Shown: positions 1 to 64,000 of the stretch, in pieces
How the letters are laid out: the number at the start of each line of letters is the position of its first letter
Position numbering within the stretch: position 1 is the first letter of the stretch
NCBI GenBank assembly: GCA_011032825.1
Contig: JAADJZ010000006.1
Location: 1,798,001-1,862,000, forward strand
Reading direction: 5' to 3'
DNA from: Massariosphaeria phaeospora
Taxonomy: Eukaryota; Ascomycota; Dothideomycetes; Pleosporales
Length of the DNA: 64,000 nt
The notes under the pieces: model-generated
What the model was told of the DNA's origin: nothing
What the model saw: the letters and a program-made list of their open reading frames with translations, nothing else
Databases searched by the model: none
Made by a program: the position numbers and the translations under genes

Positions 1-80
1 TTAAGGTTGGGACGAAATACATGTTTTGATGTTGGGGTGGCTCATCGCGCGCACGGGCACTCTAATCCTTTGCTACCTTA

Positions 81-132
81 CCGAGGCGCCCGGCGTGACC
101 ATCCACCCGGCGTGACCATCCAGCCGAACACC
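81..132 (+). repeat. Left terminal inverted repeat, with internal direct subrepeats
   Basis: The sequence begins CCGAGGCGCC and contains the 16-mer CCGGCGTGACCATCCA twice in tandem. It matches the reverse complement of 2158-2209 apart from a few C-to-T and G-to-A differences. Tandem motifs inside the inverted repeat are likely transposase binding sites; that is an inference. Confidence 0.9.
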
Positions 133-178
133 GAACCCTGACAACTACATAACTTCAACACGACACAACTCTACCAAT

Positions 179-2056
179 ATGGGAGCAATTGAGGATGCGA
201 TTGAAGCGATTGAATCGCGCGAGCCAGGAGAACCTTTTTCATATAGGAAAATAGCAGCCATCTATGGCTGCAGCTACGCAGCGCTCAGCCGAAGACACCG
301 AAGCGTCTCAACCTCATGCAGCACCAAGGCTCAAAACCAGCAAGCGCTCCACCCCTAGCAGGAGCTGGAGCTCCTACGCTATATAGAGCGCTTTACAAGG
401 CAAGGCCTACCTTCTACACGACCTATAATACGACGCTTTGCCTCAGATATCGCGAAAAAAGAGGTTGGAAAAGGCTAGGTTGATCGATATATCAAGCGAC
501 ACCAGGTTGATCTAATCTCACGCTGGGCTACCGGCATCGATCGCTCACGGCACTAGGCTAATTCTCGGTTGAAGTATACTCTCTACTTTGAGCTTCTACG
601 CAGTAAGATTAGCTAATACAATATAGAGCCTTGCAATATGTACAACATGAATAAGAAAAGCTGCATGCTAGGAATACTTACTCGCTCAAAGCGAGTGTTC
701 AGCAAGAGGCTATATGAGAAGGGGAAAATCAAGGCTCACATCTAGAATAGCAATCGGAAGTGGATAACGCTGCTGGCCTGCATATGCGCTAATAGAACAG
801 CCTTTGCGCTTGCGCTAATATATCAATCAAACTTAGGCTCGATATAGGACACCTAGCTACAAGCTCTAAGGCCTAAAGACCAAGTATATATATCCTCCTT
901 ACTTTCTAGCTAGACAAACAACAATATAAGACTAGCCTAGCTCAAACAAGTGTTTAATCGATCTACGAAGGAAAAAGCAAGGCGGAGCTATCGATTACTT
1001 GTCCTAGACAGCCATAGATCTCACCTCACAATAGATTTCATCGAGTACTGCGATCGGAATAGGATTTTTCTTGCAGTATACTTCTCTCATTTAACTTACA
1101 CTCTCCAGCCGCTTGACGTCGTCATGTTTAAGCTATTCTCATTAGCTTACTCAAACTAAGTAGCTGCGTTCATAGAGAGGTGCCAAGGGCTTACATCTAT
1201 GAGCAAACGAGACTTTTATTCTATGTTTATAGCTGCCTAGAAGGCTTCGTTCAAGAAGGATACTATACTCAAGGCTTTTAAGGCAACTAGCCTCTCACCT
1301 TTCGAGCTAGAGGTGATACTCAAACGATTCAATTAGCTAGCTCTATTAGGCTATTCAAGCGATAGCGACTCCTTAGCCCTAAGCGCATCAGATTGGAGGA
1401 AGATCAGACGGCTGGTCGATCACGCTGTAGCTAATAGAGACTAGAAAAAGATCTCAAAGCTTAACCAAACGATCCACCGACTCTCGATTAGATCAGTACT
1501 AGCTGAGCATGAGAATGTGAGACTCAAGGAGGCTCTCATCAATAAGAGGCAGCGTAGAAAGCGAGGCAAGGCTCTGCCTCTAGAGGCAGCTAAAGAGTAT
1601 CACGGTGGGGCTGTATTCTGGACTCCAAGCAAGGTGGATAGGGCACGTGATCGCCTGCGGCAGCAGGAGGCTGAGGCGGAGCAACAACAACTCCAAAAAG
1701 CAGAGATATCTCGCGTACGTGAGGAGCAGAGGCAGGAGAAGCTCAAGGCTGTTGAGGCAAGGCGTGCAGCGAGAACAGCAGCGCAATTGATAAGGCAGGA
1801 GGAGAAGGCTCGTGAGGCTGCTAATCGAGCCTCACGACAGGCAGCTCGTAGGACTCAACAACGACTCCAACAAGCTCAAAAAACTGCCCAAAGAGCTTAG
1901 AGGAGACGCCTTAAGGTAGCTACGAAGGCAGGCTCAAAAAAGAGAGTAGCTGCGCAGCCTTAGGGTGGTAGTGAAGCCTCAGGTGCTGCAGCAGGCCCAC
2001 CACCATCTCAATCACGACACGGCCGAGCTATCAAGCTCCCAGCAAAATATAGATAG
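179..2056 (+). pseudogene. RIP-inactivated Pogo/Fot1-type transposase
   Basis: The frame opens with ATG at 179 and a Psq-type helix-turn-helix region (AIEAIESREPGE, then the SRRHR motif). A CENP-B-like DNA-binding segment follows, then a DDE domain. Two open stretches survive. 950-1159 carries LLVLDSHRSH and TLQPLDVVMFK, the typical block around the second catalytic Asp. 1517-1900 carries the basic, Gln/Glu/Arg-rich C-terminal coiled region that begins with AVFWTPSKV. In working relatives the Asp block usually reads D-G-H-G-S-H; here both glycines are replaced (S and R). More than ten in-frame stops sit at expected Trp/Gln positions. All segments lie in one frame, so damage is by point mutation, not indels. 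Confidence 0.88.
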
Positions 2057-2157
2057 CTATATATATTAATTGAGGCCTGTAGAACTAAGCCCTAGAAAAT
2101 ATCGCGATTATAGCTATCGCGCGTGGCTCAATAGCTTCATGTTGTGGTGTCGATTTT

Positions 2158-2209
2158 GGTGTTCGGGTGGATGGTCACGCCGGGTGGATAGTTACGCTAG
2201 GCGCCTCGG
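2158..2209 (-). repeat. Right terminal inverted repeat
   Basis: The reverse complement reads CCGAGGCGCC near the end, then CTAGCGTAACTATCCA followed by a second, better kept subrepeat CCGGCGTGACCATCCA. The outer subrepeat differs from the left repeat only by C-to-T or G-to-A changes, consistent with RIP. A TA follows directly at 2210-2211. Confidence 0.88.
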
Positions 2210-3960
2210 TAGCTGCCTCTCTCGCTACACGCCTCTCCTTAGCTTCCTGCTCTCAGAGGAGTTTTGCAGCAGCTTGAAGCTCCTTTCGGTTAGCTTTTGC
2301 CTGCTGTTTTTTTTCTTTTTTCTGCTCTTTTACAGCGTTACGTGCACGAGCTTTTTAAAGCTTGCGCGGTGACTAGAAGACAGCACCACTATAGTACTCC
2401 TGCTGCTGCTGCAAGTCGAGAGGCTTGCCGCGCTTTTTGTAATTTCTCTTAGCAGTAAGGGCGTCGCGCAGGCCACTGTTTTTATCGTAGAAGAGTTAGT
2501 TTTGTACCTGGAGTTGGTGGAGGGTTTAGGAGAGCGTCTTTGACGCGTTAGTGATAGTACTGGTCACTGCAGCGCGTATTTGAGAGTTCAAACGGCTCCA
2601 AGGGACCTCCCTGAGGGCCACTAAGGCTGCTTCACCTTCTTTCTGTTCCTTGCTTTTGAAGCGTTTTAGCACAGGCTTAGAATTCATAGGCCATATACTA
2701 GTAGCTTCAAAAGAGCGTTTAATAAGCTCAGTCTTGAGCGAAGACACCTACGCTCTTTAGAACAGTAGGAAGAAGTTTCCCTTGTAGACAGGCGTTATCC
2801 CGAAGCTCTGCTAGAGGTAAGTAGTAAGCTCCTTAGTGTAGGAGGCTAGGAGCTGCTAAGAGGTTTGAAGCAAACAACGTCAAAGGGCTGCAGCGAGTAG
2901 GTTAAATAAAGCGAAAACACTATAAAGAGGATCCTGTGAGTGTTGCAATACTCAAAAAACTCTATAGTAAAGTAACTGCCGTGGCTATTAAGAATAAGAA
3001 AGCGCTACTCTCTCTTTCGCCGCGCTTTCTGCTTTGTTCTGCGGTTGAAAACCTGCTCTAACTAGGCTAATCCAACGTCGTTGTTCGTCTACCTAGATAG
3101 TGTTGAAGTTACAAACACGTCGTGCTTTCTTGCTTTAATAAAGGCCACCTAAGTAGACTGCAGGTTGCTAGATGCGCTAGCAAAAATAAGGCTAGGCAGC
3201 AGCGTCGTCCTATCTGCACAAACAGTTGCCAGAACAGTTACCCATTTACGGAAGCTATTTTGCAGTAAGTCCTTTACCTTCTTTCTCTCTTAAACGTCCT
3301 GACTAAACACTTGTTTTAAGCGTTCCGTAACACTAATTATAAAGCTCTTTTTATCTATATTGTAAGTATTAGAGGGGAGTACGTTGTACTCCTTTATTTT
3401 AGAGTGTAGCAGGTTAAAGTACTGCTTGTACTTAACGTTTGAATCAGCTTTGTAGCAAGAAAAGTCCATTCTAAAAGTCTATTTTAAGACGAGATGATAG
3501 CCGTTTCGGTGCAAGAAGCGCGTCACCTAGGCCTAGCTTAGAAGCTGTTCAGCAACTAAGGACGCGTAATTTTGAATTATATCTCTTGTAAGAGGCAAGG
3601 CTTGCTTGCTAAGACTTTTAATATAGCGTACAAGCTCGGCTTCTTGTTGTGCGTTGAGCTTGCTCTAGGTGTTGTTTTTCGCGTTAACTGGGAGTCTGGG
3701 GCCTAACAACCGCGGTGTCTTCGGGACAAAGTAGTTCTGCTCACACTCTATTTATTAGCAATTGTAGTATAACAGAGTTTCTCTCCTGCATCTAGCGATT
3801 TAATTTCTTCAAGCGCGTCCTCTATAGCTGCCGTGGTGGTTGAGTTATAACGCGTCAAAAGTAGTGGCTTGTCTGAAGTTTTGGTGTTCTGCGGGCGCCA
3901 CGCGACACGGGTGGCACGTGCGCAAACACGGTAAGCGCACAGGCCACCTGCCGAGCACCC
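2210..3960 (-). mobile_element. Second degenerate Pogo-type element, opposite orientation, 3' end cut off
   Basis: Minus-strand translation gives all parts of a Pogo/Fot1 transposase in order, with stops and one apparent frameshift. The 5' end of the element should lie at about 3890-3960, but I could not identify a clean inverted repeat there. Its 3' end stops exactly at the right border of the element at 81-2209, so either that element inserted into it or the two abut after a deletion. The left flank (1-80) does not obviously continue its coding region. The base composition and Trp/Gln stops again suggest RIP. Confidence 0.75.
2212..3859 (-). pseudogene. Degenerate Pogo/Fot1-type transposase relic
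   Basis: Going down from about 3859 on the minus strand: a Psq helix-turn-helix (AIEDALEEIKSLDAGEKL, then TLSRRHRG), a DDE domain near 3000-2870 (FLILNSHGSYFTIEF, SLQPFDVVCFKPL), then FEATSIWPMNSKPVLKRF at 2526-2747, and finally a charged C-terminus at about 2212-2480 with YYSGAVF and alternating Lys/Glu/Gln. The catalytic Asp of the second DDE block is Asn (AAT, complement of 2987-2989), a G-to-A type change. Several stops replace Gln or Trp, and the frame changes once just after the KPL motif. It is non-functional. Confidence 0.8.
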
Positions 3961-5173
3961 CTCAGAACATTAATATATAGTTAACGTATTATTTTGCAAG
4001 CTCTACTATCTCCCTACTACGTCTTTTTACGCTAAACCTAATACGCGCAATTAATCTAGCATGTTAAAAAGAAGGCTACACTATTTGTTGAACGCCCCCT
4101 AAGGGAATTAATGTTGCTGCAGCCAGAGAGGTTATTTCTTGGGCGCCAGAGCATGGGTGTCTACTACATTCAGTCTTTACATTCACATGATGCACACCAA
4201 GCGCGGATTGGCGGCGCTTGGAAACAATACTTGGCAATGGCCGTTCGAATAGTAGATGGTGAAAGGCGCGGTGGGGCAAGGGAGGATCAAGCGAGGCGTA
4301 GGAGCGTTTTAGAATCTATCGGGAAGGGCAAGCTAAGATTCACGCAATGATATGTTAGCCTACTGGACAAGTTATTCTTTAGATGGCTGTACTAACACCG
4401 CTAATGGGAGGCGGCTTTGCGGTGGAGCAGGCAAGAAGTGTGAAAAGAGGTGGTTGGTAGAATTGAATCGTAGAGCGACGGAGAACAGCGAAGGGGGTGC
4501 AGGAGTGGACAATTCGGTACAGCGCATGACTGCTCTTATGGTAGAATCTTCGACGGCTGCACTTAATCGGCGGCGGCCGTATCCCACTCAATATCGAACA
4601 TCTCTTACCACGGTGGTAGCGTCTGCTATGGCGCCCTGCATGGCCCTTAGCCCGTGAATCTAAAGTCGCTGCATAACATGTGGCTCACAGAAAAATGATT
4701 TTTAGATCGTATAGTCTCGGTCTCAGAGGTCAAAATGTTTTTCGTGCTAAGTGAGGCCAGTTTCGGGCCTGACTGAGAGACTTGGTAGTTGTATGTCGGG
4801 TGATTCTTCGCATCCGGGCCTCTTTGATGAGCCTCCCTAGATGGATGATTATGTCGCCCAGGCAGAGGCAATCGGTGGTGTGGTTGCGGTGTGCTCGCGC
4901 GCGTTGATACAAGTTCTACCAGTAGTCGGGTCGCAGGCTTTGTAGATACCAAAAGGTCGCCAGCATGAGGACAATAAGAGATAAGAGAAGTCGGCCAAGT
5001 GGTTATACGGCTTTATTAAAGCCCTCGGAGTGAGTTCAGTATCACATTATACTCGCATCTATCCCGTTTCCATGCTTTCCCGTCCATCCCTATCATAGAA
5101 GATTTTCGTCAACTTTAACACCAGAACTCCCTCAGAAGCGTGTGCATCCAGGCATGCCTAATCGTAATCAGTT
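3961..5173. other. Intergenic, no gene recognised
   Basis: About 1.2 kb between the transposon relic and the phosphotransferase pseudogene. Short overlapping open frames occur on both strands (for example around 4350-4650), but none has recognisable motifs, a strong start context or spliceable continuation. I see no repeat boundary or RNA gene. Confidence 0.5.
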
Positions 5174-6042
5174 TCAAGACCATAGCTCTAAAAGGAACAT
5201 GTTCGTCCAGACGTACTCGTTCCGAAAGGGTTCTAATATGCCGTCCACCCAAAGACTCCAATCGTCATCCCATCTTCCACACGCAAATATGGTGCGTGCA
5301 TATTCCCAGTAGCTTGGATACCAGCCCCCAAACTCCCAGTCAATGATCACGACGTCTAATTCTGCTTGATCGGTGAGGGGTTTCGAAGAGGCGCGGATCA
5401 TGACGTTCTTGCGCTGAAAGTCCGCGTGGGTGAAAACGGGCGGGTGGTTTTGAAGAACTTCTTTGAAGGTGCGAGCGTAATAGTTTGCCTTGTGCTTGGA
5501 CAGCCCATCCTCCACGTACTTTGCTATCATGGCCTTATTCAGGCTAGCCTCTGTCTCGAACGGGCCAGCGAACGGGCGTAAGGGGTCGTTCGTCCAGAAA
5601 ATACCATCCGGTAAGCCTCGGCGTCCGACACTGCAGTACCCCCCCGGCGACGTCAATTGTCGTAATTCCGCGAAGATGGTTCGGAGTTTCATTGCCAGTT
5701 TCTCTTTTGCTGCATGATCCAGTTTTGCCCATATCAAAGAAAGGTCTTGACCTTTGATCCGCTCCATGACAATAAATTTGATCTCATTATTGGAGCTCGA
5801 AAAGAGTGCGTATACACGCGGTACTGAACAGATGAGCAGTCTTGTAAAAAGAGCATGGTTTCGCCTTCTAGAAGATCGACCTGTGGTCCATACTTGACGA
5901 CGAAGTGATCGCCAATAGCTACGACCTTGGTCGCTGACTTGTCGCTGAGGATTTTATGGGCTGCGGCTATCTCTTCACTTGTCGGCAGCTGCGCTGGGAT
6001 TGTTGCTGGGTCGGCATAGTATGGTAGACTGTAGGACGACAT
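5174..6042 (-). pseudogene. Aminoglycoside/choline-kinase-type phosphotransferase (APH family), frameshifted
   Basis: Two overlapping reading frames together give a complete fungal APH-family protein of about 290 aa. The first (start 6042) covers the N-lobe with HFVVKYG and LLEGETMLFLQ. The second, open to 5174, carries VPRVYALFS, FIVMERIKG, the catalytic loop FTHADFQRKNV and the metal-binding DWEFGGWYPSYWEYA. The switch falls near 5820-5826, where a family-typical VPVPRVYA would need one extra base. The overlap leaves no room for a normal intron and there is no usable donor/acceptor pair, so I read it as a one-base deletion. It could be a recent pseudogene or a sequencing error, since the rest is intact. 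Relatives are small-molecule kinase-like proteins, mostly of unknown substrate, common in fungal accessory regions. Confidence 0.75.
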
Positions 6043-6376
6043 GTTGCAGAGCTGGCTGGGAAGAGGCGGCGCCGCGGCGATGAGCAGTCAAGATTTACTG
6101 ATGAGGGCGTGGCCATTAATATGGCCAAGCAACCTTATGGAAATACAAAGGGTGCGTTTTCATGAGGCATATCGGACAAACTGAAGGATCTCAAGTTCAT
6201 CAGACGACACGCGCTAGGACCCCGATCTGCAAGTGCAAGCGTGGGGTCTAAGGCCAAGAAGTCGGTTAGTCAGCCACCCACAAACCACCAATTTTCGTCG
6301 CGAACTTCGTACGCCGACCTGAACGAACGACGACCCGAACGACAACTTCCGCCAACACCCCCGACAACCAGCCAAG

Positions 6377-6427
6377 GTAATTCCTCTATTCTGACAGACT
6401 TCATTCGATTTACTGAACTTGCCACAG
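6377..6427 (+). other. Probable 5'-UTR intron of the eL15 gene
   Basis: A GTAATT donor at 6377 and a CCACAG acceptor ending at 6427 flank a 51-nt segment with a CTGAC/ACTGAAC branch-like motif. The acceptor touches the start codon. Such leader introns are common in fungal ribosomal protein genes. No transcript evidence is available here. Confidence 0.55.
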
Positions 6428-7322
6428 ATGGGTGCCCTCAAATGTAAACGCTTCGAACGCTACGATATCGCAGGGCCACGCTGATACATTGCAGATGTTG
6501 AGGAACTTCAGAAGAAGAAGCAGTCCGATATGATGCGCTTCTTGATGCGCGTGCGCGTACGTATACCATCAACTGTATTCAACTCTGCTAACCGTCTTCT
6601 AGTGCTGGGAGGTATGAACCACTTTGTTTGGGACATCTGTTCCCGATTGATGTCACTCGTTGAACTTAGCTGAGAGTGCATCAATAGCTTCGCCAGCTGA
6701 ACGTCATCCACCGCGCCAGCCGCCCTTCGCGCCCGGACAAGGCTCGTCGTCTGGGATACAAGGCCAAGCAGGGATACGTTATTTACCGTGTCCGCGTCCG
6801 CCGTGGAGGCCGCAAGAGGCCTGTGCCCAAGTACGTACAACCCAACGCTGTTTTCTCATGGTTTCAGCAATGCTAACGGCAAGCGTGTAGGGGTGCTACT
6901 TATGGTATGTCGATATATCATTCTAGCGAATGTAAGATACTAATCGTGAACCAGGCAAGCCTACCAACCAGGGTGTGAACCAGCTCAAGTACCAACGCTC
7001 GCTCAAGTCGACCGCCGAGGAGCGTGTGGGCCGCCGCTGTGCTAATCTCCGCGTCCTCAACTCATACTGGATCAACCAGGACTCGACCTACAAGTACTAC
7101 GAAGTCATTCTCGTCGACCCCCAGCACAAGGCCATCCGTCGCGATCCTCGGATCAACTGGATCGTCAAGCCCGTCCACAAGCACCGCGAGAGCCGCGGGC
7201 TCACCGCCACCGGCAAGAAAAGCCGTGGATTGGGCAAGGGCCACGGTTACAACAAGACCACTGCTGGCCGGAGGAAGACCTGGAAGAGGCACAACACCCT
7301 CTCGCTATGGCGTTACCGCTAA
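6428..7322 (+). CDS. RPL15: 60S ribosomal protein eL15 (L15)
   Basis: Joining exons 6428-6443, 6495-6556, 6603-6611, 6688-6830, 6891-6904 and 6955-7322 gives an uninterrupted 203-aa protein, the usual eL15 length. It starts [17 protein letters not shown] and ends THE-typical [12 protein letters not shown] without the first three letters of that phrase, that is at [11 protein letters not shown]. Every junction is GT-AG and each restores a residue conserved in the family: the split Tyr at exon 1/2, CWE as a whole exon, the split Lys and Gly around GATYG. eL15 is a structural protein of the large ribosomal subunit that binds 28S rRNA near the exit-tunnel side. The third and fifth coding exons are only 9 and 14 nt long, so simple ORF calling misses the N-terminal third. 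A 5'-UTR intron probably precedes the start. Confidence 0.95.
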
Positions 7323-8314
7323 ATGCGTTGAGTACGTTTCTTTGGTGGTGGGCATGTTCAGGTCTTTCGTGCAAAATATGCTATGGCGTGGATGGAAAAG
7401 ATCGACTTTAGCTCTCAGCTTTTTGAAGCCGGTCGGTTAATGACTGACTGGTCAGGCCGCTTCTCAAACCAAGAATCTCGAATAGATTCACAATTTCAAT
7501 GATTCATTGACTAGAGTGGTAATCTGCACTGTGACTGTGAATTGTACTTGTGTGGTGTATAGGTTACTTCTCGAGACTGCTACGCCTAGCCGGATGTTCC
7601 TAATGCGATGCCCTTTCCCTTGTTCCTATCGCCCGTAACATCAGTACTACCCACTCACCGGTATCGCTAGGCTACTACAAAGGTTCCAGAGCCCGATACC
7701 ATGTGGCCGTGCTGAGCTGATGTCAGAATAACAAGACTTTGCTGAGGGCAATATATATCTACGCAAAGGCAGACTACAGCCTCTCCGTCCAGGGTAAATC
7801 GAGGCAGTAACAGAAACCCAGACATAGAGCGTTCAGTTGCTGCTGCTGTTGCCTGCAGCCACAACCACAGCCACAGGCGGACGAAAGCGGCTAGCGTGAG
7901 GCGACCTTTGGGCGCCCCTCCAACCAACCCTACGATTTATTTACTTGCGCTCTCCAATAATCGTTGACCCCCCCGCCCTCCGCCACTCTTGCTTTTCGCA
8001 CCTTTTGCACCTTTTGCACTATACTGTGATGCACCGAAGTCTGCAGGCTATATCGTCGTCACCCCAGCATCGAGCGTCGCCTTCTCACCTGGGCAGCATG
8101 CTCGTGGGTCTTTCACGCGCTCGGCTGTTTATCATCTGAGCGACACCGCCTTGCGACCGAGGAATCTGTGAAAGGTCAAGCCCGATTTCTCCATGGCCGC
8201 TGCACTCGGACTCAAACTTGTTTTCCGGTGTATAGCCGCCGTACGGGCTTTATTAACCAGGCACACAGTTCCCACGCTCTGTTGCAACCGCGCCACCGCT
8301 CGCTGCAACTCACC
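7323..8314. other. Intergenic: eL15 3' region and J-protein promoter
   Basis: No supported gene. The segment near 7945-8160 is C/T-rich, as fungal promoters often are. An in-frame upstream ATG at 8168 extends the next gene, but the residues it would add look non-conserved. Confidence 0.5.
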
Positions 8315-10822
8315 ATGGTCAAGGCGGACGCGACTCAAAACTACTACGCCGACCTGGGCGTCTCGCCGCACGCAGACGAAACTGAGATCCGTAAAGCTTT
8401 TCGGCAGGCTGCCCTCAAATGCCATCCCGATCGCAATCCAGGGCGTGAGAATGAGTGTGTTCCAGCGTTCCAGCGCATCCAGACTGCCCATGAGGTGTTG
8501 AGCGACGCAGCTCAGAGGGCCAAATACGACAACGAGCGCAAGAAGTTCCGGAACCTCAATATACCACCGTTCAACCCTAGTAACCCCCGAACCCGCCCGC
8601 CGCCGCCACATCGAAATGCCTATGCAACGACGTCGCCGAATAATCCTTACTTCCGGCCTCCTCCTCCCAAAGCCACACCACAGCGGCCTCCTCCCCCCAA
8701 AACCACTCCACAGCGGCCTCCTCCTCCAAAAGCCGCTCCGCAGCGCCCTCCTCCGCCTAAAGGTCCACCGCCGCGCCCTCCCCCTCCGCAGAGCCATCCA
8801 ACTTACACATATGACGAGCGGTTCGCCAACAAGAATTTTTGGCCTCCGCCTCCGCCCACGGCTCAACGACCAGACAAGAAGGCCAAAGACGCAGAGGATC
8901 GCGCGAACGTTGCCAATGCGTGGAAGAACTTGAGGTCAAAACACAACAAGGAGACGCATCCGCCAAATGCAAACAACCCGAATAATCCAAACGGTGCGCC
9001 GTTCGGCCGTGCCACAAGCACGAGGGTGCCGTCATCGAGAAAGGGCTTTGATCCTGGGACGCCAGGTGGTGATGAAGGCCAAGCACGTTCCGCCTACCGA
9101 TCAAATTACCAGCGCCCCGCGCCGTCTCCGCCGCTGTTTGACCCCGACGGGCAGGCGGAGGGCCACGATGTACCATATGCTGAAGGCAATCGAGTACGTA
9201 CTCCATACTTCTCTGCAGCTGCAGGAGAGCGAACGTCGAAGTTTGGCGAAGGTACATCGCGGTCTGCGAGCATGCGCAACTCGCCGACAACCCCCCATCG
9301 GCCCAAATCATCCACGGATAGTGGCTCTCCTTCCGATTCCGGACGGAGGAAGCAGCGGGCTTCGTACGGCGGTCATAACCCAAACCTCTTCGGCCAGATG
9401 CGCTCAGACTCTAGCGACACTGAGTCTGAGTCTGAGGTGTTCCAGAGCGAGTCCAAGAAGCGGGGTGCTCCCGCGCCTAAAGCCAATCCGGATCATCAGC
9501 AGTGGCCATTTGGGGCACTCCCTCCGGGAGGGTTTGGTACCAGAAAGCCGGCTACTACACCCGATGCATTCAAAAGTAAGAGCGAGGAGAACATCAACCT
9601 GAAATTCTCACCATCAGATTGGCATGGAAAATTCAAGGGCGCCCCAGAGTACTTCGCGCCTAGCAATATACGGAAAGGGTCCTCAAGCAAGAGTAGGACA
9701 TCTCCAACTCGTGGCAGGCCTTCTCAACGTGCAGCAGCAGAAAAGAACCAACCATTTCGTCAGTCCCAGCCACCTCCACCTGTGTCGCCTATGTCACCAC
9801 CTCAGTCGTCATCGATGCCACCACCTCCGCCACAGCCACCGCTAAAAACGCCTACCGCGTTCCCGTCTGGAGCTGGTAGCTTTCCTCGCCAGTATACGTT
9901 CAGTGAAGAAGATTGGTCGGAGACGTTCAAGGAACCAAACTGGGTGTTTGGGTCGACCGTGAAAGAGACTTCACCGCGCCGTGGGCCCGCTTCCACCAGA
10001 CGCCCGAAGAACCCTGTCCGCAAGCCGACACTAGCATCTGCTGGGAATGTTGGCGCGGGTGGCCAAAATGAGAGGTCCAGGCCCAAATTCCAGGCAACCG
10101 CTGAAGAAGCGACGTTCGGGGATGAGGACGCTATGGACATTGATACCAGTACACCACCAGTTGAGAACGTGACAGCTACGGGACTTGGAGACAGAACAGC
10201 GTTCGCGTCAGCCCCAGATCATACAGCAACTGGAATAGGTGGATTTTCCAATGGTTTTACCCCTGCAAAGTCGTCGACTCCAAACTCTCAACTCCCTGAG
10301 CCGGGTCTTAACGGGATATTTGCCTTAGGAAACGTAGAGCCTCTTCAACCTTCTGCGGGCAGTGGCGGTCTCTCTGGGATCGGTGTTCTGAAAGACACAT
10401 TGCCTTTCAAGTCACAGCCTTCCAGCTCTCATCCTACCAAGCCAGCCACAGCGCAGAAGCTAAAGTACCCGAGTGTTCCTGGACCCCCGCCACTGCCAAC
10501 TACTATAAGTCTAGAGTCAGCAGACTATTATTTCACACAAATGGAGGGCTATGTTCGGCAATATATGGAGTACAACAAGACGATGACGGCACATTTTGCG
10601 TCTCGCAATGCCGAACTTGAGGGACTGGATAATGCCTTCATCCACAGCCGCGGCGAGACGACGCAGAAGCTCGGGTTCGCCAGCTACTTGAACAGGATGA
10701 AAGAGGACGAGGAAATATTAACAACATGGAGGGTGGCGCAAGAGATGCACATCAAGACCATGGAGAAATGCGAGGAGATGCGCAACAAGACGATCAAACT
10801 GTACTCCAATCCAGTAAACTAG
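8315..10822 (+). CDS. J-domain (DnaJ/Hsp40) protein with long proline-rich, disordered middle
   Basis: Residues about 10-75 form a J domain: YYADLGVSPHADETEIRKAF, then KCHPDRNPG with the HPD tripeptide near residue 36, then HEVLSDAAQRAKYDNER. This motif stimulates the ATPase of Hsp70 partners. Residues about 95-165 are tandem PPPPK-type repeats (KATPQRPPPP and variants). The middle is Ser/Pro-rich and probably disordered. The last 120 residues look helical and ordered (ESADYYFTQMEGYVRQYM through TMEKCEEMRNK) and are likely a client or partner module. I chose the ATG at 8315 (context CACCATGG) over an in-frame ATG at 8168 because the J domain should begin near the N-terminus. The protein is 835 aa in a single exon. 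It lacks the zinc-finger and C-terminal domains of type I/II Hsp40s, so it is a class C J-protein. Its specific role is unknown. Confidence 0.85.
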   Translation: MVKADATQNYYADLGVSPHADETEIRKAFRQAALKCHPDRNPGRENECVPAFQRIQTAHEVLSDAAQRAKYDNERKKFRNLNIPPFNPSNPRTRPPPPHRNAYATTSPNNPYFRPPPPKATPQRPPPPKTTPQRPPPPKAAPQRPPPPKGPPPRPPPPQSHPTYTYDERFANKNFWPPPPPTAQRPDKKAKDAEDRANVANAWKNLRSKHNKETHPPNANNPNNPNGAPFGRATSTRVPSSRKGFDPGTPGGDEGQARSAYRSNYQRPAPSPPLFDPDGQAEGHDVPYAEGNRVRTPYFSAAAGERTSKFGEGTSRSASMRNSPTTPHRPKSSTDSGSPSDSGRRKQRASYGGHNPNLFGQMRSDSSDTESESEVFQSESKKRGAPAPKANPDHQQWPFGALPPGGFGTRKPATTPDAFKSKSEENINLKFSPSDWHGKFKGAPEYFAPSNIRKGSSSKSRTSPTRGRPSQRAAAEKNQPFRQSQPPPPVSPMSPPQSSSMPPPPPQPPLKTPTAFPSGAGSFPRQYTFSEEDWSETFKEPNWVFGSTVKETSPRRGPASTRRPKNPVRKPTLASAGNVGAGGQNERSRPKFQATAEEATFGDEDAMDIDTSTPPVENVTATGLGDRTAFASAPDHTATGIGGFSNGFTPAKSSTPNSQLPEPGLNGIFALGNVEPLQPSAGSGGLSGIGVLKDTLPFKSQPSSSHPTKPATAQKLKYPSVPGPPPLPTTISLESADYYFTQMEGYVRQYMEYNKTMTAHFASRNAELEGLDNAFIHSRGETTQKLGFASYLNRMKEDEEILTTWRVAQEMHIKTMEKCEEMRNKTIKLYSNPVN

Positions 10823-12356
10823 GGGTCCAATTGCACGGCTGTATTGACATGGTTAGGTTTAGCATTGACACAGACACGTTTTATAGCCCCCCCAAGAAGA
10901 GAAAGCTCGAGCGTCCCTCTGAGGCGTGCAACGAGGAGGATAGCAGATTTGAGAAGTCGCCATCGCCCGCTTCAGGAGGTTTGACGACTAGTACGGAGGA
11001 CACTGGTACGGCTGCGACAGCATGCGCTTCAGGTGGACAATCTCAAGGGTTATTCGACACGTAGTCTAGTGGGGAGCCTCTGACGCAAAAGAGCAGACTC
11101 GTTTGATCGAGTAGATATGGAAGGGTCCCTTTCGCGGTGTTTGGCGCAATGAGATACCCCCTTTTGACGGCATTTATCGTGTGGTCTTGGATGTCGGTCA
11201 GCCAGTTTGCGCCTCTGAGGATTTGGTTCTTTCTGGAGGATGGGATCGTTGGTTATTTGCACGAGCACGGCAAGCATGGCATGTACCTCGCCATATATAG
11301 CGGAAAGCGAGATACTGAAGCAAAGAGCTGGGTACTACGTCGTATCTACTTCTCTCGAATATACCCTATTATGAAAATTCTGCACTGGTATACTTGTTCT
11401 TCTTGAAAGCCGCGGTCAATGTTGAATAATGGTACCGATGCTGTTCTGTCAGATCGGACCCGCACCACCGGAGCCATACCTCGACCGATAACATGACTTG
11501 TGCAGTAACTCCTCACTTACGTACTTGTACCTCCCTCCCGCAAGCGTCGCCAACACCCAACTTTGCCTATAGCATGCTGTTGGCAAAGTACTGAGGAATC
11601 CAACAACGGAGCGGCTGCCCTAAGACGCTTGTACCTGGAGCAGTGCGCCGGTGTGGTGCTTAGCTTATTGATGGCTTTGGTTGGTGACCGGGCAAGGCGA
11701 TCTGTGCGATCAACGGTGCCGTTATTGAAGGTACGTGTGTAGAGGCTTTGGTTTTGGTGCACTGGCATACAGTTACACTATCTAACGATGTTCTTTTGAG
11801 ACGGCTTAACGGGCTCTCTGTTTCTGGAGCACGAATCGCCTTGTACGATCTAGGTAAGCCCCAACGAGCTAAAGCTAGTGTGCACCAACGGGGAGTGTGC
11901 AGCGGGGGCTTGCCGCTGGTCGGACTTTTTGGGCTGAACAAGGGCGAAACGACACGACGCAGGCTGACAAGAACGGGGCCAACGGTGGACAACGACATGG
12001 CTTCTTTCTCCATTCATTCCCACCCACCTACTCTGCACGCTCACCCCCTCTAGCTACTGCCAAAGACGTGTGCTCAAAGTGTTCCGTTTTGTCCCGTCGC
12101 CTTGTGGCATCTCGACCCGGATTCGGGAGTGGGAAACGGCGCCGGTGCCGTGGTTCGACCTTCCCGGCGGGCGGTACCGGTACCTGGCTGAGGGCGCATA
12201 CGACGAAGACCACGAACACCCATCCATGCCACGACTCTGACTCCTTCTCGACCTGCCGACTCGCCGCGCATACCTTCGACGCCCCCATTCGCGACCGACA
12301 CTCCCTTTCGACACGATTCTGCCGGAACCCAGCCTCGCTGAGGGTGTCGCGAAAGG
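10823..12356. other. Intergenic, no gene recognised
   Basis: About 1.5 kb. A short open frame at 11137-11406 has hydrophobic stretches but no start context, repeats or motif that I recognise. The final 350 bp are C/T-rich and are likely promoter and leader of the next gene. Confidence 0.45.
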
Positions 12357-14462
12357 ATGCCGGCCGATGGCTTGGAGAGTGCGCCAATGTCGCCGTGGCG
12401 GGCGTCGGGCGGGCTGTGGAGTGCCGTTCTACAGTGGGCGATGAGCCGGAGGGGCAGGATGGTGCTGTTTAGCTCCGTCTTTGTGTTTGTGCTGCTGGCG
12501 GTCATGGGCGCAAGGAGCTCCGAGGTGGGTTGTTCTTCTTCCGGTGCGCGCATGCAGCAGGACCGCTGTCGAAGCAGCTTCGCAGACAGACCCAGAAGCG
12601 TACCTTAGGATCGAGCGACTTGATGCTGACAAGGGCCATAGACGATAACCTCGCGCTACCAATCTCTCTCTTCGGACTACCACTACCATCTCCCGTCATG
12701 GCGGCCTCACCTCCCCAACCTACCCTCGATCATCGCGTCGCCCCTCAAGCCCTCGAGTACTACCATAGAGCTAGAGAACGGTGAGATCAAGTATGTCCCC
12801 GTGGGTCTGACCAAAGCGACGCCAAACTTCCACCTCCTCATGCCCGCGCTCGATGACAGCCCCGAATTCTGCAAAACCACGCTCTCGGCCATGCTGCTGA
12901 ACTATCCGCCGCCCACTATAATCAATCTCTACCAGAAGTTCGCCTCACAAGCAGACCGGGAGCAGGAAACACTAAGGAGTACACTGCACTACTTGTCCAA
13001 CAAGAAACTGGTCAAGGATGAGGACATGGTGCTGATAGTCGACGGGCACGACACCTGGTTCCAGCTGCCGAGCGACGTTATGATTCGCCAGTATCAGATT
13101 GTTCTGGCTGATGCAAACACCAGGTTGATGACGCAGTATGGCAACAATACGCAGAACGTGCAGAAGCACAACCAGACTATACTTTTCGGAGCGGCCAAGG
13201 TCTGCAAAGGGGACGACCTGGCCTGCAAGCAGATGCCGGATTCGGTACTTCCGAGCAATATATATGGGACAAAGACGGGGAAGGAGATCGCTCTGACGCC
13301 TGCAAAATACCTGGATGCGGGCACGCTCATGGGGCCTGCCCAGGATTTGAAGAAATTATTTGCGGCCGCTGTGAAGAAGTTTGAGCGAGAGCAAAGTCAG
13401 GCTGCCACCGTGCAGTCTATCATGGCCACCATCTTTGGCGAGCAGGAACTGGCGCGGCGGAACGAACACAAGGGGACGAAGCCCGCGTCGTCTTCGAAGT
13501 GGGTCGACTGGTTCGGTGGACAGGCGGGAGAGCCGGAAGATGCAACTCCGAAGACAAATGCCGACCAGGAAAATACTTGGGAACATGAGTTTGCAATCGG
13601 CCTCGACTACACTCACACGCTTTTCCAGTCTGTCATATATTCTGCCGAAGACGAGCTTGTTCCCCTCCCACACGACAACTCGACTGATCTGTCCAAGTAC
13701 CACCACGACGGCACCCCGACCCCCGCTCTCAAAATACCCACAGCCCTCCAACGGGCCAAACCCCCGTTCTGGACGCCCGACCTATCTAACAACAACCCCT
13801 CTCCAAACGAGAAACCCGCATACATCGACAAGCTAGAATTCGACAAAGACATCGACCACCTCAAGCCCCGCGACACAAAATGGGAAGACATCAACCTCAT
13901 CCAAAACACCTACACCGGCGCCATCGCCGCCGCCCTACACCTCAACGTCCCTCTAACAAAAACCTCCGCAAAAGCCGCCGCGCACGAAGCCGGCCCATCC
14001 GCAAACCTCAGCTACCCGACCCTCTGGCACGCGCCCTACTCGCGCGCCCTCCTCCGCAAATACATCCGCGCGCGACAATCGCCGCTAGGCGCGCACGCCG
14101 CGGCCGTGGGCGGCGATCGCCAGTGGGACCAGCGCGGCGGGCGCGGCGGCATCTGGACCGAGGCGGCGAACCTGTGGCTGCCGTGGGGCGAGGTCGACGG
14201 CGTGTGCGGGGCGCTGCAGCAGCTGAAAGACGTGTTTGCGGACGATAAGGGCGTGTGGCTGCATGAGAAGGAGCAGGATGCTGAGAAGAAGCGGTTGGAG
14301 GAGGAGCAGGAGTTGAGGGATAGGATTGTGGAGGAGGCGAAGAAGCAGGAGGAGGATGAGGAGAAGAAGAGGAAGAAGAAGGAGAAGGAGGAGAAGATGA
14401 AGAAGGCTAAGGAAGATGGCGGGCAGAAGAAGGCGCGGAGACGGAGGGTGTGGGCGGGTTAG
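12357..14462 (+). CDS. Type II membrane protein resembling a PLOD/procollagen-type glycosyltransferase
   Basis: Exon 1 (12357-12524) encodes a 34-residue cytoplasmic segment and a single membrane anchor at about residues 35-51 (MVLFSSVFVFVLLAVMG). A 117-nt GT-AG intron (12525-12641) joins in phase 0 to exon 2 (12642-14462), giving 662 aa. The lumenal part has LIVDGHDTWFQLPSDV, an acidic D-x-x-D site like the nucleotide-sugar/metal site of lysyl-hydroxylase-like glycosyltransferases. Further on are the motifs LFGAAKVC and KYLDAGTLMGPAQDL, which resemble their 'KxLF(S/G)AE' and 'YLNSGxxxG' blocks. The topology suits a Golgi/ER enzyme. The last 70 residues are an extreme Lys/Glu helix followed by a basic end. 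The family assignment is by motif resemblance only; substrate unknown. The alternative is an uncharacterised fungal-specific membrane protein. Confidence 0.7.
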
Positions 14463-15453
14463 CCCAGTCCAGTTTTGTTCGGTTCGGTTCGGTTCGGTTC
14501 GGTTCACTGCGCTATCATATCATATCCGATCTATCTTGTTCCCTCGGCGTTTTTCTATGTACATCTTACCCGGAGCTGCATTTTAGACGGAGTTTTTAGC
14601 TAGTCTTTTGTCATTATCTACTGGCGTCACTTTCTTGCAAGACGCCCTTCTGCTAGGGAAATACATACATAGATAGGTGTTTCATGGGGTGGGTATTTAG
14701 CTTAGATATCCGGAATCTATTGTTTGATGTGTTAAGAGGCTTTAGCGTGTGAGTGGGTGACTGAGTGAGTGGTTGAGTGGTTGAGTGGGTGCTAGTAATG
14801 TGGATGGCGAGTAAGTGGTGGCTGATTGATTGGGTGATTGATTCTTGTTGGGGAAGACGCTGGTGGTGATGGTGGTGGTAGGGAGTAGTCGGGCTACGGT
14901 ATCGGAAGGAAAGAATAGAGAGAGAGTGTGGGTATGTAAGCTTGAAAAGGAGAGAGATAGCTGGAGGTATTATGCTGCTGCGCTATGCTGGATATATAGG
15001 TAGCTAGGAAGGTAGGGAAGACAGGTACGTAAGTAGACTGGTAGCTGTATGTAAGTAGCGCTTTAGAAAATACAAGCCATACGAGCGAACGATGGACCGT
15101 GGAGTCATGTCAGTCACATATGCATACATGCAAAACAATTCTTTTGAACACTTTTTGGAATTTTCTAGTGTTTTCTAAATACTTTCCATGTGGGTGTGGG
15201 TGTTCTTTCGAATACTTTTTGTGTGGTTTTGGGTTTTGTGTGGTTTTCGAATACTTTTTGTGGTTTTCTGGGGTTTTTTCTTCTCATCGTTCGTTCTTGT
15301 TTTTGCTTGGACCTAATAATCCACAGCAAATCCAATCCAACGCTGTCCTATCCCATGCTATCCTTTCCTATCCTATTGTCCATCTACCCAGACTTTTCTC
15401 GTCGTCCGTCCAGATAGAGTCGCAAATCCACGCACCACCGATCCCCCAACTCC
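14463..15453. other. Intergenic between convergent genes
   Basis: Low-complexity G/T-rich sequence with GAGTG/GGTTGAGT-type imperfect repeats at about 14750-14850, and T-rich repeats (TCGAATACTTTTTGTG-like, twice) at about 15205-15265. No gene is supported. It contains the 3' ends of two convergent transcription units. Confidence 0.6.
14477..14505 (+). repeat. GTTCG pentanucleotide microsatellite
   Basis: About six tandem copies of GGTTC lie just after the stop codon of the preceding gene, within its 3' UTR. Confidence 0.9.
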
Positions 15454-18400
15454 TCAAAGTGCTTTAGCATCATCCAGCTCCTTGTTGAACCAAACCGCAA
15501 AGTCCCCGCAACGATTGAGGAAAGCCGGAAGGTCTGCCTCGTACCTATCCTCCAACGCCTTCGCAGGCACCGCCCCGCCATCGATCTTCGCCACGAACCC
15601 GACCACCGCAGATACCGCCTCGCGGCACTCGCCCACCAGCTGGCCAATGTCCCACATCTCCGTCTGCGTCGCCTCAGAGAGTGCGCGGAACGCGATGTCG
15701 TGCTTCTGGGTCTCTGCGTCGGTGGCAGCGTCGTCCTTGGCCTTCTGGAGCTGCTTCAGCGCGGGCAGGTTGGTCTGCTGCAGCGCGTGCAAGCGGTTGG
15801 GGCAGGCGGCGAAGCGGGAGCACAGGTCGACGGAAGCGCACACTTGGTCGGTAATGCGCACAGCGTCCTCAACTTTGGCCTTGTCGAGCCAGTTCCGGTG
15901 CAGGAAGACTTCCTCGCGCAGTGTGGTGTAGATCCGTTTGGCGGCGTTTCGCAGCTCGAGCGTGGCTTCTCGGGTTGTGCGCCTCTTGCAGCTCAGGTCC
16001 CGGGTCAAAAGCAGCGTGAGTGAGTGGGCCATGTCGTGCGGCTCGGAAATGCCTTCGGATGTGAGGACAACTTGGACTGCTGAGCTGATCCGGGAGAAGT
16101 GGTCTGGGTTGTTTGGATCAATCTTAGGCATGAAGGCGAGACGAAGTTCGCCGTCCGCCAGGGCGGCGCGATGGACCATCCAGCGAGGCAGTTTTTGCTG
16201 AATTGAAGCAGGAACTTCTTGCTGGGCTGGAGCGGGCACCTCTTTCTTCAGCGGAAGAGGCACTTCCTCCTCAATTGGAGGAGGCGCTTCTTCCTCAATT
16301 GGATGAGGCACTTCCTGCTGTGGACGAGGCACTTCCTGCTGAGGTGACGAAAGCACTTCGTGCTGAACCGGAGAAGGCTCTTCAGGCCGGACGACTTGCT
16401 CTTTCTCATCCACCTCATGCGCTCCTCCCAGCGCCTTCTTGATCTTCCCTTCCATTGTCTGCATCATGTTTGTCTGACCCTTAAGAACCCCTTCGATTTG
16501 TGAAACCGAAGTCTTGAGTTTCTCATGTTCCTTTGGGATTTCCGAGAGTTGGAGCTTAACATAATTGATGTCGTTTTGCATGCCGTCCATCCTAGACTCG
16601 AAACAGGTCCTGAAGTCACCGATCAAGCTCACTATCGATTCGTACTGAGATTGCGTCATGCTCTCAGCAGGGTTCTTGGCGCTGGTACTCTCTTTGGAGT
16701 CCTTCTGGATGATGGTCTCTTCTTGAGGCGCAGAAGCCACGCTCTCGGCAGACGTCTGATCACTGGTACTCTCCACGGAGTCCTTCCGGATCACGTCTTC
16801 TTGAGGCATAGCAGCCTTGCTCTCGACAGGGGTGCCCACGTCAGCCTCTGGCCCAGGACGGGGCGTTGCCAACTCATTGGGCGTCTTGATGGATACAGCT
16901 GGAACCGCCACTTCAGCTGGACCCTTGTGTCCTTCCTTCGTGGCCTCCACGATAGGCTTCGTACCTGCCGACTCATCTGGGACCTGTACTGCCGATTTGG
17001 TGTGAACAGGCTGGAGATCCGGAGAAATCGTCTCAGAGGACACCACTTCGGCGGTGCTCTCGACGGTGACCTTCACATCGGAGGCTGCTTCAGACCTAGG
17101 CTTCGCCGCCTCAACAGGAGCGTTGACGGTTACAGCGGGCGTCGCCTCGGTAGGTGTGGAGTTACTAACAGTACGCGGAGGCATCGCGCTCAACTTCGTA
17201 TCAGGCGGTTGAGATGGCTCGGGATCACTATCGGGCCCGACCATCTTCAGCTTTTTCTCCATTGTTTGACAAAGGTTGATAACCGATGGATCCTCCCTTA
17301 ACTCCAACCCCTCCATTTCGTGAGTAAGTTGCGAGTTCGACGTCATGGGGGGAGAGTTCTTCCTTAGCTCCACCCCATCCATTTCTGCAGGAAGCTGCGC
17401 ATTCGATGTTGACTCTCTTAGACCATCCGTTGCTGAAGGAAGCTGCGCATTTGATGATGGGTCTGGGGAACAATCCATTGTCTCGTTGACCTTTTCCGAT
17501 GCGCTGGGCATAGATTCGTCCTTTGGCTCCAGACCATCTGTAAGCCCCATTGTCTCGTCGACCTTCTCCGATGCGTTAGGGGTAGAATCTTCCTTTGACT
17601 CTGAGCCGTCTAGAATCCCCATTGCCTCGTCGAACTCTTCCGGTGCAGAGAATATGAGAGGCCACCCCTGGTGCAGAAAGGTCGCCCAGCTCGCCCAGTC
17701 GTTGGTAGCGTTCCAAAGCTCAAGCTTCGTAACGCACTCCTCGAAGACCATCAAGAGTTTTGGGTGATCACCATGTGATTTTTCCATGAGCCGATCCGAT
17801 AGTTCGCGGTGGTGTACGTTAATAAATTGAGACTGGACGCGATAGGTCACATACTTGCTGGGTATGTTGTCGTCCACATTCTTGATCATCTTAACCCACG
17901 CCATACGCAGCCGCCCCATCAGCTCGATGAACCCTAGTTGCGGTGCCGCCTGGGGTTTGTTTGCGGTGAAAAGTTGTGCTAAATCGACCCGCGGGGTTGA
18001 TTGACGCATCACATTGTTCCTGAGGGTAGAGCCCGATAGAGAAGCTGCATTACCCGTCATCGAAAGCCCGGAAGTCGATCCGTTGCTGGAACAGCCAAAC
18101 GAAGAAGCCGGACTGCCTGTCACCAAAGGCCCGGAAGTCGATCCGTTGCTAGAATAGCCGAACGAAGAAGCCGGACTGCCTGTCACCATAGACCTGGAAG
18201 TTGATCCCTTGCTGGAATAGCCGAACGAAGAGACCGGACTGCCTGTCATTAAAGGCCTAGGAGTCGACCCGTTGAGGGGATAACTGAAGAGAGAAGCCAG
18301 ACTACCTGTCATCGTAGGCCCGGAAGTTGACCATGGTGAGGCAGGAGTCGGGCCGGCGCTGAGTAGATTGAGTAGTCGGACGGTATCATTATGAGGTGTA

Positions 18401-20109
18401 GATGGAAGTTGAGACTGGTGTACGGCGATAGAAGTCGCACCCCCCTTTGTCTGATTGTTGGGCGGGGCTATGATCATAGCATTAGGAACGGTCCCATCCT
18501 CTTTGGTAGCTTCCACCTGCACATTGCCCTCCATGTCTTTTCCAGCATCGGGTTCCTCATCATGACCGTGTGGCCTCTTGAAACTAGCAACCGCGGGAGT
18601 GGCAATGCCGGCCTGGAGGTCCACCGGAGCCTGTGGGATTGGTGTATGCGCTGAGCTTCCCGGGATTGATACGTTCGATACATGGACTCCATTCGTAACG
18701 TTCAGCTTCTTGGACTTCCTATCGGTGCCGTCATCGAGCAATTGCTGGCCTGTTCTAAAAGTTGCCTGAGCCGCAGAATCTTCGACCTGCTTCCTCGTTG
18801 TTCCCTGATCTGGGCTGTCAGGAGTAGAGACGTCACCCACTCCATCGGTGGAGCCAGGCATCGAAGCCATATCATCGTACTCCTTCAATTTTTGGGTATA
18901 CGCGGCCAGAGCTTCCGATAGTGCCTCGGTAAGTACTGGTTCTGGAAACGACTCATCCCAATTGTGTAGGAATCTGAGAAATTGCAGAATATTGTCTGCA
19001 TCGGGATCCAACGACCAATCAGCCAGCATATCATAGATTTTGTAGACTTCTTTCCATATCGTGACTTCGAATCCCATATACTGTTCACAAAGTCGATGTC
19101 CAATCTGCCTGCAGAATGCGGATCTGTCATCAACATCCCACGCCTCGAGACCCTGAACTTCTGCCCTTGAGTGGTTGAGGCTGTTGAAATAGAGTATAAG
19201 CAGTTCCTCAGTTTTATCCACCACTTCGCTGATATCCATACGTAGCTCTTGCGGGAATTCGCGTTGGAGAAATGCCGGAAACGCCTGCTCGGCCCGGGTC
19301 TTGTTTGCTACCATTCCATCCAGGTCGCGCTTGAGATCACGGATTCGGGACTCGTAAGTGAAGATGAGACCAAAAAGTTCGTCCTCGTCCTCTTCCTCTT
19401 CCTTGAATCCAAAAACCCGTGTGTCAACGCGCGCAGCAAGAGAGGCAGCTGTCTGCTCTTTGACGAATTCTATGTACTTCGCAAGGTACTCGGGGAGATC
19501 GGCAGCTATTTTCCTGATCTGGTGCTCGATGTGGTCTTGATTCTTCTTTCGTGAGGTGGCCGGAGATGGTGTGCTTGTCGCTGCTGGCGAGGACGCAGGT
19601 CCAGGGGTGGTGTCGTAGTCTACACTAGACTTTGGCCAATATAGAGCGTAGTTTTCCACCGTCTCGTAGAGAGAGTCGTGTAGGGCTTCTATCTCTTCAG
19701 GGCGCCCATCGAGGCAATTCTGCAACCGCTTCTTCCATTCCACCATACCAAAGTAGTAGTGGTTCGCTCCAAAGCCTCCGTCTGTATCCTCCTTTTCGCT
19801 ATGGAGCTTCCAGAGAGCCTCATCTAGTTGCTTGGCGAGTGTTTTGCAACCATCTGCCTGGGAACTCATGTATGACTTGATGTTGGAGTCTTCTGGTAGA
19901 TTGTTATCGAGGTTTGAGAGGAGTAGCGTCAACTCTGCGTAGTGAGCCTGGCGATCTTTGAAACTGTCGGTATTGTTCGGCATAAAGTCTTTGAAGAGAC
20001 TTTGCGTATCTACACCTGCTCTAAGCCTCGACTTCGGTTTGAGACGTTTCGGACGGCCATCTGGCTCCGCACGCGTCCCCTCGGCCCAACCAGTATCGTC
20101 GGTGGACAT
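15454..20109 (-). CDS. Unrecognised 1551-aa repeat-rich protein
   Basis: A single open frame of 1551 codons starts at an ATG at 20109. I do not recognise a family. The first 420 residues look helical and ordered and include a basic KRLKPKSRLR patch near residue 22, a possible nuclear signal. Residues about 600-688 hold four to five tandem 21-residue repeats of the type TGSPASSFGYSSNGSTSGPL. Residues about 780-920 carry looser repeats with SEKV-ET-M and LP-EMDGVELR cores. Residues about 1130-1190 look coiled-coil, and about 1240-1300 is a run of QEVP/IEEEVP repeats. The last 240 residues are again ordered and helical. There is no signal peptide or membrane segment. The ordered ends with repetitive linkers suggest a scaffold; that is an inference. 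Shadow frames on the other strand are not genes. Confidence 0.75.
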   Translation of the reverse strand: MSTDDTGWAEGTRAEPDGRPKRLKPKSRLRAGVDTQSLFKDFMPNNTDSFKDRQAHYAELTLLLSNLDNNLPEDSNIKSYMSSQADGCKTLAKQLDEALWKLHSEKEDTDGGFGANHYYFGMVEWKKRLQNCLDGRPEEIEALHDSLYETVENYALYWPKSSVDYDTTPGPASSPAATSTPSPATSRKKNQDHIEHQIRKIAADLPEYLAKYIEFVKEQTAASLAARVDTRVFGFKEEEEDEDELFGLIFTYESRIRDLKRDLDGMVANKTRAEQAFPAFLQREFPQELRMDISEVVDKTEELLILYFNSLNHSRAEVQGLEAWDVDDRSAFCRQIGHRLCEQYMGFEVTIWKEVYKIYDMLADWSLDPDADNILQFLRFLHNWDESFPEPVLTEALSEALAAYTQKLKEYDDMASMPGSTDGVGDVSTPDSPDQGTTRKQVEDSAAQATFRTGQQLLDDGTDRKSKKLNVTNGVHVSNVSIPGSSAHTPIPQAPVDLQAGIATPAVASFKRPHGHDEEPDAGKDMEGNVQVEATKEDGTVPNAMIIAPPNNQTKGGATSIAVHQSQLPSTPHNDTVRLLNLLSAGPTPASPWSTSGPTMTGSLASLFSYPLNGSTPRPLMTGSPVSSFGYSSKGSTSRSMVTGSPASSFGYSSNGSTSGPLVTGSPASSFGCSSNGSTSGLSMTGNAASLSGSTLRNNVMRQSTPRVDLAQLFTANKPQAAPQLGFIELMGRLRMAWVKMIKNVDDNIPSKYVTYRVQSQFINVHHRELSDRLMEKSHGDHPKLLMVFEECVTKLELWNATNDWASWATFLHQGWPLIFSAPEEFDEAMGILDGSESKEDSTPNASEKVDETMGLTDGLEPKDESMPSASEKVNETMDCSPDPSSNAQLPSATDGLRESTSNAQLPAEMDGVELRKNSPPMTSNSQLTHEMEGLELREDPSVINLCQTMEKKLKMVGPDSDPEPSQPPDTKLSAMPPRTVSNSTPTEATPAVTVNAPVEAAKPRSEAASDVKVTVESTAEVVSSETISPDLQPVHTKSAVQVPDESAGTKPIVEATKEGHKGPAEVAVPAVSIKTPNELATPRPGPEADVGTPVESKAAMPQEDVIRKDSVESTSDQTSAESVASAPQEETIIQKDSKESTSAKNPAESMTQSQYESIVSLIGDFRTCFESRMDGMQNDINYVKLQLSEIPKEHEKLKTSVSQIEGVLKGQTNMMQTMEGKIKKALGGAHEVDEKEQVVRPEEPSPVQHEVLSSPQQEVPRPQQEVPHPIEEEAPPPIEEEVPLPLKKEVPAPAQQEVPASIQQKLPRWMVHRAALADGELRLAFMPKIDPNNPDHFSRISSAVQVVLTSEGISEPHDMAHSLTLLLTRDLSCKRRTTREATLELRNAAKRIYTTLREEVFLHRNWLDKAKVEDAVRITDQVCASVDLCSRFAACPNRLHALQQTNLPALKQLQKAKDDAATDAETQKHDIAFRALSEATQTEMWDIGQLVGECREAVSAVVGFVAKIDGGAVPAKALEDRYEADLPAFLNRCGDFAVWFNKELDDAKAL
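18045..18310 (-). repeat. 63-bp tandem repeat within the 1551-aa gene
   Basis: About four copies of a 63-bp unit encode the 21-residue TGSPASSFGYSSNGSTSGPL-type repeats. Neighbouring copies differ by only a few bases, so the array is young and probably length-variable between strains. Confidence 0.85.
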
Positions 20110-21551
20110 TGTGGAGTAACGCCCGCGGGCTACTTGATCAACTCTTACGAGTATCTAGGAAGTTGAGTGAGCTGAACGAACTTTGTGGTGGGCAGTGGAT
20201 GAGGTGGCAAGGCGGGCGAAACCAGCCGAGCGAGAGGTCGAGAGGCGTTGCAAGATGCGGGGCTCTCTTTCAGAGTAGTGAATGGTTGTGACCGCAAGGC
20301 GGGTGCTTGACAGCCTCTGCGCTTGTAGAGGAAACAGATGGTGACGTACGTACCGCAATGGCCAGAGGTTATAAGTGGAATTGAGGGAAGAGATTTATAC
20401 CAGTGCCGACGCGATATAGAAGATTTTGCTGCTTCGGGCTGTCGTAGATGGGAAGCAGTGTCGAGACTGATGGCAGTGTGCTTTAGCAGCGGTTGTGATA
20501 TCGGTGGTGGGGTCGCGCTGTGTGTGGGTGTGCGGCGGAGGAAGTGAGAAGCTCAGAGCAGAGGTTACCTTTGTATACCTGGAGGTGCCAGATGACGATG
20601 CGCTAGTCGATGCCAAGAACCGCCTCGTTGCTCCCCGTAGCGGGCTCCCCGAAAGCGGCAGTGAAAGGGGAGTCTCCGGCGTGATTGATTGAAACTTGGT
20701 AAGCTGGGGTAGTGGGGGACTATCTTGCGAGGGGATTGGAAGGGTCTAGATACAAGGCTGAACGAAACGAGAGACCCAACATGCAGTGAAAGAATACTTC
20801 GATAAGTGACAAGTGAGAGAAAACTCAGTGACTGACCGCCTGGTTGTCCGGGGCACAACGCAACTCTTCCGCTCCTCCCCATACACAAAACCAACACATT
20901 TTTCAACCATAAGCTCTTAGCTCCGGCTTTTATCAAAGCAGACCCCAGAAACGCTGCGAGCCACCCCTAGAGGAGTCCGTAGAAGTGAATGCTTGGGCAC
21001 GTGCGGATGCTTGGCAAACTGTCCACAACTCTACGTCATTTGAAACACGCAAATCGATGCTTGGAGATTATTCCACTTGGGGAGCTGTGAGTTCTGTGGA
21101 AACTATACTAAACAGTATTAAGTTAGCTGTGGCAAACAGAAAGGGAAATGAAAGTACTCAACCGTTTACCGGATATAGGCGGACCACGCTCACGCCCGTA
21201 CTGCCTGACATCTTTTCAATTGGGGGCACAACTTCATTACGAGCACAGAGGCTACATAGTAGGACCTATACCATAGGCCTTAGGTATCCCTCTTATCAGC
21301 GCCGCAATTGTGTGACGATAATAGACCTTAGCAGATTACACTATGCTGTAAGCAGGAACGGTATCAGTTGCTTCTGAGGATGTGTCAAAGAATCGCCTCA
21401 GTATTCCCGCCAACTTTTATGGGTGACATTCGAAAAACACCAGCTGCTTCTAGGCGCATCCCCTGAACAGAGGCCGATACAGCAAGCCTGTGTTTTTCTC
21501 TTCCATAGAAAGTGACCAAGCACAATACCAGTTTAAAAGCCTGGATTCGTA
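20110..21551. other. Intergenic, no gene recognised
   Basis: About 1.4 kb: promoter region of the 1551-aa gene and 3' region of HIS5. Only short open frames without motifs were seen. Confidence 0.5.
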
Positions 21552-22982
21552 TTATGCCACAACGGCGCTCGCTTCCTTCTCTCTCCTCTCCTCTTCTTTC
21601 GCACCTAGCTTCCCATTGGATGTAAATATGCTCTGGAGTACAGTTTTGATTTCCTTCAAGAACCTATCCACCTCTTTCGCAGTCCCGACAGTAATTCGCA
21701 AGCACCCTAAACATCCATGCTCTTTGCCCCGGAAGCGTACTACAACTCCCTTTTCTTCTGCCAAAGCTTCGTAGACGGCTAACGCTGTTTCGTTAGAGGG
21801 TTTGCCACCTTCTCCAGGTACATCAAGCATTTCCACGAGCAGAAAGTTTGACTCTGCACCGCCGAGAAACCTACCAACCCCGGATATCTTAGGTAGTTCT
21901 TTCAGCATTCTTTCCCTTTGCTCCAGTATCAGATCTCGATTCCTCTGCATAACACCCAAGTGTTTTGGACTGAGCGCGGCCCGGGCGATTTGGCTAGTGG
22001 GATTCGAGATGTTGTATGGAGCTTTCAAAGAATTAAGTATCTTCGCAATTGCTGGATCTGTAAACGCAGCACCCAACCGTATGCCAGCAAGACCGAACGC
22101 TTTAGAGAGCGTCTGCATGACGACGAGGTTCGGCCATTCTGTCACCCATTCTGCGAGACTGGACCCTTCCGTTGCGAAATCGATATAAGCTTCGTCTAGG
22201 ACTACGACGCCGTTCCAGCTTTCGTGCTCCAAAATTCTTTGAACGTCCTCCTTTTTCAGCAGAGCCGCAGTAGGGTTACCCGGAGAGCAGATATATGCTA
22301 GCTTTATGTTCCGATCCGCGGTCAGCGCCGATGTTATCGCGGGTACGTCCAGGCCAAAGTTTGGTGCGAGGAGCGGTACTTTCACAAGCGCGACATCGTT
22401 TACTTGGGCGGAAACGCTGTACATCCCATATGTAGGCGGGCACACGAGGATCTTGTCTTTGCCGGGGACGCAGAAGGCGCGAAGGAGGGCATCGATGGCT
22501 TCGTCTGAGCCGACGCCGACGAAGAGATGCTCTGGTGTAAGAGTCTTGGAGGTGTGCGCGTGGGTATTTCGGAGGTTGCACAAGTCTTGCTTGAGGTCTA
22601 GCTGGTGCCTGGAAATGAGTATAGATCAGCGTCTGAAGTGTGAAAGAAGGAAGACGAAATCGAGCGCATACGGGTCCGGGTATCGATTCAATCCTAATAG
22701 ATCTACATCTATCGCTGATGCTGATCCAGAACTGCCATCCGTAGTCGTGCCACGAAGTTTTCCGCCATCATCAAGGGCCAGCCCGGGTCCGTACGCATTC
22801 TCGTTCGCGTCGAGTAAGATATTGGTGCCGTCGTCTTTGTAGTCACTAGCCCTTTCAGCTCTCGCCCTTTTTGAACTGCCATTGGACGCTTCTTACTCTC
22901 GCGCGCACCGATATGGCTCTAGTGCGAGGATAGCCGGCCGAGCGCACTTGGAAAGATCGAAAGGTGATGTTCTTGTAGTCAT
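21552..22982 (-). CDS. HIS5: Histidinol-phosphate aminotransferase
   Basis: This PLP enzyme converts imidazole-acetol phosphate plus glutamate to histidinol phosphate plus 2-oxoglutarate in histidine synthesis. Exons on the minus strand are 22982-22897, 22845-22672 and 22608-21552, giving 438 aa. Junctions are GT-AG: the first restores YRCARDDYKDDGTN, the second RYPDPHQLDLKQ. Family blocks seen are LLDANENAYGPG, FVGVGSDEAIDALLRAF, ICSPGNPTA, VVLDEAYIDFA, the PLP-lysine motif TLSKAFGLAGIRLG, and the substrate-phosphate region GCLRITVGT. The protein is longer than the roughly 385 aa of yeast His5, partly from a Gly/Ser/Thr-rich insert before the RYPDP motif and a charged C-terminal tail (EEERREKEAS). 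There is no targeting signal, so it should be cytosolic. Confidence 0.95.
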
Positions 22983-23399
22983 GATGCGTTGGTGGAGTTA
23001 GGATCGGGGTGGTTGGGGTTATCTTGACCATAAGAGAAGGCGGGGCTTTTTTCTAGCGGGGCAGAGAGCTGCGCGACCTCGGTGTCGAGTCATCGTCCAC
23101 GGGCATTTGCCAGCTCTAGTGCTATATAACTCAATGTGTGCCTTGTAGGTTACTAGTAAAGAGGCTAGCTGTTAGAAAGAACAAGGAGTCATTCTAGTCC
23201 ACAATAGAATAGTGCAATAATCATAAAAAATCATAGCGCAAGTGATGTTGAGCCGTAGCTAGCCCCAACACACGCACCGAATGCCGTCCCGCTTTGCAAA
23301 AAAACACTCAGCGCTCACCCTTACCTCCGCTTCAAGGTCCGTTTTAACTGTGTAGTATATATATTTGCTAATGCAAAAAATCTCCATCAATTCATCACA
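22983..23399. other. Intergenic between HIS5 and the tRNA gene
   Basis: About 400 bp holding the HIS5 promoter and the upstream flank of tRNA-Glu. A TATATATATT stretch at 23356-23366 lies about 40 bp before the tRNA and could help place TFIIIB. Confidence 0.5.
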
Positions 23400-23436
23400 T
23401 CCGATATGGTCTAGTGGCTAGGATTTGCCGCTCTCA

Positions 23437-23460
23437 TCGAGAGTGCTACACTCTGTAGTG
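23437..23460 (+). other. Canonical tRNA intron (between positions 37 and 38)
   Basis: 24 nt, immediately 3' of the base after the CUC anticodon, the position cut by the eukaryotic tRNA splicing endonuclease. It begins TCGAGAG, so GAG can pair with the anticodon, and it contains short self-complementary segments (CTACA/TGTAG). Confidence 0.85.
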
Positions 23461-23474
23461 CCGGCAAGGCCCGG

Positions 23475-23527
23475 GTAAGTTACACTCATGAATCTGATGC
23501 AAAACTCAATACTAACACAAGCCTTAG
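23475..23527 (+). other. Spliceosomal-type intron inside the tRNA T arm
   Basis: 53 nt with donor GTAAGT at its start, a perfect TACTAAC branch-point consensus at 23510-23516, and a TAG end. Its length equals that of the mRNA introns nearby. It separates the fourth from the fifth base of the T stem 5' strand (equally, by one-base shift, after the fifth). It does not sit at the tRNA endonuclease position. Confidence 0.85.
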
Positions 23528-23558
23528 GTTCGATTCCCGGTGTCGGAATACAATTTCA

Positions 23559-23574
23559 TTTTTGGAGTTTTTTT
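23559..23574 (+). terminator. RNA polymerase III terminator T runs
   Basis: T5 at 23559-23563 and T7 at 23568-23574 lie 11 and 20 nt after the tRNA end. Confidence 0.8.
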
Positions 23575-26132
23575 GGTCTATGTAGTGGGGCACTAAGTAC
23601 TTGGACTGCGGGGCTAGTCACGCCCTACGACTACCTACGTCGGCCCTCCTTTTTGATATATAATCTAGTCTACCTGCGTTTTGTTTACTCTCTTCTCTCC
23701 ATTACCTTTCCATTACCTTTTTGCTTGGGGCAATTGCTAGGAGTTTCTTACAGGTCTACATTGAACTTCATTTACTAGTGAGGGGCATGCGTGGTATCTA
23801 CACGTTGCACGCTGAGACAGAAGTTGCGACGAGTGCGAAGAAACAGAGGTGATTTGTTAAGCATACCTACTACTAGAATCATTGCTATAGACAAGACTAC
23901 TTGGATGTACATCTCTTCGAGATAAGAATAGCGACACATCGGCTTGTAGCCCATATGTAAAGAGGATTGCGCCTATCGCACCAATCCACTCGAGAGTCGT
24001 ACGGTAATGGTCTCCGCTCTCTCTATTTAAAGCAGTACCTAGTGCAACTAGACACAGCCGGGCCTTGTGAGGGTAGAAAGAAGCAAACCATTTGAACAGT
24101 GCTATATTACTTCTTGCACGGGTGATAGATTGCGAGTACAGTCTCTCAAAAATTAGCAACGACTTGTCAGGACCCAGGGGCGGTGCAGTCATCTAGAGAG
24201 TGGCTTAGAACAGGCAACCCAAAGTCGCAGCACGACCGCCATGCGAAGCGCTTTCAGTCTGACAGATCTATGCGCCATAGCCCCCAAACGCACTAATATG
24301 TACCGCGCAGCTGACTCTTTGCATACCAGGCAAGACGCGCCCCAACACCGTGCGACGAGCTACGACGCACTTTAGAACAAGCACCATGGATGTAGTCTGC
24401 GTTTATGATGACCTGGCTGTATTCAGGCGTCAACTAGACTGTTTAAAGGGGTGGACTGTCAAAAAGGAAGAGGTTGCGATGCCCAATACCTATCCTAGGC
24501 AATGTGGAGATGGGGCCCGTAAGCAGGGCTCTCGTGGAGTAATGCTCATGCGGTTCTGGCGGATAGCTGAGGCTGTGCACGTGCGCGCCGGTCAGAGCCC
24601 AGGAGATACGTAAGCGGGTAGCGTTGTGGATTTATTGATTCTGCAGCGTGGTGATGCACTCCGCAAAGTATGTAAGTGGGTAGGTAGCTAGCTGTTAGCC
24701 ACAACGAGCTGCTTTCCTCCACATGCGCTAGCGTATCCTCTGGCTAAGCTTCGAAGCGTGCATGCTGGGCAACCTGTTCCTAGAGAAGTTAATATGCACA
24801 AGCCTGGGGAACCCCTCTTACGACCTGCAGCGTGAATCCTGCAGAAATACCACTACGCTCAATTTCGCACGACATTTCCCTAATCGGCTGCCAGATCGGA
24901 CACCGTCTGCGTTGACCTTGCTTTTCTGGCGCGGGCCGGGGAACAAGGTTGAGAACGCATGGTCTGCGCTCAAACTCAAACTCAAAGCGACCGTTGAGGA
25001 TCCGGCAACAACCGAATAAACAACGCATTTACATATCTGGTAGCGACCTCGAAGACCTCTGAAGAAGGCAGCAGCAAAAAGTCCGTCGATATTCAGGTAT
25101 CGTCCATGCTATGGGGAGGAAAAAGTGCAGTTGTTTTGTTTTGTTTATACGAACTTGGGAAGGTGTTGTGGTTGCCGAAGTCCGGAGTACGAGAAGGCAA
25201 CTGCGTCGAGTAGAAAGGAGCGCCACGGGATATTTGGAATGGCGGAGATGAACGAAAGACAAAGTGATTATAGCCGGGCGCTTTGAGCAGCCCCGAACGT
25301 GATCGCGTCGATTTGTTGTTGGTGAAGCGACTTCGCGATAAGGTAGTGAGTCTCGAGTCTCGACCACAAGGGAAAGGGGGTGGATGGCCCCAACTTCAGC
25401 CTTCCAAGGTTATTCTAACTTACAAAGTGCCATGCGTCAAGTACCCAAATCTAGAATCTAGATGTTGAAGTCTGATGTCCTACCCGATTGGGCCCGATCA
25501 CTCGCTGACACAACTCGTCACCGATCAAGCCAGAGTTCGTGCAATTCTCTTGAGTCTTGCTTGACAATTTCTAAGGTTTCAGACATCGTGTGTTATTGTT
25601 ATTCTGCAATACATTAGCTTGGGCCAACAAAGACGCGAGGGTATAGTTACCTACTAGGTAAGATTGGCCCGTGAGCATTGGAACTGAACTCTGTCATAGA
25701 CGTGAGTCCAAAGCTAGACGGCACCATGATCACGCCCACTCTCCACTGTGGGGTCGTAGACCATGTCGATAAAGGTAAGACAAGATGAGTAGCGGGTTTT
25801 GATGGTTACCGCATTGTCCCATTTGAGTAAGACGCGTGAGTGAGACGCTTATATGTGATTTAGCTTAAGCGGGTACCTGCGTTGCGAACGCAAATGGAGC
25901 GTGTGCAGAGTGTGGCTAGTGCCAAAGGCCAATTTCCGCGCTGCGTATGCGCTAGGATATTGCGAGCGAGTGGAATCTGGGCGTACATGAAAGAAGAGGC
26001 GATGGGGCTGAAAATTTGCTGTTTGGGGCTCAATTGCTAAGGGTGGGTAAAAGCTAATATGGCATGAAAGACAAGGAAGCATGATAATGTAGACATCGCA
26101 GAGTGCGCCCAAATGCGCACTCGAAACGGGTA
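23575..26132. other. Gene-poor stretch, no gene recognised
   Basis: About 2.5 kb. A 111-codon open frame on the minus strand (24192-23857) and an 87-codon frame on the plus strand (24350-24613) were inspected. Neither shows a domain, signal sequence, or repeated motif, so I do not call them. The last 300 bp are probably the 3' region of MTG2. Confidence 0.5.
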
Positions 26133-27812
26133 TTATTCTTCTAGTAGATCCATGACAAGTTGGGGAATCACCTCCACGCCTTCAGCTCTGATCGCACTTA
26201 CAGGAACTGAACATACATTGCGCCTCCATGCATGCTTACGGTTGCTTGGATGAGGCTGTGTGTTGCTCTTCACATCCTCGAGATACTGCTGTAGTGCCTT
26301 GTAATTCTCCTGAGTATCCGACAAGTCTGCTTTGCTGGCTACTACAAACCAAGGTTTTGACGAGATGGGCGTAGATGTCAAGAACGGGAGGGGCTCCAAA
26401 GAGGCATTCAACGTTGGCGAGTCAAGCTCGCCCACATCTTCTTTAGGGGCCGCACTCCTTGCGGATGGCCGATAGGTTACCATCCTGCGCTCAGTTTCGG
26501 CGTTCAACTCTTTGCCGCGCAAGGTTTCGTACTCGGATACTTCCCGCCACAGAAGCTTTAGCGCTTCGACGGCATCGCCTGCGGAAAGGTCAATGACGAA
26601 GGCAAGGACCGCCGCACGTTCGATGTGGCGCAGAAAGCCTAGACCGAGTCCTTTATCAAGGTGAGCGTCTTCGATAAGTCCAGGAACATCGGCGACGGTG
26701 AAATTATCCCTCAATTCACCGTCTCTCATTCGCTTTATGACCTTGGGGCGACCCTTGTGATTGTCCAAGACCACTGTACCAACATTAGGTTGTAGAGTCG
26801 TGAAAGCCCAGCTGCCTATTCGAGCGCGACTGTTGCTGAGTGCTCTCAGGAGCGTGCTCTTCCCAGCGTTCGGCAGACCAACAAGACCCAGATCTGCTAG
26901 TATTTTCAATTCAAGCTGTACAGAGATTTGCATGCCTTCGTCTCCTCGTGTGGCCATCTTCGGCCTCGATTGGTTCGATGTGACAAAGTGCGGGTTTCCT
27001 AAGCCGCCCATGGACCCCGCAGCAACAAGCATAGGTGTTTCCATATGCTTGTCCAGATCCAGCCATATCGGGGCCGGCGGTTGAAGCGCTGCTAGGTGCG
27101 ACTTTCGAGGCGGCGGTAGCGCTGGGAATGCCATTCTGTTTAACTCGGTGGGTACCATGCCGGGAAACACCAGCCACCGGCCTTTCCTGTAACTTCCCGG
27201 GTCTTCTTCGGCGAGTTCTTCTTGACCGTACCGTTTTACCGTCCGCTGCGCCTGGATTGCTTCCTCGACGGGGTCGCGGCGCTGTATTTCGCGAACAATA
27301 GTTCCCACCGGCACGGTGATGACGATGTCGGCACCTCTTTCGCCGCCCTTCATTGTTCCTTGGCCGTTGCGACCTCTGCCTGCCTTGATGAGCCGCCTCC
27401 GCGCAAGTTTGTGGAGCGACGTCTCGCCGCGGACGGCCTGGATGTAGACATTTCCGCCACTGCCCCCGTCGCCGCCATTGGCAGGCCCTTCTTCGATGTA
27501 CTTCTCCCTCAGAAATGAGACGCAGCCATGGCCGCCGGCGCCAGCCTCAATGGTGAGGATGCATCGATCAGCGAAGGGCGTCAGCGAGTAGTTGTCGGGG
27601 GTGGGATCGAGATGCGACGAGCGGGATTCGGGCGGCACCGACTGAGGGGGGGCATGGTCCGTAATTGTAGAGTAGCATCTTGTCCGCAGCGGCGGGGGCC
27701 TGTGGAGCAGACAGCGGCGGACGGCCGAGCCAAGGAGGGCTGCGTCGAGCAGGGCAGGATACAGGAACGGCGTCAGTGTGGAGCCCCAGAAGGACGGGCG
27801 AATCTGCGGCAT
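26133..27812 (-). CDS. MTG2: Mitochondrial Obg-family GTPase, large-ribosomal-subunit assembly
   Basis: 559 aa, single exon. The first 50 residues are Arg-rich without acids (VRRCLLHR, RTRCYSTI), a mitochondrial presequence. The glycine-rich Obg fold follows (AGAGGHGCVSFLREKYI, GGDGGSGGNVY, GRGRNGQG, VPVGTIVREI). The G domain starts about residue 300 with G1 GLPNAGKST, the Obg-specific FTTLQPNVG switch I, and G3 DVPGLIEDAH near 374. The GLGFLRHIER motif and the G4 block SKADLSD near 494 follow. Obg/Mtg2 proteins help mature the large subunit of the mitochondrial ribosome. An insert of about 60 residues (RYGQEELAEEDPGSYRKG region) interrupts the Obg fold, as in other fungal homologues. It is divergent from the neighbouring dehydrogenase, with about 600 bp of shared promoter. 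Confidence 0.93.
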   Translation of the reverse strand: MPQIRPSFWGSTLTPFLYPALLDAALLGSAVRRCLLHRPPPLRTRCYSTITDHAPPQSVPPESRSSHLDPTPDNYSLTPFADRCILTIEAGAGGHGCVSFLREKYIEEGPANGGDGGSGGNVYIQAVRGETSLHKLARRRLIKAGRGRNGQGTMKGGERGADIVITVPVGTIVREIQRRDPVEEAIQAQRTVKRYGQEELAEEDPGSYRKGRWLVFPGMVPTELNRMAFPALPPPRKSHLAALQPPAPIWLDLDKHMETPMLVAAGSMGGLGNPHFVTSNQSRPKMATRGDEGMQISVQLELKILADLGLVGLPNAGKSTLLRALSNSRARIGSWAFTTLQPNVGTVVLDNHKGRPKVIKRMRDGELRDNFTVADVPGLIEDAHLDKGLGLGFLRHIERAAVLAFVIDLSAGDAVEALKLLWREVSEYETLRGKELNAETERRMVTYRPSARSAAPKEDVGELDSPTLNASLEPLPFLTSTPISSKPWFVVASKADLSDTQENYKALQQYLEDVKSNTQPHPSNRKHAWRRNVCSVPVSAIRAEGVEVIPQLVMDLLEE

Positions 27813-28415
27813 GCGGCATGCGGCGGAGGGCTGCTGGGGGGCTCAGACTCCAGAGTCCAGTGATGAAACGGCTTCAGGTCACCTGGACACAAAGCGGAAG
27901 GCGTGGCTGCGCTCGTTGTCCGAACGTCTTCGCCTGAAGCTGCAGCTGCAGCTGCAAAACAAACCCGCCCAGCCCTCACTTACATAAGCTCGATCTCGGA
28001 CTCCAGATGGAAGGCGCTCGGACCGATTGTGCACGTGCACCACCGTCTAGGTACCCGTGGACACCTGGGCACCTGGGCACCACCGTCCACGAAGTCCGCT
28101 CGCGTCTTCTCTCCATTACCGGTCGCCACTACACTCGCTGCCCGCACGGTGCCGAAAGCGAGGGGGGCTGCCTTCTCCGCGACGCCTGAGCACAAGACAG
28201 ACGCGGCCACAGTTCATCCAGACCGTCAATCTCCGCGCCAGACCCAGCCTCTCCCACGACGCCCGCGCTCGCCTGAAGCCAGACTGCTGCTGCCGGCTGG
28301 CCCCCAGCACCACGCAGGTACTGTCGTCCGTTTGCATCTGCCCAGCCCTGAAACAGCGGGCTCCCTGCATCCAGTTCAAGGCAGTCATTGGCTGGTCCTG
28401 AGCCCACGTCAAACC
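27813..28415. promoter_or_regulatory. Shared divergent promoter region of MTG2 and the dehydrogenase
   Basis: About 600 bp between the two start codons. It contains a short repeat of ACCTGGGCACC/GGTACCCGTGG-type sequence near 28045-28085, and Pro/Arg-coding-like C-rich sequence that is open but shows no conserved protein. Confidence 0.45.
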
Positions 28416-29499
28416 ATGATACTGTACCTCGCCTTTGGGGCAGCCTGCCTCATTCTGTTGTCTAATGTATCGTCCTCTGTGGCATCTCCGAAGTCTTTGC
28501 CTATCTCGGATGTGCAGTACGCACGTCTCTGCTCTTTCGTGAAATGGGCCCTGGCTCTTGGCCTGGTGGTCCAAGTGAACGCCGTGCTTAATCGCTGGGC
28601 CGAGAACAGGTGGCTGTGGAAAGGCGACAAGAGCACGTGGGACTGGAGCAGCGAAGTCGCTATCGTTACTGGCGGCGCTAACGGCATTGGGGCTGCTACG
28701 GTCAAGAAACTTGTTGCTCGTGGCATCAGAGTTGCAGTGCTTGATGTGCAGCCCATCTCATACGGCGACCTCCGAGCTGGTAGGTCTCTTAGCCTAGATA
28801 CACTTCTGGTATGACTATGGGCTGATGGGATCTGCAGACGAGACGAGTTTGATTACTTACTATCAATGTGACATTACCTCCAGACATGCGGTCCATATGG
28901 CTGCCGAAGCAATTCGCTCGGACCTTGGGTGCCCGTCAATCTTGATAAACAACGCAGGCATCGGCAATGCCAACAGCATTCTGGAAGTCTCTGCCGAACG
29001 CCTAAGGTCCATCTTTGATGTCAATCTTCTCAGTCATTGGAACACGGTACAGGAATTCCTCCCAGATATGATCGCTAGGAAGAAAGGCCATATCATGAGT
29101 ACGGCGAGTCTCGCTAGTTTTGTAGGGTTGGCTGGAATGGTGGATTACAGCTGTACAAAAGCCGGGTTGATTGCTTTCCATGAAGGACTTACCCAAGAGT
29201 TAAAGCATCGATACAACTGTCCTCAGATTATGACCACTATCGTCTATCCCAACTGGACCAGGACTCGATTGATCAGTGCCATTGGGCAAGGCATAGCCGG
29301 TATGCGAGCGCCCATCATGGAGCCTAGCGTGGTCGCTGAAGCGATGGTCAAGCAAATTATTGCTCGAAGAAGTGGCCAGGTCGTTCTGGGTCCTGGGATC
29401 GCTGCTTCGATTCGTTCGTTACCCACCTGGCTCCAGGAGCTGATCCGCGACCGCATGGCCCAAATCGTCACAGCGAACGCAACGACGGCTGTGGTGTAG
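28416..29499 (+). CDS. Membrane-anchored short-chain dehydrogenase/reductase
   Basis: Exon 1 is 28416-28779 and exon 2 is 28838-29499, with a 58-nt GT-AG intron, giving 341 aa. The N-terminus has two hydrophobic segments (residues about 1-20 and 40-58), then a Rossmann fold. The NAD(P)-binding TGGANGIG is at 85-92, followed by VAVLDVQP (Asp at the second strand end, favouring NAD over NADP), INNAGIGN, the NLLSHW block, a serine block STASLASF and the catalytic YSCTK. This layout matches the 17beta-HSD11/13, RDH10 and DHRS3-like group, whose members sit on ER or lipid droplets and act on sterols, retinoids or fatty alcohols. The substrate is not predictable from sequence. I started at 28416 because the upstream in-frame extension is low-complexity. 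Confidence 0.88.
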
Positions 29500-30368
29500 G
29501 GCCCGTAGTGTGAGGCAAGGCTGCCAATGGACACACTTTGAAACAGACCATCCGGAGGATCGCGAGAAGGATGCTTTGCCTTATTGTGCCTCTCGTGGAG
29601 AACAAATGTTCGCAAACCAGTGGTCAGTGGAGAGTCAATTGACTGACTATGTTGGTCTTCGAGCGAAGGTGGGATGGCCAACTTCTCACGGAAGCTGCTG
29701 TGCCGGCTGGATGCCATGCTGTTAACCGTGTCGAGACTGAAGGAGGTTCGCCTGACAAGATGACAGCGAGGCGACAATACGCGGCGAAGTCCATGTCAGC
29801 TACCAAATTGCTCTACGAAGCAGCAAATGCGTTCTTCCGTTCCAACGAGCGCCTGCCGCGACCAATATGGGCTGCAGCGGCAAGGTGTCTAGACGCTTGT
29901 ACCTAATCGAGAGCTGGTTTGGCGTGAGGTCGAGGAGCGCAGTGCCTCGCGATCAGAGTGAATACTAAGCTTCTGACGAGAGGCGAGCTGTGCCTTTCTT
30001 GTCCGCTGCCTTTCCGCCCAGGCACATGGCGGATCAGGCTGGCCATGCGCTCCCAACCTGCCAGGGCCCAGGGTTCTATTGTTAGCTGACGTGGGAGCGT
30101 ATTCTCGGGCGCGCACTGTGCAGCGCTGCAGGCGCTGTGGATGCGCTAAGCCTCCTCAACCCCGAACACCCTGGTCCGGACGGGCAGGGGAGCCCGTCCC
30201 AAAACGGGTCCGACGCGATGGATTCCAGTATGCAGCCGCCATCATATACCGTCGGCCTTCGCTGGTCGCGGAAGGCCATAAGGACCTGCTACTTTTCCTC
30301 TTGTTTCAAGTCTTCTCTTTGCTCTGTCGTCGTGCTGCCATTTTTCGTCACTCCTTTTCGACAATGCC
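29500..30368. other. Intergenic, promoter of the surface mucin gene
   Basis: No gene is supported. The last 130 bp are T/C-rich. An ATG at 30364 lies 5 nt before and out of frame with the main start; it opens an 18-codon frame (stop included) that overlaps the signal peptide and ends in TAG near 30417. Confidence 0.5.
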
Positions 30369-33300
30369 ATGTGGACCAAGGGTTTTTTGCTCCTCTCCTA
30401 CACGGTGTTGCTCGTAGCTCCAACTAATGCAGCGCTTCATGGACAAGGTATGCCTCTGCTTACCCTGCTGGTGAGGTGTCGAACCAGACTTGCTGACAGC
30501 AACTCAGTAGATGAAGTGGGATTTGGAGAGCAGGAACAACGTCCTGCTCGAGGATATAATGACCCTGCCTTACAGGGACGACAAGAGCCTGAGCTGAATA
30601 CTAAGGCTCCAGAGGCTGCTGCGACTGCACAACCAGCAGCAGACTCTGCCGTTATTACTCCAACACCAGAGGCACCAGAGACACCACAAGAGCAACAGCA
30701 GCAGATAAGCTCTGTTGTGGCCGTGCCATCTGTTAACGACAAAGTCACGCCGACACCAGAAGCGCCAGAGACACCAAAAAGCTCTATTGTGGTTGTGCCA
30801 TCCGATGAGAAGCCAGTCACGCCAACTGTGGAGGCACCGAAGAGCTCTGCCGTCGTCGTGCCATCCAACGATAAGCCAGCCACACCAACCCAAGAGCTAC
30901 CGAGCCCTTCTATCGCATCGCCGACTAATGTACAAACGCCAGATCAGACCCCGACCCTAGTAGTAACACCAGTGCCAAGCAACGATGCGGCTGGCTCCTC
31001 TCAGGCGCAGCCCATCATCTCGACTTCAGTTCGCGGCGAACAACCTCTGAACACCCCAGTGGAATCTCCATCATCTCCACCGGATGCAACCTCCGTGCAG
31101 ATCCCGTCCACCAATAACATTCCTTCGATAGCCACGCCTTCAAGTAATCCAGTTCCTTCGTCCACCCCGAGTCCGCCATCACCACCACCGCCACCGTCGA
31201 CGTCAGATTCTCCGAGGTCCTCAAAGGTGGAAGAGCCTAGTTCATTGGTGGTCACTCCTTCACCGAAGTCAGAGACTCCTATCTCTTCAAAGGTGGAAGA
31301 GCCAAGCTCAGTGGTGGTCCCCACTCCTTCACCAAAGTCAGAGACTCCTGTCTCAGTGGTGGTCCCCACTCCTTCACCAAAGCCAGAGACTCCTATCTCT
31401 ACAAAGGTGGAGCAGCCCAGTTCAGTGGTGGTCCCCACTCCTTCACCAAAGCCAGAGACTCCTATCTCTACAAAGGTGGAACAACCTAGTTCATCGATTG
31501 TGCCCTCTCCTTCACCAAGGCCAGAGGTTCCGAGCTCCTCAAAGGTGGAAGAGCCTAGTTCAGTGGTGGTCCCCACTCCTTCGCCGAAGCCAGAGACTCC
31601 TATTTCTTCAAAGGTGGAGCAGCCCAGTTCAGTGGTGGTCCCCACTCCTTCATTGAAGCCAGAGGTACCTAGCTCCTCAAAGGTAGAACAACCTAGTTCT
31701 TCGATTGTGCCCTCTCCTTCACCAATGCCAGAGGTTCCGAGCTCCTCAAAGGTAGAACAGCCTAGTTCATCAATTGTATCTGCGCCTTCCTCGAAGTCAG
31801 ATATTCCCAGCTCAGCGGTAACTAGCTCATCAATTGTTCCCGCTCCTACACCTTCATCGAAGTCAGTTACTCCAAGCCCGGCTGTACCTAGCTCATCAGC
31901 TACTCCTACACCTTCATCGAAATCAGTTACTCCAAGCCCGGCGGTACCTAGCTCATCAGCTATTCCTACACCGTCATCGAAATCAATTACTCCAAGCCCG
32001 GCGGTACCTAGCTCATCGGTTGTGCCGACATCTTCATTGAAGTCAGAGGCTCCCATTGTGCCTCCTTCATCGAAGCCAGAGGTTCAACCCAGTCCATCGA
32101 TTGTTCCTACATCAGCGAAGTCAAATGCGCCAAGCTCCTCCGCGGTGGAACAACCCGGTTCATCGATTGTGCCTACTCCATCCTCTCAGCAGAATCCAGC
32201 CCCGAGCCAGGACTCGCAGACTAGCTCGCCTGGGACTACAAACAGGGGGTCAACTGTAGCGAACAGCGATAGTCCTACCCCACCAGCCTTAGAGGTCCTA
32301 ACAGAGAGGTCCACCGGAGTGCGGGAGCGCCCAACCGGCTCCACTGGCCAGGATTCTGCGACGCCCGCGCCAGTCACTCCATCGGAATTACGAAGCACTT
32401 CAGCTTTATCGCCCAGTAACATAGTTGGAGCTTCGTCGAGTGCAGCACAGTCCTCCAACGTTGGCGATGGAACCCCAACTGGGCCTTCCCCTGCCATACC
32501 AACCACCAATAAGGTAGCGACCCAAATAAGTTCCGACGGCCCAAAGACAACACCCGCGCCAACACCCGCGCCAACGTCTCGCTTACCACTCCCTGGTCTC
32601 GTCTCAAGCATTGGCGACCGTGTATCCTCAGTGCTTTCCGTCGTGGAGAGCGCCCTCAATCCGAGCGCTATCGTTGGGCCGATATCATCATTGCTTTCGG
32701 ACGTACTTCCGCGACCCACTGGCTCAACAGTTGTCCAGCCTTCAGAAATCCGTTCGGTTTTGAGCTCTATCGGAACAGGAGTACCAGTCGTGTCCACATC
32801 CGAGAAAGGGAATTCTATCGCGACAGATGTGCCAATCATTCCCACATCCGCCATCGTTTCCATCCTGAGCTCTATCGCCACAGGCTTGCCGGACGTGCCT
32901 ACATCCAAGGCTGCTTCGCTCATAAGCTCCGTCGTGACCGGGTTACCAGTGCCTCCGTCCAACGTTGGTTCTATCGTGAACTCTGTCGTAAGCTCTATCG
33001 CTGCAGGCTTACCTATCGTCCCAACAACAGCCGCTGGTCCTGTTCTGAGCTCTATCGCTCCTGGTTTACCTGTGGTTCCAACGTCAGCCGTTGGTTCAAT
33101 ATTGAGCTCTATCGCTACAGGTTTGCCTATCATCCCCACACCAGACGTTGGTTCAATACTGAGCTCTGTCGGCACAGGCTTGTTGGCTGTACCTACATCA
33201 GCCGTTGGTTCAATATTGAGCTCTGTCGGCACAGGCCTGCCGGTTGTACCTACATCGGCCGTTGGTTCTATCGTGAGCTCTGTCGGTACAGGCTTGCCAA

Positions 33301-35819
33301 TCATTCCAACACCGGGCATCGGCTCGCTACTTAGCTCTGTCGGTACAGGCTTGCCAATCAGTTCACTCCTTCGCTCCATCGCTACAGGCGTGCCCGCCTT
33401 GTCGCAACCCGGCGTTCTGAACCCATCCGACACTGCTCTCAGCGGGGGTATCCCTGTCTCTGAGTCATTGGCTGTTCCGACTGGAGTTCCTGGTCTCACT
33501 ATTGCAACTTCTAACGTTATTCCGGAGCCGACTGGTATCTCCCTTTCTGGAGTGCCTGGTACAGGTGTTCTTTCCAGTTCTGCTGGTGCTCCTTCGTTGC
33601 AGGTGTCTCCTACTCAAATTGGATCCGATGCCACAAACCTGCCGACTCCTACTGGAACGCCGCTTGCTGGCTCTGGGTTTACTGATGTGACTCCTCCTCC
33701 TCAATCGGGGACTGCGGTGACAAACTTCCTGACGCCTACCGGCTCAGCCATATCTGGAATTGACCGATCTCTTTTACCGATGTCTAGCCCAACTGGGGTT
33801 CCGGATCTTACTGTTGACGACTTCTCTCTGGTTAGCGATCTTCCCCCAGAACCTGTCAACCAGACTGCTGCTGCGACCACTGGAGCTACTGACACATCGT
33901 CCTTGGAGCCTACTCTGATTACGCCTACTGGCATCCCCGCAAGTGAGAGTCTATCCGGTCCGTCCACAACACCAGCCACAGGTCTGCCGTCCACAACCCC
34001 TGATACGGTACTGCCTGCGCCAGGTTCAACATCGGGCATCTCTGGATCTACCAATGCTTCCCTTATTGCCACATCTGGCTCAGGCATCGCCTTGACGACT
34101 GGTACAGCAGCTATCACAGGTGAAAGCTCGATGATTGTAGACACGGCAGCGACATCAGAGAAACCTGATCTTTCCCAGGCCACCTCCGAGAGTAAGTTTC
34201 TAACTCCAACGACCGCGGTCGACAGTGGAGCAACGCAGTCAGAGACCCCCTCCTCCACCGGAGGTTCTGAAAATCCCTCGGCTGCCTCGACTATACTTTC
34301 CGATGCTTCAACTGGTGTCTCTGGCGCATCCACCCTTCCTACGACCGGTGCAACGCGCAAACCTAGCGGTGTGCTTCCGTCTGACTACGCCGAGTCTCGG
34401 ACAGCCCCACCTGGGGCTGCATCATCCACCGCGGATGCTGGAGCAGGTGGTTCAAGTCCTCCTCCTTTGAGCACGGCGCAGACAGCTGGTGTTGCTGTCG
34501 GAGGTACTGCTTGCTTGCTCATTGCTTTGGTGGCTGCTCTCTTCCTTGCTCGCCGCTACCATACTAACAAAGCCAACCGCAAGAGCACAGGAAGTGTCTA
34601 CCCTGAGGTTGCCTACCTGTATGACCCCCCGGTGGGTGGTAATGGTGATGCTGAGGCTGGTGGTGGCCTTCCTGCGATGTCTGGCGGCGCCGCTGGCTTT
34701 GGTGCACTTCTCCAGCACTCACCCCGTCACAGCACAGGTACAATGCCTCAAAACCCCTTCGCGGATCCCCAGAACACCCCTAGGGAAGCACAGAGTACCC
34801 CGAGGGAGCACCAGAATCCCTTCCGTGACCCAATCATCCCTTCACCACAGCCGAGCCCACGGCTCAATGGCTATGGAGGGCCTGTTGGTGATGTTCACGG
34901 CGAGTATGCCTCACTGGCCGGCAACCCATATGCTTTTACTCCGACTGTTACCGACTACCCGCCAATGTCTCCTTATGGACCACCTGTCCCCGTTGTTGCT
35001 GCAGCTGCAGTGCGAAAAGGCACTCCAGTTCAAGGCCGAGCATCAGAGAGATTGAGCGATCCTTTCGCGGACCCTTTCGAGCACGATCTACTTCTTCATG
35101 CAGATATGCGGAGCGAGACTCCGGACTCCATCGTCGTGTTGGCGCCGCCACCAACGCCGCGTTCGCCGCGTTCGCCAGGACGATACACTCCGGAGCTTGT
35201 AGCTAATGCTACATTTTCGCCTGTTGCTAACGGAAGTTACACGCCTGACGGCCGGTTCACTCCCACCCCCAATCCGGCTTTCAACGCTTCCAACACTTCC
35301 CTTGCACCACCACCAAGACGCAGTTCGCCAGCAAATAGCTCTCCCGCACCTAGCAACCGTACTGTTCTCCCGTCATGGCCTGACTCCCCTGTAACCCTCG
35401 CACCACCTCCGCGGGCCGCATCCCCTCCCCCCATCCACAAAGGTTGGGATGAGATTAAACAGGACGAGCCGCGACGAGAGACCTCTCAAATCAGCGGGAT
35501 GTGGCCGGCACCTCTGAACTTGACACCGCCTGCCACAATCAAGAAGAAGCCGGTGCCGCTCCGACGGGAGCCCACTCTCGCCGGTCACGGCGAACAACTT
35601 CTCTCCGGACTCGGTCATCAACGCAAAGAGCTTGGAGGATCTGATGCTACCATCCCAGTGAAGCTTGATCGCGGTCTCGGCCTCGAGGTGCCCCGGAGTC
35701 TATACGGTAGCCCGGGTCCCACGCTCACTGATGCCGATACCGCTGAAGACGCAGACCACAGCAAGAGGAGTGTCGAGCTGCGGTTCGCGGACCCGCGTTT
35801 GATTGGCCAAAGCTTTTAA
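30369..35819 (+). CDS. Large Ser/Thr/Pro-rich single-pass surface protein (mucin-like)
   Basis: 1816 codons if read through. The N-terminal signal peptide (MWTKGFLLLSYTVLLVAPTNA) is followed by about 1350 residues of Ser/Thr/Pro/Val, suited to dense O-mannosylation. There are three repeat families: residues about 277-474 (KVEEPSSVVVPTPSPKPETP type, about 22 aa), about 480-560 (SSKSVTPSPAVPSSSA, 18-20 aa), and about 790-1007 (SILSSVGTGLPVVPTSAVG, 19-20 aa). One membrane helix lies at about 1374-1397 (GVAVGGTACLLIALVAALFLA) followed by RRYHTNK. The roughly 420-residue cytoplasmic tail carries NPFADP and NPFRDP motifs, SPR repeats and proline runs. The architecture fits a wall-stress or signalling mucin (Wsc/Mid2/Msb2-like in layout), but I see no conserved head domain, so no symbol is given. 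A 60-nt segment, 30448-30507, looks like an in-frame intron. Confidence 0.85.
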   Translation: MWTKGFLLLSYTVLLVAPTNAALHGQGMPLLTLLVRCRTRLADSNSVDEVGFGEQEQRPARGYNDPALQGRQEPELNTKAPEAAATAQPAADSAVITPTPEAPETPQEQQQQISSVVAVPSVNDKVTPTPEAPETPKSSIVVVPSDEKPVTPTVEAPKSSAVVVPSNDKPATPTQELPSPSIASPTNVQTPDQTPTLVVTPVPSNDAAGSSQAQPIISTSVRGEQPLNTPVESPSSPPDATSVQIPSTNNIPSIATPSSNPVPSSTPSPPSPPPPPSTSDSPRSSKVEEPSSLVVTPSPKSETPISSKVEEPSSVVVPTPSPKSETPVSVVVPTPSPKPETPISTKVEQPSSVVVPTPSPKPETPISTKVEQPSSSIVPSPSPRPEVPSSSKVEEPSSVVVPTPSPKPETPISSKVEQPSSVVVPTPSLKPEVPSSSKVEQPSSSIVPSPSPMPEVPSSSKVEQPSSSIVSAPSSKSDIPSSAVTSSSIVPAPTPSSKSVTPSPAVPSSSATPTPSSKSVTPSPAVPSSSAIPTPSSKSITPSPAVPSSSVVPTSSLKSEAPIVPPSSKPEVQPSPSIVPTSAKSNAPSSSAVEQPGSSIVPTPSSQQNPAPSQDSQTSSPGTTNRGSTVANSDSPTPPALEVLTERSTGVRERPTGSTGQDSATPAPVTPSELRSTSALSPSNIVGASSSAAQSSNVGDGTPTGPSPAIPTTNKVATQISSDGPKTTPAPTPAPTSRLPLPGLVSSIGDRVSSVLSVVESALNPSAIVGPISSLLSDVLPRPTGSTVVQPSEIRSVLSSIGTGVPVVSTSEKGNSIATDVPIIPTSAIVSILSSIATGLPDVPTSKAASLISSVVTGLPVPPSNVGSIVNSVVSSIAAGLPIVPTTAAGPVLSSIAPGLPVVPTSAVGSILSSIATGLPIIPTPDVGSILSSVGTGLLAVPTSAVGSILSSVGTGLPVVPTSAVGSIVSSVGTGLPIIPTPGIGSLLSSVGTGLPISSLLRSIATGVPALSQPGVLNPSDTALSGGIPVSESLAVPTGVPGLTIATSNVIPEPTGISLSGVPGTGVLSSSAGAPSLQVSPTQIGSDATNLPTPTGTPLAGSGFTDVTPPPQSGTAVTNFLTPTGSAISGIDRSLLPMSSPTGVPDLTVDDFSLVSDLPPEPVNQTAAATTGATDTSSLEPTLITPTGIPASESLSGPSTTPATGLPSTTPDTVLPAPGSTSGISGSTNASLIATSGSGIALTTGTAAITGESSMIVDTAATSEKPDLSQATSESKFLTPTTAVDSGATQSETPSSTGGSENPSAASTILSDASTGVSGASTLPTTGATRKPSGVLPSDYAESRTAPPGAASSTADAGAGGSSPPPLSTAQTAGVAVGGTACLLIALVAALFLARRYHTNKANRKSTGSVYPEVAYLYDPPVGGNGDAEAGGGLPAMSGGAAGFGALLQHSPRHSTGTMPQNPFADPQNTPREAQSTPREHQNPFRDPIIPSPQPSPRLNGYGGPVGDVHGEYASLAGNPYAFTPTVTDYPPMSPYGPPVPVVAAAAVRKGTPVQGRASERLSDPFADPFEHDLLLHADMRSETPDSIVVLAPPPTPRSPRSPGRYTPELVANATFSPVANGSYTPDGRFTPTPNPAFNASNTSLAPPPRRSSPANSSPAPSNRTVLPSWPDSPVTLAPPPRAASPPPIHKGWDEIKQDEPRRETSQISGMWPAPLNLTPPATIKKKPVPLRREPTLAGHGEQLLSGLGHQRKELGGSDATIPVKLDRGLGLEVPRSLYGSPGPTLTDADTAEDADHSKRSVELRFADPRLIGQSF
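30448..30507 (+). other. Probable 60-nt stopless intron in the mucin gene
   Basis: GTATGC donor, GCTGAC branch-like motif and CTCAG acceptor. Its length is a multiple of three without a stop codon, so both spliced and retained forms keep the frame. It lies just after the signal peptide. Confidence 0.65.
31200..31790 (+). repeat. About 66-bp imperfect tandem repeats in the mucin gene
   Basis: Repeats encoding KVEEPSSVVVPTPSPKPETP-type units. Copies share long identical stretches such as GTGGTGGTCCCCACTCCTTC, so slippage or unequal exchange is likely. Confidence 0.85.
32740..33390 (+). repeat. About 57-60-bp tandem repeats in the mucin gene
   Basis: Around ten units encoding ILSSVGTGLPVVPTSAVGS. 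The codon pattern TTGAGCTCTGTCGGCACAGG recurs almost unchanged in the central copies. Confidence 0.85.
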
Positions 35820-38044
35820 GCCGCGCCGGACGACACAAAAGATTGGATTTTACATAATGGATCGAGGACATAACTTACTTAATTTTAAAGAGAGACTTGT
35901 ACATACGCAACGGAATCGACGGCCTTCAGACAGTCAGTCGAAGAATATGGGATTATTTGGACTATGCAAACTTTTTCATTTCATTTCAGCGAGGCGTCTC
36001 GGGTCATTCTTGACCGTTCCGAATACACCGTCGCGACGTTACGTCACTTCAGGCTCGAGCATTCACTTCGTTCCTACTGCAGGCCTTGTTCTCTTACTAC
36101 TATCTTCTAAACACTCTTTACATGCCTCTTCTTTCCTTCCCTGTCTTCTGCATGCGCATCGTTCATACCCCCGCCATTCGCAATCTGTATTATTATCCTG
36201 TATCAGTATTTCTATTCTGTAATGACGTGCCTCCTCATTCCCACGTCCACACCACATCACAGGCGTGTTGGCCCGCTACTGGAAGAGACCATGTTGGTTG
36301 GTGGCAACCCGTTGCGTTGCAGTTGCAGTTGGGCCTTCGCGTCCGTGCTTTGGGTTGGGAGTTGCAGATCGGCTGTCGGACTCCGGGCAGCAAGAAGAAA
36401 AACACGCAACATGAAGCAAAAAGTCCGTGAGTCGCTCGCAAGTCGCGGGGAAAACCCGGGCCATGTCCATGCCCCCCGTTGATGCGCTTCTGCGTGCCTA
36501 GCCGCATGGCGCGCTGCGCTACGGAACTGCGAACACGCGGAGCCCCTGCAAGGCAAGGCATAAGTGGAGCGTTCGAGCCGTCTGGACTACCCGTATTTGG
36601 GTGCGGCTCGACGATCGCCCTCGTGGCAAGTTGGCAAGCGTGCCGTCTTCTTGGCAACGGACGGACGGTGGAAAAGGAAAGGCAAGGAAGGAAATGGTAT
36701 TTTGTAATTGCGGTCCGAGGTGGTGTTCAATTCTTATGGTTGTTATAGCCTTGAACATATTCGGACTAGGAGGATAGGAGTTGGAAAGAGAGAGGGGGGA
36801 GAGAGATGGGTGGAATCTTGAAAGACGGACTTGGACTTGGACTTTTGATGAATGCTTAGCTTATACCAACCACCTTTGTCGGCCATGACACACAACACAC
36901 ACACACATATGTTATCAATAGACTTCGATTCAAATCAATCATTCAGACATTCATCAAAATCAAATCTTTGCTGTTTGTCTTACTCCGGTGCGCGGTGCAT
37001 ACCTAGGTATCAAACACTAACATCGATCACTATTTCATGAGAATCGACGGCTCGTCGCATACGCGAGGGCTAGAAAGCACTTGTTCTTCTTCTTCTTCTT
37101 GATGTCCGGTGGACACGCACTTCCCCCACCCAGTCAACCAAGACTCGTTGCAGCTGTGCGTGTGTGTGTGTCTACTACCGCTACAGTGGCTAACTAACTA
37201 ACTAACTGTACATGTATGCAGTGTGCAGAAGAAGAACTCAGGGCAACACACCACCGGAAGTATCAAACAACTACCTACTTAGATGCTCACATCGTATATC
37301 ATATCCAACCCAGTGAAACCATACGACTCTATCGTATCGTACCCTGTCCCCTCCTACTTCCCTCCCTCCCTCCTTACGCCCCATCACCATCCCGATCGCC
37401 ACGCCACTCCTCCACTCCTCCACTCCCATCATTCCACAAACGATCAATCAACATTTATTTCACTCATGTTCCATTCAACACGTCTACGACGGAAAAAGGA
37501 AAACCCCCGGATGGGAATGGAATGGAATGGGGGTAAATACGTTAAGTTGCGATAGAAGAAAACGACGGCGCCAGAAACCAAACACCTCCCCCGTGAAACG
37601 TTTGTTCCGAGTGTAAAAACACCCTCGCCAATGCAATCAATGCAATCAATTAGTCGATCGCTGGAAACCAAACCAAGAGACGGTACCTATTGCGTCCCAG
37701 CCATGCCAGCCATGCAATCCAGTCCATTCATCGTCACTCTTGAGCTGAGCTGAGCTGAGCTTATGCTATGCCTAACAAACAGTCCCTCGTGCGTGTTGTC
37801 ATAAGGATATAATTTGAGCGGTGAGTGAGTGCTGCAAGAACATCCTCTACCCCGAGAGCGCGCAACGCCCACCAGGGGCATGCAGCATATAGCATCCCAT
37901 CTACCATCATCCCCAAAGCGCCAGATCAGATCCGCGCGCCCTTGCAACCAGCCCCCATCGACGAAAGAGTGTCTTCAAGATACGCAGACACGGCGCCGCG
38001 CAGCGCTACATTAAACCAAAAACGCTAGGCGGGCGGTGTTTTCC
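35820..38044. other. Intergenic, 2.2 kb, low-complexity patches
   Basis: No gene is supported. It contains a CA-rich tract (about 36888-36908), a TTC repeat (about 37084-37102), a GTGT tract (37158-37172), a CTAA repeat (about 37189-37206) and a GAGCT repeat (about 37740-37761). The right part is the 3' side of the kinesin gene. Confidence 0.6.
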
Positions 38045-41000
38045 CTACCGCTGCGAGTTGAAGAACCAGCTCGTCCGCTTGCCGCCGCCTTGGTTGCTGC
38101 TCTCTTGCGCTTGCAGACTGCTCAGGACAGGAAGAACGGGGCCGTCTTGCACGGGGCCGCCGCCGCCGCGCAGGGGTTTTGCGATGCGGGAGCCGACGGC
38201 GTTGGCGAAGCCGCCGCCTAAGGTGTGGTCGCCGAGACCGCGCGTGGAGCCGGATTTGGCGGCTTCGAGGCGTTCTTTCACGGCTGTGAGTTGGGCTTCG
38301 AATCTGGAGAGGTTGTTAGCGATGATTTATCCAGGGTTATGTATGTATAGGTGACAGGGGAGGGAATAGAGAGATTTTGGGTCTATGATTTTGTTTGCTT
38401 GATGGTGTCTTTCGGAGGGGACACCCGTCTGAGATGTGAACCGGAAGAGCAGATATAGTCTCCTGGTCCAGGGGTGTGATGTTGCAGGGAAGATGATTAA
38501 CATACCGATGATTGGCCGCCGTAAGCTTCTCCTGAGAGTCCTGGAGTAAGGACTCCAAAGATTGAATGCGCTCGTTGCGCGCAATGAGCTTGCGTTCTGC
38601 GATGGCAACCTCTTTCTTCAGCGACGAGTTCTGCTCCACAAGCTGCCGTTGGACAACAGTCAGCTGCTCGAGATTGCGCTCTAAGAACATCATCTTCTTC
38701 TGCTGGGCGCGGTTGTTGGAAGTGCGGAGTACGTTATTATACTGCTCGCGCGTCTCATCTAGTGATATCTCAAGCTCGACAACCTGTTCAACCGGATCAG
38801 TCAATAAACATTCTCATACAAAACCTAACGAAGAGAATACAGCTGCACTTACCCGTTCGCACCTGTTTTGGAGGTCACGCATCAGGCTCTTCTTCATGTT
38901 GTCAAACTCAGCAATCTGTTGCTGTACAGTCTTGCCGTTGATACCGTTTGCAACTCCATTCGCGATAGCACCGCTCTTGATTCGCTGCTGTAGGCCCTCC
39001 ACCTCAGACTTGAGCTTTTGATTCTCGTCCGCTGTCCGGGCAAAATCTTCTTTCAGCTCCTCTGCAAGTTCGACGTTCCCTTCTTGCCGTGCGGTGTACG
39101 CATCTGCAAGTCGGGATTTGAGCTCTTCCGTATCCGCCTCGGAAAGGTTTCGCTCGAGTATTTCTTCGTATGCTTGCTGCAGATTCGCAACGCGTGACTC
39201 AAGAGCTTCACGACGGCGGTTGTGGGCGCTATCTTGCTCGTTTCGCGCGGTCAGAGAAAGTTCCGCTTGTCGAACAATGCCCTGTGTTTCTACAAGCTTC
39301 TCTCGGAGCTCTTGTAGTGAATCTGGCGCAACGGCCTCACCAGCAGAGCTCATATCATGCAACACGTCTAACTGCTCAATGATCTTTCGGATGCTGCGCT
39401 CGTTTTCGCTGAACACCTCCCCACCAAGATCGAAACCAGCCATCATCTGTGCCATAGCTTCCGCTTTCTTTTTCTTCTTCTCATCGAGTGCTGCACTGGT
39501 CTCCTTTGCGTTCATTTTCGCATCTAGGAGTTGCTGCTTGACTTCGTCCAGTTCAGCGGTAAGTTCAGAGTTAGCTTCTTTGAGACCGTCCATGGTGATA
39601 AGGGCCTCCTTGCCCTCAAAATTGAGCTTCTCAACTTGCATTTTCAACTCATTGAGCTCCATGGTCATCCGCTCGTTGTCCTTATTTGACTTCGAGTCAC
39701 GCTCCTTGTAATACTGGAGCTCTTCTTTAGCCGTCCTAAGCTGGTCCTCAGTTTTTGCAAGCTGCGTTTCCTTTTCTGCGACCTGGTCTTGGAGCTCGTT
39801 CTCCCTTCGTAGAAACTCATCCTTCTCGTCTTTTTCCAGAGGTATGCTAGGCGTGCCAGATCGTTCAAGCTCTAGCCTCGAATCGGATCGCGACGGAGTT
39901 TCGGAAGTCTTCGTTGCATCCAATCTTGATGGCGTTTGAGCACGTGAAGGTGTTGTTGGTGGTTTTTTACTCGCCGCACCGCCAGTTTCCAATGCCGGTG
40001 CCCATCGTTCCTTAGGCACCGTTTCACCCGCACGCCAAAGTACAACTTCGCCCTCCAGCGTTGATATGTATGTTTCGAAATTCGTAACTTGGCCTTGTGC
40101 TTTCTTAAGCATCGCCTTGAGCTCGGCTGGGCTGAGTTCTGCGTTGACCTTGGCTTTGTTCTTGATAGTCTTTGCCCGCATACCGAAGCGCAGTGTACCG
40201 ACCGTTTCGATGTCATTGTAGCTGCTAGGCGAACAGTTTATAATCAGGGTGGTCCTGGAATTACCACCAAGCGATTCTTGTAAGATACGTGTAAGTTTCG
40301 AATCTCGGTATGGAATATGTGCAGATTTGCCGTCCGTCAAGGAGTTGATAACCATGCCCAAAGCGCTTAAACTCTTGTTGATTTTCTTCGCCTCTTCCAG
40401 CGTCTGTCCACTTGCGCCAGTCTTCCCGACCTTTTCGGAACCCGCCAAATCAACCAGGAAGAGCTGTCCACTTTTCTGGGAGCCAGTTTCCACGTTTTTC
40501 TGCGTGACGGTGATGACGAAGATGGAATGTGACCGTGAAGACTCTTGATTCATGTTCGTGGCCGCAACTGCTCGTGCATTCCCGCCCCTCCGCATGACTT
40601 CGTAGACCTCTTCGACGCTTGAAACATAAATCTCCAGCAGGCCCTTTACGTAGACGCCCCTGTTCTTCTCTTCGTGTACGGGCAGATTATCGTTTTGCGG
40701 CATTAGGAGATCTCGAATACGCTCCATGTAGATTTCCATGTAGCTGACGCGAACCGTGTATTCAATGTTGCTGGGCGAGACTAGGATGCTGGCGAATATC
40801 TGCGCGACAATGCGCGGAATGATGCCTTTGCCCACTTCGTCATCGATATCACTCCCCATCATGGTGTAGGATTTGCCCGCGCCCGTCTGGCCGTATGCGA
40901 GCACGGTGCCATTGTACCCGTTGAGGATATCGTCGACGGTTGGCCGGATGGAGTAGTCGAAAACGTCGGACTGGCGCGAGGCCATGTCGAACACGCGGTC

Positions 41001-41355
41001 GAAGGTGAAGGCCCCGGAGGCCTCTCTCGACTATGCGGCATAGCTGTCAGCGATCCGACGAAGCAGTCCAAGACTCGAGCTGCATGCTCTGCGACGGCGC
41101 ATAGCGTACCTGGATTGTACATGTGTCTTCCGATTTAAACTCAACAACCGGCTCTCCGCCGCTGGCGATTTCGATCTTGTTCTGCGGGCGGAACCGCGCC
41201 ACCACTGCATCGTGCTCAAGTTAGCAGGCTGTTTCTTGTCGGCAGTCCTCGAGATGTAGATGTGGCAGGTCTCGCACCTTTGATTGTATTCCTGCAACGA
41301 ATTAGTCTGGTATCCTAGCTAGACGGCTACACTCGCGGCGGAGCACTTACGACAT
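38045..41355 (-). CDS. Conventional kinesin heavy chain (kinesin-1)
   Basis: Exons on the minus strand: 41355-41351, 41291-41278, 41204-41110, 41030-38853, 38783-38506 and 38303-38045. All junctions are GT-AG, giving 942 aa, close to the 928 aa of Neurospora NKin. The motor starts MSNTIKVVARFRPQNK, with P-loop GQTGAGKSYTM, switch I NQESSRSHSIF, switch II LVDLAGSEKVGKTGASG and the KSLSALGMVINSLTDGK block. A Pro-rich linker, long coiled coil, and a globular tail follow. The tail contains SRIAKPLRGGGG, the IAK autoinhibition motif that folds back on the motor. It drives plus-end transport of vesicles, early-endosome-related cargo and dynein toward hyphal tips. The first coding exon is 5 nt and the second 14 nt. 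Confidence 0.95.
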
Positions 41356-42320
41356 GTCTGCGGCTCGGATGCGCGTCTCGGCCCAGCGGCCCTCACGTCG
41401 GTCTGGTGTGGCGCGCCCTCAGCTCCGATGCAGGCGTGCGAGCGTGCAGGCGGGTTGGTGTAGCTGCGAACTCCTGTTGTGGGACCGTCACGTCGCTGGG
41501 TCGCGGGTCGCTGGTCGCTGGTCGCTGGCAGTCGAGGGGCTCGGCGCGCTGGAGGCTCTTAGCCCCGCGGCTATAAGGGGAACGCAATTACACCACGCGT
41601 TTCAGAGCAGCGCAACGCGGCGGAACAGGAGCAGAGCGGGCAGAGGGCATGGGCGTGGGCAGGCGCTTGCAAACCGGTGCATAGGGGAGTCGGGTGGTGA
41701 GGGCAGCCTGCGCCGGTGGCCGAGTCCACAGTCCACAGTCCACAGTCCACAGTCCACAGTGAACAGTCCACATGGCAGACGTGCACACGGGGATGCACCC
41801 GCTGCTAGCGCGCCTCCCCCACCGCAACCGCCAGATCGCAACCCCCGCGAACGACTACGTAGAATCTGCATTGTGTTTGCTGGGACCGGTACACGCTCTG
41901 TCTGGTTTGCGTTGCTGGAAGTGTGGGTGGACGGCAAGCTTTACGCTGGAGCGTGGGGTAGCATTCGTCTGACAGCAGCCCAAGTGCGGGGTCCATGTGT
42001 GCAGCGGACCTTGTATGTTCCATGTCACTGCCGACAACCTGAACAGATAGACAAGTTATGCATTGAGATGAGACTCATATGGGTGTGCAGCTGGACCCGT
42101 GCCGTGCCCGGGACAGCCGTGTGTTAATCTCGATAACCCCCAAACGCCTCGCTGTAAGACAAAAACAAGTCTTAGGAGAGCCCATGCTGGTACTCCGTGT
42201 AACCACTACTCCGATACCTAATAGACGCCTTAAATACCCATCGTGTGTCGTGTAGAGGGAGAGAGCAACCGTGGCTAGCCCGTCATGCCATTGCCCGCCG
42301 CTTCATCCAACTTGTCGACA
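41356..42320. other. Intergenic: kinesin promoter and RAD6 3' region
   Basis: A 257-codon open frame (41354-42127, +) starts within the kinesin first exon on the opposite strand. It is Arg/Ala-rich, includes the 7-bp repeat tract, and is not believable as a gene. Confidence 0.6.
41722..41771 (+). repeat. 7-bp minisatellite AGTCCAC
   Basis: Seven copies in a row, the sixth being the variant AGTGAAC. Confidence 0.92.
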
Positions 42321-42980
42321 TCAGTCGTCCCAGCTCTTCTCGACCGTATCGCGGACCCTCTTGGTGTATTCGCGGCGGTTGTCTTTGAACAGGTTGGACG
42401 CTTCGACGTTGGCGGGGGATGACGTGTTCGGATCGTTGAGGAGACTGTCCCCGGATTAGCATATCGCCACGGCCGACCATGTTGCAGGGCGGGCCTACCT
42501 CTGGATGCTGGTCAAGATAGCAGCAACATCGTACGTCGGACTCCATCGGTTTTGCAGGATATCGAGGCAGAGCTCTCCGGTGCCGTACACATTGGGGTGG
42601 AACATCTGGCTAATAAACTTGACGCCCGGCGGCTTGTTGGGATAGGCCTCCTCGAAGTGCATCACCAGCCTGAACGTGCCGTCCTCGAAGGGCGTGTCGG
42701 CCGGTCCGATGATGACTGCGTTCCTGCGCGCCTGTCAGTCGGACTTGCAGAGGGCTAGCTGTCGCGTGCGGGGTGGCCATACCAGGTCATGACATTGTCG
42801 GCGATGGGCGAAGCAGACACTCCAGCAGGAGGATCAGTCTGCATGCGCTGTATGCTTGTGTTAGCCACCTTCCTAGACAACCCTACTCGTGCTGAGGCCG
42901 TTTGACAGAGGCGCATCGGCCGGACTGAGGCGGCGTACCTTGAAGTCTCGCATCAACCGGCGGCGGGCAGCGGTAGACAT
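42321..42980 (-). CDS. RAD6: Ubiquitin-conjugating enzyme E2, RAD6 type
   Basis: Exons on the minus strand: 42980-42939, 42847-42783, 42723-42499 and 42444-42321, all GT-AG, giving 151 aa, the length of the filamentous fungal orthologues (uvsJ, mus-8). It starts [20 protein letters not shown]. The E2 fold shows [20 protein letters not shown] with the catalytic Cys at residue 88 and HPN at 78-80. The C-terminus ends EKSWDD and lacks the long acidic tail of yeast Rad6, as expected in this group. With Rad18 it monoubiquitinates PCNA after DNA damage; with Bre1 it ubiquitinates histone H2B; with Ubr1 it serves the N-end rule. Usually Tyr-Ala-Thr-Gly-Glu precedes the Cys; here Ala is Gly. Confidence 0.96.
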
Positions 42981-43587
42981 GGTTCTCGTTACGCGGATAC
43001 GGACTGAGGTAGTTGGAAAGAACTGGTGAGAGAAAGGTCGTTGAGGAGGGTCGGATCTGGCGGATGAAGGTTGGTTGGATCTGGTGGCGGCGGCGGCGTA
43101 GTGGTGAAGCTGGTGCGGGTGCTAGCCTCTTTATTGAGCACTGCCGTTTATCCCCGCATACCTAAGAGATGAAACACCGTTTCGCATAATTCTCAAACCG
43201 CCCGTATCCAGTCTGCAAACAGAGGCAAAATCTCCGGTTTTTATCATGCGTGTTACATGCGGGCACGAGAAAACAGGTGCACGACCAGATCAGGTTTTCG
43301 TACTTTTTTATTGTACTATGATTTTACCTAGTACCCCGGCTCGAACTACTTGCGCTTTGCACTTGATGCGGCGAATATGTAAACCATTTTCAATAAACAC
43401 CCGCTTCAACGCTTGAATGCAAGAAGCGCTTGAAAGAAAAATGAAAGAGCAGACTATGGACCACATACACAGCGGAGGGTTTCTCCGAAACAAATTCGGG
43501 TATGTTCAGGAAGCGCAATGACAGGAATTTTGGGTACTCGAAGAAAGTGATCCGCTCGGCTCGATGAAGCGTACTGAGGCGGCATAA
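42981..43587. other. Intergenic: RAD6 promoter and choline sulfatase 3' region
   Basis: About 600 bp, AT-rich in its left half. No gene is seen. Confidence 0.6.
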
Positions 43588-45693
43588 TTACTCGCCGTTA
43601 GCTCCAGCCATGCCGTGGTGTGTTGCCGCTGCAGTCTTCTCGCGGCCTAGATAATCGACGACGGGGAAACGGGCTCGACGTTCAAGATCGTCCAGAGGGA
43701 TGTGCGAGCGAATGAAACGATCCTTGTCGTTGCCGGGCGGTTGGTAGTCCCAGGACTCTTGACGACCGGTTTGCAAGGCCTTGAAGCACTTTTGGCGCCT
43801 GCGCTGGCTCTCCAACGCATCAGTGTGGATCTTCTGCAGGTTCCATTTTCGGCGTGCTTCAGCCTCGAATGCAGCAAAGACTTGGACAACGTGAGGCTTT
43901 GTGGAAGCTGCGAGGTCGATAAGCTCGTCAGGGTCGTTGACGAGGTTGAAGAGTTGAGATGGGTCGACCAAAGAAGTCGTGTATTTCCAGGCCCCTCGCC
44001 TTATCATCATCACCGGTGTAACGGTTCCCTCGCCCATATACTCCCCAAACACTTCATCTTTTCCGGGCTTGTCGGAAACGAGATACTCGTATAGGCTGAC
44101 GCCGTCGATAGGCAGTATAGCAGAAGCGTCTCCGCCTGCCAGATCAACGAATGTTGGCAGAAGATCCATAGTGGAAACGGATTCGCTAACCCGCTTGGGA
44201 GTGAATTTGGTAGGATAGTGAATGATCATTGGCACGCGAGCACTGTGCTCGAACCAAGACATCTTGTACCAAAGACCTCGTTCGCCGAGTTGATCGCCGT
44301 GATCGCCAGAAAATACGATAATAGTGTCCTTGTCCAACTCGCAGTTTTTGAGGAGCTTGACCAGTTTTCCAACCTGGTCATCCACGAACGAGCACTCGGC
44401 AAAGTAAGCGCGGCGAGCACGTTTCTTCGCCTCGTCTGGGACTGGGTTGTTCCAGAGGTCGATTGTCTTCATGAGGCGTTGCGAGTGAGAATCTTGGTCT
44501 TCTTGAGCAATCTCGATCTTGGGCAGAGGAATATCGACATCTTCATATCGATCCCAGTATTCCCGGGTCATGGTGTATGGATCGTGAGGGTGTGTCAAAG
44601 AGATGGTCAAAGCGAACGGGCGACGAGTCTGTGGGTCTGAACGAACATGGTCGAATAGATATTGAGAGGCCTGCCGAGATTGTTAGAGAAGTTTCGATGA
44701 TGATCATGTTGTCTGAATACAATGCTCGCCCAAGAGAACTGCCACTCTCCGCTTGCTCAGTTGCGCGTTGCCGAAGCTGCAGGTTATTACTTTAAAACGC
44801 ATTGAGATGTTCGGCTTACCTTATGCATCACGTCCTCGTCGTAGTCCAGCTGGTTAGATCGGACACAAGGACCAGCCTGCATGACGGATGCCATGTTGTG
44901 GAACCACTCTTGGCGCACTTCTGGTTTGTCCCAGTTCACTGTCCAGCCTAGGTCACCAGGGTAGATGTCTGATGTGAGTCTAGGAAGACGATGTCAACCC
45001 AGATAAGCAGTGGAGCAAGAATGGGTTCGCTCACCTGTGCTCAAAGCCATGGAGCTGATCCGGGCCGATGAAGTGCATCTTGCCTGCTAAGGCAGTCTCA
45101 TAACCTTCGTCCCGGAGATAATGCGCATAGGTAAGAGCGTCGGGAGCTAGAATTGAAGCGTTGTCATAACCGCCAATCTTGGAGGGTAGCTGTCCTGTGC
45201 ACATTGTGAACCGTGAGGGCGCGCATAGTGGTGAGTTGCAGTAGGCACTAGAGAAAACAACGCCATTCTTGGCTAGTTCATCCAAGTTTGGAGTCTTGAT
45301 GGGCGAGCTCGGATCGTTCATCTTCAATAGAGGTGCAGCCATCTGATCGGCCATGATGTACAAAATGTTTGGTTTTCTGGATGAAGAATTTGAAACAGAC
45401 CCGCCAGATGCAAAGTTCACTGATTGATCAAGGAGAGACTGAGAAGTAATGAAAGAATTGCCATCCAAGTGAGAACCCGAAGCTCCATTCCTGTTAAAGG
45501 ATCCATTGCTAGTGCCAACATGGCCGTTGCCACTCGTAGGAGACGGGGGATGGACGGAATAGTCTTCACTACCCGGTGCATGTGCTTCGAGTGACACCCC
45601 ACCGTCGAATTTCCCGTTTCTGGAGGTTGGGTTGATGGGCCGACGAGGGAAAGACACCGATTCGTTCTCCTGGAGCAGGACGCTGGGAGCCAT
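43588..45693 (-). CDS. Choline sulfatase (type I sulfatase)
   Basis: Exons on the minus strand: 45693-45035, 44979-44820 and 44670-43588, GT-AG, giving 633 aa. Choline sulfatase hydrolyses choline-O-sulfate, a fungal sulfur store and osmolyte, to choline and sulfate. The catalytic domain begins about residue 107 (KPNILYIMADQ) and has NSPLCAPSR. The Cys at 157 is the residue converted to formylglycine (C-x-P-S-R), and the SPLCAPSR form is typical of choline sulfatases. Also present are GKMHFIGPDQLHGFEHR, a metal-site block FSGDHGDQLGERGLW and the WYKMSWFEHS region. The first 105 residues are a Ser/Gly/Asn-rich extension that the usual roughly 510-aa enzymes lack. It has no signal peptide, so the enzyme should be cytosolic. 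An upstream non-coding exon is possible (a TTTTCTCCCAG acceptor-like site lies before the start). Confidence 0.9.
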
Positions 45694-48600
45694 ACTGCCT
45701 CGAGTTGGAGGGGGCAGTCCCAAGCCTCTGGGAGAAAAGAGCTCGTTGTAAGCGGGTGGCTGGTAGAAGCAGCTCTGGTGGGTGTGAGATGTGCGTCCTA
45801 CCTAGGCAGGAGGAGGTCGGAGGCACGCGAGCTCTTGCGAAAGAAAGAAGGACGTAAGGGTAAAAGAGGCAATACGAAGATCGGTCACTACTCGTTGCAG
45901 ACGGAAATCTGGAAAGCTGGGATAGAAGTGAGGAGGGTTGCTTCTGGGAGGCCAGAGTGTGGGTGAGGCTGGGACTACTTTATGTGTTGGGTGTCGATGC
46001 CGGGCGGTGAGTGCAATGAGCACGCCATTCCTATCACGCAATTCGCCGCTAAAGTTGAGGTGCACAGACCCAGCCCTGACCGCTGATGGCAGACCACAGC
46101 GTCTGAACCGTCAAAGAAATATGCCCGCCTTCTGCAGGGCCATACAGAGGGTCCCTAACGGCCGGGTGACGTTGCCAGCCAGAAGCCCGGACCATGCAGG
46201 CATCGTCCCCCAGACAAAGCGGAGCAGCAACACCTCCTCCGTTGTTGTCTGCGAGCACCTACAATACAGCCAGCCCCAGCACCCGCACCCGCACCAGCGA
46301 CAAAGACTTGCTAGCAGCGAGATGGCACCTCCTGCAGCACACGACACCGCCTGCTCGAACACTTCAGACACATGTCATAGATGACAGCACACTTTCCGCG
46401 GAACGAGCGTGTGGTACCCCGGGACCGAGCTGGGAGCTGGGCCAGCTGGCCCTGCGCGAAAGAGAGGGCGTCAGTTGGAAATGCGGTCCGTTCAGATGGA
46501 TTGTCGTTATCTGGTAACGGCGGGGGAAGTCTGGACACGGTTTGGGACCGAGTGAAGTGAAGACTTGGCAGAAGGCTCTGGGCGCTAGCGGCACCGCAGC
46601 GCCTGCGATTGGCCGCGGGCCACTTTGCAGCGTTTGGTCAGGCATCAAGTGCAAAGCAAGAGACGGCTGGCCGCGGGAGCATGCGCGGCGCATGTCACCC
46701 TCGAGGCGGTTGTCTTTTCTGGCTACTCAACCAGCACTGTGTGCGAACAGTGTCGAATTTCGCGAGCGAATCGGGGGGATTCCAAGGCCTTTCCGTGCTG
46801 CTTTCACATGAGGCTATGCGATGAGCCCAGGCCGCAACGAGCGATTCGACCCTCCGCCCGGCGAATCAGCACTATCCATCGTCATAAATCTCCTGCAGCC
46901 GCCTGGATCCCGATAGCGTATCAGCATCATCTAGCTCGCGTGCGCGGCTCTCCATGGCAAGAGGAATTCCTAGCACGCCAAGCTGGTACGCGTTGTGCCC
47001 ACCATCCTCCTTCAAGTCTCCCAGAGGCACCACGTGGACGATCAGATCTTTTTCTGCCCGCTTTTCACATCGTCGTTTTCGCAGGCTATGCACGTATCTC
47101 TTGGAAGTAGGCCCGAAACGAACAGGCCGTGGACTATCTCACAAGTCCACCAGAGCCGAATTCGGAGGTCGTCTGGGCCAGCCAATAAGGACTATTTGTC
47201 TCTGCAGGTCGTAGACCTCCACTTATCGGGATCCTCATCCCCTGCAGAAAGATATGGGAGCCGTCAATTTAACTCACTTATCAGGGTCCGATATTCATCA
47301 GGGCTAGTAAGGCAGCACTGCGAGTTGCCTTACCAAGACTCAGGCATGGCCGTCAACGTCTCATGACCATCGTGTTGCCGAGAGGATGCGCAGGACGCAC
47401 GTCAAGTCGTCTAGCTTCAGCAGCACATGTGCACTGCGTATTATTCGAACAGTCTAGACGTTCCTGTTTCATTGAAAGGTTCGCTGTAAGTTTCGAACTT
47501 CCTACTTTTTTCCATGCTTTTGAATCTCGTCTCCTACTTAAACAACGACCACCATCAGCTCACTAATCGAGCATCCGCATCAATGCAAGTAACAAATCTC
47601 TCAATTGCTGAATATCCAAATCAAATTTAATCTCTAGCACGGCTAGATTCCACAAGCAGGTATTGCGGAGCATGCTCCTCGAGCACAGAAAAAAAATTCA
47701 TGTTTCTTTACAAGTCCCCAAAACCGCACACCACAAAACAGCAATCTCCACCACCACCCCCTACACACAACATCTGCAGCTGATCTCGCAGCCCACACCG
47801 AAAGGACCTACTTTCCGCGTCCGGAAACGCCATCCTACCGAGCCTCTCGCGCTCTCGGATTCCCGCGTCAGACACCCCCACATACGCTAAGGCAACGCCT
47901 CTGTACACCTCTGGGAAAGAAAACTCTGAAAGCAATGGATTTGGGGCTGGGCTCACCCCTCCCAGACTGCAAGATTCCCCACATACGCTAGACAAAAGAC
48001 TGCAACTGCTGCACACGGCTTGCAGGTTGGGCTCGTTTGCAGCGGCGGATAAAGCAGAGAGGGTTTGTTGGTGAAATGCGCTGCGCTTGGCCGGGCCTTG
48101 CACGACGGGCTTGTGACAACGCATCTTTGGGTTGGGGGATTCGCCACTGGATTTGCTGAGAAGCTCTGGTGTCCCTCTTTGGCGAGTTCGCTGTCTTTCG
48201 GTTTCGCTGCCGCGCGACGGGCTTCGCGGATTTTTTGGGAGGTTGAGGGCTTGTGCCCGCACACCATCAACTCAACACCCAACAGCCTTTCCCATTCCTC
48301 GTTTAGTCCTCTGCCTCCATCTTTTCATCTCGCTTCAAAATGCTCGGTGTGCCCCGTTTCCGTCCAGTATACGGCTTTTGGCTCCGCCAGGGACTCTTCT
48401 GTGCACGAACTGCTCGCTCTCTTCCAGCTTCTCCGCGACACTCTTCAACCGTGGGTTTCACGACCAGCGACGTTCCCGTCCGAAGACCATTTCCTTACTC
48501 AGATCCTCTTTTTCTCCCACTTCTTCAAGAATTGAATTATGCTAGATTCTAGTGCATTGTGAGATGTGATTTGTTTGTTTCAGCAGGTTGAAGAACCGCG

Positions 48601-49198
48601 CAAAATTTCGACTCCTATCCTGCTTCTGGTGCCCTTGATCGTGTGAAACTTCCAGCGAGGTAAAAGGGACCGTCGACTTGCCCTTCACGCCAGGTAATCA
48701 GCCATCAAAACTGGGGAGGAGGAGAGAAACCGTACGATTCATTCACAAACCACGCGCACAATCAGCCTCGAACGCAGAAGAATCAATTGACACTGGAAAG
48801 TACTAACGACTCCCACATTACCCCGACTTTTCTATCTATCCCCAGAACTCCATATACAATAGATTGGAGATCAACAGCCGGCGAAGTACATTGTACGATA
48901 AACACCCTCCATACTCTTGAAGAACGCCAATTCCCGAGTTCCCCTCATCAGATATCCCAATGCAACCCCGTTCCTTGAACAGGTCCATCGAAGCCCGGCC
49001 CTAGGACTGGGTATATGTGTGTATGGTACAGAGCGAAAATAAATGTACAGAGGTAAACGTCGGCGAGGGAGAAGATGGTAGTAGTGTTGTACAGATCGAT
49101 GGAATCATCCCAGATGAGAGAGAGAGACTAGCGCCGTGCCTGATAGTTTGTTAGCTTGGTGATCTGGAATGCAGAGGCTAAGCAAGCATAGAGCGTAC
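45694..49198. other. Large intergenic stretch, 3.5 kb, no firm gene
   Basis: Many overlapping open frames occur on both strands between 45.9 and 48.5 kb, but none has recognised motifs. The region is GC-balanced and without obvious repeats. A weak small-ORF candidate at 48340-48552 is listed separately. Confidence 0.5.
48340..48552 (+). CDS. Candidate small protein, 70 aa, possibly mitochondrial
   Basis: The ATG has a strong context (TCAAAATGC, A at -3) after a pyrimidine-rich leader typical of fungal promoters. The peptide is Arg-rich with almost no acids in its first 45 residues (FRPVYGFWLRQGLFCARTAR, then RHSSTVGF), as a mitochondrial presequence would be. I do not recognise a family and no intron continuation is clear. 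It may be chance. Confidence 0.25.
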   Translation: MLGVPRFRPVYGFWLRQGLFCARTARSLPASPRHSSTVGFTTSDVPVRRPFPYSDPLFLPLLQELNYARF

Positions 49199-51372
49199 CT
49201 AGTAGAAGTTGGGTGTCTTTTCGCGACCACCACCTCCCTGCCTATCACCGCCTCTCCTGTCACCTCCGAATCCACCACCGCCACCACCCCTCCTGTCTCC
49301 GCCACCACCTCTTCGATCTCCTCCGAATTGACCAGCTCCGCCTCCTTGCCTATCTCCATATCCACCACCTCCACCGCCTCCTTGCCTATCTCCATATCCA
49401 CCGCCGCCTCGTCTGTCTCCTCCGAAACCACCACCTCCACCGCCGCCTCGTCTATCTCCTCCGAAACCACCACCTCCACCGCCGCCTCGTCTATCTCCTC
49501 CGAATTGACCAGCTCCGCCACCTCCCCTACCTCCTCCATATCCACCGCCACCGCCACCACCCCTACCTCCTCCACCTCCCCTACCACGGCCGCCGCTGAA
49601 GAGAGAAGCAGGTGGTGGTGGTGGAGTCGCCATTCCCCAACCGAATTCGGCCAACCTGTTGGCGCCCTCCAAAAGCCCCTGCTTATCGCCGTACCATTGA
49701 AAGCCACCAAACAATCCACGGAATGCGGCCTCTAATTGATCAGGGTATACCTTCTTGTGGGCTTCGAGGACCTCTTCTATGATGTTTGCGACGTTCTCGG
49801 GCATCTCTGATGTCTGTGACATGTCGACAGTCGCCAACTCCAGCGAGTGGTCTTTGTGGATTGGTAATTTGGTAAGGCGCTTCGCTGCTTCCCTTTGCTC
49901 GAATGGAGTCAGAAACAACCATCCCGATCCTTCCTTGCCAGCACGAGCTGTGCGGCCGAGACGATGGATGTAAGTATCGCGATCCCGCGGGAGACCAATT
50001 TGTATGACATGCGAAACGTTAGGGAAATCCATTCCGCGAGCGGTGACATCGGACGAGAACAGAATACCAGATTGAGCGTGACGGAAGTCATCTGCCGCCC
50101 GTGATCGTTGGCCTTGGGAAAGCTTCGCATGAATCTCATAGCATCGCAATCCGGCCAGAGGCTTCTCCCGCTTGAACCCTCCAGATAGTTTGAAGAAGAC
50201 GGAAGCGGCAAGAGTTACTTCGGCGGTTGAGTTGAAATAAAGGATAGCTTTGAAAGGAGAAGCTTCGCCCGCTTTGGCTGACATTTGTTGTTTCATGATG
50301 AGCTCATATAGCGTGGGAATGATGTTCTCGAAACCGTTGACCTCGACAGACTTCTGTGGTACTTTCTGGTGGGTAGGTTCCTCATCGTCGCTAACACACT
50401 TGGCGAAATGGAAGCCTGGCCTCATGGTTCTCCTGACAAGGTCCACGACGTCACGGGAAACAGTAGCTGAGAACATGAGGTTCTGGCGTTCGACTTCTTT
50501 GGGGTCTGGTAGATGCTTCTTGATATCCTCGATCTCTCTAGTGAAGCCATCGTCTAACAAGCGATCCGCTTCGTCCATAACGAGCGCATTGAGGTTGGGA
50601 GCCTTGATGCCGGAATAGGGGTCGGAGAAGATATCGAAGATGCGTCCGGGTGTACCAATGAGCAGATGGCAACCCTCCCTTTGTGTCTTCTGAAGCATCA
50701 TCCTCTTCATTGTTCCACCTACAGCAACCTGCACAACTAGACCAGTGCCAGACGTGACCTTCCTGGCCTCGACGGCGATTTGCTCCGCTAGCTCCCTGGT
50801 TGGCGAGATGATGATCGCCCTGATGTCGTCTGGCTTAGCGCGTTTGTACCCACGGCTGCGCTCGCCTAATTTGGGGTCGTTGGCGATGATTCTCTGGATA
50901 ACGGGAATCAAGAACCCGAGCGTTTTACCAGTGCCGGTCTTTGCTTGCGCGATACTGCAGCTAGTTAGCGGTGTTTGGCATCTAGACTCCAGTAGGCATA
51001 CACATCGACCCCGCTCAATGCTTCGTTGATAGTGCGAGTCTGAACGTCGGTCATGGTCTCCAATTTCATCTGCTTGGTGATGGTGTTGATGAGGTTGGGA
51101 TGTACTAGACCGCGTGTGGCGAGATCCTGGAACCGAGTAATGGGTCCATCTTGACTGTGCTCATGTTCGACGTCGGCGGTAGCAGCCTCGGTCTGTCGCC
51201 ACTTTGCGGTCTGGTGGAAGGCCGCGATAGAGACGTTCGGAACGCGAGGGACAGATCTGCTGGTTGCGCTCGGCGGATGAGACAGCGGTAGCCGTAGAAC
51301 CCTAGACGAGGTGGCTACAGTCGGCAGCTTCCTCGCCAGAGACCCTGGGCATCTTCGCAACGCGCCGAACAT
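49199..51372 (-). CDS. Mitochondrial DEAD-box RNA helicase, MSS116/CYT-19-like, with RGG tail
   Basis: Exons on the minus strand: 51372-51002 and 50954-49199, GT-AG (47-nt intron), giving 708 aa. The first 50 residues are Arg/Ser-rich without acids, a mitochondrial presequence. Helicase motifs: a Q-motif region, I AQAKTGTGKT, Ia PTRELAEQ, Ib TPGRI, II DEAD, III SAT, V TARGMDFP, VI HRLGRTARAG. A C-terminal helical extension (residues about 440-590) follows, as in Mss116, which acts as an RNA chaperone for group I and II introns and in mitochondrial translation. The last 125 residues are GGGGRGGGG/GGDRRGGG repeats: an RNA-binding, arginine-methylation-prone tail, longer and more regular than the basic tails of the characterised homologues. 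The TAG stop is followed directly by GTACG. Confidence 0.92.
49205..49600 (-). repeat. Gly/Arg-coding tandem repeats in the helicase tail
   Basis: Units of 24-45 bp encode FGGDRRGGGGGGG and YGDRQGGGGGGG. Several are nearly identical, so the tail is probably length-variable. Confidence 0.85.
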
Positions 51373-51866
51373 GGTGGAAAGGGATGGGACGATTCTCCAC
51401 CAAGTAGGCGTGCAATTAGACGAAGTAGCGAAAGAAGGTAAGATTAAACAATACAGCGGCTAGCGGAGGTGCAAAATAAAGGCGCCTCGCAATAGCAGGA
51501 GAAGTTTGGGGGACGAGGGTGATGGTTCCAGTGCCAGGAGGTGCAATCTCGCAGAACTTTCAATGGGAACTTTTTCGAAGGCCGTGCGCCCGCGCCAGGA
51601 CACGCTAAGATAAGCCTCACGTGACAGACGATTAGCCTCCCCCCGGCCAGATGCACACTACCTGCGCAGGTCCTACCTTTGGACGGTTGCTTTAGGTGTT
51701 CGTATGCGTCAAAGGACGGGATAGATAGTCAATACATTTGCACCAGGCGATGCCGTTGATTGCTTGGGTAGTCAATTCATTTTGTTATATTTAGGCCGTA
51801 CATGGTCCTTCTTCGTCTCTCATACTCGTAGAAATCGTCAACATAGCTCCCAGACGAATGATGACA
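51373..51866. other. Intergenic: helicase promoter
   Basis: About 500 bp without a supported gene. Confidence 0.55.
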
Positions 51867-52972
51867 TCAGTCAAGCTTCTCCAACGTACGTCTTTCATTG
51901 CCCAGCATGACCACCCCGTCCGTCATGCCCTGCTGGATGCCACCCGTCAGGCCTCGTACCCACCAGATCGTCAAGTCGTTGATTGCCCTGCCGACCTTCC
52001 CATCGTTCATCTGGCAGACAGTCTGCGACAACTGCAAACTTCTCCTCCCCAACCCATCTACAGTCGTTATACCCATGTTGACGAGTCGGTGTGTAACCTT
52101 ATGCTCACGCTCGATTCGAGACACATGGCCGATGAACAGCTTGATATACGGCAGAAGAAACTGTGTCAGAACGAATATCTCAAAGACGATCGTGGCAATC
52201 GTGCGGTGTAGTATCGAAGCATCTCGAGAATGCACTTCCGCTTTGGATGCAGCTGGTAGAGTACTGGAGTTCTGTATCATGGCGGAGGTGCTCGGGTCGG
52301 TCTTGTTGTTCGAATGGTGGAATATGCTTCGAGGGAGCGCGGTACGGAGGCTCATTACCTCTTGTGGCGAGAGGTCGGCCGGAAGGCTTTGCAGGAGATA
52401 GACCGTTCCGTGGAGATGCAGTTGTCGAGGGAGAACGACAGAGTTATCGTTGACGGTAGCGATTGTGAGGGATTCGTGATAAGCTTGAGTCAAGAGGTTG
52501 ATACCTAGGTGACGTGAGCAATACGTCTTCGAACGAACTTGGAACAATTACCTTGTCTCGCATATCTCCAGTTAATACCGGTCTGTGTCTCCGACAAAGC
52601 ACACGACGATGGTAGATTGTTGGACGACTGGGGCTTCGCAAAGGTGTTCTCTTGAGACCCGATATCTTCTGTGTCCGTTGACTCTGCCGAGTCTCGACTA
52701 GGTCGCATGCTGCTGGCCCTCGACGAGTATTCTGGCGGAGGACTTTCTGCAGTGATAGTCTCAGTATCGGTGTTGGGGCTGTCACTACAGAATGCTCGTC
52801 CACGGAAGTCGCTGATGGACTGGCGAAAGGATGGTAAAGTAGGCATGCGGCTCTGCATAACTGCGGGGAGAACGTTGTAGAGCATGGAGGGCCGAACAGC
52901 GGGTCGGTTGAGGCAGTTCGAAGACGCTTCGAGGCCTACTCCATCTATATAAGTTCGTCCGAATCGCGCCAT
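51867..52972 (-). CDS. Fungal membrane protein of unknown function
   Basis: Exon 1 is 52972-52552 and exon 2 is 52504-51867, with a 47-nt GT-AG intron (donor GTAATT, acceptor CCTAG) that restores RYARQGINLLTQAYHES, giving 352 aa. A start 25 codons upstream at 53047 is also open; I prefer 52972 (MARFGRTYIDGVG). The N-terminal half is Ser/Pro-rich and probably disordered. The C-terminal half has one clear hydrophobic segment (TIVFEIFVLTQFLLPYIKLFIG) after a helix, then an amphipathic C-terminus with a second, weaker hydrophobic patch (IWWVRGLTGG). I do not recognise the family. Confidence 0.72.
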
Positions 52973-53047
52973 GCTGTACTGGTGGGGAAAACGGGAGTCT
53001 CTACCAGGGACGTGTGACCGCTGCAAGCGGAAGTGCTTTGGGGACAA

Positions 53048-54359
53048 TAGAAGTTTGCATGTTGAAAGACAAGCTGCACGGTGCTGATCTGAGATAAGGG
53101 CAAGTGCATTTTGTTCCTAGGTCAAAAGTTCTCGCGGGTGGGAACTAGATATCGGAGGATCCAACTGGGCATGGAGAATGGTAAGCTCCCTGCATGTGAC
53201 AGTCTGAAGGTGCTGGGGTCGGCCCGCTTCGGCAGCAACCCCGGTCAGGGTCCAGTCATCTGAACATGTGCTTTTTGCCTTTCTGTTCATGGTCTGAGAC
53301 CTTGGGGTTAAATAGACTATCTCCATATCTAGTATCATCCTGTAGTAGACTTGGGAGCTTACGATCATGAGATGTTGATGATTTTTCGCCGACAAGCGGT
53401 GTCCCCGACTCTGTGCCTTACATACCTATCATGATAAGACCAAAGGATTCCATGTCCTTGACACATTGACGCATACCGCACGAAACTAGCTAACAGGTTG
53501 CAAAGCTGGGCTCGGACTAGCTATCTGCTGTCAGAGGTATAGTGGGGCAGTAAGTACATACCTTAGCATATTGAATAGCTTCTTTGGAGGACGATCTCTT
53601 CTGTAGCTAGTTTCCTAGCTTTTACAGTACCATATTTATATATGTTTATTCATAAGAAACACTCTTTCGTCTCAACTACTAACCATGTCCAAACATTCAT
53701 ACACCCTGCCTTTCCTGCCATCTTTGCTCAGTCGCACTCCATTTAGTAGGATTACTCATTCACGGCATCGGGCTCTTGAGCCTGTGTGCAAGATAAAAAG
53801 GTATTTTTCGAATATGTGGCGTGCTGAGGAGCTGAGATAGGAGCTGACATGGTAATACTTGAAGAGCGTAGAGGTAAGATACGGACATCAAGCAAGCACA
53901 AAGAGAATTGGTGTGATCACGTTCTTCCCATTCAGTTTGGGCTATGTGTGTCTGAGGATGTGGCCGTAAGGTAGGTAATCGCTGGTTCCAGGATTTTCAA
54001 AGCAACATCACGCAAGATATAAGGGCAAACTCGTGGAAAACTAGAATCGGATGAAGTGTTACATACTCAATTGTATTGGGAAATCCCGGGTTACATAAGC
54101 AATTGAAGCAACACTTTGAAACACAGGTAATTTGGATGAACCATATTGAACTCATTCTTTGCTTTATTGTGAAGCCTCCGGTATATGCCTCTACATGCTA
54201 GAGCCGATGACGCCGATCCATGTAGACACGTGGAACTGGGTTTCTATTGACCCTTCAAGACCGAAAGCATCGATGAGGGGTTGCTCACATAACTGTTAGT
54301 AACCGGGAATCGTTCATAGAAGTTTGTTTTCTTTCCTCCCCAACCTTCCATAGCCAACC
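53048..54359. other. Intergenic, no gene recognised
   Basis: About 1.3 kb, AT-richer than its surroundings, with only short open frames. It contains the 3' UTR of RPL7 on its right side. Confidence 0.55.
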
Positions 54360-55291
54360 TTAGTTCATCTGCTTGATCAAAGCGTTGACATACTGCTCGC
54401 GATTACCCAGGTCTCCTCCCTCGATGAAGTGCTTGAACTTCCTTGGGCGGAAGCCACCGGTAGGGCTGGAGAGCTTGAACGGCCACAGGAAGTTGGAGGC
54501 CTGCTTGAAGTTCGGGCCAACGGTGTAGATCTCGTGGATGAGGTCCTCGACGCAGACAATTCCGAACTGCCCTAGGTTCGCCTCGACGATAGAGTTGTCA
54601 GTGAGCGGGATGCGCTGCTTATTGATCTTGCCGTAACCGCGCTTGTAGACGAGCTCGCGGACAGCCTTCAGGTTGGGGTAGCCGTAAGCGATGAACGGTT
54701 CGACGATCTTGAGCATCTCGCTGGTGGCTTTGGTCAACCGGATGAAAACGCCATTGTTAATCTGGAGGAGACGGAGAAGCTGCAGAGTCTTGCGCTTCTT
54801 GGGGTCAATCTTGTTGATACTGCCGGTATCGTCAGTCATGATGGAACGACCACGGCTAGTTATGCAATGCTTACCCCTTGATGCGGATGGCGAACACAAG
54901 CTTGGGCTCTGCTGGGACGAAGAAAGAGTTATCACGCTTAGCAGCGCGCTTCGCCTCGATGACATCGCGCTCTGCCTTGCGGTACTCCTCCGTGTACTTC
55001 TGAGCGCGCTCGAAGATGACGGATCGCTTCTTCTTGTTGGCCTAAGAGAGTCTTAGCCAACAGTGATACTCCTAACTGCCAAAGCAGGTCTTGGGAGAGG
55101 GTTATCGCACCTCGCGCTTCTTCTTTAGGTCGGCGGCCCGGGACTCATTGGCCTTGTCTGCCGCCTTCCTCTTCTTGAGGATGGACTCGGGGACCTCGAT
55201 ATTCTCCTTGGAGGGAACGGTACTGTGTTGATTGAATGATTAGCTGGAGCCTTCTGGTGAGCTCGCGGAAGACTTACGACTTGGGGGCCAT
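54360..55291 (-). CDS. RPL7: 60S ribosomal protein uL30 (L7)
   Basis: Exons on the minus strand: 55291-55278, 55222-55111, 55041-54875 and 54819-54360, all GT-AG, giving 250 aa (family about 245-250). It starts [20 protein letters not shown], followed by the basic N-terminal helix ([20 protein letters not shown]), then the uL30 fold from [17 protein letters not shown] through [15 protein letters not shown], and ends at [14 protein letters not shown]. It is a structural protein of the large subunit that contacts 28S and 5S rRNA. The first exon is only 14 nt. It is divergent from TRM4, with 355 bp between the start codons, so the two may share a promoter. Confidence 0.96.
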
Positions 55292-55646
55292 TGTTGCTGC
55301 TGTTAGTGGGTGAGGTCGAGTTTGTCGGAGAACAAGTGCGTGGCTTTTGACGGGAATTTCGACTTTGTGCGCCAAGAGTTGACGTCCGTGCACGCCCCAC
55401 CAATCACCACCGGTCCCCCACCTCGAGCTACTGCGCAACTTTTCTAGAGCTCCGGGCGAGGTTGCTCTCACCTGTCCTCACCTGCAACTAATTTCGATCA
55501 GCTGCATCGTGACTCTACCCACCCTCGAAGCGACTGCAGAATCTTACAGAACCAACCTCCGCACTTTTGGGCGCTCGCTGGGCTCAATACACCGTCACCT
55601 CGAGCTACGAACTTGCGATAGCTACGCGAAAGACGCCGCAGTCACC
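55292..55646. promoter_or_regulatory. Divergent promoter between RPL7 and TRM4
   Basis: 355 bp between two start codons of genes for ribosome and tRNA production. It contains CCACCTCGAGCTAC near 55418 and CACCTCGAGCTACGAA near 55596, a 12-bp direct repeat (CACCTCGAGCTA) that could be a shared regulatory site. Confidence 0.5.
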
Positions 55647-58368
55647 ATGGCAAGAGGAGGGAGAGGTGGCTCTCGTGTAAGGCGCAAACTAATCTTAACG
55701 TATCGTGCGCTATCCTGACATCTTCTAGGGTGGAGGTCGCAGGCCGTTCCGCGGCAAAGGCAAGAACCGCGGCGGGGGCGGAGGCGGAGGCGGGGGCAGA
55801 GACACTCGCACCCAGTCGTGGGTCGACGTAGTGAAGAAAAATGAGCTGTTCGAGAGCTACTATCGACTTGGCGGTTTCCTGCCAGAGGAAGAGTTTGAGA
55901 TAATGTGGAAAACCCTGACGACGGACTTGCCGAACAGCTTCCGGTTCACGGGGACGAAGGCCGATGCTCTTGCCGTACGCGAAATCTTCAAGAAGAGATA
56001 CATCCCAGCAATCACCGCGGTTCAGTTTGAGGGACAGCCGGTCCAGCCTCCGGAGCCTGTACAAGCCTTCCCCGATGAGCTAGTCTGGCATATGAAGACT
56101 CACAAGAAGGTCATTCGTCGATTTGCGCCCTTCGCCGACTTCCAGAGGTTCCTCGTTGCGGAAACTACCTCAGGGAACATCAGCCGACAAGAGGTCGTGA
56201 GCATGATCCCACCGCACTTTCTCGATGTCAAGCCCGGCATGGTGGTTTTGGACATGTGCGCAGCCCCGGGAAGCAAGTCGGCTCAACTGGCTGAGATGAT
56301 TCACGGAGATGAGGAAGACCGCGTCAAGCTGGCCGCCAACAACCAGTCCCCCAACATTGACGACGGTAGCGATTACAGTGATGACGGTCGGTCGACAGGT
56401 TTGCTGATCGCAAACGATAGCGATTACAAGCGGGCCGGTCTATTAGTCCACCAGGTCAAGCGATTAAACTTCCCAAATCTCATCGTTACGCAACACGACG
56501 CATCTATATTCCCCTCAATCGAGCTCCCGACTGCGGAAGGCGCGAGGAAGAACTATCTGAAGTTCGACCGAATATTAGCTGATGTGCCTTGTTCCGGCGA
56601 CGGTACTGCCCGTAAAAACGTCAACGTCTGGCAAAAATGGTCACCAAGGGACGGGCTGGGGCTTCATAGTTTGCAGCTTCGCATCCTCCTTCGAGGTATC
56701 CAATTACTGAAGAAGGGTGGTCGCCTCGTCTATTCTACATGCAGTATGAACCCTGTGGAGAATGAAGCTGTGGTTGCAAGTGCCATTGCTGCATCTGGCG
56801 GAATCACAAAAGTGCGAATCGTCGACTGCTCTGATCATCTTCCTGGCTTGATTCGTAAGCCTGGCTTGAATAAGTGGAAAGTTCTCGACACGTCCTATGT
56901 GAAAGGTGGCGAGGACAAGACTGCTCATTTGTTCACGAACTATGATGCATTCCTGAAGGCGAAGGAGAAATACGAGGATGAGGAGCCCGAACGCCAGTTC
57001 TCCAGCAAATTCCTCCCAGGCATGTTTCCTCCGGTGGCAGCATCAGAAGACGAGCGAATGCCTCTCGAGCATTGTATGCGAGTCTACCCGCATCTGCAAG
57101 ATACTGGTGGATTCTTCATAGCTATACTTGAGAAGGTTGATGATAGGAAGGGTGCCCAGAATAAGCCTTCTGTAGAGGAAGCAGAGGAACACAAAGACCC
57201 AGTCGAGTCCAAGGCCACAATCCCAATACCCGCTGAACCTTCGGAGAATGAAACTCAGACCGAAGCCAGCGAACAACAAAACGACGGCCCCACAACGCAA
57301 GACGCATCGTCCTTGAAGCGCAAGGTGGAAGACTCTGACGAAACTGCACCATTGAAAAAAGCCAAAACAGAGGATGCAGATGCGGATGCGGACGCGGACG
57401 CAGATGTAGAAACTGAAATTCCTGTCGATGGTTCAGCGCCAAATGAAGACAGTACAGCTGCAGCGAACGGTTCCGCAACTCCTGCTGCCACATCAACAGA
57501 CGTGAAGAAGCTCCGGCCCGAACACCAAAGCCAAGGCAAAGAATACTTCGAGTATCTTTCCGCGAAGGATCCCACCATCGCCGACATCCTCGACTTCTTC
57601 GGCATCTCGGCGCGCTTCCCCCGCGACCGCTTCATGGTCAAGAACAAGGAAGGCCTCCTCCTCAACAAGATCTACTACACGTCCGCGCTCGCCAAAAGCA
57701 TTATCGACGTTAATAAGGACCGCGGCATGAAGTTCATCCACTGCGGCGTCGTCATGTTCGTCTCCCACCGCATCAAAGACACACAGACCCTTAAAGCCCC
57801 CTGGCGCCTCCAAAACGAGGGCATCAAGATCCTGGAGCCGTGGGCCTCGGACCGCATCGTCACCTGCACGTCCAAAGCCACGCTGCACAGCTTGCTCATC
57901 GAGATGTTCCCCAAGCTGACCAAGGACGGCCAGCACGGCATCGGCGAGGTGGGCGACCAGCTCGCGCACTTGGGCATCGGCTGCTGCTTCTTGCGCATCG
58001 ATAAGAGCGATGGCGAGGACGGGTTCCCGTTCCCCATGGTGCTGCCTGTGTGGCGCCACCCGGGCAGCATCAATCTCATGGTCGACAAGGACGATCGCAA
58101 GGCTATGCTGCTGAGGCTGTTTAACGAGAAGGATCCGTACATTCTTAATCATGTCGCGGAGAAAGCTAAGGCGGCTGCGGCTGAGGAAGCTAGGAAGCTT
58201 GCCGACGAGAAGTGGGATAAGGCAGATGGGGCCATGGAGCAGGAGGAGGAGATGCAAGAGTCGGAGATCCAGGAGTCGGAGATGCAGATCGCAGAGGAGA
58301 CTGGAGAGACCCTCCAGGAGGAGGACGACGCTGATAATGGCGCTCCTCTTGAGATGGATAGGGAGTGA
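55647..58368 (+). CDS. TRM4: tRNA (cytosine-5-)-methyltransferase, TRM4/NSUN2 type
   Basis: Exon 1 is 55647-55676 and exon 2 is 55729-58368, with a 52-nt GT-AG intron, giving 889 aa. The N-terminus is an RG/glycine-rich stretch (ARGGRGGSR, then a run of nine Gly). The RsmF/NSUN methyltransferase domain shows the SAM site DMCAAPGSKSAQLAEM, DVPCSGDGT with one catalytic Cys, and YSTCSMNPVENEAVV with the second Cys of the TC motif. These enzymes make m5C at tRNA positions 34, 40, 48 and 49, using one Cys to attack C6 and the other for release. A nuclear-signal-like segment (SLKRKVED) and an acidic DADADADADVE run lie in the linker before a conserved C-terminal domain. The end is a Glu-rich helix. 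It is convergent with QNS1. Confidence 0.94.
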
Positions 58369-58704
58369 GTTCGGACTGAATGGGTTATTTGATGGGATCC
58401 GGCGTTCTGGCTGCGGCGGAAAATATGAATCGACATGTATCACCGGCAAAATCCAGTTTCCTTTTGTAGTAATATTTACTACACTGATATATTCTACGCG
58501 TTCTGATATTCGTTGAATATGCAGATTGTGATCGGTCGTAGGCATTCGAGCTGCCCGAGGTACCATGATATGCTGATCAGACACCATGAAGGCTACCCAC
58601 GGACTCCTTTCCGCATTCCAGGCTCTCGCGTTGTAGCAACTCCAATCGCCTCAGCAAGTTTTACCACGTTCCCATCCCCTATCTGCAGAACTCCTACCCT
58701 CCGC
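58369..58704. other. Intergenic between convergent TRM4 and QNS1
   Basis: About 340 bp of 3' flank for both genes. Nothing else is seen. Confidence 0.6.
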
Positions 58705-60964
58705 CTACTCCCCCTCGCCCTTTCCCCTCGCCCTTTCCCTCCCCTCCAGCTCCTCCACCACGCGATCAATCATCTTAAAGCTCCAACTCTCAAAAAACGG
58801 CGGATACAAAAACGGCCTGAGATCAAATCTATTATCATCAGGCGAGTAATTCTCCGCATGGTACGCGGGCGTCATAGTGGTCATCTTATGCCGATTAATC
58901 GCATAGCAGTGATGGAAGCGCTTGACCTTGTCGGCGACGTCCCGCGGCGCATAGCCCAGCTCGCGCCAGTCATGCAGCAGCTTGTTGAACATGGCGTAGG
59001 GCCCCAGGCGAGCCTCTTTGCGCAGGCGGCCGAAGACGGAGAGCTCCGCGTACGTCATGCCCATGTCGGCTTCGTCGGACTGCACGTAGTCGGGCGTGAT
59101 GGGCTCGAGTTCGGCGGTTGGGGTCGCGGCGAGGAATTCGGCGAGGATAGGCAGGGCGAAGGAAGTGGCGGCCCAGGCGATGAAGCGCTTGAGGTCCGTC
59201 TTGGAGATCGAGCCGATGGGATTGATGTCGGCGCTGCTGCAGTCGTACTTGGTGAGGTAGCCGCGCAGGCACTCGTCGACGTTGCCCGAGCCCAGCACGA
59301 GCAGGCCGCCGCCGCCGGGCCGTGCGCGCACCGTCGGCAGCATCTGCGCGAAGTAGTAGGCTGTGACCATGCGCAGGCGGGCTTGGATGTTCTGCAGCGC
59401 GAGGTTCTCGGCCAGCGAGCCGCCGTAGACTTTGAACTTGGGCTCGAAGTTGGTGGCGAGGGTGAGCAGGTTCTTCTCGGCTTGGAAGGCTTCGTCGATG
59501 TTCATGTCGGTGTGGTAGGCGCCGATGTCGTGGGCCAGGCGCTCGGCGCGCGATCGCGTTTCTTTGGAGGACTGCGAGGCCATGCCCATGTACACGGTGT
59601 GGAGAATGCGGTTGCAGAGCTCTTGGGGCGTCTTGGGTAGCCATCCCTCTGACTCGTAGGCCCCGGCTATGCGTTGTACGTCGGTTTTGACTTGGGCGTT
59701 GCCTTCTTCGAGGGCTTCCATGACCAGCCTGCACATGGAGAACACGAGGGCTGCCGTAGAGCACGAATCGATGCCGCCGCTAAGGGGTATCAGGAAACCA
59801 GCTTGTTTGCTTCGTCGCAGGTAATCCCAAAGCCAACATGCGGGCCCCATTGCGATCTCCTCCTCGGGCGTATGAAAGTGGACGGTTTTGCGTTCAGAGG
59901 GGATGATGCTTGGCTTGTATTCATCGGCATCGTCCGAAAGCTCGAAATCTGTTTCGATCCGCTCGTAAACCGGGGCTGTAAGGGCCTGTAAGCCGCGTGC
60001 AGGTGCATATCGGTAGCTCCGAACTTCTTCTAGGTCAACGACTGCTGTGATGACCTCGACGTCCCGCAGACTGAATTGGGAACCTTGGGCAACGACATCG
60101 CCGTTGATCAGGATCATAGCACATCCGTCGTAGTATAGCCGATCACCATCACAGCCTTGTTGATTGGCATAGAGGTAGACGCCTCCATTTTTCCTCGTGG
60201 CTTCCTGGATCAAGAAGATGCTGGGACTAGTTAGCTACACTTGCATGACAAAAAATATTGTTTTTTGGGGTTTACCGGTTGTCAAGCTTTCGAAGTTGGT
60301 GGTGGCTTCCAGATGAATTGGTGAAGATTTCCACACCATTGAGTCCCATATCAATATGCGGACTGTGTGGCGTGAAGAGTTCCTCGCAGGTCTCGGCTCC
60401 TAGACATGTGTCGGGGGTCGAAATAACGGCATCTCCAATGCGGACTTTCTTCTGGCCGTGGATCTTCCTCATCGCTGGCGGTAGATAGAAGTCCTCGACA
60501 TACTGAGGCCGCTGCCACGGAGTGAAGTACCTCATCTCCCGATAGCTAGCACATAATTTAGCACCTTGAACATTGCATCGTGCAAGAGAAAATACCTACT
60601 TCCCATCATTGGCTAAGAAGAGCTTTGGACGAATCAATATAATTCGGCCATCAATTGCTATGACGCGGCAATTGTAGCGTAGACTGCGGTGGGATATGGG
60701 CATGCCAATGTCAAGCAAGATACCATGGCAGCTTTCGTCAGTCAAGATCTTGGCCAGCATGTCCCAGCAGTGGTCGTAAAGGTCGCCCTCAAGGAAGTGG
60801 TCGAGACAGCCATATCCGCATATTTCGAGCTCGGGGCCCACGCGGAGGGTTGCGCCGCGGGCTTTGGCCTGGTGGATGCTCTCTTTGATGCGTGCGAGGT
60901 TGCCCTCGAAGTCGAGCGCCCACTGGTTGAGGGAGCACGTGGCTACAGTTATTAGTCGTCCCAT
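58705..60964 (-). CDS. QNS1: Glutamine-dependent NAD(+) synthetase
   Basis: Exons on the minus strand: 60964-60600, 60545-60276 and 60220-58705, GT-AG, giving 716 aa (yeast Qns1 is 714). It catalyses the last step of NAD synthesis: deamido-NAD plus ATP plus glutamine to NAD. The N-terminal nitrilase-type glutaminase has the Glu ([10 protein letters not shown]), Lys ([15 protein letters not shown]) and Cys (GAETCEELF) triad. The C-terminal synthetase has the P-loop-like LSGGIDS, and the [27 protein letters not shown] block. The junctions restore [15 protein letters not shown] and [14 protein letters not shown]. The last residues ([12 protein letters not shown]) are a charged tail. It is divergent from the histidine kinase. 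Confidence 0.95.
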
Positions 60965-61605
60965 AGCTAAGTCGGGATGGTTTGGCTTGGGGGTTGTTGA
61001 TACACAAGGCCACTAGATTATTGAGAGGTTTTTATATCGGAGCCAACCTCGGTACTTGGTCAAAGACTGGTTGAGGTGACTCAGGCACCGCGTCCACGCT
61101 GGATGAGTATTCTCTGGAGCAGCAGTTTCAACGTGGAAGAAGCTGGTCGACAGCGTTCTTGGCGCGTTGCATGCGAGAGTGCTCTCAATGGGGTTGTCGT
61201 CGGATACGGTTCAGCCGCCGCGACCGAGTGCTCGGCAACGAATTCCCCGCACGGTCAACACCAACGGCGAGGTGTGAAATGTATCTAAAAACGGTGCCCC
61301 ATGGCGCGGCGCGGGCGACCTCGGCCTAGATCTGCTCGCACACTGCCCGTCCACCGTCCTCCGCCCATGCTAGCAAGGACGCAGCCGCGGGCGGCGCCCA
61401 ATGCAACCGTTGACTGGCTGCGGCGGTGGTTTGGGCGCCTCCGATCTGGCCGTGACATCACCGTGCCTGCGGTCTGCACGCTGCACGCTGCACGCTGCAC
61501 CGCTAGATTTGTGGGCGGCCCTCGAATCGAACGGGCTCAGCGTCGGGCCGTGTCGTGTCTAGCCTCTCCAGGGCTCTCTGTCGCGCACCCTGTGGTGAGT
61601 CTGGG

Positions 61606-61670
61606 CGCTGGACGCTGGACGCTGGGCTCTGGACGCTGGGCTCTGGACGCTGGCCGCTGGCCGCTGGCCA
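61606..61670 (+). repeat. GCTGGAC-type minisatellite
   Basis: Imperfect 7-bp units (GCTGGAC, GCTGGGC, TCTGGAC, GCTGGCC) repeated about nine times. Confidence 0.85.
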
Positions 61671-61745
61671 TCCCGCCTTCCGCTGCTGTTGCTGCTGCTG
61701 CTCGACCGCGCTTCCCCAGCCAAAAGCCGCCCCCCAGACCGCCTG

Positions 61746-61783
61746 CTGCTCTGCTCTGCTCTGCTCTGCTCTGCTCTGCTCCG
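61746..61783 (+). repeat. CTCTG pentanucleotide repeat
   Basis: About seven tandem copies of CTCTG. Confidence 0.88.
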
Positions 61784-61874
61784 TGCCTGGCACCTGCGCC
61801 GCCGTGCTTCGACTCGACGACGCCCAGCGGGCTCCCTCCGGCAAAGCATGTCGCGGTCCCTCCCCCACGCCACT

Positions 61875-64000
61875 ATGGAGCCGCACCCAGTGGCTTCGCC
61901 GCCGTCGTACAAACGCGCCAAAAAAGACATGGACGAGGCAGACCGGGCCAAGGAGCGCGAGTTCTACAGGTACCCTCCTCCCCGCGGCCACACACACAGG
62001 CACACGTCGGGGCGTGCCATGCTAACTGCCTGTGCTCTCGCAGATACTTCCACCATTCCCAGCGCCCAAAATCAGAGCCAGACCGGAGCCGCCAGCCTGC
62101 GCCCGCTGTCCAGCCACCCAAGTCCCTCCCGAGTCCTCCCCCCCTGCGTACTGTCGAAGCCCCGCGCGCCAACGCCTCCGAGGACAAGGCCCTCAACGCA
62201 TTCGCTCAATTGGGAGCCCTCCGCCTCAACACTCGCCGATGTCTGATCTCCTTCTTCGACCGCCGCAACTGCTACGTGCTTGCAGAGGCTACGCGGACCA
62301 CCTCCCTGCACAGTGGCCATGCCGAGTTTCGCGAGGACAGTCTCTGCTGGGGATCCACGCTGTTTTCCAAGGAGAAGAGCATCTGCTACTACACGGTGAA
62401 TCTCCCGATGAACCATGCAGGACCAGCTATGGACGACTACAACGACGTCCCGTCGCTGATAGTCGAAGATCTTTCGCGGGACGACCGCTTCAAGAATTAT
62501 CCCTTCGTTGTGGGCTATCCGCATTCGCGCTTCTACGCAGGTGTGCCGATACGGAGTCCTACCGGCCACAGCATAGGCACCTTTTGCGTTCTAGACGACA
62601 AGCCGCGTGCTGGCTTGACTGTCTTCGAGCTGTCTTTCTTGAAAGACATGGCAGTCACGGTGATGCGCCACCTGGAGATGACCCGAGCAACCGACGATCA
62701 CAGAAGAGGGGGCATAATGATCAGAAGCTTGGGCTCCTTTGCCGAGGGCAAGTCCAGTATCGAGGACTGGTGGCATGATCCCTGGGACACGGAACCTACA
62801 GCCTCCATCGAAAATTCAGGACCAGCGTCTGACCCTCGTCAGCGTCGAGAGACCATGTCAAGGAAACAAAGCGCGGATTCTGCTATCATAAGCGTGAAGA
62901 GTCCTACGAGCAATCTTTCCACTGCCAGTACTGCCATCACACCTGCATCCGAAACTGTAATCGACACTCGAGCTTTGGAGGCTACTAAATCCGCCTCGGC
63001 GGCCAAGGATGGTTCTCGGGATCACATTGCGCCCGAAATCAAAGCAACATTCAGCCGCGCAGCGAATATGATTGTTGAATCCACAGAAGCAGAGGGGGCT
63101 GTGTTCTTTGACGCTAAAGTTAGTACCTTCGGTGGATTGGTGGACGATGAATTCCTCTCGGAGCAACCACCCGAGCCGGACAAGCCATGTCGTATCCTGG
63201 GCATCTCCCTCTCTAAGAGTGCCAGCATATCCAGCATTGCATCGAAAACGCAGTCTTCCATGTCCGAAAGTGTATTGCGGCACCTGTTGCGGTCCTACCC
63301 CCATGGCCAAATATTCAATTTCGATGCCGAAGCAACGCCTGTAACGCCTGTTCAACAAGACACGCAAACAGACCCTGATCAAGAGCAACAGTCGTCTTTC
63401 TCCGATGTACTTCCCCTCAGCGCGTCCAGAAGGTCGGAATCAGCGCGGAGCCAAGATGACGAAAACGTGCTTCGAGAAGTTTTCCCAAACGCTCGGAGCC
63501 TAGTACTTTATCCTCTGTGGGATTCTCATCGTGATCGATGGTTTGCTGGCGCCATTGTTTGGAGCTCGGACCCGATGAGGGTACTAACCAGCGAGCAAGA
63601 AATGAGTTACCTCGCAGCCTTTAGCAACAGTGTTATGGCCGAAGTAGCGCGTCTTGATACCAAGCTAGCGGATACAGCGAAAGCCGATTTCATTTCATCC
63701 ATAAGTCACGAACTGCGATCTCCGCTTCATGGCATTCTTGGCACGACGGAGCTGCTCAAAGACACTCAGATCGATGCTCAACAGTCAAATCACACTCAGA
63801 CCATTGAAATCTGTGGCAATACTCTGCTGGACACGATCAATCATGTAAGTCTTCCGACGAACCAGTACCGGAACACTTGCTAAAATCTGATATAGGTTCT
63901 TGATTTCGCTAAAATCAACAATCTTACAAGAGGCACGTCTAAGCCTAATAAGAAGCGTTCGCAAGGCGGTAAACATGTGATAAACCCGGACCAGGGACAC
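61875..64000 (+). CDS. GAF-domain (hybrid) histidine kinase, 5' part, runs off the window
   Basis: Exons 61875-61969, 62044-63844 and 63896 to beyond 64000 (GT-AG) give 667 residues so far. Residues about 75-235 form a GAF domain (CLISFFDRRNCYVLAEATRT, then VEDLSRDDRF, GVPIRSPTGHSIGTFCVLDD), followed by a Ser/Thr-rich linker and a second GAF-like region up to about 595. Then comes the HisKA dimerisation helix with the H-box FISSISHELRSPLHGILGTTELL, whose His is the autophosphorylation site, and the second helix DTINHVLDFAKI. Kinase and receiver domains should lie beyond the window. It has no signal peptide or membrane helix, so it is a cytosolic sensor. The hybrid group cannot be fixed without the rest. 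The ATG at 61848 is an alternative start in the same frame. Confidence 0.9.

Follow-up and report, generated by a model that had tools for sequence, protein, structure and literature searches.

Introns resembling spliceosomal introns interrupt tRNA genes of the fungus Massariosphaeria phaeospora

A tRNA-Glu(CUC) gene of the ascomycete Massariosphaeria phaeospora (Dothideomycetes, Pleosporales) carries, besides the canonical intron at position 37/38, an insert of 53 nt in its T stem that is, judging from its sequence, most probably a U2-type spliceosomal intron in a functional gene transcribed by RNA polymerase III (Pol III), and one of at least six such tRNA genes in this genome (we would put the probability of this reading at about 0.85). 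The gene lies in what we call the window, i.e., the whole stretch of 64,000 nucleotides that was analyzed (C48:1798001-1862000), within a genome of 42,079,485 bases in 51 contigs. These interrupted tRNA genes are real, they are not ordinary, and they are a wider phenomenon than the single gene that the initial annotation had described, a picture that proved too narrow given five other tRNA genes with such inserts.

With both introns the window gene occupies 149 nt of the forward strand (23400..23548), while its mature form has 72 nt according to the sequence itself, ARAGORN, and a scan of trial deletions. The three exons of 37, 14, and 21 nt (23400-23436, 23461-23474, and 23528-23548) add up to this mature length. 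They are separated by the canonical 37/38 tRNA intron of 24 nt (23437..23460, from the sequence and ARAGORN) and by the spliceosome-type intron of 53 nt (23475..23527), which falls between nucleotides 52 and 53 in the T stem; tRNA positions of this kind (52|53 here, 45|46 and 24|25 below) follow a numbering of our own. The latter intron opens with the 5' splice site GTAAGT (23475..23480), contains the branch-site motif TACTAAC (23510..23516) with the start of CTAAC 16 nt before the intron's 3' end, and closes with the 3' splice site TTAG (23524..23527), so that direct reading of the sequence bears out the two inserts and the motifs as they had been annotated. The surrounding Pol III signals, all on the same strand, comprise a TATA-like element TATATATATTT 44 nt upstream of the gene (23356..23366), an unbroken A-box region at what we take to be its usual place, nucleotides 8-19 (23407..23418), the B box GGTTCGATTCC (23527..23537), and a TTTTT that is the probable Pol III terminator (23559..23563). 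Since the last base of the intron doubles as the first G of the B box, this promoter box is whole in the DNA.

No tRNA is called in the intact window by ARAGORN or by Rfam at its gathering score, yet ARAGORN calls a tRNA-Glu(CTC) with a 24-nt intron once the 53 nt are taken out. When deletions of 30-89 nt starting anywhere from 23440 to 23530 were tried (3450 trials), 975 of them gave some tRNA call, and the top score of 113.5 was shared by the four equivalent frames of this 53-nt deletion, of which a single one reads GT...AG; the next score, 111.1, belonged to 77-nt deletions that span both introns. The earlier statement that removal of both inserts leaves a 72-nt tRNA is confirmed.

Removal of the insert also restores the host gene exactly when judged against paralogs with an empty site. 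Querying the genome with the spliced form identified a second Glu(CUC) gene (L013, C12:1616944-1617035) that has its own canonical intron of 21 nt and no T-stem insert, and whose exon bases equal those of the window gene at all 72 positions. The canonical introns of the two genes agree at 18 of 21 aligned bases, with three gap columns. Ranked among 1225 pairs of tRNA flanks, their 3' flanks come 367th, a degree of similarity typical of such pairs, while their 5' flanks come 30th and are more alike than the 3' flanks, ranks by which the pair is not a fresh duplicate; the identical exons suggest that selection or gene conversion has been at work. The T-stem insert is likewise absent from a third Glu(CUC) gene (L081), whose exons have diverged. 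The Ile(AAU) genes offer a second empty site: L032 without its 15-nt intron equals the spliced form of the interrupted gene L040 (74 nt), a gene that, unlike this sister, has no canonical intron. In another Ile(AAU) gene, the diverged L100, the canonical intron is the only one. The initial annotation had named intact Glu(CUC) genes elsewhere, combined with silence of this copy, as evidence against its proposal. The first half of this holds with L013 and L081, and the window copy need not be essential; given these two uninterrupted genes it may indeed be dispensable, and both the interrupted Glu(CUC) and the interrupted Ile(AAU) gene, having sister copies free of the insert, could be unexpressed. 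A donor of the Glu intron was also sought elsewhere in the genome, and the only match was the Glu intron itself. The pattern GTANGT..TAAC..AGGTTCRANTCC occurs once genome-wide, with likewise one match for the backward-pattern control.

The insert had been said to look like the mRNA introns of the window, and this agrees with the two introns of 51 and 63 nt that the deposited protein implies for the nearby HIS5 gene: in size and motifs, the window insert appears to resemble these. A frame-based set of mRNA introns from the window was too noisy to be of use, with 13 candidates against nine in the reversed control. Scanning 146,787 bases (28 pieces, with some overlap) for a strict consensus gave 24 candidates of any length against 17 in reversed sequence, and 14 against two at lengths of 44-60 nt, where five of the 14 are Pol III inserts (those of Ile and U6 counted twice each) and nine are others. 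TTTT is absent from all seven Pol III introns considered below and present in four of the 24 mRNA-like candidates (Pol III ones included); being rare in the latter as well, it makes avoidance of terminators by the Pol III introns say little. A self-splicing intron was rejected, the insert being too short for one.

To place the window gene among the tRNA genes of this genome, loci were drawn from Rfam RF00005 (at least 48 matches, with 63 of 1281 first-look candidates scored), from searches with spliced forms, and from patterns of a B box followed by a T-run, which returned 71 rows in one set against 13 in its backward control (for a further set, the matches listed were used). Inspection of 21 B box and T-run places identified 12 as tRNA or tRNA-like and nine as neither. 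Altogether we count 63 tRNA or tRNA-like loci including the window gene (62 in one ARAGORN pass), three of them doubtful: L077 (C23:354650-354970), tRNA-like with 40.8 bits to RF00005 and an unclear anticodon (ARAGORN "???"), and the adjacent tRNA-like genes L059 and L061 (C11:305099-305356), to which ARAGORN assigns the anticodons UCA and UUA. Six of the 63 loci contain a GT...AG insert outside position 37/38, and the other 57 have an intron at 37/38 or none, as called by ARAGORN or, for oddly parsed ones, read by eye.

The six interrupted genes are spread over five contigs, and their inserts share the motif pattern GT...CTRAY...YAG. Apart from the window Glu(CUC) gene they are Ile(AAU) L040, with 47 nt at 45|46 and the start of CTRAY 14 nt before the 3' end; three Gly(GCC) genes with inserts at 24|25, namely L060 (49 nt, CTRAY at 15 nt), L073 (51 nt, 16 nt), and L074 (48 nt, 15 nt); and Arg(UCU) L088, also at 24|25 (49 nt, 15 nt). 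All except the Ile gene carry the canonical intron too. With the inserts removed, ARAGORN recognizes Glu(CTC), Ile(AAT), Arg(TCT), and, in all three copies, Gly(GCC), and with the inserts left in it gives no tRNA or a wrong anticodon. By eye, the spliced Arg(UCU) junction reads like that of Arg(UCG) L044, and the spliced Gly(GCC) has a T at position 25 like Gly(UCC) L014. The Arg gene (C51:939350-939660) and the three Gly genes are of different isotypes and have their inserts at the same position. Folded alone, the Ile insert (C7:783132-783452) reaches -8.1 kcal/mol, a lower value than for any of the other five (-1.5 to -5.1).

A B box and a T-run are found at all six genes, i.e., the Pol III signals around the introns are intact. 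A TATA-like element is present at five of them, and none was found in a search upstream of Gly L060; among seven other tRNA genes compared with the window gene, six have such an element at -41 to -53. Rfam missed the Arg(UCU) gene but also an ordinary Glu(UUC) gene (L085). No gene among the 63 loci is readable as a Phe, Trp, elongator Met, Pro(AGG), or Pro(UGG) tRNA, and these genes may be concealed by inserts of this kind or may just have escaped the search. Nine unresolved B-box loci produced no tRNA when spliced on trial, a weak negative given that five of the nine had no GT...CTNAY...AG candidate, and two scans of viral contigs, a collection that is not one of fungal genomes, found none of the Gly and Arg junctions. 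Separately, a B box followed by a T-run, with an upstream TATA-like stretch seen by eye, occurs at L069 (C1:2326300-2326600), L072 (C6:948880-949200), and L083 (C34:2135430-2135730), and a B box followed by a T-run at L076 (C23:334670-334990). None of these four has an Rfam match at E values up to 1, and they are possibly novel Pol III RNAs.

The same kind of intron is found in a U6 gene. The Rfam U6 model has six matches in the genome, five of which read through, while L068 (C48:1900803) is interrupted by 54 nt reading GTACGT...CCTAAC...GCAG; spliceosome-type introns in Pol III genes of this fungus thus also occur in the class already known for them. Another U6 match, L067, lies about 1.4 kb from L068; TATATA is absent from the 130 bases that precede its conserved core, and from its sequence it looks like a pseudogene.

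Taken together, the seven Pol III inserts (six tRNA genes and U6) measure 47-54 nt and all have the start of CTRAY 14-16 nt before the 3' end. The 5' splice sites of the window Glu (GTAAGT), Ile (GTGAGT), Arg (GTAAGT), and U6 (GTACGT) inserts conform to GTRNGT, which we take, in line with the consensus scans of this genome's DNA, to be the fungal consensus. Those of the three Gly inserts (GTCCGT, GTCCGA, and GTTCGT) depart from it and keep GT and the G at +5. In 125,510 bases, candidates of the GTRNG type are enriched (41 forward against 16 reversed) and those of the GTYCG type are not (three against five). The branch motif of the Arg insert is CTAAT. A fungal study puts the average distance between branch and acceptor in U3 introns at 15 nt, a count that may start from a different base (PMC5832005).

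The case for excision is strongest in the Gly(GCC) and Arg(UCU) genes, and that for the spliceosome in the Glu, Ile, and Arg inserts. All three Gly(GCC) copies and the one Arg(UCU) copy that we found contain the insert, and genome patterns allowing up to three mismatches found no uninterrupted copy of either, with only one Gly(CCC)-like gene matched; the DNA search with spliced forms missed the diverged Glu(CUC) copy L081, and diverged uninterrupted Gly or Arg copies may likewise escape. By wobble rules, GGC and GGU are both read by the anticodon GCC, and UCU alone serves AGA. In six ORFs of the window (gene names as we read them, with HIS5 alone checked by search), GGC and GGT account for 223 of the 316 Gly codons, and 21 of the 235 Arg codons are AGA. 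Since these codons need the two tRNAs and every copy found is interrupted, the inserts are very likely removed from the RNA, unless uninterrupted copies were missed. Sister copies of the Gly gene fit this: their 71-nt exons are identical in L060, L073, and L074, and the inserts of L060 and L073 show 11 differences over 48 aligned positions, besides four gap columns. Between the Gly copies the first five bases (GTYCG, with one C/T change), ACTAACAA, and TTCTAG are kept while the middle varies, as would be expected of a 5' splice site, a branch site, and an acceptor that are in use. Sitting at one site in three related copies, the Gly inserts count as one gain.

Other explanations would have to account for the same data. 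The window gene could be a tRNA pseudogene or silent copy into which an mRNA-like intron was inserted, with other Glu(CUC) genes doing the work, as the existence of L013 and L081 would permit and as a review suggests where it treats single-copy D- or T-arm insertions of eukaryotes as likely pseudogenes (PMC4090602). We consider this unlikely in view of the 72 exon bases shared with L013 even though the canonical introns differ (gene conversion could also keep exons alike), and of a TATA-like element, B box, and T-run that, like the exons, show no decay; nor can it explain the Gly(GCC) and Arg(UCU) genes. Chance resemblance or assembly error, for which only the small size of the motifs speaks, is extremely improbable. 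Per 400,000 shuffles, the GT...CTRAY...YAG geometry arose 12 times for the Glu insert, 14 for Ile, five for Gly (L073), and 14 for Arg, counts to be multiplied by up to four, four, one, and two frames, respectively, and with frames counted this amounts to about 1e-5 to 1.4e-4 per locus for these four unrelated inserts. Six loci on five contigs with exact empty sites argue against an assembly error.

Finally, the inserts could be non-canonical tRNA introns cut by the tRNA splicing endonuclease, since D- and T-arm introns are known from cryptophyte nucleomorphs and the red alga Cyanidioschyzon merolae, sometimes two or three per gene, and the 5' end of the Gly inserts is not a consensus splice site. 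However, the algal introns described there differ from ours, with 3-24 nt in Guillardia theta and a tie to bulge-helix-bulge (BHB) motifs in C. merolae, and section 5 of that review does not mention GT-branch-AG signals for them (PMC4090602). None of our six inserts forms a central BHB helix with all four pairs (the best have 2-3 of 4), an argument that is weak since, of nine canonical introns (2-4 pairs), seven also fail and shuffled Glu inserts reach three or four in 1043 of 5000 cases. Canonical Sen introns sit at 37/38, where the window gene indeed has its separate 24-nt intron, but at 52|53 the T-stem insert is out of that place, and its greater length and its splice-site and branch motifs set it apart as well. 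Cutting by the endonuclease would leave the GT, the CTRAY at 14-16 nt, and the YAG of six tRNA inserts and of U6 unexplained, and appears quite improbable to us.

The evidence favors a spliceosomal nature of the inserts and, as the initial annotation had proposed, a need for both the spliceosome and the tRNA endonuclease: this part of the proposal gains support from the empty-site paralog, the splice signals, the recurrence in five more tRNA genes and U6, and two isoacceptors for which every copy found is interrupted, and it stands as favored rather than proven. We infer that Pol III would transcribe the whole gene, introns included, into a pre-tRNA whose T arm (the D stem in Gly and Arg) could not fold until the intron is removed. 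U1, U2, and U6 would recognize GTAAGT and TACTAAC, and excision by the spliceosome would follow in the nucleus, as with U6 RNAs that contain an intron. With the tRNA body restored, the Sen endonuclease could then measure to the 37/38 intron and remove it, while the Ile gene would need the spliceosomal step alone. On the genes found here, it is likely that the spliceosome has become an essential tRNA-processing machine: with all copies of Gly(GCC) and Arg(UCU) carrying such an intron, cytoplasmic translation of GGC/GGU and AGA codons would be spliceosome-dependent, and two unrelated splicing machines would act on single pre-tRNAs in a forced order.

For a Pol III transcript, spliceosomal removal has a precedent in the U6 RNA of Schizosaccharomyces pombe, whose intron is taken out in this way (PMC8917221). 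Introns of U6 genes in S. pombe and other fungi are alike in being GT-AG introns of a Pol III gene, as in L068, but the host here is a tRNA gene with its T stem, variable loop, or D stem interrupted and, in five of six cases, a 37/38 intron as well. Spliceosomal introns also interrupt structured non-coding RNAs such as the fungal U3 snoRNA and nuclear rRNA, which are not tRNAs (PMC5832005, PMC11782384). In its account of fungal introns, the former study names U3 and U6 as the only small structured RNAs then known to be often interrupted (PMC5832005), and according to the tRNAscan-SE 2.0 paper a eukaryotic tRNA gene has no more than one intron (PMC8450103). Among the matches listed for open-licence PubMed Central, no report of a spliceosomal intron in a tRNA gene was found.

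Standard tRNA finders miss genes in genomes of this kind, e.g., the window gene by Rfam and ARAGORN or Arg(UCU) by Rfam, which should serve as a warning. Nuclear tRNA introns and spliceosomal introns have so far been treated as separate worlds. Genes that combine both would show that the spliceosome routinely accepts short, strongly folded Pol III transcripts and in what way its introns spread into a new class of genes, and they would link splicing capacity directly to decoding.
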